DNA of 64,000 nt from Thuidium tamariscinum (lineage: Eukaryota; Streptophyta; Bryopsida; Hypnales; Thuidiaceae). The stretch spans positions 7,192,001 to 7,256,000 of the forward strand of contig OX344757.2 in NCBI GenBank assembly GCA_947034885.2, in the 5' to 3' direction. The notes beneath the pieces are model-generated. The model ran no database searches. It worked only from the letters and a program-made list of their open reading frames with translations, and was not told the DNA's origin. The position numbers and the translations under genes are program-made. Positions 1-64,000 of the stretch are shown here, piece by piece. Each line of letters starts with the position of its first letter. Position 1 is the first letter of the stretch.

Positions 1-235
1 CCAAATCGATGTTTCCCTTAGCAGCCATGGCGTAGTACTTCCTCGCCTCCCTTTGTAATGTATGTTTCAATTGAATTTGATCCTCAAAAGAAAGTCTTAA
101 ATCCCAAGCTCAGTAATTCTATTGTAAGTATCTGCACATTCAGTAAAATGCAATATATCAATACATGAGGGAATAAATTCACTACGTGACTTGCATGCAT
201 CATCCTTCAGTACCGACCATAAACCCCGAACCCAT

Positions 236-425
236 GGCCATATTCAGCACCAAACTGGGCATCAAATTGAGCACCAAGTTGAGCAAACAATTGAGCAGAA
301 AATTGAACCAAAATAATCACCGAATTACAACCCAAATTGCACACCGAAATGAGCACCAAATTGAGCAAACTGAACACCAGATTGAAAACCAAATCGAGCA
401 CCAGGTTGAGTACCAGATTGTCTGA
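236..425. repeat. Degenerate short-period repeat (GAGCACCAAATTGAGCA-like)
   Basis: The stretch is built of imperfect repeats of a GAGCACCAAATTGAGC-like unit of about 8-16 bp. It produces artificial repetitive reading frames on both strands. I see it as simple or satellite-like sequence, not a gene. Confidence 0.6.
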
Positions 426-756
426 AGCAAAGTGAAACGGAAATGTATCAATTGCGCAAGTTATAAGTTCTTTTCGCTTCACAAATTGTGGTTGTGGTTG
501 TGCCGTTGTTGCAGAGTGGAAAAAGAAAAAGACTGGTCGGTGGGAGCTGCCAAGTGGACCGAAGCTCATAGGCGCCACGTGGGTGCCAACTGTCGTTAAT
601 GCAAAAGGTTGCCTTCTGCGGTGCACACGATGGTCTAAGTTTCTGTGTCCGGCAGGAGCCACTGGGATCTCTGCAAGTCTTCGCATCTGGAGCGTTCTTT
701 TCATTAGACGGCTCTGCTTGGGTTTCGTTTGCGTTCATTGATTCAGTTCTTGTTGT

Positions 757-888
757 TGCAATGATATCGCGGTTGCTGAGGGTTTAGAGACTGAGGTCGG
801 TGTTGCAATGAAATGCGGTTGCTGAGGGTTTAGGCTGAGGTCGGTGTTGTAATGAAATGCGGTTGCTGAAGGTTTTTGGGGTCGGTGT
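757..888. repeat. Three tandem copies of a unit of about 44 bp
   Basis: Three consecutive units contain GCGGTTGCTGAGGGTTTA, then GAGGTCGGTGTTG and AATGAAATGC. They differ by small indels. The period is about 41-47 bp. There is no coding content. Confidence 0.75.
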
Positions 889-2118
889 CAATTGGATAAA
901 TGTGCAACGTGCGAGACAAGCGAGGATTCGGTGAAGGATTTGGTGAAATGGAACAAGTGGTTTGTCTCTTGAAAAGCTGGATGCAATGCCTAATAAGATG
1001 GAACTTGGAAGTGTGAGTTCCATTCGAAGCAGCGTAACATCATGATATGTGCACCTGTAGTTGCCACTATTAATAAACATAAAATATTTTTAATGGATCT
1101 TACTAGGAACTGAAAGACAGTTCCAACACACTTAAGCACGCATTATTTGGACACTGAATGAATTAGTTATGAATTTTCGCAGTAGTATCTCGTGTACTAC
1201 AGACCAACATTATACACTCATAGACTCTCATGTTTTGATTGTGTACATTATTTGTCATTGAATTCTAGGATTCTATAACACATTTTGATTCAAATGTAGG
1301 TGTTGCATATTGGGCAATGCTGTTTGTGAGTGTACCTACCTTAGTAGGTATCAAAAGGGAATGCCAAATTTGGTTTTCTAAATTCTAGCTAAGATATGTG
1401 CACCCAAAAATTGACATTATGTATTGTTGTTGTACACTTGATCGTAAATGTAGCATTCTAGTGCACAATGTCAATTCTCTTCATTTGTTGGTTCTCGGTA
1501 TAAAATGAGGTTTAGATCTCACGTTTCTAACTCTGGAACCCAAAGTTCATTTGCACCAGAAGTGGTGTAAAAAATCTATCTCCCCTGTTTGCAGCTTCAT
1601 AATAAGACGCTTGAAAAGGTGATAAGACTTCGGTGAGTTGATTGAACAATCTGCCTAGGTTGGAAGCCACTTTTCAATCTGGTTTCCGGACAGACAACAG
1701 AAGCCAAATACTTCCTTGCAGTGACACGACCTTCGCATTTGCCACAACTCTTTGAAACTGATCACTATGGTAAAGCCGATGCTGAGAGGAGTAAGCAATG
1801 TTAGGGCAGTACCACCCATTTTTCAAATCTGAATTTAAATGCAAGTCCGCTTCGCCAATCACTGCAGACAGATTTAGATTTCCAAAGCAGGTCACGTCAT
1901 ATAAATGGTGAGAAGGGACATCACTCATTCCCATGTCACCATTTTCTAGATTCAGGAATCAAGGATTGTTTACGCTCTTAGTTGTTTGTGGTTTACGCTC
2001 ATCGCTTCATCTCTGATAAAAGTGGAGTTTAAACTCTTTAATTGGACTATCAATCTGGTATAAATAAAGTGCATTGACCTGATATCCAAGACTGGTTAAA
2101 GAAGAATCTTATGGAGCT

Positions 2119-4577
2119 CTAAGAGGAATTAAGTCCCACACTGGGAGGGTAGAAATGCCTCTCAATGGTGGCTTTAAATATGACAGGCTTCACTAATATC
2201 CTCATCACAGTGCCACTTGGATGTACCTCCTGCCTTGTGGGCAATGCAACCAGTTCCTCTAGAGTACGCCAACTTGGTTCCCCGATCACCTGCAATCAAC
2301 CATCCAGTCTTCAGTATAGAAATAGAAACCCTAATTTCGAGCAATACCTGTACAGAGGATACTAAAACCGGTAGGGACCTGAACCCATCTCTCATACTGA
2401 CCCCATTACCAACAGCAACTCATCCACTAACGCAGATGGATGGCCTTCGATTAGCAAGCGATCTCCCCACAGCTAACTATTGATCTCTCAAAAATCACAC
2501 TCCAACATTTTGGTTCAAATGCCGAAAGTTAAATGTGAAAATTAAAGCTAATCACAATGCAGTAGAAAGTCAAACATACCGTCCCAAACACAGAAAAACT
2601 CCCATTCCACTCATAGTGGTCTTCTAGGCTGAAAAAGAACTCACTTGTCCCCTGCAATCATAAGTCGTTGATTCCTTGATTATCAGAAACTGTGCTTGCA
2701 AGGACTCTACATGGATGAGCACAATTTGAAACATTTGATTACAGAGAAGGACTTTGGATTTTTGCTTGTGAAGGTACTCTTAGGCCAAATTACGGTCTTC
2801 TACTCACATCACCTATGAAGACCAGTCACGCCTACAATTTTTCGAGAACAAGCTCATAGAAGCATAAGGAACAAAGGAACAAAGAAGAGTTAAATTACAG
2901 TGATGAGCGCCACAGTTCCTTTGCTGTTGTCCAGTTTGGTCTCCAACGGCAGGTCCTTGTTTTCTTGACGACCGCATGAATATAATCCACCCTGAACCAA
3001 TGCATACCTGCCAGCAGAAAAAAATTACATGTGATCATTCAACAATGTGGTAGGAATGGCATCAAAGAGCGTTCCATCTCCGCTTGTTCATTGTCAACGT
3101 TGTTGCACAAACGACGAAAAAAACATTTAATAGAAGTCACCAACTGAAAAAGTACGCACCCCTTGCGAGATTCCAATTTTCCAGCATCTATCGTTGGCCC
3201 TGGAGGCTCCGAACGGTAGAAACCACATCCGTCAAATAGACCTCGACTAACCAAGCTCTGTATCCATCAACACAAGCTCATAAATAATCACAGCAAAAAC
3301 AAGATTGAATCAAGACCTCCATCAAAAGCATTCTAAATCTTGTTCTCAAGCACGGAATAGGATTTTCAATAAAATTAGAATGTTATAGGAACTTTTAGAC
3401 ATCATCATGGAGAAAGGAGAAAGAAGAAAAGGAATGAAGACAAACCTTCACGTATCGGACAGTCTTAAACGCCATTTCTCTTCGAAGCTCCACCGTGATG
3501 TTCTGCAATCATTTCAAAACACTCGTTAATGTTGAATCTACTCCTCTGCAACTGAGGTGCTTGAAACCTGCAACTACATGCATGAGGTATATATGCTCTC
3601 AGTGGGTATAAACTCACTATAGGCAGTATCACTGGGGTATATTACCCCAAAAAGCATATTCGCAGACGTGTGATCACAGACTAAGATGAATGATCTGAAA
3701 CACACACCAAAATACGGTATAAAAACCACCGATCGAAGTTCACTTTCAAAATTTCAGACAAGACAATTGGTGTTTATGGATTCATCTTGGCCATGGAGAA
3801 AAAGTGAACCAAGTCATGCTAAGAATGGGCCAAAATAACACAAACCATTCTTTTAAAGACAAAGTGCCCTCAAAACTAAGACCTATAATGGCAATTCACC
3901 TATTAACTTAAGAATGTTGTTGCATACCCCGTATTCAGTCGAAAACACGAGGTGCTCCTTTGGTCTTTGAGGATAACCTAAGCATCCCAAAAGAACTCCA
4001 TCAAAACAATTTATTCAATCTCCTTTCAAGCAATAAGGAAATGAGCAATAATGAGTCATCGACATTGAAATTTCAATACATGCCTCACACAACAGTTCCA
4101 ATGACTCTTACATTGCTTTAGCCACTAAGGTATGTACACCCGAAGCAGACACCATCCCAAATGCAAACCTAGATTTACCACTAAAAGGGGCACACAAACA
4201 TAGTTTCCAAAACTTCCCACAACTTGGAAAATCTGTAACAGATGTTTGACGAATCAGAAAAAAATTAAACATGTATTATGATCCTCGTATATTTCCTGAC
4301 GCACTGATCTAAACTTTCTGCAATCGAAACTGAAGAATGTCTCGCTCAACAAGATGAACATGACGTAGACAAGCATTGAAATTTAGGGTTAAGATTTTGG
4401 GATTGGGTGAGAGAAAGACGTACCATGATACTGCGGAGTGACGAGCGGCCGCTCGCTGTAGCCCAAAAAGGCGCTATCCCTTGACAATCCCGTCGCACAG
4501 CTTGCCATTGTCGTCATCACCATCACCGCCAGGAGCATCGAGAAACTCCTCAAACTCCTGCTGCTCTCGAAATCCAT
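2119..4577 (-). CDS. Cyclophilin-type peptidyl-prolyl cis-trans isomerase, membrane-anchored
   Basis: Catalyses proline cis-trans isomerisation, probably in the secretory pathway. I assembled seven exons, all GT-AG and in phase: 4577-4424, 3977-3928, 3502-3446, 3257-3160, 3007-2899, 2651-2580 and 2289-2119. They total 711 nt, or 236 aa plus TAG. Residues about 12-28 form a hydrophobic signal-anchor (SMLLAVMVMTTMA). The cyclophilin fold follows: ITVELRREMAFKTVRYVK (about 70-87), LVSRGLFDGCGFYRSEPPGP (89-108), YALVQGGLYSCG (121-132), KGTVALITGTSEFFFSLEDH (149-168) and WNGSFSVFG (171-179). The arginine of the active-site FxR segment is kept as FYR; the usual GGDF loop is altered. Length fits plant single-domain cyclophilins with an N-terminal anchor. 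An in-frame upstream ATG at 4709 exists; I prefer 4577 because the anchor follows it. No neighbours share its strand nearby. Family call is firm; the exact subfamily is not. Confidence 0.88.
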
Positions 4578-4873
4578 CAATTTGCAGTAATTTTGGTGGC
4601 CTGATTGACCAAATTGAGAATCGGTAGCATTGCGAGGGATCCAAAACGAGCGACACAAGGACAGGCCGGAGATTTCGAATGCTCGAATTTCTCGAAGAAA
4701 TTTCTCCAATTTTCTCCGAAACTAACTGAAAGCCACGATTTCACATATACGTGATTTTGGAAAGCAGGAGTATGAATATCCTCTTACGAATCGAAGGACT
4801 CTGTTTCTGCGAATTGGTCACTGGAATTGTCCTTCGAACTGCCCCACACCGACTAAAGTTTTTGAACGACAAT

Positions 4874-4954
4874 GGACCCCGCTCTAATGGCAAACTCTGT
4901 AATTGCACAACAACGGACCCCGCCCTAATGGCAAACTCTGTAATTGCACATTGC
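4874..4954. repeat. Two tandem copies of a 41-bp unit upstream of the cyclophilin gene
   Basis: Unit 1 (4874-4914) and unit 2 (4915-4954) both read GGACCCCGCYCTAATGGCAA and then CTCTGTAATTGCACA. They are nearly identical and lie about 300-380 bp upstream of the proposed cyclophilin start, in its promoter or leader region. Confidence 0.8.
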
Positions 4955-5002
4955 CTGCTACTTATAGTCCTACTTATACCCCTGCCCAGCATAGCAACCA
5001 GG

Positions 5003-5512
5003 CAGCCTCGAGTTTGAGGGAGGGCTCCCTCCATCTGGGCCCTCCACGCCATTGACGGACCAGATGGAGGGAAGGTTGCTTGGGCAGCGTGGTAAATCTC
5101 ATTTTACTAAGGGTTGACAAGGGTTTGGGGTTTATATTTGTGTTGGGTTTTTTTGGTATGTTTGAGGTTCCCCTTGCTAATTTAGAGTCTCTGATTCTGA
5201 ATCTGAATTTTGAATTTGAAAAATCTCATTTTACTAGGGGTTGACAAGGGTTTGGGGTTTATATTTGTGTTGGGTTTTTTCGGTATGTTTAAGTTCCCCT
5301 ATCTAATTTGGGGTCTTTGATTCTGAATCTGAATTCTGAATTTGAAAAAAATAAAAAATAAAAAAAATAAAAAATTTCAACGTTTTCCTTGAGAGTTTTG
5401 ATGTATTATTTAATGCGCTCCCCAAAATCATATCGTGTCATGCCCTTGCATCTGGTCCGTCGATGCATTGAAGGGCCCCGATGCAACGAGCCCTCCCTCA
5501 AACTCGAGGCTG
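5003..5512. mobile_element. 510-bp inverted-repeat element (MITE-like) with internal tandem repeat
   Basis: The left end (5003-5027) and the reverse complement of the right end (5488-5512) both read CAGCCTCGAGTTTGAGGG and continue as AGGGCTC, a 25-bp terminal inverted repeat. Inside are two tandem copies of a unit of about 125 bp (about 5094-5218 and 5220-5344), each starting with AATCTCATTTTACTA and holding a poly-T tract. There is no coding capacity. It sits upstream of the cyclophilin gene, so it may affect that promoter. The superfamily is not recognisable. Confidence 0.8.
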
Positions 5513-5852
5513 GCTGGAGACGAGGCCTGCCCAGTGATCTCAGAACTATTTTTGGAATTTAGTGCAATATGCTACCATTCAAGAGAAACAGGCATCAACT
5601 TTGGCTATCTTGAGAGTGAGTAGTAGCAGAATAAAATAGAAAAGAAAGGATTTTGCAAGTTGTGAAGGATTATTGGGAGTACTGCAAGACAAAAACTAAC
5701 TAAACACATGCTAATTCTATTATAGAAGAAGTTGTAAATTGACTATCAAATTTTATTGTTTGTTGTAATTTTGACTAAAATGGCTCCATTAAAGGCCCTT
5801 TTTTACAATGTAATAGTAGCGCAAGGATTTTTTTGGTAGAAACGAAGAACCT

Positions 5853-5904
5853 ATATTTAACTAATTATGGACAATTGCATGAATTATGGACAAATTCATA
5901 GTCC
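5853..5904 (+). repeat. Left terminal inverted repeat of the giant element, with internal duplication
   Basis: The motif AATTATGGACAA occurs twice (5863-5874 and 5882-5893) because a 19-bp stretch is duplicated relative to the right end. Outside the duplication it matches the reverse complement of 25651-25683 almost perfectly. Confidence 0.75.
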
Positions 5905-6695
5905 ATAGCCACCTAAGAATGTGGAAAAGACGCTTGAAATGATGGAAAAGTGTCGGCAACCCACCCACACCTTGTTGAGAATAAGCAGTTGCATAAGAAA
6001 GAAGAGGATTGTTGAATGTTGGACCGCTTTTAGTGGAGTATCAGAAGCGGTGCCTATAACCGTCCACCCATCCCGTGGCCAATGACATGTATAGGCTGGC
6101 AGCCGATAAGAGAGCAAAGTAAAGTGCGCAAGAAGAGTAGAACAGGACAACGAGCATGACAGGTAGAGAATTTCCTGCACCGTTTGTGCACTGAAGATGA
6201 AACAGTTGCAACATGGTCCCCATAGGAGATTCAGATAAATATGTGAAGAAAGTACATAAACTCGCAGCAAGTGAGAAATGCAAGGACCTAACAACCGAAG
6301 AGGACAAAGTATCGCCTACGAGAGTAACGTCCTCCGGCTAGCCCTGTCGGCAGCCACCTGACAAATACGGGAAATGTGACCTGCCTAGTCATAAGACTTA
6401 TAGTGCCATCCTATGAAATATAAAGGCCCACCGTAAAATAACATAAAGTCCCACCGAAGAAGATAAGAATGCACATCCTAAAATGAGTACAAATTGAGGA
6501 CATGCACGTAATCATCTTGAACTGAACATTCTGCTGACGAACCGCGCGATCGTGATGCGGCCAAGCCCGTGGTATCGGCTGGCAGTCGACACCTGCATGG
6601 AGAAGACAAATCCGTGTTGCAATGTGCTGGTGACAGAACTGGAGGCCCCGAATGCTGTATCGGCTGGCAGCCGATAGGTCCGAGTCGATGTATCC
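5905..6695. other. 3' flank of the DUF7869-like gene inside the giant element
   Basis: I see no coding exon here. It contains palindrome copies at 6090-6108, 6573-6591 and 6658-6676 and a degenerate one near 6340. It probably includes the 3' untranslated region of the minus-strand gene that ends at 6696. Confidence 0.5.
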
Positions 6696-7594
6696 TTACT
6701 CGTCTCCGGCATCGTCTGCATCTCTGTCGAGAGTTGCGCCCGCGGCCTCTAGATTCGCAATAGCAGCAGCAACGGATGCCTCCGGGATGACATGAGATGT
6801 GGGAGGTCCTTTCTTTGCATGCAAGGGCATTCTGTGCGAGTACAAGACAATGTTGACATGGACCATCTGCGGAAGACAAAGTTCCTTGTGCCATCTTCGA
6901 GTCCAGCACTCCCTCGCAATAAGCGCCTTAGACTCCCTTTTTGCTTTCATGGGAGTCCACCACTTGATTTTAAAGTTTCCATAGGTTGGCCCCGGAGTCA
7001 TGTCGACACATTCGAGTACCCGTCCCAGCCAGCCAGGCAGGTGGTTGTTGTGACATGGTCGACAGAGCACAAAGTCCCCGAGGAGAACATCCCTGAATGG
7101 ATTGAATCTCAATCTTGGCCTGTCCTTGGCAGGTCCGCAGTATGGAGTGGGGTCCCCTTCATCCTCCAGAGTGGTGTCCATTGAATAATTTTCGTGCGCC
7201 CCCTTATCTATCGATGTGGATGCGTGATCTCTTGTCCAGTCAGAGAGTGGCCATAATCCTTTTTGAAACAGTGCAGGAGTTTGTGGCAGCGGTGAATTGA
7301 TCTCTGCTTGAATTCTTTCCCAGTAAGCCACATAGCCTGTCATTTCCTGTGCGTATCGTCTGTCTCTGGCCATTCCTGATTTCCAGAATTCAATGAATTT
7401 AGCGATTCCGTTTTTGATGAACGTCTGTTTCTCATTGCACTTTGTGGCCCTCGCGACTTCCTTTTTTGCGTTTCTCTTTCTTGGATTAATGTCTACATTC
7501 CCCTAGAGTGCCTTGAAAGGCACAGGTCGAGGGTCCCCCAGAGGAATGTTGGGTTGACCATTTTCATCCGCTGTCCACATTTTGACGGGTGGTC

Positions 7595-7602
7595 CAAGAG
7601 GG
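7595..7602. repeat. Left target-site duplication of the nested hAT-like element
   Basis: CAAGAGGG borders the left end; the right-hand copy is TAGGAGGG at 14389-14396. Six of eight positions match and both differences are transitions. Removing one copy restores the reading frame of the interrupted gene. Confidence 0.75.
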
Positions 7603-7794
7603 CAGGGTTGTCATAACGGACGAGTCAGGATCACCGGACGGTCCGGACGTACCGGACGGCTCCATTTTTCAAAGTAGTGGGATTTTTTTGGGTTGACACG
7701 TCAGCTTAGAAAGCGAGATCCAGGGCGCGGACTTCACCGTAACATTGTCAAGGCGTGGACGCGTATAGGAAGGGCGTGGACTTCACCGTCAACT

Positions 7795-9350
7795 TCAGGG
7801 CGGGGACGTGAGACAGGGCGGGGACGTGAAAAATGACAAGGCGCGCACGTCAACTTCTTTCTTCTTTTGCAATTGGAGTTTTGAGAATTTGGAGGCATGC
7901 AATATACCATTGGAAAGGTATTCAAAATACCTTTCCAATGGTATATTACACGCCTCTAAATTCTCAAAACTCCAATTGCAAATTCGAAAACAAATCTACT
8001 ACTAAAATCCACTATGCACAGAGTCCATGAGCAGGCGCGGACGCAAGGCCGGGCAGGGACGTCAGGGCGGGGACGCAAAGACGGGCGGGGACGCAAAGAC
8101 GGGCGCGGACGTTGGGGCGTAGACGTCAACTTTCTTCTTCTTTCGCGATTGGAGTTTTGGGAATCTGGGGGCGTGTAATATACCATTGGAAAGATATTTT
8201 GAATACCTTTCCAATGGTATATTACACGCCCCCAGATTCTCAAAACTCCAATTGCAAATTGGAAAACAAATCTACTACTAAAATCCACTATGCACAGAGT
8301 CCATGAGCAGGCGCGGACGCAAGGCTGGGCGGGGACGTCAGGGCGCGGACTTCAAGGCGCGGACGCAAGGCAGGGCGGGACTACAAACTGCGTGGGTGTT
8401 TTCAAATGGCCTTGGCCTTGGGATTCCTCTTCTTCACTAAACCCGCCCCCCCAAAAGGCCACATTAATTACTGTCAACTCATTTGTGCACGGTTGACTAG
8501 ATCTCCAAGTACATGGAGGTCAAATGGACACATTAAGAACTCCACCTACCAACTACAACTTGCACAAGGGTGGAGGCCTTTGAGAGCTAAGTGCATTTCT
8601 CTCTCTTGTGGCCTAACTCCTCAAATCTTCTTTCTCACAAGACCTTGGATTCTTCATTCTTGAATTGAATCTTTGGGAACTTGGAGGATAAAATAGTTCT
8701 TTTGTTTGTATTTGTTTTCCTCAATTTGATTCTTGAAGGCTTTGGATGGGGTTATTAGAGGGTGATGTAGCCCTTGCTATTTATTTATACCAAAGCTTGG
8801 ATATGTAGGTTATTTTTTGACTTTCTCTTATAGTAGTTTTACTTAATTATTTATTGTGTAAATTCTAAAGAAGGGATTTAGTGAAGGGCGCGTCTTTTTC
8901 CATTGCTTTTTTAAGTAATTTGAATGAATGGTTTTTTTTCCCTTACCATTTCTTTATTTTACTTTAGAAAGTGTGAAGAATTAATTAATAATAGTGGAGG
9001 CCCTCGTTCTTCATTTATTTTAGGGCGGTGTACAATTGAGTTCCCCTAGGGATTGTTCATTTAGTTATTGAATGCATGAAGGAGGGATTTGGAAGAGAGG
9101 AGGAGGTGACTTTGTTGTATTTCTTAAAATCTTGAAGTAGAGTTTTTAGTTCTTGAGGAATTTTTTTTTTTTTGGATGAATGTCTTAAAAAATGATACAA
9201 TGGGGACCAAGGGCACTCTCTCCCCATTTTTCTTTCCATGTAGCATTTATATTGTTGAAGGGAATTTAGAATTTAATTTTTTAATGATTGAATGAAGGAT
9301 TAATCACACAATTTTATTATCTCAATCCTTGAAGGTCACAATGGATATTA
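7795..9350 (+). repeat. Left arm of the large inverted repeat in the hAT-like element
   Basis: This arm is nearly identical to the reverse complement of 12734-14205. It includes two hairpin units (about 7861-7985 and 8142-8270), GC-rich motif blocks, a repeated 85-codon frame (8406-8663, coding status doubtful) and an AT-rich tail. Very high arm identity suggests recent duplication or gene conversion. Confidence 0.85.
8142..8270. repeat. Perfect-hairpin unit (about 60-bp arms), one of five in the hAT-like element
   Basis: Arms read GATTGGAGTTTTGGGAATCT, then GTGTAATATACCATTGG, and mirror back through TTTGAATACC. Sister units lie near 7861-7985, 10815-10955, 13812-13945 and 14050-14140 (the last has lost its centre). 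Each could fold into a long hairpin RNA. Confidence 0.8.
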
Positions 9351-12300
9351 TTTTTTTTCCAAATTTTCAAAGGAAAGTCTTAGATACTCTAAACTTAAAT
9401 TCAATACTTCTTTTCTTTCTTTTCAATAAAATTCTATTGAAAGTTGAGTTTAGCTTGAATAAAAGACAACCTTTCTCACAATTGCAATAAGACAAAAATT
9501 AGGTAAAACTAATATTTTCAATTTATCCTATTGACACAATTAATTGTATAGTTATCTAGAATATGAAATAACATTGATTTCTATGATACAAATAAATAAA
9601 TTTAAATGATTAAAATGCCTCCACTTTAGTTCCATCCTTTTTATCTTCAGAATTAGATGTTGAATCAAACTTAGGCAACATATAATCTTTCTTTGCATTC
9701 AAAGAAAAATTTAAATGAATTCAATCCATTCAATAAAATAATTCAAGTGCCTCTCGTCTTGTTCCTTCTTTTTTATTCCAACAATAACTTGAATCAAGCA
9801 AAGCTAGGTATAAGCTTCAGCATTAATGGATAAAAGTATAGAAGAAACCTTTACAAGCCTTTTCAATGGACTTGGGGTAATGAGATTCTTCTTCTCCCTA
9901 AAATCAAGAAATTACTTTCATGTTGCGAGGTCATATTTGTACTAGAGACCAAATCTAGAAGTCCATGATGCTGAAATGGCCATATTAAATAATTCGCCTA
10001 CCTCAATCTTTAAAAGGATTGGAAAAGGCATGCATTCTTAATTTTGGGGCCTACCTTTCTATGTCTTGTTTCTATCCAAGCACCTTGCTACTTCAATTTT
10101 CAACTCAATACCAAAACTTTTAAAGGGACACTTTAAAAAAAACCATTCATTCAAATTACTTAAAAAAAGCAATGGAAAAAGACATGTCCTTTACTAAATC
10201 CCTTCTTTAGAATTTACACAATAAATAATTAAGTAAAACTACTATAAGAGAAAGTCAAAAAATAACCTACATATCCAAGCTTTGGTATAAATAAATAGCA
10301 AGGGCTACATCACCCGCTAATAACCCCATCCAAAGCCTTCAAGAATCAAATTGAGGAAAACAAATACAAACAAAAGAACTATTTTATCCTCCAAGTTCCC
10401 AAAGATTCAATTCAAGAATGAAGAATCCAAGGTCTTGTGAGAAAGAAGATTTGAGGAGTTAGGCCACAAGAGAGAGAAATGCACTTAGCTCTCAAAGGCC
10501 TCCACCCTTGTGCAAGTTGTAGTTGGTAGGTGGAGTTCTTAATGTGTCCATTTGACCTCCATGTACTTGGAGATCTAGTCAACCGTGCACAAATGAGTTG
10601 ACAGTAATTAATGTGGCCTTTTGGGGGGGCGGGTTTAGTGAAGAAGAGGAATCCCAAGGCCAAGGCCATTTGAAAACACCCACGCAGTTTGTAGTCTCGC
10701 CCTGCCTCACGTCCACGCCCTGACGTCCGTGCCCTGCCTCACGTCCGCGCCTTGACGTCCCCGCCCTGCCTCGCGTCCACGCCCTACCTCGGATTTACTG
10801 CGTTGTGGATGTTGGCAGCAGATTTGTTTTTCAATTTGCGATTGGAGTTTTGAGAATCTGGGGGCGTGTAATATACCATTGGAAAGGTATTCAAAATATC
10901 TTTCCAATGGTATATTACACGCCCCCAGATTCCCAAAACTCCAATCGCAAAAGCAGAAGAAAGTTGACGTCTGCGCCCCAACGTCCGCGACAGGGCGTGG
11001 ACGCTATGGTGTGGACATTACAGCTTGGACAAGAATGGAGAGGGAACCTTGGCGGGCCTTTCAAATGATCTTGGGGTCATAGGATTCTTCTTCTCCCTAA
11101 AATTGAGGGATCACTTGAATGTTGTCAACTTATTTTTGTACTATGAACCAAATCCACAAGTACATGATGGTCAAATGGCTACATTAAATACTTCACGTAC
11201 CCCAATTTGCAAAGGAGTTGAAGAAGGAATGCATTCTTATTTTTGGAGGCCTACCTTTCTATGTCTTGTTTCCTCTCAAGGCACCTTGCCACTTCAACCT
11301 TCAATGAAACACCAAAAATTTTAAAGAGACACTTTGAATAATAAAAAATTTTGTCCATTGGAGGTTGAGGTTATTTCTTGCTTAGTTTGGTTCAAGTTAT
11401 TGTTGGAATAGGAAAGAAGGAACAAACGGGGAGGCACTTGAATTATTTTATTTTATTTTCCTACAATAGAAATCAAGTTTTTTTTTGCCTAAGTTTGGTC
11501 TAACATTTAATTGTGGGAATTATAGAAAGAGGGAATTCCAAGAAAGCATTTGATTTATTGAATTTTTTCTTACAATATAAGTCAAGGTTATTTCTTGCCC
11601 AAACTTGGATCATTGAATTGTGGTAATGGAAAAGAACGGAGAACACTTGAATATTTTTTTTCTCTTTTAAAATACCAGTCAATGTTATGTTTTGTGTGAG
11701 GTTGATTCAACATTTTATTATAGGAATAGGAATGAAAGGGAACTCTTAAATCATTTTATTTTATTTTATTTAAAATAAGAGTCAATGTTGTTTCCTTACC
11801 CAAGTTTGGATCATTTAATTGTAAAAATGGAAAAAGAAGGGGGACACTTGAATCCTTTACACTTCTTTTCACCATAGGAGTAAAGGTTGGTTTTTGAATC
11901 TTGACTAAGCTAGGATTGTGGAATTGTAGAAATTGAAAAGAAGAAGAGGTACTTGAATCATTGAAAAAAATTCTCTAATAAAGAGAAAGATTATTTTTAG
12001 CCTAATATTGGTTTAATATTTGATTGTGAAAATAGCATAAATGGAATTAAAAAGGAGGGTTTTGATTTGTTAATATTTCTATTCGCCTAATAGATAGAAA
12101 GGCTATTTCTTTCCTAAGCTTGTTTTAACATTTAGTTGTTGCAATAGAAAAGAAAGGATTAAAAGGGAGGCACTTGAACCATTTAATTTTTTTTTATCTA
12201 TGATAGAAGCCAAGGATATTCCTTGCCTAAGTTTGGATCAACATTTAGTTGTACAAATACAAAAGCAACAAAGGTATTTGATTTATTATGATTTCTTTTT

Positions 12301-12733
12301 CCCAATAGAGACAAAGGTTATTTTTTGCCTAAGCAATTAAATGTAGGAATATTGAAAAAGAAAATAAATGAGTAATGTTCATATATAACTATATATGCAC
12401 TTCATTTTCATATTCTTTTGGACGAATCTAAAAAGGTTACGACTCCTCAATCATTTGTTCTATTAAATGTAGGCCCCCAAAAATAAGAATGCATTCATTC
12501 TTCAACTCTTTTGCAAATTGAGGTAGGTGAAGTAATTAATGTGACCATTTCACCATCATGAACTTGTAGATTTAGTTTGTAGTACAAAAATGGGTTGACA
12601 ACATTGAGGTAATCCCTCAATTTTAGAGAGAAGAATAATCATATGAACCCAAGTCCATTTGAAAGGCCTACCAAGGTTCCACTCCATTGTTGTTCTAGCC
12701 GTAAGGCCCCCGCCCTAGCATCCCTACCAATTA
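9351..12733. other. AT-rich centre of the hAT-like element with diverged repeats
   Basis: Apart from the copy at 10128-10790, this centre holds diverged direct repeats (about 9845-10100 versus 11045-11330) and an inverted relative (about 12470-12700) sharing CTACCTTTCTATGTCTTG or CAAATGG-like stretches. From about 11340 to 12370 there is a ladder of similar AT-rich units with GAAT...AAGAAAGG motifs. I see no coding region. Confidence 0.6.
10128..10790 (-). repeat. Third, internal inverted copy of the arm sequence
   Basis: In reverse orientation it repeats the stretch around 8290-8960 of the left arm, including the 85-codon frame (10412-10669). It then runs into another hairpin unit at about 10815-10955. 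Confidence 0.8.
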
Positions 12734-14205
12734 TATCCATTGTGATCTTCAAGGATTGAGATAATAAAATTGTGTGATTAATCCTTCATTCAATCATTAA
12801 AAAATTAAATTCTAAATTCCCTTCAACAATATAAATGCTACATGGAAAGAAAAATGGGGAGAGAGTGCCCTTGGTCCCCATTGTATCATTTTTTAAGACA
12901 TTCATCCAAAAAAAAAAAAATTCCTCAAGAACTAAAAACTCTACTTCAAGATTTTAAGAAATACAACAAAGTCACCTCCTCCTCTCTTCCAAATCCCTCC
13001 TTCATGCATTCAATAACTAAATGAACAATCCCTAGGGGAACTCAATTGTACACCGCCCTAAAATAAATGAAGAACGAGGGCCTCCACTATTATTAATTAA
13101 TTCTTCACACTTTCTAAAGTAAAATAAAGAAATGGTAAGGGAAAAAAAACCATTCATTCAAATTACTTAAAAAAGCAATGGAAAAAGACGCGCCCTTCAC
13201 TAAATCCCTTCTTTAGAATTTACACAATAAATAATTAAGTAAAACTACTATAAGAGAAAGTCAAAAAATAACCTACATATCCAAGCTTTGGTATAAATAA
13301 ATAGCAAGGGCTACATCACCCTCTAATAACCCCATCCAAAGCCTTCAAGAATCAAATTGAGGAAAACAAATACAAACAAAAGAACTATTTTATCCTCCAA
13401 GTTCCCAAAGATTCAATTCAAGAATGAAGAATCCAAGGTCTTGTGAGAAAGAAGATTTGAGGAGTTAGGCCACAAGAGAGAGAAATGCACTTAGCTCTCA
13501 AAGGCCTCCACCCTTGTGCAAGTTGTAGTTGGTAGGTGGAGTTCTTAATGTGTCCATTTGACCTCCATGTACTTGGAGATCTAGTCAACCGTGCACAAAT
13601 GAGTTGACAGTAATTAATGTGGCCTTTTGGGGGGGCGGGTTTAGTGAAGAAGAGGAATCCCAAGGCCAAGGCCATTTGAAAACACCCACGCAGTTTGTAG
13701 TCCCGCCCTGCCTTGCGTCCGCGCCTTGAAGTCCGCGCCCTGACGTCCCCGCCCAGCCTTGCGTCCGCGCCTGCTCATGGACTCTGTGCATAGTGGATTT
13801 TAGTAGTAGATTTGTTTTCCAATTTGCAATTGGAGTTTTGAGAATCTGGGGGCGTGTAATATACCATTGGAAAGGTATTCAAAATATCTTTCCAATGGTA
13901 TATTACACGCCCCCAGATTCCCAAAACTCCAATCGCAAAAGTAGAAGAAAGTTGACGTCTGCGCCCTAGCGTCCCCACCCAGCCTTGCGTCCGCGCCTGC
14001 TCATGGACTCTGTGCATAGTGGATTTTAGTAGTAGATTTGTTTTCGAATTTGCGATTGGAGTTTTGAGAATTTAGAGGCGTGTAATATACCATTGGAAAG
14101 GTATTGCATGCCTCCAAATTCTCAAAACTCCAATTGCAAAAGAAGAAAGAAGTTGACGTGCGCGCCCTGTCATTTCTCACGTCCCCGCCCTGTCTCACGT
14201 CCCCA
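12734..14205 (-). repeat. Right arm of the large inverted repeat in the hAT-like element
   Basis: Reverse complement of the left arm 7795-9350. It differs mainly by a deletion of the loop of one hairpin unit (about 14093-14110), where GAAAGGTATTGCATGCC replaces the longer palindrome centre. Confidence 0.85.
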
Positions 14206-17200
14206 CCTTGTTGAGTTGCGTCCGCGCCCGTGGTGTCTAGGTGGCATGAACTTAAATCCGCATGGATTTTTTATTACCTTTTAAAAAAGTCAACTATGTG
14301 TTGACCCTATCGGACGGGCGAGAGCTCTATCGGACGTCGCGGACGGACGGACGGGCGAACCGGACGTCCGCCTGGTATGACAACCCTGTAGGAGGGAGCC
14401 ATGAAGAATCCGTGGCCTTGACCTTGTACCTCATGACCGGCCATCCCCGATCGACCCCATCCTCTACGACATAGAACTTGAATAGGTGTTTATCTCCGAG
14501 CCCTATGATTTTGTTGACCCCATCATGATGGAATCCTCTGAAGTATGATTTGAAGTCCGCGACCTCTTGCACGAACTCCGGAATGAAGGCTACCGTTTTC
14601 TGTGAGTCCATGAACGCCTTCATGAGATCCGCCAGAACGTAAGTGTTCTTCCTTTTGATGAGTTTTGAGAGGTAACTGAAGTGCGCGTCAATGTCCTCGT
14701 GCGTATGTCTGACAATGAGGAATCCTACGGAAACTTCCTTGAATATGCGCCTGGCAGTGAGCAGTGAGCAGAAAGCCATGAGGAATCTATTCTTGTTGTC
14801 CTTCGCTGAATTGTCGAGTTGCAAGAAGAGTTTTTTGGGTAGTGGGACCTGAGGTCGCCCTGGTGTTGGTGCGTCTGTGACCTTGTCCGAGGACTGCGGG
14901 ATTGACGAGCTGCATCTGGATTTGCCATGCAGCAGAGCCTCGAAGAAGCTGTTCAGCGGTGGAGTGGAGAAGAGTATCTTTGACTCCCTTACAGGAGGTA
15001 GTTCTAGGGCCCTGAGTACCCTACAGATGGATGAAATAGTGAAATTTGAATCCCCCGGCCAGAGTGATGTTGAGTAATGCGCGTATGCACCATCTCCATG
15101 TCCATGAGTGAGCATTCCAGTACATGAGATTGGAATTTGTCCTAGTCCTGCGGTGGCCTTTGTGATGCGCTGCATCCTGGGAATGGCAGTCTTTGTGGTG
15201 TCCATTTTGTCATGAATAATGCAAAGGAACTCTGATGGATTCTGCACTGACTGCGCGGTCCATCCGTTGTATACATTTCTACAAGCGCGCTGGTAATTGA
15301 GATGTCTCTCTCTGTCGTCGACGAGTGCCTGCCACTCATCACAACCTCTGGGATACTTTGCAATGAACTCTACGAGGAAGTCACACTTTGTGCATTTTGA
15401 GAAATTGCTCCCTACTGCCTTGACCTCTACGTTTTTGAAATGAGCATTTCGAAGTCGGCTGATAGCAGACTGGGATACCGGTTGCATATTGCATATTCTA
15501 TTGACCTGAAGAACATGACTACATGGATGAGTATCCATGTAAGACGATAGAGTTGTATCGGTTGGCAGCCGATAGAACTGTGAATGCCGTCCTATAGAAA
15601 GGAAATATCTATGGCTTCTAGATTCTAAGTGTAGCCTTGATTGTATCGGTTGGCAGCCGACAGAGGGACATTATACTATAGACGAGGAGGCAGATGTTGG
15701 ACTTACATAATTGACTTGTTCGCGTATGTGATCCCAATTCATTGCAGAGGGTAGGACCTTGAGATTGTCGACGCGTTTATTCCCAACCATTCTGAACTCG
15801 TTTGGCATCTTGTCTACATTCTCGTTGATGATCGTTTTGAGTGTTGCTTGAGCTTGTATTGTTTGTGGCCGTGGGCGTCGAGCCCCCGCATTTCCATGCG
15901 ACCCGTTGACGGATCCTCCGGCGGCCGCAGCCTTGTAAACATGATAGGCCGACCTGGATCCCCCGTGAATGATGTACCATGCGTTCTCGCAAACGTCTCT
16001 ATTAGCAAGAGTGATGAATTTTTTTCCTGGGATAATCCCTGCATGAAGTTGACTCTGCACCGCATACGCTACCTCCTTCCTACTCTCGAATGTGCAAGCG
16101 AAGAACTTTCGTCGTATAGACCTGGTGTCCTCCCAGGGAAAGGTCTGGCAGCATCTGAGCTTACAGCACTTCTGTGAGCTGACCTTACGTACCTCCGCCT
16201 CCGAGGTCTTGATTTGCAGCCTGGACTGGCTCTCGAGATCCGTGGGAATGACCCTTATGCGCACAGAGCGATATGGATTCCTCGGTACCCCCTGCATTCC
16301 GTCATCGTCTGACTCCTTCAACAGAGCAGCTTGTGAGCAAAGCATGACAATTTCTGATAGTAGCCTTCCCCCCTCCAATCTTGTGTGTGTGAGCTTCCAG
16401 CGCATGGTTGTCATTTGCATTTCGTGACTGTCCGATACGAACATGACCCCAACATCCATATCGCCCAGGACGCCATCATCGCAAGCCTCATCTGGTAGGC
16501 AGACTTGGATCATGGCTCTTCCCAGTACCGAGAAGTCGTCATTGAGAAGTTGACAGTATTGATTTCTCCAGAGCGGTCTATCTGGGATTGGAAGTCCATC
16601 TTGCACTCCAACCGGATCGGCATTGTCACCCCTCTGAGTACCATCTCTAAATGCATCCGAATGATCCATGCTGTCAGCAACACTTGCGTCGGACGTGCTA
16701 GTGCCAGAGGTGCTGTAACCATGAACATTGCACTGGTCGTGTGCAGACCTGCGGCTGTCATCGTCTGAAGAATAGAGTCTATCATCTCGCTCGTCTTCGT
16801 CTGATGCAGTCGGAAGTACCCGCTGTGATCCCGGATCATCGAGTTCTACCTGCACATTGTTCGAACTTCCACCACTCTCACAGTTCCCATCGACCTGAGG
16901 CTGCATGAAATTGGTCGCAGGTGCTCCTGTCGGCTGGCAGCCGACAACGTTGGTCATTTGGACAGAGGTCTGGATTGGTCTGACCTTGTAACCACTCCAG
17001 AGTAGTTTGTATCCTACACAACGTTTGAGTGTGATGAAATCCGGAATCTCGCAATAGGCAGTGTGATTCTTGAAATCATCGACGACATGCAGGAGCTTCA
17101 CAACGAGGAAGAAGCTGTGTGGAATGCGGAAGCCTCCCTAGTACCCCTTCGGAGAGCACTCTACAATTGTCCCTACACTAGCATAGAACAGAGTGTCGCC

Positions 17201-17638
17201 TAGAGTCTGGAGAAGTGAGACATCCATATTGACAGTGAGTGACAGGAATTGTTGTATGGGTTTCTCATCAGTGAGCACTTGTATCGGCTGCCGGCCGACA
17301 GCAGCAGCAGAAGACCCTTCCGCCTCTGCCTGGGGATAAACGTTGCCTGCCTCCCACACGATTGACCTTTCCGGGCAATGTCTGAGGAAAACCATGTCTC
17401 CCTCCGGAAACGGAAGAGGCATATCGAGGTTGTTTGGAACATCTAGGACATGAACGCATACGAGGTATGGATCGCAGCTGACCACCCTTTCTACGACCGC
17501 CCTTCCAGCGTAGTATAATCCTTCCAGTGTGAGAGCCACAACAACTCCCTTCTGCAGTTTCAGTCTTCCTGACCCACCATTTCTTGTGAATGCCTCAATA
17601 GGACTGGCACCCGAGGTCCATTCATCAGAGCCACTCAT

Positions 17639-18715
17639 GATTCGAAATCGAGGTGAGAACCCAGAATGTGGGAATTTTTGCTTCCGTCAAACCCGTGATG
17701 ACCTTATCGGCTGGCAGCCGATACCACTGTCCGTACGGTCAAGCACAGGGGCAGGACCGTACAACTAGAACTCCGGGGATCATGTAAGAAGCTAGATTTT
17801 TCAATTCCTATGATCTACGCACTATCCACAGATGCTCGGACCAGGCTGAATCAAGAAATGGAAGCACAAACGCAACCAAATAGGAAATGAAGAACCACTG
17901 ACAGGCATCTAATTCTCGAAAATGCAATTGAAATCCTACTGCAATTCAAATTTGTCTCCCAGCAATTGAAATCCTACTGCATTTCCTACGTAAGCCTGAA
18001 CGCCAAATAACATCTGTCCCAGAGCGCTTCCTGAACCCGAGGACTACTGAATACCTAAGCTGTGCACTAGGTTGAGGTCTACTAAATTCCCTCTCTAACG
18101 TTGCATCCTTCCTAAATAACAAGCCACTGCAATTCCCTCAAGGTTCTTGGACGCTCTGAGTGTGTGTGTGGGGGAAATGAAAATGGAAAATGAAGTCCTC
18201 CAAGATCAGATCCTAGGTGAGCATGCTTGTGATTGAACTTGGCACCTGAAATTTGAATTTGAAAGAGGATGAAGTTGTGGTGATTGCAAGAGAGACAAGG
18301 CCGTGGATCAGGAGATCGTGGGTGGAAATGTACGCATCATCGCAATGAGTGTTCGTCACTTGCATGTACCTCGTTGGATGTGGAGTACACGGTAGCGGAT
18401 GGAAACCGGGCGATGGATGAAATCATAGGATGAACGGACTCGGTTTGTCATGATTGCGCCCCTCGACTGGCAGCCGAGGGTATACCCCCCAGGCCACTTT
18501 CATTTTCTCTCATTTGCCATTTGCGCTCCTGCTCTCCCTCTCCCTCTCTCGCTCTCTCTCTTGCCTTCCAGCTTGTAGCTGACACCCCGACGCAGAGCGG
18601 AGGAGCAGCCGATAGGTGTTTCTGGGCAGCCGACAAAGAAGGAGTGTGCGGCAGCCGTTTTCTTCAGCAGCCGACAAGTTTTTCTGAGCAGCCGACAAGA
18701 GTCAGTCCTTCGGCA
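17639..18715. promoter_or_regulatory. Divergent promoter and leader region of the giant element's two gene sets
   Basis: This 1.08-kb spacer separates the minus gene (start 17638) from the plus gene (start 18716). It carries whole palindromes at 17705-17723 and 18461-18479 and a cluster of half-sites just before the plus start. I could not pick a TATA box with confidence. Confidence 0.5.
18606..18697 (+). promoter_or_regulatory. Array of five CAGCCGAYA half-sites before the plus-strand start codon
   Basis: Half-palindromes occur at 18606, 18627, 18652 (CAGCCGTTT), 18668 and 18689, all in one orientation. Spacing is 16-25 bp. The last ends 18 bp before the ATG at 18716. They look like half-sites of the 19-bp palindrome and might bind the same factor. 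That function is inferred. Confidence 0.6.
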
Positions 18716-21700
18716 ATGGCATCCTCCGGTTTGGCGAATGACAAGTACTTTTCTATACCTGTATCGGCTGCCAGCCGATACATTATTATTTCTTGATTAT
18801 TTTCAGTACAGCCATTGAGAGTGTGAGGCACCTGTGGATTGCTGTATCGGCTGGCAGCTGACAGACATGGGAGCACTCAGGTAACTCCTGAGCTCATGTG
18901 ATGTCGGCTAGCAACCGATATAAATCTGGGACAGTAGTCATACGATGTTCTGTAAATGACTTCTGAAGGTAGGGTTTAGGGATTGTGGCTGTATCGGCTG
19001 GCAGCCGATACACTAGATGCACAAAGTGGGGTTACATAGTGACAACTTACTGAGAATTGCAATGTATTGTTTTGTAGGAAACCGACTTTCTTGGCCCGAA
19101 TTCTAGGTGAGCAAATCCCGAACTCTGGAATTTTGGGTGATGGGTTTCCACTACGAGCAACATGGCGAGGGATCGAGGCCATCCAGGAATGGGGTTTGTG
19201 CTGGAGGCAGGCACCCGACAAAAAAGTGGACATCACATGCTCCTTCAAGTTGAAGGGGAACATGACCCCTGGCAAGGGAAGTGTGTTGTCTGTCAGGGCT
19301 GTTGGCGAGTCCGTGCATGTAATGATATGCTTGATGCCATTGGCAAGCACGGACGAGGTCCACGACTATTTTGCAGTGGAGTTGCCGGTGAACAAGTGCA
19401 CGGAGGAGGTCTGTGGACAAAAGTCCATGTCCATGGGCATGACATTTTCCAACAACACACCATCGACTACAGAGGAGCTCATCCAGGGGTGGGAGTGCCT
19501 GAAGCAGGAGCACGATGAGCATAATGCGTTGGTCGCTCATGAGCTGGAGAAGGGGAAGAAGAAGGTACCCGTGGAGAGGAAGCTGGTGGCGGCGACAGTG
19601 GCTGAGGTCACTGAAGCCGATCTTGAGGAGCCAGCGTCCCCGACCAAACCAAAGCGGAGAGGAAAGGGCAAGGATGACCCAACGAAGCCGCTCAAGCTCA
19701 CACTGGACGAAGCACTCCGGCATGGAAATTACCTCACCACGAAGACCAAGGAGAACGAGGTGAATGCTATTTACCAGGCGCTGGAGACGGGCCTCCTGCA
19801 CTCGTTTTCATACAAGAAGCAGCGTCTTCCGGGGGTCACACTCGGACAAGCTCCACATTGCACCGGACGAGCTCAAGTACCGGAAGATTGCGAAGGACCG
19901 GCTTGGACAGGTAATTGGAAGATCACTTGCATCGTTCTTTAATCAAAGTCATTTGATTTCTTGTATCGGCTGGCAGCCGACATGTGTAACTAGTCATTAA
20001 TGATTGGGCCTTCTGTCATTTCAGGTGAAGACCATGTATAAGGGATATGGGTCCATCAGGAAGAAGCCGGAAATACATGGGGTTCCATTGAAGCGGGCTC
20101 CATTGCCCAAGGACAAAGGGTTGGACGTAGTGATGGACAAGTGTCCCGGGCAGGAGGAACTCACTGTTGTCAACGGCATCTCAATGCTGTGGTGGAAGGC
20201 GCCGAATGTCCACTGGTACATCATTGGAGGGCAACACACGGTGACGGCCTGCCGAGAACTAGCCGAGCAGTATCCCGACGGCTCTGAAGCCAAAACGGAC
20301 GTCCTTGAGTTCAAGGTGATTCCGGTGTTCAGCAGAGACCCGGACACACTCGTCAGAGTCTCCAATGCCCTCAATCTCAACATCGCGGAGAAGGTGGCGA
20401 AGGAAAACTTCAGATTCTGCGCAGAGATGGGAAGAGTGGCGTGGGTGAAGGCGGGATGCCCAGAGCCGCATCGTGGAGGAGGCAAGCCGACACCAGCATT
20501 CGAGGTAGTACCCACGCTTCCTTGCTTTGTATTTCTATTTGTTCCATACGTTATGTATTGGCGGCCAGCCGATACATGTGTGCTCTGTTCTAAGCATTGT
20601 AGTTGAACTCTCAGGCTGCGAAGCTGAAGGTGATGGCGCACTTCGTGGAGGAAAAGGTGTCCTCCAAGTTGCTACTCATCTTCATCAAAGAGAACACCTG
20701 GGTGCTGTGGACGGAGGTGTTCGATGCGTGGGAGAACGGCAAACTCATTGGCGATGATGGGACTGTGCCCAATCTCCTGGTCAACCGGAAGCCGCTCACG
20801 CACATCACCAAAACAGATCTGACGCCAACGCTGGGGCTTCATGATTCAGATCTGTGCGAGTTGGGGCGGGAGATTGTTGCCCTCCGCATTAGCATCAAAA
20901 ACATCGCCAAGGCGGAGTCCTCAGGGAAGATCACTCTCTTCGATTGGTGCAAGGACAAGAAGCTCGACCGGATCGTCATGAACGAGATCATGTGGACCAG
21001 AAAGAAGTACCCTCTTCTTTGCGAGGACGCAGGCTGGACCCCATATTCGGATGAGGATTGGAAGGAGCTGGCTGACAAGGAGGGGTACTCAGCGGCCGTA
21101 GTCCGGAATGTCTGGAAGGACATGATGAAGTTCACGAACGCAAGCAACTGGTTGAAGGGGCGAGTCAACCCCATGAATCCAACCACGGACAAGTCCACGG
21201 ATGGCAAGGCGCCGGGGGTCTTCTTCACGACTTTGGCAAGCTACGTCAAAGTCAACTTGCCTACCACGGTAGGCAAGTCAAGCGATCTACAATACGAATG
21301 CCATGTCGGGGAGAGTATTCCAGAGGTGGTGGCATTCATTCGTCAATCCAAAGGGACGATGGCGCTGGAACCCGAGGACAAGAAATTCCTCGTCCTTTTC
21401 GGGTATATAGATATGGGGGAACCTCTTGGGGTGACCAGGAATGACCTGCTCGACGTGTCGTTGGCAGCAGAAATTTCGGACGGGGCAGACAATGAAGATG
21501 GCGACCCTTACATCCCGTTGCCAATGCTCCTCATCGGGAACTCGCGGTTCCGGGATTCAGTCGCCTCGACAACGCACTCATCCTCGACCGACTGGTACTA
21601 CCATGTAGTGTACTACCAGCCATCTCCCCAGGGAGGCTTTCAGAAGGCCGAGATTGAGTCCAGGCCTCTGGTCACTCTCTCCTTGACCTTCCCGAAGCCC

Positions 21701-22847
21701 GAGGACAGGCTCAGTGTTTTCCCGGTATTCAAACGCTTTACTGGGATCAACAAGGCGCTGAACTTGTTTAATTTCGACGTCGAGGGGGAGGTCGACTGGA
21801 ATGGCGGGATGTGCGGGGTTGGCCATGGACTGCTCGAGAAACTCATGCTACCCACCCTCAAAGCCAAGGATGCCACCGTCATCAACATCTGGGGAGGCGG
21901 TAACATCACGGAGATCGCTTTGGTACGTTTTCTTATCCCATCCTCACACTTGCATTGTTCTCAGGAAGTCACTTTCTGTCGACTGGCAGCCGATACAATA
22001 GATGGTTGACTTGTATTCCATGGCTTTGCAGAGGAATGGACGGGCTGTCATGGAGTTCATTCGGGAGGAGGAGGGATTGGAGAAGGCGAAGGAACGTGTG
22101 AGGGGAATGAACCTCCTCTCCACGGATTCCCTGGGACCTACTCAGGTGACTCTGGCGATCACAGACCAGGAGGGGCAGACGACACCTGCGCAATCTCCTC
22201 GGCAATCGCTGCCGTTGTCTACCCTCGTTCTACCCCAGGCTCCGGGGGGTGCCGCTCAAACTCAGCGGACGCAGGGTCAGTCTTAGGAGCAACCACCACT
22301 TGTGACGGTTGTGACTGACTCAGACACAGAGAGCTCCCCGGAAGCAACACTCATTCGAAGGGGACGGCAACCACGTCCTTCGTCTCCGAGGCCCTCTCTT
22401 AATTTACCCCCGACTCAAGATCTCGACCGCCCCGTGCTGCTCCCACAGAGAAACTCCTCGCTCGCAATGGTCGTGGATCTGCGCGCTGAGCCACCGTCGG
22501 AGGAGATAAGCAGGCTCCCTCTGCCTCAAGTGGTCGTCGCGGCGATGGAGCCTCAGGTGGGAGTAACTGCACTTGGGCGACCGGCGACCATGGCCGACAT
22601 TTGTGTCGGCGGCCAGCCGACACCCATGGAGACTTCTCCGCCGGAACCAAGACGGGGAAGAAGCAAGGGGGCACCGCTGGAAAAGGAGTCGGAGTCGGCG
22701 GACTCGCGCCGCTCAACTCGGATCTTCTTCAAGCGGAAACGATCAAACGAGAAGGACGGTGGCGCGGCGGCGCGAACGCAGGACTTCCCGAATGAAGAGA
22801 TGTCTCCCGTCCGATCTCAAAAGAGGACTCAGACTGGAAGTTCGTAG
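18716..22847 (+). pseudogene. ParB-like domain plus degenerate DNA methyltransferase-like gene of the giant element
   Basis: Exons: 18716-18744, 19078-19910, 20025-20504, 20615-21922 and 22032-22847, all GT-AG and phase-compatible. Around codon 350, WYIIGGQHTVTACRELAEQ followed by DPDTLVRVSNALNLNIAEKV resembles the ParB/sulfiredoxin fold (the GGxH...A helix). Near codon 780, VVYYQPSP occupies the place of a DPPY motif. About 90 codons on, VINIWGGGNITEIALRNGR resembles the FxGxG motif of beta-class N4/N6 DNA methylases. ParB-methylase fusions are known from phages and bacteria. The catalytic DPPY is not conserved, so activity is doubtful. The tail (22302 on) is Ser/Arg/Pro-rich and includes a translated palindrome. 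Damage: one extra base in the G5 run at 19831-19835 and an in-frame TAG at 22284-22286. A methylase or ParB role is inference. Confidence 0.6.
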
Positions 22848-23110
22848 GCAGTAGACATGCTCCGCGATGTTTGTGGAGTATCATATATAGTTCGTTCATA
22901 AGTAGAACTGCCTGGCTTAGACTCGTACGTAGACATGTCAGTAGGAGCCGTTATTTGGACAGACCAGACTTGCTCTCGACTATGTCGGCTGCTAGCCGAT
23001 ACAGTGCTGAAATGTTTTGTCGGCTGCCAGCCGATATAGTGCACAAATGTTTTGTCATCTATCTAAGTTCATAGCATCTCATGTTCTATGTATTTTGTGT
23101 GGCAATGCAG
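22848..23110 (+). other. Probable intron or spacer between the methylase-like and FCP1-like coding blocks
   Basis: Two palindromes (22983-23001 and 23018-23036) lie here. A donor at 22840 (leaving one base) and the acceptor ending GCAG at 23110 (needing two bases) are phase-compatible, so both blocks could be one gene. A separate gene with an unseen first exon is equally possible. Confidence 0.4.
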
Positions 23111-23952
23111 ATGATGACTATCACAACTCTGACAATTCCTCCGACACCGTATCTGAAGCTGGGAATCAGAATGTCCAGACAGAGACAAAAGACAGACCAT
23201 GGACTCCCGATAGTGCTGGCTCTACTCAGGTAGCAACTCCGAAGTTGTTTCTTTTCCTTGAAGTTCAGGGAACTCTACTTTTCTATGAGCCACTCATTGT
23301 CAAAGGGAAGAGTATGACTCAGAGGTCGACAGTCAGAGACCGACCAGGTCTCCGGGAGTTCATTTTGTTCTGTAAGGGTCAAGACATTGTGATTGTCTAC
23401 TGGTCGATCTTACCCAAGAACACTCTCGAGCAGCGCCTTCATAACCTTAGATGGAAGGCGTCGGAGATCGGAGAGGATTACCTGGCCTTTGGACAGGAGT
23501 TCTGTGACGAGAGTACTTATCGAGACCCTCAGAGTGCATCGCGACCAATTTTTCTGAAGCGTCTCGCGAGAATTCTCGGAGCATCCTCCTTGTACGATAA
23601 TGGCGCCACGATCAACAACTCATTGATCGTGGACTCCGAGCCATATAGGAACGTCTTGAATCTGCCGTATAGTGCGATTCATCCGCCCCCCGTCACCATG
23701 TACTCGGAGAAATCACTCAAGGCAGGGAAACTGCCATTTCTCCAGGCGACCATGATCCCGTTCATTGAACGGCTCTTGTCTTCGGGACTCACGGTCCCAC
23801 AGTTCTGTGAGAGGAACTCGTCCACTGGGCTTGCACGATGTATGCCGGGAACCCCTATGCATAATCAGTACGTGAATGTGACACCGCAATATCAGAAGGG
23901 ATTCGAGGTGCCATATTCACAGGAGGAGCTAAAGGCCTTGGGAATTGCGTAG
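23111..23952 (+). CDS. FCP1/HAD-phosphatase-like protein, catalytic aspartates lost (copy 1)
   Basis: After an acidic, Ser-rich stretch (NSDNSSDTVSEAGNQ), the frame reads LFLFLEVQGTLLFYE, then RPGLREFILFC, VIVYWSILPK and NNSLIVDSEPYRN, and ends in GCG-TAG. The order matches FCP1/NIF-type HAD phosphatases: motif I, the RPG helix, the (V/I)W(S/T)S strand and a VIVDDSP-like motif IV. Motif I, normally DxDxT, is ExQGT, so the nucleophile Asp and the second Asp are absent. It is probably not an active phosphatase; a binding role is possible. The coding frame itself is intact. It lies downstream of the methylase-like gene on the same strand and may be its continuation by splicing. Family assignment is by eye. 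Confidence 0.6.
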
Positions 23953-24416
23953 CCCACGTGACCGGACGGAGGAGGCGTAGTGTATCGGCTGCCAGCCGAC
24001 ACACTCTTCTGTACATTGTACATATTCTCTGTAGATACAGCACGGATAGACTAAATCTTCTGTGGACATTAGTTTCTTCTGTATGGATTAAACATTTTTT
24101 TGTAATCAAGACATTATAATCACATTTTTTCTAAAGCGTGCACATGGCTCACTCTCAAAGCATTCCAATGTTTCCTTTGAGAGTTTCATCATTAGGTCTT
24201 GGACTTTGGAATCGACTGATTGCAATAATGTAGGGGCAGGCACTCACTCATCTCTACAGTCTATCTACCACATGTCTCTTTCTCCACAATTAATGCTTCC
24301 TGTTGTATTGGGTCAGGCAACAGTATCGGCTACCAGCCGATACCTATTGCATGCGCTTCTTTCATCGGATGCTTATGTTGTGGAATTATGTAACCACTAA
24401 CTTATCTTCTATTCAG
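23953..24416 (+). other. Spacer or intron between the two FCP1-like units
   Basis: It carries palindromes at 23983-24001 and 24324-24342. I see no obvious exon, though a short first exon of the next unit may hide here (open frame from ATG 24206). The acceptor is CTATTCAG ending at 24416. Confidence 0.4.
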
Positions 24417-25067
24417 GAGTCCAACGTTGGGCATACACAGTCCTTTAAGAAATATGTGGTTCTAGGAGTCACGGGACTACTTTGTTATCTCGACCCGAAT
24501 ATCAAGGTGGACAAGTCAGACCCACACAGAAACGTCATTAAAAAGCCAAGGCTACTTCCTATGTTCATGACATTGTTTCAAAAGTTTCACGTAGGAATTT
24601 GGTCAAGGTTGCCAATACTTCAGCTTAGGCCTTTGCTTGCGCACTTGCTTCCAAAACATATCAGAGACAACCTAGCATTCGTTTATGGCAGAGAGTACTG
24701 TGTAGATAGCCTCAAGTTCCCGTGGTGCTACAAAATGCTCTCAATACTCCATACTAAGAGACCATCCAGGATGACATGCTTCACGGACCAAGTGCTCATC
24801 ATCGATGTGTGCCCGCTTGCGCTGAGGAGGACGCCGGATACGGCGTGCTATATTCCGCTACCATTCAACGGAGATCTCAATTTCCCCAACACTAGTAGAG
24901 TTATTCCAAACATTTCAAATGATATTATTCCTTTCATTTATCCCATGCACCAATATCAGTCAGTCTCAGAATACATCAAAGGCGCACAGAGATTGGGACA
25001 ATTGCACTATGAGGTGGCACAATCAATCAAGTATGGCAAGCCGAATTGGCAGGGGATATTCTGGTGA
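24417..25067 (+). CDS. FCP1/HAD-phosphatase-like protein, catalytic aspartates lost (copy 2, 5' end unseen)
   Basis: This 216-codon exon begins after an acceptor at 24416 and runs to TGA. It reads YVVLGVTGLLCYLD (motif I region with both Asp missing), RLLPMFMTLFQKFHVGIWSR (the FCP1 helix and WS strand), YGREYCVD and VLIIDVCPLALRRT, then a ProPheAsnGly-type tail. The block order is the same as in 23111-23952 but the sequences are strongly diverged, so it is a tandem paralogue. It has no recognisable start codon of its own; the ATG at 24303 lies within the palindrome-bearing presumed intron. Inactive as a phosphatase if the reading is right. A second exon or partial-gene reading cannot be excluded. 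Confidence 0.55.
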   Translation, partial: ESNVGHTQSFKKYVVLGVTGLLCYLDPNIKVDKSDPHRNVIKKPRLLPMFMTLFQKFHVGIWSRLPILQLRPLLAHLLPKHIRDNLAFVYGREYCVDSLKFPWCYKMLSILHTKRPSRMTCFTDQVLIIDVCPLALRRTPDTACYIPLPFNGDLNFPNTSRVIPNISNDIIPFIYPMHQYQSVSEYIKGAQRLGQLHYEVAQSIKYGKPNWQGIFW

Positions 25068-25650
25068 TTCACCCTACATCGTGTCAGTCGCCAGCCGATA
25101 CAACGTCACTGGAATCGGGGAGGCTGCAAGACCTTCATGTCTCGTACACTTTTTCAGAAATAGGAACAACTGATTTCAGAGCCAGTCCTATCGAGTCCAT
25201 TGCCTCTTCACTGGAAGACCTGCTCTCTGGAGTTTTCGGAGGGGGATATCGGCTGCCTGCTGATACTCCGGATTTTATTACTTGGATCGGATGGACTAGG
25301 GTTTAGGGTTTAAGGTCGACAATTTGTCGCGCTTCATCTTACAGATGAATGCTGTAGCCACTTGTCACTTGATGCACTTAGGACACTTTCATAGGTCTAG
25401 GTGCTCTAGTGTATGATGTTAGGAATCGGCTGCCAGTATCAGGCGCCAGCCGATACGGGCTCACAAATTAGGACACAACAGACGTGTTTATTTAACAAAA
25501 AAATTTCATAAACTATTACCTCTGAACTCTTTTATGGGCCAGGTGTTTTGATACTTTGGTTTCTTTAGTGGTTGTAGCCATTTTGGTTCATTGCTTGTGG
25601 CACACAAAACTATGCATTCGACTATATCAGCTGACGGCCGATTTATTTCT
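25068..25650. other. Right subterminal region of the giant element
   Basis: No coding exon is recognised. It contains palindromes at 25082, 25247, 25438 and 25625 and a telomere-like GGGTTTAGGGTTTAAGG stretch at about 25301. Confidence 0.5.
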
Positions 25651-25683
25651 GGACTATGGATTTGTCCATAATTAGTTAAATAT
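25651..25683 (-). repeat. Right terminal inverted repeat of the giant element
   Basis: GGACTATGGATTTGTCC followed by ATAATTAGTTAAATAT is the reverse complement of the left end apart from the left end's 19-bp duplication and one mismatch. A palindrome copy (25625-25643) lies directly inside it. Confidence 0.75.
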
Positions 25684-26879
25684 TAGTTGAAGCAAAATTT
25701 AGTCAGTTTTGAGAACATTGACCCCTACTGCATAATTGCACATGCCCCTAACCAATGATCTCAAAACAAGTTAACAAGTTAAGGGTTTTTTAGCCAAGTG
25801 TTCATTTTTGGAAGATTTGTTTGGAATTTACACTAAGGGCATGGAAAAATTAAGTAGAAACCAAACAAAGTTTAGCCAATTCTAGAATTACTGCCCCTAA
25901 TCAAAAAAATTCATGTTGTGTTGAAATGTAAAATTCATTTTCAAGTTTTTTAGAGTTGGAATTGCCTTTTGTTGAGTTCCATATGATGATGCTTTGTTTT
26001 CTATGTGAGTAGGGAGAAACTATATTTTAGGAGTGACTTTGTTTTAATGTCAAACTAAAAGCAAGCCAAAAGTTCAAGTCTATTTTTATAAGTAGTTTTC
26101 TAAAAATTTCCCCCCTACTTTCATGAGCCTCTACAACAATTTTAATTTGTTGCCCCAAAATTCTAATTCTCCATTTGCAAAGTGCAATTGTTGTAGGATT
26201 TCAAAAAAATTTGGACTTTTGTACAAGGCTTGGCCAATTTGAGGTGCATATAAATTTGCCAAAGCTACATCCAATCCAATCTAATGGTATAATCCATAAT
26301 GGCACATATTCCAAATTAACAGTTGTACCCAATTTAATCTAATAACTTTCTCTATAAAAGTGTGTTAAGATTCCATGCTTTAGATATTGATTAAACTAAT
26401 TTCCATCTAAAAGTTGTTGTAGGAGATTGCCCTAAGTAATACCAGATCTCTTCTAATGATATACTATTGAATGATGCTTTCTATAAGTTTACATCTAACC
26501 TATTCTACTAGAACACTTTCAATTGTAGTTGCACATCCTTTTAAACTTACATCTGACCCACTCTCATAGTACACTCTATATTTGCACATTCTTCTAATTT
26601 TCATTCAACCAACTTTAATAAGACTCTCTATAAAAATTTATACTAAATATCCATTCTTTTTTACTTCAATTTTTTAAATTAAAAAAAACATAATAAACGA
26701 TCAATAGCAAGATAACATTCAATCATATAGACATGACTTTAGAATGAAAAATCTATAAATCTCATTTGCAAATTTACACCACATCATTTGTATAGATTAC
26801 ATTTTATAATATCTCTTTAATAAATATTCAAATCAAGTTTATTGAAAAGAAATTGTTAACCCATGAAGGTTCAAATACA
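25684..26879. other. AT-rich intergenic DNA, nothing recognised
   Basis: I see no gene, RNA gene or repeat structure that I can define here. It directly flanks the giant element and has no palindrome copies. Confidence 0.5.
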
Positions 26880-27586
26880 ATTTTTTGGCAACATAGCGAT
26901 TTTGGGTAGCCTACTATAGATGGAGTTTTGTTTTGTTTTCTTTGAAAATTTCACATAATATGTGTCCAAGGAGTATCTTTAAGCCCAACAATTTTTATAA
27001 CTTTTGATTGCATGCTTAAAAAATTATTGCATAATATGGCATTTTCATCATTCAGTGGGCAGTCCAATTAGCTAATAAAACTTCTTCAAAAATCACTTTT
27101 TTAAGAAATAAAAATTTGAAATTGATTTTTGAGATTTATATATATGTCAGGAGCTTCCAATCATTCCATTTCGATTCATGAGATGAAAGTTATGAGGAGT
27201 TTAGTTTGTGGTTTAGGTATGAAGTCTAAGAAAATTATACCTACTTGCAAACTAATATTCATAACTTTCATCTCATAAATCAAAATAGAATGACTCAAAG
27301 CTTTCAACATATATATAAATCTAGAGAATCAATTTCAAATTTTTATTTCTTAAAAAAGTGATTTTTGAAGAAGTTTTATTAGCTACTTGGGTTGTCCACC
27401 TAATGATGAAAATGACATATTATGCAATAACTTATTAACCATGTAGTCAAAGGTATGAAATTTTTTGGGTCTTAAAGCTATTCCTTAAGGACATATTGCA
27501 TGAAAAATTCAAATAAAAAAATAAAAAGCTCCATCCATAGTGAATTGCCCAAAATGGCAAAATTGCTATATTGCCGAAAAATGGTG
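26880..27586. mobile_element. Foldback element, about 700 bp, with arms of about 340 bp
   Basis: The left arm (from GGCAACATAGCGATTTTGGG at about 26886) is mirrored by the right arm ending in CAAAATTGCTATATTGCCG at about 27577. Matching internal blocks include AATTTGAAATTGATTTTTGA and the reverse of TTCATAACTTTCATCTCAT. The centre lies near 27230. It has no coding potential. It would form a long imperfect hairpin. Confidence 0.85.
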
Positions 27587-27734
27587 TTTGGACATTTAGG
27601 GGTTAAAGAATGCCAAATCAGTATTTCCAACAAGAATTAAGCAATGCTAAGGAGTCATTGATCATTAAATTGGTTTATTTTGGCCTTTCTTGAGATTCAT
27701 TTAGGGATTCATAGAAATTCCTCTACAAGTTTGA

Positions 27735-28668
27735 TTAACCCCTAAAGGACCAAGCCCTGTTTTCTGCCCCAAAACACTAAAAACTGCCAATTCTATAGCA
27801 AAGAGTAAAAACATATTTTAATTAATTTTTTTCCACATCTAACCGTATGATCTTATACCTCACTAGTATAAGATAGTGTGGAAAAAAATTCAGAATTTTT
27901 GACCACACAGATTGCAAGATACTTGCATTTAAAGTGGGAAAAACAAGTTTTTCAACACATTGCGGGACTGGATTTTTTGACTTTGAACATTTTTAACTTA
28001 AAAATTTTGCACTAAAGAGTTTTGAGCTTTAATTATTTATAGTGAAAAATTGAGTTGAGAATCTAGGAAAAAATAAATAAATTCAAAAAAACTTAATTTT
28101 CATTCTTAAAAAAAATGTTAAGTAGAAGTAGGTATGAGATAGAAGGAAAATCTAAAATATTAATATCTTTTAAATGGAATTAAAATGCACTAATCCTAAT
28201 GGTGAGATTGTTCTAGCAAGTAAACTAAACCATGAAAAATTTATTTTTTTGAAAAATTGCAAAAATTGCATCCAGAAATGAATCCTACAAGTTATTTTTT
28301 TCAAGAAAATGCTCTAATTGCCCGAAAAACAAGAATGTCCATAACTTTCTCATAACAAATCCAAATAAAATGAATCAAAGCTTCCTAGATAAGCAAAAAT
28401 ATAATCTATAAGAAAAAAAATTCAAAAAAAAAAAATTCAATTTTTTTCTTTGCTGCCCGAACTGCCCGCCGTCCCCTATTTTGAGCTTATTTGGGCATAA
28501 CTTTTGTTCCCGGGCACCGATTGAAAAAAAAATTATATTCCCATGAAGATATTCAATTTTTCTATCTCCAAAAAAAATTTCAAAAAATTAGGACAAAAAT
28601 TCAGCCCATAGGTACCTGCCCGAAATTGCATTTGTCCCCCGAAGGGACAATGGTCCTTTAGGGGTTAA
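27735..28668. mobile_element. TTAA-flanked 934-bp element (piggyBac-like ends), non-coding
   Basis: Starts TTAACCCCTAAAGGACCA and ends TGGTCCTTTAGGGGTTAA, so TTAA lies at both borders with a CCCCTAAAGGACCA inverted repeat. TTAA targets and CCC-type ends are typical of piggyBac-like elements. The interior has only short AT-rich frames. A second full member is at 53272-54194 and a partial inverted relative begins at 63571. Confidence 0.75.
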
Positions 28669-29005
28669 ATTTTTTTTTTTAAAAGATTAGAGGTGAATGA
28701 AAATTTCTTAAGAAGTTTCCTTCATAGAAACTACTTCAAAAATATTCTATATTACTAGAAGCTTCTTGAAATCTTCTTAGCAAAACTTTCGAGCTTATTG
28801 AGAAACTTTCTAAATAGTACTATGTAATAAAGAAGGAAGTCAAAGTAGAAATGATTTTTAATCTCCACATTGAATTCCTTGAAATTCTAGTTTTTTGTCT
28901 AAATGTTTCTATAATAGTGTTTTTGTTAAAACAATATTGTTGCAATATTGCTTTTGTATTGCAATAGTGTGCTTTTCAATACTATATTGTGTGAATACTA
29001 AGAAC

Positions 29006-29311
29006 GGAAATTTCGTTAAAATGGCGCCATTTCGTTAAATTGGCGCTTTTGAGCAGTTTAGACTGCGCGGTCTGAACCGTTTTTTCTATCCTAGGATCTA
29101 CACCTGTACTAGATTTTGAAAATCTACAACTCTCCTAGATTTCTGAAATCTATACCAATCCTAGATTTTTTAGATTGTTTGGTCTAATATCTATGCTTGT
29201 CATAGATTTCAGAAATCTAAAAGTGTCCTAGATATTAGCAATGTATACTTGTCCTAGATGTCAAGGTGTGAAAATGGCATGTGGAATACCGCCATTTTAA
29301 CGAAATTCCCC
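29006..29311 (+). mobile_element. MITE, GGAAATTTCGTTAAAATGGC family, copy 1
   Basis: Inverted ends GGAAATTTCGTTAAAATGGC and CCATTTTAACGAAATTCCC. The interior carries repeated small palindromes of the form CTAGATTTCTGAAATCTA. It is nearly the exact reverse complement of copy 2. Confidence 0.85.
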
Positions 29312-29760
29312 ATTAAAACAACATAGTTTCAATAGAGGATTACTTTCTTGATGATGTCCATTACACAATTTTAGATACCTTCCTACACAATAATAGGATG
29401 AAAAAGGTTTTTTTTCCCTAGAATCCCTACTCCATGCTCACTTTTTCTTGCTCCTTGCTCCCTGCTCACAACTCAGTGCTCACATACCAACATTCTTCCT
29501 TCAATTTATACCTATCCTAGATTTTTGAAATATAAATATGTTTTAGGTGGTTTTAATTGTGCAGTGTGAAATCAATACCTATGTCTAAAATCTATACTTT
29601 TCCTAGATGCCACTTATATGATTTTGAATGGTTTGAAAAATGACATATGAAATATAGGTAGAACCTCTCTCAATGCATAGTGTTGGAACTAAGCATTAAG
29701 AGAGGTTTTTGCATGTGAGAGAGGTGCAACAAATGGCCATTTACCTAGCCATTTACCTAG

Positions 29761-30071
29761 ATGGGGAATTTCGTTAAAATGGCGGTATTCCACATGCCAT
29801 TTTCACACCTTGACATCTAGGACAAGTATACATTGCTAATATCTAGGACACTTTTAGATTTCTGAAATCTATGACAAGCATAGATATTAGATCAAACAAT
29901 CTAAAAAATCTAGGATTGGTATAGATTTCAGAAATCTAGGAGAGTTGTAGATTTCCAAAATCTAGTATAGGTGTAGATCCTAGGATAGAAAAAACGGTTC
30001 AGACCGCGCAGTCTAAACTGCTCAAAAGCGCCAATTTAACAAAATGGCGCCATTTTAACGAAATTTCCCAT
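29761..30071 (-). mobile_element. MITE, same family, copy 2 in inverted orientation
   Basis: Ends ATGGGGAATTTCGTTAAAAT and TTTAACGAAATTTCCCAT. Opposed to copy 1 across a 450-bp spacer, so together they could form a 300-bp-stem hairpin. CTAG borders both sides and may be a short target duplication. Confidence 0.85.
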
Positions 30072-30102
30072 CTAGCCATTTACTAATACATCAACTTCCA
30101 AT

Positions 30103-30414
30103 ATGGTGAATTTTGTTAAAATGGCGGTATTCCATTAGTTTGACACTTTTTATAGTTCAAACCAGATGATCTGCAATCAAAACCCGTCATAGATTTTTGA
30201 AATCTATACATGTTGTAGATGTACAAAATCTACACTTGTCCAAGATGTTTCAGACCACGCAGTCCAAAATCTAAATCACTTATAGATTTAGGAAATCTAC
30301 ATGCAATTCATATGTCTAAAAGTCTATACTAGTCCTAGATGTCAATTTCTAGTTCAGACTGTGCGATCTCAAAAATGGCATATGGGATACTACCATTTTA
30401 ATGAAATTTGCCAT
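30103..30414 (+). mobile_element. MITE, same family, diverged copy 3
   Basis: Starts ATGGTGAATTTTGTTAAAAT and ends CATTTTAATGAAATTTGCC. The interior keeps the TAGATTT and TGAAATCTA motifs and the CAGACCACGCAGTC-like segment, but is clearly older than copies 1 and 2. Confidence 0.75.
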
Positions 30415-30552
30415 CAACACTATTTTTCAAAAAATGTTCCTCAAATTGGCCCCACCTACAAACTCAATTATCAACAAGTTTGCCTGTATTGAAATTCACC
30501 ATATATTTATGAACAAATCTATGAAACTCACCATATATCTATGAACAAATTG

Positions 30553-30765
30553 GACTTCTGTACCTACCCCAACTGGAGACTCCGTCATCTCTCAAAAATC
30601 TTCCTCATCCTGCACATCCACACTCAGTACGAAATTTCATAGGAAGTTATACTGAAAAAACTGATGTCAACTAATTTGACTGTTGTACTACCTACCCCAA
30701 CTGGACTCTCATCTCTCAAAAATCTTCCTCCTCCCGCCTGCACATGATCCTCACTGCGAAATGCT
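30553..30765. repeat. Tandem duplication of a segment of about 80 bp
   Basis: CTACCCCAACTGGA followed by CATCTCTCAAAAATCTTCCT occurs twice (about 30562-30608 and 30692-30733), followed by similar cytosine-rich text. There is no clear reading frame. Confidence 0.6.
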
Positions 30766-31775
30766 CGTGACATCGAATCCGCTTTACCAAATTTCTCCCC
30801 ATTCTGTCTGCAAGTTCCCTTCCAATGAAAGAATGCCAGAACCCCTCCTCCAGTTCCACCCGTCATGATCAAGAGGCCACAAGGAAGAAAAAGATCAACG
30901 TCCATTGCCAATAACGGGCAATAATCGTGCCATCTTGTGAACTTCGTGCACAGCTTCGAAGAAATCTCAAACTGTCAACCCTCCCCAATTCGGTCACAGC
31001 TAGCGGAGTCTTTTGTTCCAGTGTTCAGTTTCCAATCGGACCGTACATCCTCCTATTACAAGTCTGAATTCAACTTTACACATGGCGCTGTAAGATGGTG
31101 GGTGCGGCTTTCTTTTCTTCAGCCGTAAAATTAGAAATCACGAAAGTTCTCCAAAAGAATTTAACTCCAAGCGTTATAAAAGATCGATCGTTAAAGTTCT
31201 GCACCAGCGAGCGCGATCCAGTCCTGAGCAGATAATAATTGTTCCTCAGTTGCAGATCGACAAAGTTTTTCTTTTCCTGCGGCGTGTCGATCAATTCTAG
31301 AGGCTCGAAATGCGCGCTGGAAGCGGAACCCACTGTCAGTATCGTCACTAGAGGTGTAGACAGCGTAGCTTCTGGTGTGCTTCACGGGAATTTGTTCAAA
31401 CTTGTTCTTCTGGCCGCGCAACTGGCGTGGTTGACCGTAAGCTGGATCTGGTTAACCCTTCAAGGACGCTGCGGACCAGAGTCTCACTGTGGTTCGATGG
31501 ATGACAGACAGAAGTGCAGATATTCATCAGGCCTTGGAATTTTGTGCGAAAATTCACCCAGGGAAGTAGTTTGACCTCCACTGAGTGGGTTTTTTGGATT
31601 TTTATTATGCAGTGCAGATGATTCACACTGTACCAAAAAATGATTTCCACGTGCGGTGACCTCCCCGTCCGTCCGAAGAGGATTGAGGGATAGTGTACTT
31701 GAATGTACGATGATTCGAGGTAGCTCCACACTAGCTACTGTAGTTGCCAGGAATTCAAACAGTTCCTCTTATTCC
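30766..31775. other. Gene-free stretch upstream of the carboxypeptidase gene
   Basis: Moderate GC content, with short open frames on both strands that I cannot assign to any family. It probably contains distal promoter sequence of the gene starting at 31917. Confidence 0.4.
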
Positions 31776-31783
31776 ATATAAAG
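31776..31783 (+). promoter_or_regulatory. Candidate TATA box of the serine carboxypeptidase gene
   Basis: ATATAAAG lies about 134 bp before the proposed start codon, which would allow a leader of roughly 100 bp. Spacing and sequence are typical; transcription start is not shown. Confidence 0.55.
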
Positions 31784-31916
31784 GAGACGTGCTGGCGCAG
31801 TTGAGTTGCTAGCTCAAGAACCGTGATATGTTGTAACTTACTGCGTGAAGGAGGTCATATAGAACTTTTTGTTTCTGACAGGGAAGAATAATTCCTTGAC
31901 AGTTTGTTCTTACAAG

Positions 31917-36706
<4,790 letters not shown>

Positions 36707-36785
36707 AATGCTTTCTTTCAGGTTCACGGATCCACACCATACTTGGGCTCTGTGATTGTTTCAATAACCGCTTTGGTTTATCAAC

Positions 36786-36791
36786 AATAAA
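36786..36791 (+). terminator. Candidate poly(A) signal of the carboxypeptidase gene
   Basis: AATAAA lies 80 nt after the TGA at 36704-36706, at a normal distance for a plant 3' end. Confidence 0.5.
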
Positions 36792-38066
36792 GGAAATTCT
36801 GTGGTTTGGGAATGAAAGAGCGGCTTGATCCCATCACCCATCTGTGGCCTGTCGTTGCATTGTTCATTGATTGTTAAGAGCTTCAATATAGAATAGCACG
36901 TGAAACATGACGAAGTTTTGACGTGGTTTGCCTTGAGGTTCATAACTTCATTTCTTTGAGCATGGGCAGCAAAGGTTATGCTTCTCACTTGCGGCAAACT
37001 TGAATATTTTTAGAATATGTGACTTTTGACAAACAACAAACATAAAGAGTTTTGGATTACATGGCAAAGCTCATTGTTGGACAACATTCTATTTCATTTT
37101 TGTTGTTCTATCACTATAGTGTACAGTGAAAAGGGACACTATGTTTTTGAGGGTTTGAAGATATAAAATAAAGTAGTCTATAATAGGGGGAAGATTCATA
37201 TAAGACACTTGGGAAATGATCCATTAAACTCTTGCATCAACTCTTGTCAAACTTTTTCTATAAATGAGATTTGGGCTACATTAGGTTGAGTTAGTGGCCA
37301 CAATCAATGTCTTGGGATGATGGTGATGAAATAACTAGCAATTGCAATAGGAACTTCTACCTTTTGAATGTAAATTCATTGTACAAAGTGACTTTAATAG
37401 GCCTTCATGATGTGGTCATGTTAGGGGATATTGTAAGTACGTGGTCATCTTACTCACCTAAAGTAGTTACAATATTTACATTATTTGTTGATTTGAGAAT
37501 AGCCTATAGACTCTTTTGGGCCAATTGGAAAGCTTACTTCAAAAATTTATTACAAAAAATAACAACAGCACAAACCAGCATAGACTCGTTTACTCGTATC
37601 ATTCTATGGAATCAAGCGAACCTTGTCACATCGATTTATGTTGCAGACCCTTCGTCAATGTCTCGTGTCTCGCACTGACTAGAGAAGAAACTGCTTCAGT
37701 AGCACCGCCACCACCAAAAGCCGTAATCAGCTGAAGTTCAGATGCCCTCACATCTGCTTCAGACTTCAGACCCTCCTCGTTCTTTCACATCTGCAAACAT
37801 CCAAGAGAAATACAAAAACACCAGAGAATCGAAAGAAAGCTTTAGGGTTTAGGAGGATTCACAATCTGCATGACGAGCCGGTCACTCTCTGGCTCCACAT
37901 GAGATCATTCGAAGCTTCCCGCGCTGTCCAGCCCAGATTAAATAAATGCCAGACATAACGTGAGTAGCTTTTGATTTGTTCAGGTGGAGTTCTCAAGAAA
38001 ATGGCCCACATTATTATTTTTTTCATAACTTGATTTCTTTCAATGCTCCGAAATTGTCTGCCTGAG
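36792..38066. other. Intergenic stretch, no gene recognised
   Basis: AT-rich to about 37.6 kb, then less so. A GGGTTTAGGAGG-type motif near 37850 and a pyrimidine-rich segment could belong to a promoter for the possible locus to the right. No coding motif recognised. Confidence 0.4.
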
Positions 38067-38087
38067 CCCTAAACCCTGAACCCTAAA
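38067..38087 (+). promoter_or_regulatory. Telo-box-like motifs before a possible gene
   Basis: CCCTAAACCCTGAACCCTAA lies 25-45 bp before the ATG at 38111. Telo boxes (AAACCCTA) are common near plant transcription starts, especially of genes for growth and translation. Confidence 0.4.
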
Positions 38088-38110
38088 AACAACCGTGACC
38101 GTAACCGTAA

Positions 38111-38389
38111 ATGAGCAGATTCGGCATCTTGATCATGTCAAGATTGGTATGCCTTGTATTGGTTGCGTCTGCCATTGGAGTGTTTTACGCTGGAGTCAGC
38201 AGCTTCAGGGCCAGGAGAGTTTGGGTGCAGGGTTGCTGGGGTTCCGACGTTTATGACGTTCATGGAAGAAGAGGAAAAGGGTTATCTATCAGTTTTATTA
38301 TCTGCCGATGGTGCCGCATCCGCTGGACATTCAACCTCATGCTAGGGATACAGACTCTGAGGTATATTCTGATTTTGGTAATTGGTTAG
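38111..38389 (+). CDS. Possible small membrane protein or first exon, unidentified
   Basis: A 92-codon open frame starts just after telo-box-like motifs. Its N-terminal part (LVCLVLVASAIGVFYAGV) is a clear hydrophobic segment followed by basic residues (RARRVWVQ). After that the sequence is not typical of coding DNA. A donor-like GTATGC at 38147 and acceptor-like CAG sites suggest that only a first exon may be real. I do not recognise a family. Downstream sequence to about 40.3 kb has moderate base composition and may hold further exons or a non-coding RNA. Treat as a lead, not a gene. Confidence 0.22.
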   Translation: MSRFGILIMSRLVCLVLVASAIGVFYAGVSSFRARRVWVQGCWGSDVYDVHGRRGKGLSISFIICRWCRIRWTFNLMLGIQTLRYILILVIG

Positions 38390-40300
38390 ACAAATGCACT
38401 ATTTCAACCTTATTTGCATGACTCTGGTTTGTGAATCTCCAGTTAGGAACTCAATTGGCTGAGTCGACTGGCTTTTTATAAAATTGGTGTGATGGTAAGG
38501 TATTCGGAGATGAAGTTCGTGATTGACGCAACTCAAAATTCTCACAATTGGGAGAGACGTTTCACTGAAGTCCCTGTGGAATTTGCACTGTTTGTGAAAT
38601 GTTGCGATGTCACATGTGCAGTTTTTTTTAGGATTTAGGATTTCGAAGTATTAGCTCGTTTGGTCCTGAGTCTTCCGTATGTAGCAGCTTCCCTACGACC
38701 TTGAACTTAGAATTTTTTATGGTCTTCTTCGGGCAGCAGGTATTTCTGACGATACACGTATTAAGGCAACAGACGCTCATCAGTCGACATTTGTTGGCGA
38801 TCTTTAGAAGTTTGATAAAGAGAATTCATCGAGGGAAGCTTGGATAACTTTTTTTGTGTCGATTGCGCAGAGTTCATTCAAGTGCCGACAGTACAAACCG
38901 ATGCAGTTGAAGAGCTAAGCTAGTTCTGGTGTGCAACGTGCTGGCCTTGCCAACAGCATAGTGATTCACTTGATTGGGCCAGTACTACTAACCCCTGTAC
39001 CAACTGATTCGAAGCTAACAACCGTGCTGGTCGGTGCGCTGCTTGGGTAATTGGCCCTGTTTCCATCTGTAATGCCTTTGTGTACTTTACACATGGTCGT
39101 GAGTCTGACAGTATTACAGTGCAATCTGAGACACCATTGCAGTAGTAAATCAGTGTTGTTGTTCTAAATCTCTGCAAACATGACTAGAGCTTGATTGGAA
39201 CTTGGGCTAACTTAGCATGAGGTTAATTTTAAAGTTTGAATGGCTTCACATAACGGGATATTTTAATCGTTATGATTCATATTTTCGTGCTTGTGTTCTT
39301 AGGTGCTGAGACCATCGGTTAACAGATTCCTGCTTCTTCATTACAGTGTTGATTTTCAGTCCTTCCCAGAATCTAGCCGCAGATGACTCTCACCAGACGA
39401 AAAACTATTGCAGATATTTATCTCCCCATGAAAACCACTTGCATATGGGGCTTGCGAATGCAGCTGCTGTGCACATCATCTTCAAGGTAAATAAGTACCA
39501 CTTTGGCTGTTGTTCTGTACTCAGTGCAAAGTCTTTGATGTGATTTGTCTTGCTGTTTCCCGTACTCTGGTGGTTGATCTGGGGTCCTCCTCTCTTCTAT
39601 TATTTTGTTTGCGTATGGCTCTACTTACTAGGGAAATGATTTCATTTCATTCCAACTTCTGTGAAACCACTAGTGAACTCTACAACCCCAATGTTTATGG
39701 TTGTGCAGCACATGCCTGAACTTGCTGACAGATCGAAGGAGAACCAGAAGATCTAAAATCATGCATTCGAGGTGGGAGGCCGGAAACCCTGTTTCTCAGA
39801 AGTCCAAGAGCCAGGTGCTGCCTTCGTTAATGAGACACCGCTAGTTGGTGCAGAGTTGGGAGCCTGTTGTGGTCCATGCTTGCTTATCATGTCTTCAATT
39901 CCGGTGCATTGATGCAAGTGGATGGAAACATGAGCTGTTGGAAGGACTTGTGTCAAGCTAATGTGGGCTTTGCGAAAGCTCCACGAGTGGTGTTTGTACT
40001 AACTGACCCAGTGAGAATGTTTTGGACAGCCTAGACTAGAAAGCAAGCGCTTGGAGTAGGTGCGGAAAGGACTGTCTATGAAAGACTGTGCCCTTTGTAT
40101 CTGAAAGCTGCTAATGGAGGATAGGCTTGTCCATTGATGTTCCCACTTTGTAAACAGTGGGTCCTTGTACTTGGAATGCTCTTTTGCCTGTAACATGGGT
40201 GAGTTTGTCTTGCATCTGTTTCCAGTCTTGGCAAGCTCATCACTCCATACAGCTTGTTCGTTCTGCAAGTAATAGTATGGAGGTGGAGACCACCAGAAAA
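38390..40300. other. Region of gene-like base composition without recognisable exons
   Basis: Composition is less AT-rich than the DNA to the right, and some stretches look transcribed (GT/AG pairs, for example the donor-like GGTAAATAAG at 39486). No open frame shows a family motif. Could be a non-coding transcript, a decayed gene or long untranslated regions. Confidence 0.3.
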
Positions 40301-41379
40301 TTGATCACTTGATCATGCTCTATGTATGCATTTGATGTGCGGTTGTTGTGTGCATGGGAAAAATCTGGTGGTGGGTTTGTAATCCAGAGTTGAAGTGAAT
40401 GAAATTTTAATTTGTTTTAAAATTGCATGACCCAGTTAAAGTTAAAAAATCATGAACTCTTAATAAGCAGAGGGGGGCAAATAGGATGTTTGAAAATTTG
40501 CTACATATGGAAGTATACGATTGAACCCTCCTATAACTTATTTGTATGTGCACAGCAGATGATTGTTTGATTATTAATCAAAGTCTCCAGTAATGGAATA
40601 TAAAGCTTTATGTAGAAGAGTTCAACGCGACCTGGTAGAACTCAATGACAGAAGTGTAAATATAACCGATGTCCTCTTTAGCTTCTTCTTTTTTTTAGAG
40701 TTTTAGGGTTCAGATTTAGGGCTAGGGTCTAGGGTTTTAAGGTCCTTGTAATATTATGGGTTCCTTGTTTGTAAAGAAATATTAATACTTCAAAGTGTCA
40801 ATTGCTCATAAATCCCTAAAGTCCCAAGAGTCTCCTTGGGAAAGTACCTATTATCTGCATTTTTGGCTAGATTTGTTTATTTTCTTTCAATATGGGAAAA
40901 TTGATCAATTTTCTTGCAATATAGTATTCAAGAACAGGAACAATAGATATGTGACAAACTGACAATAAGCCCATACCAAGTGAATGAAGTGACAACAGAA
41001 AAGAAAAAAATATATACAAAATCTTGAAATAGATTTTCTTAATTATTTTTTGTAAATTAAATTTTTGTTTACTTAGAAAAGTGTGATTCATTCCATTTAA
41101 ATTAGTGATGTGAAAGTTATACACCATCTTGTATTGTAGATAAGTATAATACATTTTTGAAAAAATAATTCATTGGAACTTTTTTTAAACTCAATATAAG
41201 CAATTTTTCCCCACAAAAAGTCTCACGCACTTCAATTTGATTTTTGAAACGATTACTTATGTTAGAATTAGGGTGTTTCAATTCCATCTTAGAGCTATCA
41301 ACAATTTAGTTTTTCTTTCTATCTTCAACTTAATAATTTTTTAAAGAATGAAAATCATATGTAATTCAATAACATGTAT
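40301..41379. other. AT-rich intergenic DNA, nothing recognised
   Basis: There is a telomere-like run of GGGTTT and AGGGT motifs at about 40702-40740. Otherwise I see no gene and no defined repeat. Confidence 0.45.
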
Positions 41380-42240
41380 GACAAATTTCAAGGCCAAAAG
41401 ATTCACAAAGAAAAAGATGTTTGAAATCTACCAAGAATGTGTAGATCTAAGAAAGTTAACAATTTCACTATTGCCAACTTAGACACCCTCTTGAGGATTG
41501 AGATTCTTTTTTTTTATATAAATTTTTTGTGCAATATATATCATCTCTATATCAATAAAATGAGTGCCAAATTTTGAGGCCACAAGATTTACAAAGAAAA
41601 AGATGTTTGAAATCTACCTATATGTGTAGTTTGAGAAACAATTTCACTACTTCTAACTTTGACACCCTCCCAAGGGCTGAATTTTTTTAATTTACCATGA
41701 AATTTTTTTCATGAGATTACCTCTATATTGATAGTATTTATGCCAAATTTCAAGTCCAAAAGATTCACCCAAAAAAAATTTGAAATCTACCAGCATAAGT
41801 AGTTGTAAAAATGAATTTTTCAATCTGTATTATAGTGCCATCATTTATAGGTCAAAGTTTGCCACAAATGTAATCATTATCACAATTAGACATGTTGGTA
41901 GATTTTGAATATCTTTCTTGGACTAAATCTATTGGGCTTGAAATTTAGCACATATACTATCAACATAGAAGTTATTTCATGGAAAAAAATTCATTGTAAA
42001 TAAATAAAAATTTAGCCTTTGAGAAAGTGTCAAAGTCAATAGGAGTGAAATTGTTTCTCAAAAGCAAAGATGTTGGTAGATTTTCAACATCTTTTTCTTT
42101 GTGAATCTTTTGGCCTTGAAATTTATCTCACATGTTACTAAATCAGAGATGATGTCATGACAAAAAATTCTTGTAAAAAATAAAATTTCAGCCCTTAAGA
42201 TGGTGTCAAAGCTAGCAATAGTGAGAATTTTTTGCTTGGG
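41380..42240. repeat. Inverted arrays of a unit of about 190 bp (three units facing two)
   Basis: Units at about 41388-41560, 41570-41740 and 41745-41810 share CAAAAGATTCACAAAGAAAA, TTTGAAATCTACC and GACACCCTC. Reverse-complement units at about 41890-42060 and 42070-42230 carry GGTAGATTTTCAACATCTTT and GTGTCAAAG. The block is a tandem array folded back on itself, with its axis near 41850. No coding potential. The origin is unknown; it may be a foldback transposon with tandem-repeat arms. Confidence 0.75.
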
Positions 42241-44474
42241 AATGAAAAAAATGCCATGTTCACTTGTACCTTATTGTACTTGTTTTATAAATTTAATTTT
42301 TTCTATTTTTATAAATATGATTTAACATGTAATTGAATTGATGAAAAGTTGACCTTTTAAAAGGACTTTTTGGCTTCAAATCTTTACATATATTTTATTT
42401 TGTATATAGATAGGTATACCATGCCTAGCTAGTTGCTTTTGTTAAAAAACATGAGGGGAGATTTGAGAAGCCCACAAGTTTTTTAGAGTTCCCGGATTGT
42501 AGAAATGTGCCACATTAGCAGTTTGACATGGTTAAGACACTACCACAACAATATTTATTTATTTATTTTTAAATTTTAATTAGGTTTAAGTTAGTTTTAG
42601 GTTTCTTCACACTTTTTAGAATTTTTGAAAAAAAATGAAAAAATGAAAATTCAAAAGTTCAAAAATTTTAGCCAATAGGGCTAGTTAACACTGTCTTCTC
42701 TATAAAATAGAATTTGTTGTTGCAAACATCATAGATTGTACATCCAAAAAAATAATAATTACGTATCATTATAATCTAGAGGACTACATTATCAACAACA
42801 TTTTCAATGATTTCTCATATTTTTTCTAAAGGCTTGTATTTGGGAGACATCATATAATTAAACTATATATATAGTTGTATAGATGCATCAAAAATTATAC
42901 AATTGAAAGATGACATTTTCTATATAGATCTATGATTGTGAGGCTGTCTTTTGAGTGGATAGTAGTCACAAACAGTCATTCAAAAGATAGCCAATTTTTT
43001 TTAGTTCCCCCACAACTCCCCTGGATTACACAAAAATTAATTAATTAAAATTAATTCTCTCCTATCCTTCCCCCCCACCCTACTTATAATTTTCAACACT
43101 AGTGAATTTGACAATCAATATGGGATTATCTCCCATCTCTCCCCTACCATATCCTATATCCACTCATATATCTGTATTTGTTCCCATAGCTATATCTGCT
43201 TGCATAATTATATCCATAATTATATTTGTATTTGTATTTAAAATTTGTACAATACATATACCATATCCAGGAGTTGAAATGAACTATACAGATGAAGTGC
43301 CACTCCAAAGATTGACGACAAGGGAGGGAGTCCTTTCCTTTTTTTAATCAATGTTTTTGTTTTTTGTTTTAGGGATGGGGGGGTCTTTTAATTCAATGAC
43401 TCTTGTTTTTTCTTCTCGGGGTTTGGGTGGCAGTTTGGGCGAGTTTGGATGGATTTTTGTAATCACAAGAGATAGTATAGCATAAATTTTATGAATTTTC
43501 AAAGTTTAAGTTTTTAGTATTATTTGTGGATTTTTGTAATCAAATCTTATCAAATGTCTGTATTTTTTATTCAGGATAAGATTATCTTTGAATTTCTAGA
43601 ATCTCTAATATTGAAATAAAAGTCTATATTAGAAGTGATGTTCTTTCCTATATTATGCCTTCATATCATAATGTATCAAATGCTAGCCAATCATTTAATA
43701 TCTTTCAATATTGTAACAATAGTGGTGGTTTCTAGCCTTTTCTTGTTTTGAGTAGTATACAAATGATTTAATTGTTTTGCCTTTCATGGCATAAGAGTAC
43801 TTAAAGGGTACAAACATGAGAATACTCTTTGTTCCAATTTTTATTAGTAATAACTTGTCTCAATGAGAATATTTCAAATCCAAAGACATATATTTCAGAT
43901 TAAATATAGGTCATTAATTTGAATTTTTAGAATTAATTTATTAAAAAAATTAAATTTATCATATTTTAGATTATGTATTTGTGAATTCATTGCAAGAAAA
44001 ATCTTTAATAATTTTTCGTTATTTGATTGCAATTTCACTTTGAAAGATTTTTGAATTAATTGTTCTACATTTTGTTTCTAAGTCACATTGATAAAACAAC
44101 AAAGTCTTACAATAGAAATGTATCTTACATACAAAATATAATGTAGGCATTAGAGGTTTTCTTACCATGTTGGAAGACTGCGAGTTCCTAGACTATGGGA
44201 ACTCGCTGAAAACTGTCCTAGCAATTGATTTTATGTGGAATAGAGATTGCCACATCAGATAATAATATTTTTTTAATTTTTAATTTAAATTTTTTTTTTA
44301 AATTTTTTTTAAATTTTTTTTAATTCTGACCAGTAGTGGCTGGTTTACAGAATGGGGAATGAGGCTGGAACAATCTCTCAATACCCCGAAAAAACCTCTT
44401 ATGCAAATATATCTTTAGGTAAGAATCTAAATAAGATGGTCTTACAAACACTATACAATTCAAAAAATTGCCTT
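42241..44474. other. AT-rich intergenic DNA, nothing recognised
   Basis: Homopolymer-rich (for example poly-T/A at about 44270-44325) with a pyrimidine-rich stretch near 43060-43260. I see no gene. A short hairpin (GCGAGTTCC...GGAACTCGC) is at about 44179-44204. Confidence 0.45.
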
Positions 44475-44608
44475 AAATTGGAGCTCTTAGCCTATTTAAG
44501 AATCAACATATATTTTTCAGTGGGTGATTTGTTGCTTCAAATTAAATTAGAAGCTCTTAGTCTAATTAAGAATTATCATATATTTTTCAATGGGTGATTT
44601 GTTGCTTC
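44475..44608. repeat. Tandem duplication of a segment of about 65-70 bp
   Basis: AGCTCTTAG...TTAAGAAT...ATATATTTTTCA followed by GTGGGTGATTTGTTGCTTC occurs twice in a row with a few differences. Confidence 0.8.
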
Positions 44609-44867
44609 AAATTGACTTGGCTTAGACGCTAGCATCAAAAATATAGGATTCTTGAGCATTTGGAGTGAATTATTGTGGGAATTCCATCTAAGCCAAGGGG
44701 ACAAGGGATTCTCCAAAGCATCGTCATTATTGTAAGTCATATAATCCAAATGGATCAAATTAGTCAAATTACTGAGGAATAGTATAAACAAATGCCTTCA
44801 TTTTGCACTTAATCCCTACAAGAGCAATTTGTGGACATCTCAAAAACTATGTTGCTAAACTTGGAAG

Positions 44868-45425
44868 GGGGTGAATGCAAGAAACACTTGTACTATTTTG
44901 TGTCACACTACATGTGCTAAGCTATTTTTTTGCTATAACTTTTGTGTTTTGACTCTAAATGACTCAAGATTTATAGAAAAGGTACTCATGACTATTATAC
45001 TCTTTTACTAATTCTTTTGTAATTTTAAAAAATAGTTAAATATTTAAAAATAGACCCCAATTGAATGTCACAAATGCCAATTTGGAGTTTTTTAGTACTA
45101 TTTAGCACCCCAAAAAACCAATTTTGAGCTCAAATTTGGACCATCTCCATAAAGTTCTTGCAAATGGACAATTTTTTTCTTAATTCCTATTTTTTACTAA
45201 TAAAAATATCAAAATATGCATTTTCTTCAAGTTTAGCACTTTTCAAGTTCTCCTACTTAGAGATTTTCTTAACAAATTTCCTTCAGTGGTTTTCTTCATC
45301 TTAAAGGTATATACATTAGTCATTTTTTTTTTTTAATTCAAAAATTATTTTTCTAATTTTAAAGTACTCTCAAAAAAATCATTCAAACGCAACAAATAGT
45401 ACAAGTATTTCTCGTATTCACCCAC
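44868..45425. mobile_element. Inverted-repeat element, TTGCAAGAAACAC family, copy 1
   Basis: The left end GGGTGAATGCAAGAAACACT, continuing TGTACTATTT, is mirrored at the right end (AAATAGTACAAGTATTTCTC...TTCACCC). Length 558 bp, non-coding. The interior shares CTCCTACTTAGAGA-like text with other copies of the family. Confidence 0.8.
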
Positions 45426-46006
45426 AAATATGGCCCCTTATAATCAACATAGTTACAAAAATATACAGATAATTGAACAAATAGGTGAATTCTTTATTTC
45501 TATAGTAGACCCTTCAAGGACAAGAAAACCTTTTGCAACAATATAGAATATCATGAATTTAGTGGTGTATTGTAAAAAAAATTTGACCAAATAATTCTTG
45601 ATACAGAATAATTTAATGATTATGATAGTACATAATATTTGAACTTTACAGGCCTTTTAAGGGTTAAAAATGAAATCATCCATTAAACTTTTAGAATAAT
45701 TTTCTTCATTATAGTGTTGATTCTAGGAGGACAATGAGGACACTAAATGTTTGATAGATGAAAGAAAAATCCTATATATAGGACATAAGTGTAGGTATTT
45801 ATCTTTGAAATTTTGTATGGAAAAAGGAAGTATTGCAGTTGTGTGGTTTGACCTCCAATAAGTACTTTTGTTTTCTTAAGCATATGATTCAAATGGTCAT
45901 TTGGAAATGGATTTTTTTCGATGATAAATAGCCTATCCTTTGAAGGATAAAAACATCATGATATCCAACATTTCAAATTATAGTAAAATATTTTTGAAGT
46001 ACCTAT

Positions 46007-46753
46007 GGAGGATTGCAAGAAACACTTGTCCCTTTTTGGTCTCCTTGACCTCTAATAGGTAGTTTTTTGCTCATAACTTTTCAACTTTTGTCTTTTTGTC
46101 TTGAAATTTGGAATTAAGGTACATACAAAAGTTTTAGATGTTGAATTTTTTTTCAAATTTTTAAAAATTAGTTTACTATTTTAACCTGCCCTCAATTTGA
46201 TATCTATCTAAGCCATTTGGGGGGATTTTAGTCCTATTTTTGATCCAAAATTCAAATTAAAGCCACAAATTAGGCAAGTTGGAGGTCTACTAACATTACA
46301 AGGATTGACAATGAAATTTTATGAAAATTGCAACATGTTTGTTGTGCACATGGGGTCAAAGTGACCTTCCTTTGCACAAAGGCTACAAAGAGGGAAAAAA
46401 TTCCTAGAGAAATTATTTATTGCAATGTGAGCACAATCTTGTCTTAAAAAAATGAATTTCATAAAAATATTTTTTTTGAGTTTCTTTTTAATTACTAAAA
46501 ATGAAATGGTCTACAAACCCCTTTTCTAGTATTTTCTACTATCAATGGCTGATGTAGTACTTTGTAGCACTCTGTAGTTTTGCATAGTACTAATTGATGG
46601 TCTAGATCCGTAGGCACCCTGAATTGATGTTTAAGATTTGTAGGCACACTACTTACATGTGGTAATGGTAATATCGCGTAGTATTACCAATCCTATGACC
46701 AAAGACTTAATTTTTGACTCAAAAATATGAAGTGTTTCTTGCAATCACCCCCA
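46007..46753. mobile_element. Inverted-repeat element, TTGCAAGAAACAC family, copy 2
   Basis: Starts GGAGGATTGCAAGAAACACT and ends AGTGTTTCTTGCAATCACCC. No coding potential; AT-rich interior. Confidence 0.75.
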
Positions 46754-46973
46754 TAATAAACTTGAAACTCCCCATTCTTAGTAAGGTGGGAAGTTCATAA
46801 ACTAGTGTAGTCATTCTAAATTTTTCATTTTTGACTATTTGCCTTGTATAGTGTAAATGTAGGCAATTTGTGGAATAGTTTTTACATTTGTAAAGGTTAA
46901 TAGACTAATTGTTAGATAGATCTAAAAGGTCTCATAACAAAAGATATGAATAGTGGCCAATAAACTTGGAGAT

Positions 46974-47703
46974 GGGTCATTGCAAGAAACACCATCCATT
47001 TTCCGTAGCGTTTTGCAATACACCCCCTTTTTCTTTAGGAGTACTATTTAATTAGAAAAATAATTTTTTTTAAAATATGAAAAATATGTACAATGTATAC
47101 ACCTTAAAGAAGAAGGTACCCTATGGAGGAAAAGCTTAGGAAAATTCTCTAAGTAGGAGAACTAGAAAAGTGGGAAATCTCATGAAAATAGGCATATTTA
47201 CATTTTAATTTGTAAGAAATAGGAAAATCTCTTTTTCTCAAATCTAAAAATTTTCCATTTGAGAAGAGTTGGTGGTGATGACATTTCACCCAAAAAATAA
47301 TCTTAGCACCATTGTCAATGGTCAGAAATTGCATGCAATTGGAGTGTTGTTTGCATGCATGTAGAGGACATAAAATAATATATTTTTAGATTTTCTCTAG
47401 TAAGAATATACTTTACTAATATGCAAATGCACCATGAAAATTTCAACTTTAGATCATTAAATTTGGGTACTCCTAACGTAGTAAAAACCCCTAAACTTCA
47501 ATTTGTGACAAATTAACAAAAATTAATTTTAAATATAAAAGGATTTTTTTTAATTTCTGAAAAATAAGGGATGTAAAAACCATCAAGTTAGAGAGTTCCA
47601 ATAATTATTTCATATTCTCAAATATTCTCAAAAGTTATAGCAGAAAAGAACAACGAAACTCCAATTGTAACGGGAAATAGGACCGGTGTTTCTTGCAATC
47701 ACC
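46974..47703. mobile_element. Inverted-repeat element, TTGCAAGAAACAC family, copy 3
   Basis: Starts GGGTCATTGCAAGAAACACC and ends GGTGTTTCTTGCAATCACC. The interior contains AAGTAGGAGAACTAGAAAAG, which recurs at about 48775 and inverted near 49660. Confidence 0.75.
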
Positions 47704-48276
47704 TAGATTGTTCATTGTGAATAGTTCTCTAACTGATTAGACATAGCAAAAACAATTTGTCATTTCTATCTATCTCTCTAACTCATTTTTTCTCTCCAAT
47801 ATCTTTAAAAGTCAAGTTGTCTTCATTTTTCTTCTTGTAGTTTTCTTTAAATGCTTGATTGTGATTTTATATTCTTTTTTATTAGCCAGTGATTGGCTTT
47901 AAACTTTGTCAATTTGTCAATTGGCCAGTGATTGGCTTTATAAATAATATTTTATTAGATTTCATTCCTAATCCAATACAAAATTCCCTGCGAACGAACC
48001 TTTACTACTATACTATGATAAAATTAACAATTTCAATGGCGTTGTTAATTTCTGGCATGACAAGTACTTAAGCTCTCCAACTACCTATGTCTTCAAATTT
48101 ACACTATTTGTACATTTATACAAGCATTTGTACAAGGTTCTTTTTTATACCAACAATATTCAAATAGCATACATTTGAACGCGTCCTCAATTTTTGAGCC
48201 CTATGCCATTTCAACTTATAAAATTTCCAAATATATGAAAGAACTTGACTTAAATTTCAACTCCATTTGCCTTTGA

Positions 48277-50498
48277 GGGTGATTGCAAGAAACACTTGTC
48301 CTATTTTTTGTCTCCTTGGGCTTGGACATGTGGGTTTTTACTCATAACTTTTGCATCATTTGTCCATTTTATACGAAACTTGAAATAAAGGTACCTATAA
48401 AAGTTCTAGATATAATCTAATTTTTTTAATTTAAAAAAATTATTTTATTATTTTTAAACAACCCCCAATAGGATGTCTACCTTGGCTATTTAGGATGGGG
48501 TGTGGGGTGTGGGGTGTGGGGGTTAGTCCTATTTTTGACCCCAAAATGCAAATTTTAAGCTCAAAATTGGCATGCAAGGACTTTTATTAAAGTTATACAA
48601 GGGTCATTGCAAGAAACACCTGTCAATTTTGTTGCGTTTTGCAACAGTATTCATGATTTTTTCAAGTGTACTATGAAATTAGAAAACTAATTTTAAATTT
48701 TTTTTAAAAATATGAATAATTTATACACTTCTAAAATGAAGGTTTTCACAAAGGAAATGGATAGAAAATTTCTCTAAGTAGGAGAACTTGAAAAGTGCCA
48801 AATCTCAAGAAAATTGGTACTTTCATTCAAAAATTAGGAAAAAATAATAAAAATAAGTAAATTAAAAAAAAAGTGATCATTTGCAACAACTTTATGGAGA
48901 TGGTCAATCACCAAAAAATCCACCAAAATCATATTTTTATATGTTTCAAAATACAAGCAGAAAGAAGCTCACTTTGTAGACCTCCACATGACATAAAATT
49001 AACTATTTTTAAAATTCCTTCCTTGGAAAGCTATAAGTCTACTAGAACACCATCTCATCCAAATTTCATCTCAAAATCATTAAAAAAAGGTATTTCATAG
49101 AGTGATTGCAAGAAAAGGCTCTACTATTTGGCGTCACAATCCAAGTGATTTTCATACCATTGGGTATAACTTTTGGGGAATTAAGCCAATGTACTTGAAA
49201 TTTTTATTGAAGATGTAAAACTTGATATTAATAAGATTCATTATTTTTCAGAAATTTTCAAAAATAATTTTCTATTAAATTTTAATTTAGCTAATTTGTC
49301 ACACTTTGCGATTTAGGGTTTTTTTAGTACTGTAGAGTATCCAAAATTAGTGATGTAGCCTTGAAATTTATGTAGTCTATTCCTACACTGGAGATTCATG
49401 TGTCCACCAAAAAGAATTAAGAAAAACATTATTTTATATCCTCTACATTCATGCAAATAGGGACCTCTTGTGCATACAATTCTGAACATTGAAAATGGTT
49501 TGAAAATCATTCTTTTAGTGAAATCTCATCACCATTAGTCCTTCTCAAATTTACAATTTTTAATTTTTCTTAAATGTATTTTTCCTATTTTTTACAAATT
49601 ATTACAAAAAGAAATGTAAAAGTGCTCATTTTCATGAGATTTTCCACTTGTCTAGTTCACCTACTTAGAAAATTTTCCTTTGTTTTTCCTTCACATGGTA
49701 CCTTCTTCTTGAAGAAATATACATTGAACATATTTTTTATTTTAAAAGAAATTTTTTTTTTTAATTTTTAAAGTACTCCCAGAAAAAAATGAGTACTATT
49801 CCAAAACGAGACAAAAAACAAGAGGCCTTTCTTGCAATCACCCCATAGTACTAAACGTCCCTAAATTGCAAAGTGTGACATTCAATTGAGGGATATTTTT
49901 GGATAGTAAAACATTTCTTAAAATTATGAAAAATTATGGAAGGTGTATGATAGTTATGAGTAGCTTTCCTTTAAATCTTGAGTCATTTGGATCCAAAACA
50001 CAAAAGTTATGGCCAAAAAACAAATCAGCATGCAATGTGTGACACAAAATAGTACAAGTGTTTCTTGCAATGACTTGTAAGACCACAAAGAAATTTTTGA
50101 AAAATAATTAGTTGTCCAGCCTCCACATGTGCTCAAAGAGTCAAAGTGAACTACCTTTGTGCACATGTATAGAACACAATTTATTTTTCTCAAAGATAAA
50201 AATGGTTGAAGAGAAGCATCTTGAAGTTAGGAAGAATTTTTTTTTGAATTTTTTTTACTATTTTTAAGAATCAAACATCAAAGTGTCTATTTTCATTGTA
50301 TATTCCATTGTGATTTTTTTGTGCATAAATTTTAGAGTTAAATTTTTTTAGGTCTGAATTTTAAAAGGTACAATATTCTCATTGCTCTTTAGATTATCCA
50401 TATTTTATTTTATTTTTAAAAAATTATTCCAATAGTCACATGACTCATTGAAATAGGCCATTTTGATCCAAAAACGGTAAGTGTTTCTTGCAATGAGC
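48277..50498. mobile_element. Nest of three TTGCAAGAAACAC-family elements inserted into one another
   Basis: Left ends (GATTGCAAGAAA or CATTGCAAGAAA) occur at 48277, 48601 and 49102. Right ends (TTTCTTGCAATCAC or TTTCTTGCAATGA) occur near 49845, 50074 and 50498. The simplest bracket pairing is 49102-49845 inside 48601-50074 inside 48277-50498. Pairing is by end similarity only. No coding potential. Confidence 0.6.
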
Positions 50499-50963
50499 CT
50501 TAAAGGCAGATGTATTGAAAAATATTTTAAGAAGTTTCATTTCTCCAAAATCACTTTTAATTTTTAAATGGGCACTTATTGGAACTCTTACCTTAATGGC
50601 TAAACTTCTAGCATACATGAAAGTTTGATTCTGCACTCTGGTTAGTTTAGGGTTGTTGAAATTGTATTTTCATATTATATTCTTAGGGTCTCATGTCACC
50701 TCTCACCAATTGCAAGATGACACCTTGACATTTTTCACAAAAAATTACATAATTATTTCCAAATCTAACCTTCACATAGGATATTTCTTGTTTGGGCAAT
50801 CCAAGGTTCAGTCCTCTCATTAACTTGTAAATATTTTAGCTTTGAAAAATGCAATCCTTGGTTTGAAAAACTACCAAATGATGGTGAAAAAGTACCCAAA
50901 CCAAATGGTATGGGTTCAATGAGTGGCTATGACAGGTTGTTTATCTGGCATGAAATCAACCTC

Positions 50964-51260
50964 TAAGGTAGGGGGCTGTAAAAGCGACCCTTTACCAACT
51001 GATTTGCATTTTGGGGAAATTGAACTCCTTAAAACAATTTTTAGTAAATTTTCGTGGTAAGAAAAATGGAATTGGCATCTAACCCAAGTCATTTCATATT
51101 TTTTGGACCTTCATGGAATTAGTTATGAATTTTTGAAGTTGAAAACACAGTGGTTTCTAAAAGCCACCCCTCCTGAAATGTACACTTTTGGTACATGTTA
51201 GAGGCAAAATCTACCAGATTGCTTTTAGAGACAGGGTTCCAATTACAACCCCCTACCTTA
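50964..51260. mobile_element. TA-flanked MITE with AGGTAG ends, copy 1
   Basis: TAAGGTAGGGGGCTGTAAAA at the left is mirrored by TTACAACCCCCTACCTTA at the right. The TA at each border fits a 2-bp TA duplication with AGGT...ACCT inverted repeats, as in Tc1/mariner-type MITEs. Length 297 bp. Confidence 0.75.
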
Positions 51261-52813
51261 CACTTGAATTTTAAGAAAATTATAAAAAATAAATAAAAAC
51301 TCGCAGCGTGCTCTTCAACATGCTTTGTGTCCAAAAATGCAGTCCCTCCGTTGACAATCCGCCCCTTCACAAACCCATTTTCTATCCTGGCCGCGACGGA
51401 CGGACGCCCCTCCCGAAGTTGAGCTGAGCTGAGCCAAACTGGGTGTCGCTTCCCTTCCGGAGTTCCGGTGTGAATTGAGCCACATGAGAAGCGGGCGTGC
51501 CTGGACCCAGTTGAGGGGAGGCGAGGGCGCCATTCCCACGCCAGGCCCATTCTCCGAGCTGAGTGTCAGATCCGTCAACAATGAATGGATCCGTCCCGGC
51601 CCGCTGAGGACGGAATGAAGTCGTGACGTTCCATTCAAAACAGTACTAGTGGGAGGATGAGGAGACGAGGGAGGGGGGGGGGGGGGGCACAAACGGCCAA
51701 AACCGGCAATGATGATGAGGGAGACAGAAGCTCTCCCGAGGGACCCAGCCAACGACATGCTCTGCGACTTGCAAATCATTTGCCCCCAAACGAATTAATT
51801 AAGAAGAAGGCTTCAGTTCCCGGGGATCGGCCTGCCTGCGGCCGAGTACGTTTCCCACGGAAAACCAGTGGAGGAGGAGGCGAGGCCGGAGGAGGAGGGA
51901 TCGAGCGAGCGAGCTAGTTCCATGGAATTTGAAGCCGCCCAATTCAAGTCGAGCGAGTACAGTCGTCGTCCCCGGCCCTCGCTCCGATCCTCGCTCCGCA
52001 CTCAATCTCTCGCCTTGCTTTTCCCCAGGCCAGCCAGCACTTTCAAAAAATTCCTGCGGACCTTCCTTACACAAACACTGCGCAATCCTCCATCGTGCTG
52101 CTCCGCAGGCAGGCAGGCTGGGCAGGCAGGCAGGCAGGCAGGACCTACGTAGCTAGATCGATCACAGCCTGCGAAGCTACAGGAGATCTACCACTCGCTC
52201 ATACTGTATATATAATGTAATGTAATGCAATGCAATGCAATGTAGCTAGGCTTGCTCTTCCAATCCATTCCACTCCTCCCAATCATGTGGCCTACGCGGG
52301 TTCTGGCATGGCTCGCTCGCTGGCTAGCTACTGTAGCTAGCTGCTGTTGCGGCATTCTAAAGCAAGCCCCTCTAGCTAGCTAGCTCTCCGGTCCTGAAGT
52401 GAAGAAAATGCAGGAGTCAATCTCTGGATTGCGAGGATTCGGGTGCTGTACCAGGCCACAGTGGTGCGTGGCCACGGCATGCGTTGGGTCTCGGACCCCA
52501 CAAGTCGGCATTTGCAGGATCTGATAATTGCTGCAAATCTGGGGGAGGAGAAAGGGCGCACTCACTCAGTACCTTGGGAGGCTTTTGATAAGTGAAGTTT
52601 ATTCCCTTGGAGGGAGTTCAGTTGGGGCAGCCACTGCAGGAAAGGGAAACTGAAACTGATGAGTGTGCCGGCACTGGCGTCACGACGCTTTGTTTCTTTC
52701 TTCTAGGGACATGGATGAAATGTGGAGGACATGGATTGAAATCATCTATCAGTCAGCGGAAAGGGGGCACATCCGTCTCATCCCCCTCAAAAGAGGGATA
52801 TCATCTCAAGGAG
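51261..52813. other. GC-richer island with simple repeats, no gene recognised
   Basis: Between about 51.3 and 52.8 kb the base composition rises sharply. It holds a G run (51669-51688), a CAGG-rich block (about 52106-52141), a TGCAA microsatellite (about 52215-52244) and GCTAGCTA repeats (about 52323-52384). The open frames in it are repeat-driven. It could be a promoter or CpG-like island, or a non-plant-like insertion; I cannot decide. Confidence 0.4.
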
Positions 52814-53218
52814 TAAGGTAGAACCACCTGTAACCGATCATTTAAGGTATTTTAGACATGATCTAGTGTAGTACAAAGCAAAACAAATATTTTCAAAGGT
52901 GTAAAGATAAAAAATGATGGGGATTACAAAAACTTTGGTAATTTTATCACATGAATTGAAATTACTATGAATTTTGAAAGGCATAAAGTGTGCTTGACCA
53001 AATGCCAATCTATGGAATCTTCTAATTTTGATCACCCAAAAAACTACATTTTATTCATTCTTCTCTACTTTCTTGTACACTAACTTTGGAACATGTGCCA
53101 TGAACTTTTAGTCTCAACTTTAAGAATGAGAAAAAAACTCATTCTAGCCTTGGTTAGAAATACGTCCATCAATAGGTTGGCTATGGGGGGCTGATTGGTT
53201 ATAGGTGGTTCTACCTTA
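52814..53218. mobile_element. TA-flanked MITE with AGGTAGAACCACC ends, copy 2
   Basis: Left end TAAGGTAGAACCACCTGTAA, continuing CCGATCA, matches the reverse complement of the right end at 25 of 27 positions (TGATTGG...GGTGGTTCTACCTTA). Length 405 bp, no coding potential. Confidence 0.85.
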
Positions 53219-53271
53219 CTACCATAATTTTGAAGTAATTTGCAGGTTTCATCCATCATAAATATGAACCA

Positions 53272-54194
53272 TTAACACCTAAGGACCAAAGAACCCATTT
53301 TGGGCTTTTAGTGAACTTGGGCATGCTTTATTGACTTCATAACTTATGATTTTTGCATGAATTTTTTGTAGGATGGATACTACTCATTATAATCTATGTC
53401 TGAAGCTTTGTTTCATGTCATTCCGACAAATATTGCTAAAGTTAGAATGTTTTTTTTAATTTCAATGTCAAACCACACACAAAAAAATATTTTCTAAAAA
53501 TGTAAAAATTATTTTTTTAGAATTTTATACATTGATAGTTTGATACCTCCCCCCCCCAAAAAAAATGAACCAATCAATTCCAATTAATGAGGTAAAATTT
53601 ATGAAGAGTTTTAATTCGCATACAATAAAGGGAGAAAAATAAGTATAAAGTCATCTTTTACTCTCAATTTTGAAAATTTTCAAATAAAAATGAATATAAA
53701 GGATACTAATTGTTTACTAGAACATTTTCACTATTGGAATTAATAATTCTCAAATATTTCCAAAAGTTATTAGCATATTACTTTTATCTTTCATTTAGCA
53801 ATACCTTTCACTTTACAATTTTAAAAAATTGAATATAAAAGTTTTTTTGATTAAAATTTTTTTGTATGTTTTTTTACCATTTTTTAGTATATTGACTAAA
53901 ATGCACAAGTTACAGGACATGCATGTTCTTCTCCGAAACTACTAAAAGACAAAACTTCACCTTTTTGAAGGATTGGAAAAACATACATTTTGAAGTTATG
54001 GCACATTGAACTTGCAATTGGTGAAGATATTCATTCTAAAATTTGGGAACAATGTACTTGAGCAAGTTAACCAAAGGATCCTATAGTTGAAATTGTTAAT
54101 AAATAGATATTGACAAAGATTTTTGACTTGCTTTGAGGACAAGCATTTTTAAGTAGCTTTGGACTTGTAAACATGTTGGTCCTTTAGGGGTTAA
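53272..54194. mobile_element. TTAA-flanked element with CCTAAAGGACCAA ends, second copy
   Basis: Starts TTAACACCTAAGGACCAA and ends TTGGTCCTTTAGGGGTTAA. Similar length (923 bp) and ends to 27735-28668. Non-coding. Confidence 0.7.
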
Positions 54195-56301
54195 TTAAAG
54201 CCCTCACGCCCATGTTTTCAAGCCATTTTTCACTTTGGAGCCAAGCTAATGCAAAATTTGTTGGATTTGAATGAAAATTTTATCAAACATATGTTTCACT
54301 TCTAGTATCATGCTTATAAATTTTTAGACCAATTCAAATCGTAGTTAAAAAGTTATGTTCTTAAAAGGACATTTTTCCAATTTTAGGCAACTTTGGGTAC
54401 TATAATAGATAGGTTCCATTAGCCTTAAAAATTTTATATATACTCTCAAAGAGATTATTAATATAATCACAATAGTTGGAAGGCATATAAGCAGATGATT
54501 TTGACTTACAAGTCTTTGAAATTCAAGCTTTTTTTCTTTAGGCATTGTTCAAAACCTACAAAGACCAATTTCAAAGGTTTATAAGTAAAAAAATATGTGC
54601 TTGTATGCCTTTTAATTCCTTAAGTTCTTTGACTATATTTTCACAACTCGTTTCACAAGAAATACTCTAGAACTACCATCTTTAGTACAAGTATTAAATT
54701 TTGAAATAAAAACAATCTAGGGCACATTTAATTAGAGGATCTTGTAGTAAAATATTTTGAAAAGATGTTGAAAATTATCCAAAAAATTTCATTGTGTAGA
54801 TTGTAAGATATTAGCATTTGAATTGACAAAAATCTTTTCTTGGCCTTGTGAAAAATAAGACAATTGCCCTTTACAATGTCACATTTGTATAGAAAAAATG
54901 TCTATGATCATGGTGCTTTGGTTTTCATCTTGAAGGCAATTTAGCTACATGCTTGAAAATTTTCACATCATTTGGAATTGTACAACATATAGGAAGAAAA
55001 TAGTAAGTAGAAAGAGACCAATGAAGAAGAAGCTACAGGCAAGGTTCACCCAAATATTTCTAATTATTGCAAAAATAACCCTGACCTAATTGCAATTAAT
55101 TAAGAGCCTAAAGAAGGACCAAGTGCTTGTTGAACAACAAACAAATTCTAACTACGCATGAAGTCCATGTCTATGCCTCGACCACCAAAGACCATGCCCA
55201 AATGCATCACCTTCTAGCATTCCAAATTTGTAGAGGCAAATGTACACTAACTACTCAAAGGTTTTATGAAGAAGCACAACTAGGGCATTAATTTATCAAG
55301 CAATATAGGTCAAAAAAGAAAAATTGAAGATAGAATTGCAACTTGCACAACAAGGTATAATACCCTAAGTAGTTATTTCGGACAAAGTCAAATCTTTCAA
55401 TAGACATTTGAGGTAAAATATTATGCAATAGCCAAAAAGTGAATGGTACAAAGGTTCCTTTAGATAAGATGTAGCCAAGAGCTTAAGTATTCAAAGCCTA
55501 AAGCTTCTAATAGATTGTTCACCCTAAATTAAATTATAGTAGAAGAAAATGAATTTTTATGCATTACATTTACATTTACAATTGTTTTATGAGTCATAAG
55601 AGACATGTGTGACAAAATTAGTATTGCAAGCACTAAATTTCATAATTGTGTAGTAGCACTAGGTACCTAAATAAACTCCTATTTTTTGCCTAATGGTCAA
55701 GAAAATCTACATGTAAAACTACCAACCTCTAATTTAGAAATTGAGTAGGTTATTGCCTACAACATAATTGTTGCTTTTGAAGTTCATAGCATAATCTAAA
55801 AGCAACCAAAAATTCACATTCTATATGCAACAACTCTCACTATAATTTGCTAATCTAATGGAACATGATTTTGCAACATGACAAGATGGAAAATATTGAA
55901 ACACTTATATTCACGTTTTCATCTGGCCTCATAAAATGAAAGGTTTGACCATTACTATATCCTAGGGTGTACAATGAAAATTTCCATAAGTTTTCTAAAA
56001 GATCCTCTCTCTACCTCTCTTGCAATCTCAATGGCCATGCCTCTTGGATCTAATTTTTGAATAGGTAGGATCAACTTGAGTGACTATTTCCAATAGGCTT
56101 TTGGAATTCGCATTGGGCGCCTAGGGGTTGAACATTTTCTTGGCACTAGTAGGCTTTAAAAAGTCATGGAAAAACAATTTACAATGGCTCAAATTATGGA
56201 ATGTTCTAGTCAGTGGGACTAAATCACACTCAATATTACAACATGATAATGTTGTCTTTTATAGGTGTGTACTTAGGAATTGTGTGCAGGTGTGAAGTGT
56301 G
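54195..56301. other. AT-rich intergenic DNA, nothing recognised
   Basis: I see no gene and no defined repeat in this stretch. Confidence 0.45.
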
Positions 56302-56570
56302 TAAGGTAAGTACACCCAAAAGCACACCGTTCCTAAAAGGGCCATATCTATAATCAATGTACATTTCCAAAATCTGTGCTGTAGATGGCCCTTTTAGAAA
56401 CAAACTTTGACCTTTAATAACTTTTGCATGTTGTATCCAAATGTTGCATTTTTTTGGTGCATTGGAATGTACTTTCACTTGCCAACAAGATTGTATGAAA
56501 ATCTGAACATCCTAATAACAATAACTAGGCATAGTATGAATACGTGGCGCTTTTAGATATACCCACCTTA
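56302..56570 (+). mobile_element. TA-flanked MITE, AGGTRRGTACACC family, copy 1
   Basis: Begins TAAGGTAAGTACACCCAAAA and ends TTTTAGATATACCCACCTTA. It shares the interior with 61626-61901 in the same orientation (for example ACTTTTGCAT and TGTATCCAAATG). Confidence 0.8.
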
Positions 56571-56738
56571 GAGGTTGTGATTGACCCCGGGAATTTCAAG
56601 TCCTACCAGCGTCCAAAATAGAGGCACCTTTTGCACTGTGTGTTTTTCCACCCACAACATGATCATAGTATCATACCTTATAATCACCAAATCACTTGTT
56701 CATACTAGTGCACATTATTCATAATCTTACACATACAG

Positions 56739-57069
56739 TAAGGTAGAAGGCTTTTAAATGGAGTGGGTTCTAAAATGGTGCCCTACCTTAAATGTACAAT
56801 ATTTGTACATGTTGCTTTTTCATAACGTTCAGAAGTGTACTGACAGTGTACATTTTAACTAGGGCACCATTTTAGAGCCCTATGCCCTTTCAACTTCAAA
56901 ATTTGATAACTAATTCCACAAAGCTCAGAAAAATATGAAACGACTTGGGTTTAATGTCAATTCTACTTCTCTTTCAAGGAAAATTTACTGAAAAATATTT
57001 CTAAGAGTTTTACCTCCCTGAAATTCTGTTTCAGCCCTTAGATGGTCCATTATAGGACCCCTTGCCTTA
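56739..57069. mobile_element. TA-flanked MITE with AGGTAGAAGG ends, copy 3 of the AGGT group
   Basis: TAAGGTAGAAGGCTTTTAAA at the left, and TCCATTATAGGACCCCTTGC followed by CTTA at the right, form an imperfect inverted repeat. Length 331 bp. Confidence 0.55.
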
Positions 57070-57919
57070 GTTAGTCATACATTGCTTAATTTGTGCTCCT
57101 AATTCTGTCCTCTGTAATTGCACAGAACTGCAGGTCCAGATCAAACTAAGGTGGATTGACTCATTGACTTACACACTGATGGCAGATCCACACAACCCAC
57201 ACATGGTCAGGGAAATCAACTCCAGCTAAGCTTATCTTAGCACTCCTTCAATTGGAGGCTCCCATTTGGAAGGGGAAAAAATCATTCAAGTAAGTTATGC
57301 TGAAAAAATCATTCGAAATCAAACTAACCAGTTTTAGTTGGTTGCTTACTAGCTGTAGGCTTTTTCTGTGCAATTATTGTGGTTTTAAGTTGACTTCTAA
57401 ATCAATTACTTTATGAGCTCAAAATCTTCATAATGTGAAAAGATATCTAGCTTTTGGGAGATATTTCAACCATGGGTGGAGTTGGATATTACTACTAACT
57501 CAAGCTCCAAAATAATACTTTGTAGTTTGCTTACCTAAGTAACTAAACAAAACTACAACTTGTTTGTAGAATCAATGATTTACAAAAAAAATTGTATGAA
57601 TTGTAAAGCTTTTATCTCTATTTATGAGAGTCTAGGATCAATTTAGTGCATACCTATTTTCAAGAATTTAAGAATACATCATTCATTCCTAGTCAATCAT
57701 ACTACAAGGAAATGTAGTCTAGAATGATAAATTTATGATACAAAATTGTACAAAGTGACAACAACCATGTTTTTGCATGAACATGGATAAGATGAAGAGA
57801 AACAAGTGATTGTAAAGATAGATGGTTTGCCAAAAATTCAAAGAATTCTGATGAGTAATTTACTGATGAAATCTTTCACTGTATGGTACCAATGTTTTGG
57901 TTTGAGTTCTCTATATAGA
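57070..57919. other. AT-rich intergenic DNA, nothing recognised
   Basis: No gene or repeat structure is seen here. Confidence 0.45.
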
Positions 57920-58500
57920 GGGTAAGTTCTATATATACATGGGTGGTAAGAGGTAGAACAACCCACATTGGATATGTAATTTTGAACTAAGAGCTCAACC
58001 ACTCATTGTTAAGTTTAAAATAGGAATTGTGTTAAAATTAGAATTTCAGACCTCATTTAGGCATAGTAGAGTATCTTCTTACAAAAAAATTTGAACTAAA
58101 AATGTGGGAAATCAAACCAAATTTAATCTCCAAAAATCCGTTTGACATTTCAAGTCTCCAATCAAAAGTTATGGACAAATTTCATAGAGGAGTTGGAAGG
58201 GACATGTTTTTGACAATTAAAAACTTCCTCTCTGAAATTTGTTTATAACCTTTTATTGGAGACTTGAAATGTCAAACGGATTTTTGAAGATTAAACTTGG
58301 TTTCATTTCCCACATTTTCTTAGTTCAAAGTTTTCTGTAAAAATATATTCTTCTATGCCTAAATGAGGTCTGAAATTCTAGTTTTAACACAATTCCTATT
58401 TTAAATTTAACAATGAGTGGTTGAGCTCCTACTTCTAAGTTACATATCCCACATGGGTTGTTCTACCTCCTACCACTCCATGTGTATATAGAGAGCTTCT
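57920..58500. mobile_element. Foldback element, about 580 bp, arms of about 270 bp
   Basis: The left arm includes GTGGTAAGAGGTAGAACAAC, GAGCTCAACCACTCATTGTT and GTTTGACATTTCAAGTCTCC. The right arm carries their reverse complements in mirrored order. The axis is near 58212. No coding potential; a long hairpin could form. Confidence 0.85.
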
Positions 58501-61435
58501 CTTGTCCATCCTAACTACAAATAATAAATGATTCATGGAGCTAAGAAAAGTGGTAGGCAAATTCTATATTCTCTTCAATGTTTATATTCAATATTTGAAA
58601 GATAAAATTTAAGCACATTCAATTTTGTCAATGCTAATTAGGAGTCATATCTCCTTCTATTAATGCTAATTAGGAGTCATGTCAGCATGGCAATGTGCCC
58701 ACTGACAAAGGAGGGTATAAAAGAATAGAAGTTGACAAAAACTCTTTCCAAAAGTGATAAAAAGTTGACAGAATATTGTCACATAATTGGCTGAGTCAAC
58801 ACGTTCCCACTGACAAAGCAATTGACATATTTCTGTCAATTAACCCTTAAAGGACAGACTTAGAACCACTGATTTCAAGCCTATTTGCTTGTTACTTAGT
58901 TTGTTGCCATTTTGGAACAAGATATGTATGAAAAAGTTTTAATTTATTTTTGAGAGATGAAATTACATGTCTTCTCTACTTCACAAAAAATTTAGATTTT
59001 TTTGAGAAAAATTGATTTTTATGAAATTTTTGGAAGAGAAAGTGAAGAAAAAATCATATCAAATAGAAATTTATCTCAAAAAATCTGAAAATTTCACCAT
59101 GTGTGCACATTACAGTGAAAAACATCATGGTATGAAGTCAATTTCCATGTACTTCTATAAATAGAATGCAATAGACATTGAAAATACATCCAAAGTTCAA
59201 ATTGCAATAAAGTATTAAATATGACGAATTTTTACAAAATTTTGATTGGAGTAGAAACTAGAGTAGAGGACCTTCATTTCATTAGTTGGGCTGAAACTCA
59301 AAGAATATCATATTCTTGGAGAAATTTCACATTTACTCAATTTCTCGAAATTCATTAAAATGGCAAATTTTGCCATCCATTTTCTTCATTTACTTCTCAA
59401 CTACATGAAAACAAACAATATTTAGACTAAAAACTTAGTTGGATACTCTTTGTAAGTGAACTTGAAAGGTCATTAAAAAAAATGGCTAAAAAAACTATTG
59501 TTAACATCTTCTTCTAGCCTTGGACTGTCATCCAAACGCCAAAAATGGTGTTGGCGATAGTCCAGGGTAAACTGTCAAATAGGACAAAAACAATCCTTGT
59601 AGTGATCCTATTTATGCCCAATTAAAAATCTTGGAACAATTTCTAGTATAGTGTCTTTAGTACCTAGCCTTCGAGAATTTCTTTTACACACAAATGAAAC
59701 AAGATTTCATTGCAAAGAAGTAAAATATAAACCCCTAGCTACGAGTAGTGTGGAGAGGACAAGACACAAACCAAGTACTGGACCGGCAAAGACAAGAAAT
59801 GAGTTGCGATGCCACCTTGCAATGCAACGTACGTATAGGCCAAAGGCCTCTTTCAGTTGGTAGAAGGGATTTTGAGATTGATTTTGAACTTCATAGTTAG
59901 AGCAATGTTTCCATGTCTCTATATTTTGTACAAACAAAGTGACTCTAAGGTGCACCTTTACTTTTCCAACCCTTAGTATATCTCTCACGAGACTTCTAAG
60001 ATAATATAGGGTCTTTAAGATTGAACATGCACAGGGCGCTAAACCACCTTAAGGTGGTCTTTTGAATTGGCTATGTCCTTTGGAGAAAGACTATAGCATC
60101 AATTCTTTGATTTTTGAATTTGAGTTTCCAAATCCTATTAGTATTTGCACTCACATTGCATAACATGGTTAATGAGGGTTGGGATGGAGTAGATAAGGTG
60201 TCTCAATCCATTACTAGCTACTTCCTAATTTCACCACCCTATTTTTGCCCCAATTCCATTACGCCCATCATACGAATTTGCTCATTTTTCTACCAATTTC
60301 ATTGCATTAATGTCAAAAGGGGTAATGTGTCAATCTTTCACTGGTGAACAATGGATACATAGGAGAGTGGTTATAAATTATTCATAGGATGTTTATACCC
60401 CCACTTTATGTTTAATTTTGCAATTTAAAATCAAATTGCTTCAAAAATTCACAAAATAATAATTTTGATTAGAAAATTAAATTTCCACTTGGGTTTGACT
60501 TGTGAGACAAGCACACACTTGTAGAAAATATGTATCCCTCTTGAAATTGACTCCAAGATAGAGAGATTGCAATTCTAGGTGGTAATAGACTTGCTTACCT
60601 TAAATCCTCACAATCACACCATTTTTGTGTTCAATTTTTGAAACCAAATGAGGGGTGAACAATTTTTGTCCCTCGCAACTCGTGAAAGATTTTCAAGGGG
60701 CGAATCCTCACATGTGACAAGGCCACAAAATAGTAACACCCATAACCCTCATTCTACCAATAACCATCTCCTCTAAGATCTTGGAAAATCTTGGAAAAAG
60801 AATAGATGAGATTACAAGGATATACTTCTTTTAAATATACCAAACTCTAGTATTGGTAATAGGTGCATTCATAGTCCGCTCTTTGAAAATTCATGACCCA
60901 CAGTCACAGTGTCCAAATAATACATTTGAAAGTGCAGTGAAATTATTTTTCTCTTGCTAACAGGGTCCAATAATTTGTTGAATGTCTATAGATAGAAATC
61001 ATGTTCAACACCCTTAAATTAATGGTTATGGGTGCTGCTACCCTTAACATGTTTTTTTTTGTTTTTTTTAAGCAAATGATACCTTAACATGGGGTTTTTG
61101 GGGGTTTTCTTCTTTTAGCATGTTTTTTTTTTTTTGGCACAAATTTTAACATGGTTTTGAAACCAACCCTGGTCAGAGAATTCAGCCAGAATGACAGCAT
61201 GTTTCCCAAGAAGCCTTAGTCATGCCAATCACGTCCATCAATCAGGCAATCAGGCAATCAGGCAGGGCAGGACTGAAAGTAAGTGGAATGATGTCCTCTG
61301 CAAGTTAGGCCGGTTGCAGCAGACGCACTGCTGGTCAGGTCGCAGCAGGACGTCAGTGTCGAAACAGGCAGGCGTTTCAATTCAAAACCGTCACTTGGGG
61401 CCATAACTTATTTTCATATCTTCTTCTTTTTCTTG
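58501..61435. other. AT-rich intergenic DNA with one small GC-richer patch
   Basis: Contains a direct repeat AATGCTAATTAGGAGTCAT (about 58633 and 58662), a TTAACCCTTAAAGGAC motif at 58840 that looks like one end of the TTAA family without a visible partner, a hairpin near 59515-59565 and an ATCAGGCA microsatellite at about 61239-61264. No gene. Confidence 0.45.
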
Positions 61436-61530
61436 GTTGGCAACGGATGGAGGTTCCAACGCACCAAAGAATTTGGCATTTGGATACCGTATGCAAAAGT
61501 TATGAAAGGTCCAAGTTAGTTTGGGTAAAT
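61436..61530 (-). mobile_element. Partial inverted copy of the AGGTRRGTACACC MITE interior
   Basis: The segment (TTCCAACGCACCAAAGAATT, TTTGGATACCGTATGCAAAA) is the reverse complement of the interior of 61626-61901, at lower identity. It lacks the terminal repeats. Confidence 0.55.
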
Positions 61531-61625
61531 GTTTTGAAATTGTTTCTTGACCATATGTTAATATTCACTTGGGAGATGTACACATAGTGATGATGGCGGT
61601 TTTAGGCAGGGTGTGATTTGGGGTG

Positions 61626-61901
61626 TAAGGTGGGTACACCTAAAATTGCACCTCACCTAAAAGTGCCATCTATAGTTGCTGTACATTTTTGAATTCCATT
61701 ATGTACCTATTTGGCTGGAGTGCTTTTAGAAACAGACTTTGAACCTTAATAACTTTTGCATACTGTATCCAAATGCTGCATTTTTTGGTGTATTGGAACG
61801 TGCTTTCACTTGCCAAGAAGACTATATGAAAATTTGATCAGACCAGTAATAGTTACTAGGTACAGTACCAAAAAGTAGCACTTTTAGGTGTACCCACCTT
61901 A
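61626..61901 (+). mobile_element. TA-flanked MITE, AGGTRRGTACACC family, copy 2
   Basis: TAAGGTGGGTACACCTAAAA at the left and TTTTAGGTGTACCCACCTTA at the right form a near-perfect inverted repeat of about 20 bp. Similar in length and interior to 56302-56570. Confidence 0.85.
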
Positions 61902-63570
61902 ACCACTATGCACTTTAGGTAGACACGACTAAAAATCAATTTTACTACTACTACAATTTCTTCATTTATTTTTTGGGGGGCATAAGTGGAACAATTTAAT
62001 GATTTATCATTCTAGGCACATCAAGAATCACATCAGGAACTTCATGGCATGTGAATATGGTGCCATGATGGTGCATTGAAATGCAATGAAGTAAATTTGG
62101 TACTAACCCCCATACCAATTGAGTAAGGAGAAAATGGCACTTATATTGTCAAAATGCAACCTTTGGTCTCAAAATAGCACTAAACCAGTTTGGCCCAACT
62201 TTTTTGATGGCCACCCACTTTTTCAATTTATTTATTTATTTGATAAATATTGATAAGGATAGTAGCAGATCCAAGTGGTGTGGATATGATCTACATATCA
62301 TATTTTACAAATTTTGTTTTGAAGTCATTGTTAACTCTCTTTTTATAAGTTAAATTTTGTGAGACATCTTGATAATTTTAGAAATCTAAACTACCTTTGT
62401 TTTTGGTGGGAGGGGGGGGGAGGGATCTAGGGGAAATAACTTGAAAACCTTGTAATTTTTGTATGTGGCATAAAAAAAATACAAGTTTTAGTGCATTAGA
62501 TTCCTCATTGATTTCTAACAATTAAAAAAAAGATTCATTATAAAGATAGAAAGTATACTAAACAATCAAATTCTAAATAGTCTAATTTAGGTTTGGTTTC
62601 TATATCCCAAGAATAAAGATGGTGTGACTATAAGGCCTTGTCCAATTCTACCAAATTTTTATTGCATCATGCAATGTGAATGCAGTTGTAGATAGGTTTC
62701 AGAAACTTAGATTTAGAAATTGTATTGTCGATGCATTATAGTTTGTGTTTGATGGACATACTTAGCCAATTAAAACTACACCTATTTATAATTTTTCTTT
62801 TTTGAATTAATCCTTCAAATTTTTGTCTATAGTCAATTAACAATATTTATGAGAGCCTAAGGTCAATTTTGGTGTATCTATTTTTAGTATTTTGAAAATT
62901 CATAGTTCATTCATACAATGTCCTCCAAAAATTATATTGAGAAATTTGTTTGGCACTTAAATGGGACAAGCCCTTCCACCTTCAAAAATATGAGGCCCTT
63001 CTCCAAATAAATCTAAAAAAAATAAATGATATGTATTCACATCTATACCTTAAGAAAATTTGTTTGTTTGTTTGATATATTGAGATGTAACAAACTAGAA
63101 AGTGTTTGGTAGTCTTTTTAGTACCGCTCAAAAGCTTTGAAGAACATAAGGGCATGGACTTTGTTGCATGGCATTTGGACCTATAACATAGAAGTTACTG
63201 AATTTCAGAGTTTTTTATGAATCAAGAAAACTCAATTAAATTATCTTTTATGCTGTTAAAACCATAACTTTCATATTGCACCTCCAAACACCATGAAACA
63301 AAGCCCTAGCACTTCTTTTAGAACATAGAGCTTTATATTTGCATCAAGAATGCAACTTCTCCGACCTCAACAAAGCCCTTTTTACTCCTTCGTGTATAAA
63401 AATTATTAAATTTCAATTTTTTTATAAAATTAACAATTTAGAAAAATATTTTTACTTATATTTTATTTTAGGAAATTTATAGCACATAGCACACTAGTTC
63501 ATACATTAAGATAGATTGTTTGTTTGATACATTGACATCTAACAAAGTGTCAGGCATCTAGTCATAGTCT
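61902..63570. other. AT-rich intergenic DNA, nothing recognised
   Basis: Homopolymer-rich stretches only; no gene, no defined repeat. Confidence 0.45.
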
Positions 63571-64000
63571 TTAACTCCTAAAAGCCCATTGTCCCCTTCA
63601 GGGACAATTTGGAGTTTGGGCAGGTTCCGTAGACCACGATTTTTAATGAATCTTCTTGAAATTTTCTCATAAGATTGGAAAATTGATTAGCTTTGCGGGA
63701 ATATAATTTTTATTTCAATTGGTGCCCGAGAGCAAAAGTTATACCACAAAAAGCACGGATTTTAACTCAACGGGCAGAAAAATAAATCCACAAAAACTTG
63801 AAATTAAAATTTTAAATATTTAAATCTTATAAATTATATTTTTGTCTACGTGTGAAGCTTTGATTCATTCCATTTGGATTAGTTATGTGAAAGTTATGAA
63901 CAATCTTGTTTTCGGGCAATTTCTGAAAAAATAACTTATAGGATTCATTTCTGAATGCGATTTTCACATTTAAAAAAAAAAAATTGCTTGACAAGGTTAA
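63571..64000 (-). mobile_element. Partial TTAA-type element, inverted relative of the right half of 27735-28668, cut by the window end
   Basis: Starts TTAACTCCTAAAAGCCCATT, followed by GTCCCCTTCAGGGAC. Blocks such as GGTGCCCGAGAGCAAAAGTT and GTGAAAGTTATGAACAATCT match the reverse complement of about 28260-28668 at reduced identity. Confidence 0.65.

Follow-up and report, generated by a model that had tools for sequence, protein, structure and literature searches.

Three families of DUF7869-carrying elements in the genome of the moss Thuidium tamariscinum carry different palindromes, TATCGGCTGSCAGCCGATA in family A, ATCSGGAGATCTCCSGAT in family B and TATCTTCGASTCGAAGATA in family C, a finding that goes beyond the first-pass annotation of the window (the whole 64,000-nucleotide stretch analysed here). 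The interval singled out by that annotation is one copy of family A that was recently mobile, and the unit has moved. We consider it rather likely that these are large terminal inverted repeat (TIR) transposons of an unclassified superfamily, which encode a coevolving address system based on DNA binding, like TNPA of CACTA or VANC of VANDAL elements, and the differing palindromes point to each family reading a DNA address tag of its own.

Ends, copies and mobility

Comparison of copies places the element at 5848–25688. The inverted ends first described at 5853–5904 and 25651–25683 are real, and their boundaries shift 6 bp outward. The 21 terminal bases at 5854–5874 and 25662–25682 are identical in inverted orientation, the left TIR being AACCTATATTTAACTAATTATGGACAA (5848–5874, plus strand), and a second, inner block of 23 bp at 5883–5905 (plus strand) agrees with 25650–25672 at 22 of 23 bases. 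The right TIR and its inner block together occupy 25650–25688 on the minus strand, and an extra 19-bp repeat is present at the left end. Flank comparison of copies identifies a target-site duplication, GAAG, at 5844–5847 and 25689–25692; family A ends are AACCTATATT/AACTAATATT (AACC...), with a 4-bp duplication. A palindrome-free nested insertion with ends CAGGGTTGTCAT... and a duplication of ~7–8 bp lies at ~7603–14389, where it splits the DUF7869 gene; by inspection it appears hAT-like.

A genome search with the ends returned 48 right and 42 left matches, giving 39 paired elements, 24 of which are 13.0–13.9 kb long, which bears out the proposal of a single mobile unit of ~13 kb. The target duplication is 4 bp and agrees in 24 of the 29 paired elements read at both flanks. 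Uninterrupted paralogous target sites were found for four insertions, that of the window's element among them; the TA duplication of the first-pass annotation is wrong. These sites come from junction-spanning flank matches of five insertion–target pairs; matches at C3:29071020 (loci L023 and L006), C1:23429221 (L015) and C3:44925187 (L016) were discounted as self-matches, as inverted repeats or because they barely crossed the junction, and the five pairs leave out C4:15437837, C9:1968238 and the weaker matches of C1:24205884. With matching ends, a constant duplication, dispersed copies and empty target paralogs, the element classes as a cut-and-paste TIR DNA transposon. Very young copies exist in family C, in which ten listed DUF7869 copies (the query included) are 99–100% identical to the query over ~400 aa. 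A search of viral contigs for homologs gave two pattern matches, neither of which was confirmed.

Several known superfamilies were considered as a home for these elements. Tc1/mariner elements are recognized by a TA duplication, in place of which we find 4 bp. CACTA/EnSpm elements have CACTA termini, a 2–3 bp duplication and a tnp2-type transposase, and the ends and duplication length seen here differ from these, with no tnp2-type match in Pfam. VANDALs are Mutator-type elements, and Mutator has a 9-bp duplication and a MULE transposase; the duplication here is again 4 bp, and a MULE match is absent from the Pfam search. Zisupton is likewise set apart by its duplication, given as 8 bp in the excerpts of PMC12730594.

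Private palindromes in three families

The family A palindrome is 19 bp long. At up to five mismatches to TATCGGCTGSCAGCCGATA there are 26 sites in the window, all 26 of them inside the element, as the first-pass annotation had it, and none in the nested insert; at six mismatches, 27 of 29 sites are inside. They are located in left subterminal DNA at 6090, 6345, 6573 and 6658 (6090–6676); at 15556, 15644, 16928, 17282, 17705 and 18461 (15556–18479); in introns at 18762, 18845, 18902, 18992, 19964, 20556 and 21977 and in a reading frame at 22604 (18762–22622); and in leaders and right subterminal DNA at 22983, 23018, 23983, 24324, 25082, 25247, 25437 and 25625 (22983–25643). Five GT–AG introns, positioned from sequence and not from RNA, substantiate the divergent multi-exon genes previously reported inside the element, and they hold nine of the sites (4, 1, 1 and 1 in the plus-strand gene, 2 in the minus-strand gene). 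Three sites lie within reading frames (16928, 17282 and 22604), so introns are not their sole home, and the other 14 are in leaders, subterminal or unplaced DNA.

The outer bases of the palindromes are TATC...GATA (ATC...GAT with variable end bases in family B) and the centre is private to each family. Exact copies in the 363-Mb genome number 130 for A, 216 for B and 179 for C, and reversed controls give 0, 0 and 0. Searching the genome with the family A 19-mer, as had been proposed, ties the palindromes to elements: 46 of the first 50 sites listed (130 in total) are inside paired elements, which make up 0.23% of the genome, and the other four are near unpaired ends, 0.8–13.4 kb away. For family B, 49 of the 50 listed sites (216 in total) are at most 15 kb from a B DUF7869 gene or its partner gene and one is isolated.

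A private palindrome was sought in family C after those of A and B had been seen, and was found in the 1.2 kb upstream of one C gene; none is present in 3 kb of C coding frame. Among the 50 listed C sites (179 in total), 33 have a listed C DUF7869 gene no more than 15 kb away and 17 do not; 11 of these 17 are within ~9 kb of a weak match to the partner gene, as judged by hand, and six are unexplained. No palindrome is seen in 400 bp upstream of a fourth DUF7869 group (40–42% identity), and private palindromes are therefore perhaps not common to all groups. Placement is mostly noncoding, in introns in A and B and in upstream DNA in C, and family A sites are also found in subterminal regions and, in a few cases, in reading frames. 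A family-private motif repeated in the noncoding DNA of an element is what is seen in VANC- and TNPA-like systems.

The DUF7869 gene and its divergent partner

The DUF7869 gene is on the minus strand and comprises a C-terminal part truncated by the nested insert (6696–7602), a domain exon with motifs HDKMD, LQLDN and HTHEDID (14390–15505), a 201-bp GT–AG intron containing palindromes 15556 and 15644 (15506–15706), and an N-terminal exon with a putative start codon (15707–17638). In the window copy the N-terminal exon has an in-frame stop near 17138; the region is one continuous frame in family C, and the 737-aa DUF7869 frame is unbroken in several further copies. The match to Pfam PF25273 (DUF7869) is firm (E 5.8e-40, 137 bits vs a cut-off of 26), and one family B and one family C member also match. 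HDKMD and HTHEDID are identical in all nine aligned rows and LQLDN in eight (LQLDY in the other), and pN/pS of the domain is 0.22 among seven copies. The DUF7869 half of the earlier "DUF7869-like candidate transposase" is thus secure, and we infer the transposase half, in which the invariant acidic motifs would form a DDE-type RNase H site. Pfam gives no function for PF25273, and no paper in the literature collection searched mentions DUF7869. An AlphaFold model from the nine rows was unusable (mean pLDDT 39.3, pTM 0.27), and at the sequence level the PDB yielded nothing beyond chance matches for the DUF7869, partner and FCP1-like proteins.

The partner gene, P, is on the plus strand (18716–22286) with exons at 18716–18744, 19078–19910, 20025–20504 (containing GGQHT), 20615–21922 and 22032–22286 or beyond, and all four of its introns contain palindromes. 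Upstream of it are four solo half-sites, CAGCCGAYA, at 18606, 18627, 18668 and 18689 (18606–18697, plus strand), spaced by 21, 41 and 21 bp. P is divergent to DUF7869 in family A, in family B and, by weak matches, in family C. Fifteen loci match P at 22–27% identity, of which ten have a listed B DUF7869 gene no more than 32 kb away, divergent in every case and at 11.6–16 kb in seven; one of the remainder is 121 kb from a listed B DUF7869 gene and four have none. The GGQHT exon has 40 weak matches, a count that omits C11:3886790 and C5:5010977 (same E range), taken to be fragments of decayed family A relatives; for 11, a listed C DUF7869 gene is no more than 20 kb away, always divergent and at 10–15 kb, where ~0.5 would be expected genome-wide, or 1.7 once the crowding of contig C11 is taken into account. 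Between A and B, identity of P is ~24%, compared with ~60% for DUF7869 (over a matched part that excludes most of the N-terminal region), as expected of a fast-evolving specificity factor.

The first-pass annotation had described P as "ParB plus methylase". By eye, GGQHT resembles a ParB motif and INIWGGGNITEIAL...GRAVMEF the end of a beta-class methylase, and the apparent catalytic motifs are degenerate; P has no match in Pfam and chance-level matches only in PHROG and NCBIfam, so the description is a tentative one. The FCP1-like proteins fare similarly, the first candidate gene (23111–23952, plus strand) having no Pfam match and the second (24417–25067, plus strand) matching NIF at E 0.0045, with 17.1 bits against a cut-off of 21.8. 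Scans of the window for RNA families and tRNA found nothing.

Reading the palindromes, and comparison with known systems

An element-encoded protein, most likely P, would bind the palindromes as a dimer that recognizes the family-specific centre. Binding along the whole element may mark self DNA, and the bound protein could keep element promoters out of silencing, help to join the ends, or both, much as TNPA does for En/Spm or VANC for VANDAL elements; introns would provide places for sites without harm to reading frames. A/T positions of the palindromes are less variable than flanks (4/191 vs 109/1350, p 0.0016) and C/G positions are more variable (102/322 vs 285/1186, p 0.006), the latter excess probably reflecting methylation decay.

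The sites had been called hairpins, and palindromes acting in RNA, as intron or leader hairpins controlling splicing, export or stability of transcripts, would account for at least one site in all five placed introns. The central base in one family A copy also fits transcription orientation, with 11G/4C in the left half and 2G/8C in the right (p 0.015, two sites with A set aside). We nonetheless find this improbable and prefer DNA binding, given the solo half-sites upstream of P, the subterminal sites, and arms in which 2 of 243 position pairs have two different complementary pairs, although little covariation is expected among young copies. It is also doubtful, if somewhat less so, that the binder is the DUF7869 N-terminal region, with the palindromes serving as extra transposase sites and P having another role. 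DUF7869 is the sole gene with a firm family match and both subterminal regions contain palindromes, but sites extend all along the element and are not limited to its ends, and A and B proteins keep ~60% identity despite differing palindromes, although most of the N-terminal region is unmatched.

That the palindromes are a small repeat without function, whether a miniature internal element or an introner, multiplied passively in each family seems to us very unlikely. Tandem copies at multiples of 48 bp in one B element speak for it; against it, outer bases and length are similar around three different centres, A/T positions vary less, 27 columns of the alignment retain the site in 12 or more of the 14 copies, and the listed exact A and B sites are almost confined to elements. 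We give equally little credence to the idea that P, equipped with a ParB-like module, is active as a DNA methyltransferase and modifies the palindrome to mark self DNA. The by-eye likenesses of GGQHT and INIWGGGNITEIAL...GRAVMEF speak for it, and against it stand the apparently degenerate catalytic motifs and want of a convincing library match.

Returning to element-encoded binding by P, a broader proposal is that DUF7869 is the hallmark of a so far undescribed superfamily of giant DNA transposons in eukaryotes, each family having its own address, TATC–private centre–GATA, which recurs in promoters, at the ends and in introns and which a coevolving partner protein reads. Introns would carry the address, and new centres would arise as lineages split, isolating families from each other and from host silencing. 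This we hold tentatively, at a little under even chances. DUF7869, a domain of unknown function, gains a concrete, testable role, and the address-site model suggests why short introns persist in element genes. With the same site design and three centres in three families, specificity switching can be studied as a natural series.

To our knowledge, only a few plant transposons are known to encode proteins that read private DNA motifs. The fungal TET/JBP transposons (Kyakuja, Zisupton and Plavaka among them), as presented in excerpts of PMC12730594, are alike in carrying an additional gene that is believed to act against silencing; Zisupton and Plavaka have 8-bp and 2–3 bp duplications compared with 4 bp here, and those excerpts do not mention private palindromes. 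VANDAL elements and VANC, from the sections of PMC5735166 and PMC10398659 consulted, share family-private noncoding motifs, including in introns, tandem arrays, and coevolution with an element protein. They differ in that the VANC21 motif has nine bases, whereas here the palindromes are longer, with similar outer bases, and accompany a DUF7869 gene, and anti-silencing would be a putative role. CACTA/EnSpm elements with TNPA/TNP1 (soybean Tgmt*, sections of PMC2613891) are likewise large plant transposons. Their second protein diverges fast and is considered to bind repeated motifs specific to the family, some of which can form palindromes; the Tgmt* target duplication is ATA. CACTA motifs are at the ends and the transposase is another one, whereas the elements described here have AACC... 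ends, a 4-bp duplication and sites spread through introns.

Ends, copies and mobility of the element

The element (window 5848–25688) has ends whose terminal 21 bases are identical, followed by an inner 23 bp block matching at 22 positions. The window occupies G000:C9:7192001-7256000 in a source genome of 363 Mb and 19 contigs, which we searched with both ends; the right-end 32-mer has 48 matches at up to three mismatches, 29 of them exact, and the left-end 41-mer has 42, while the reversed control of each gave none. When left and right ends in the same orientation and no more than 80 kb apart were paired, 39 elements were obtained from the 48 right ends. Of these, 24 measure 13.0–13.9 kb and the remainder are longer, as expected from nested insertions, and the longest pairings (51–66 kb) may be erroneous. 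In 29 elements read at both flanks, the element extends 6 bp beyond the 21-base match at either end, so that it begins AACCTA and finishes TTAGTT, and an identical 4 bp duplication flanks 24 of these. Comparison of the joined flanks of the 29 insertions identified, for four of them, paralogs running uninterrupted through the target site at 75–84% identity; the target paralog of the window insertion (in L024) matches over 231 bp at 80%, with 24 query bases past the junction. The ends, palindromes and genes described in the first-pass annotation are present, and the dispersed paired copies of about 13 kb, the 4 bp duplications and the target-site paralogs together prove the mobility it proposed, but at a 4 bp target site rather than the TA it had assumed.

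Fourteen full-length copies share 93–99% mutual identity, and each of these and the window copy has 25–27 palindromes. Among copies of this family (family A), C>T and G>A changes dominate, together accounting for 1816 of the 3201 minority states, and the most variable sites are CHG and CG. The pattern resembles that of decaying methylated DNA of plant type, which would account for frequent TAG stops.

Palindromes and genes of family A

A scan of the window at up to five mismatches found 26 palindrome sites, all 26 within the element and none in its nested insert, so the proposed restriction to this interval holds. We compared perfect palindromes (arms of at least 7; one site countable at several loop sizes) with Markov-shuffled sequence, and observed 16 against 2.4 expected in 14301–25689 and 3 against 1.0 in 5848–7789. 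For the nested insert the figures are 5 against 4.4, and for the DNA left of the element 5 against 3.4. Enrichment extends to the AT-rich DNA on the right (59 against 19.2). Palindromicity in general is therefore little proof, and the distinctive feature is the common sequence of the sites. They occupy both subterminal regions, every placed intron, leaders and three reading-frame positions, with half-sites upstream of the partner gene P spaced by 21, 41 and 21 bp; their C/G positions are more variable than the flanks.

The minus-strand gene carries DUF7869 and has an intron at 15506–15706, read from the sequence. It is interrupted in the window copy by the nested insert (about 7603–14389), whereas other copies have an uninterrupted 737-aa frame. 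Among seven uninterrupted copies pN/pS is 0.22 in the DUF7869 domain and 0.34 in the remaining C-terminal part. It is better conserved than any other gene of the unit and its acid motifs are invariant, which makes its product the putative transposase. The nested insertion (7603–14389) has CAGGGTTGTCAT ends, a duplication of about 7–8 bp and long internal inverted repeats with 1269 bp arms that are 99% complementary, and looks like a non-autonomous hAT element.

P, called ParB in the first-pass annotation, is divergent on the plus strand, and four GT-AG introns were read from its sequence (18745–19077, 19911–20024, 20505–20614 and 21923–22031). Of two more genes annotated as FCP1-like, the candidate at 24417–25067 has a NIF match below the cut-off, and that at 23111–23952 has none. 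The former has 68 matches, ranging from family A copies to decayed relatives at 35–57%. Elsewhere in the window, at 34089–34670, is a serine carboxypeptidase exon (PF00450, E 2.9e-19) of an ordinary host-type gene. Together with the methylation-like decay, this exon suggests that the host is a plant and perhaps a moss.

Two related families

Searching with the DUF7869 protein gave at least 98 matches (95 of 734 candidates scored), those listed comprising family A (86–100%), a few decayed relatives (68–79%), a second family, B (57–61%), and further groups at 39–43%. Besides family A and decayed relatives, the P main exon matched 15 loci, at 22–27% identity. For ten of the 15 a B DUF7869 gene is listed no more than 32 kb away, at 11.6–16 kb in seven cases, and each of the ten pairs has the divergent arrangement seen in A; for one other locus the distance is 121 kb, and the remaining four lack a listed B DUF7869 nearby. 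In 6.2 kb of one B element a palindrome different from that of A occupies two intron positions that also carry palindromes in A. The genome has 216 exact sites of this B pattern; of the 50 listed (first in contig order), 49 have a B DUF7869 or partner gene no more than 15 kb away. One element has a tandem array of B palindromes at multiples of 48 bp (G000:C3:47193248-47193697).

A third palindrome was sought in the 43% DUF7869 group, family C. None is present in 3 kb of coding frame, but in the 1.2 kb read first on the upstream side TATCTTCGASTCGAAGATA occurs six times, in this form or closely similar ones; it has 179 exact genome sites (control, 0). The C protein has at least 105 matches (104 of 725 candidates scored), and those listed include ten at 99–100% identity, counting the query. 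Of the 50 C palindromes listed (first in contig order), 33 have a listed C DUF7869 no more than 15 kb away. A search with the GGQHT exon of P recovered B at 34–37% together with 40 weaker matches. Eleven of the 40 are divergent from a listed C DUF7869 at a distance of 10–15 kb; five others are near C palindromes. Individually the 11 are weak (E 0.0097–0.19), and the evidence for P in C is their position: chance predicts about 0.5 across the genome, or 1.7 once the crowding of C genes on contig C11 is taken into account. Element ends of B and C were not found.

C11 (17.5 Mb, about 5% of the genome) holds 45 of the 105 listed C DUF7869 matches and is perhaps a repeat-rich or sex chromosome. Two C elements at G000:C2:19299453-19345554 are mirror images in orientation and, nearly, in the positions of their palindromes; their DUF7869 genes match the query equally well. 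The C DUF7869 of L071 (G000:C11:2214301-2217300) is one frame of more than 850 aa, uninterrupted where A and B carry a palindrome-bearing intron. No palindrome is present in L073 (G000:C11:14234061-14234460), the 400 bp upstream of a 40–42% DUF7869 gene, where there is an intron-like end.

Proposed function and known systems

The three families have three palindromes in a similar layout, with common outer bases (TATC...GATA for families A and C, ATC...GAT for family B) around a centre private to each, as expected if related dimeric proteins hold the spacing and change the central contacts. P diverges faster than DUF7869; it probably binds the palindromes and would protect or regulate the element.

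Judged by titles and abstract openings, with Repbase and subscription journals outside the scope, we found no account of such an element in the literature, and no mention of DUF7869 in the literature searched. VANC motifs are described as lying in noncoding regions, in VANC and VANB introns and in tandem repeats (PMC5735166). As dispersed, family-private sites, the palindromes resemble both these motifs and, in CACTA elements, the subterminal motifs of TNPA (PMC2613891).
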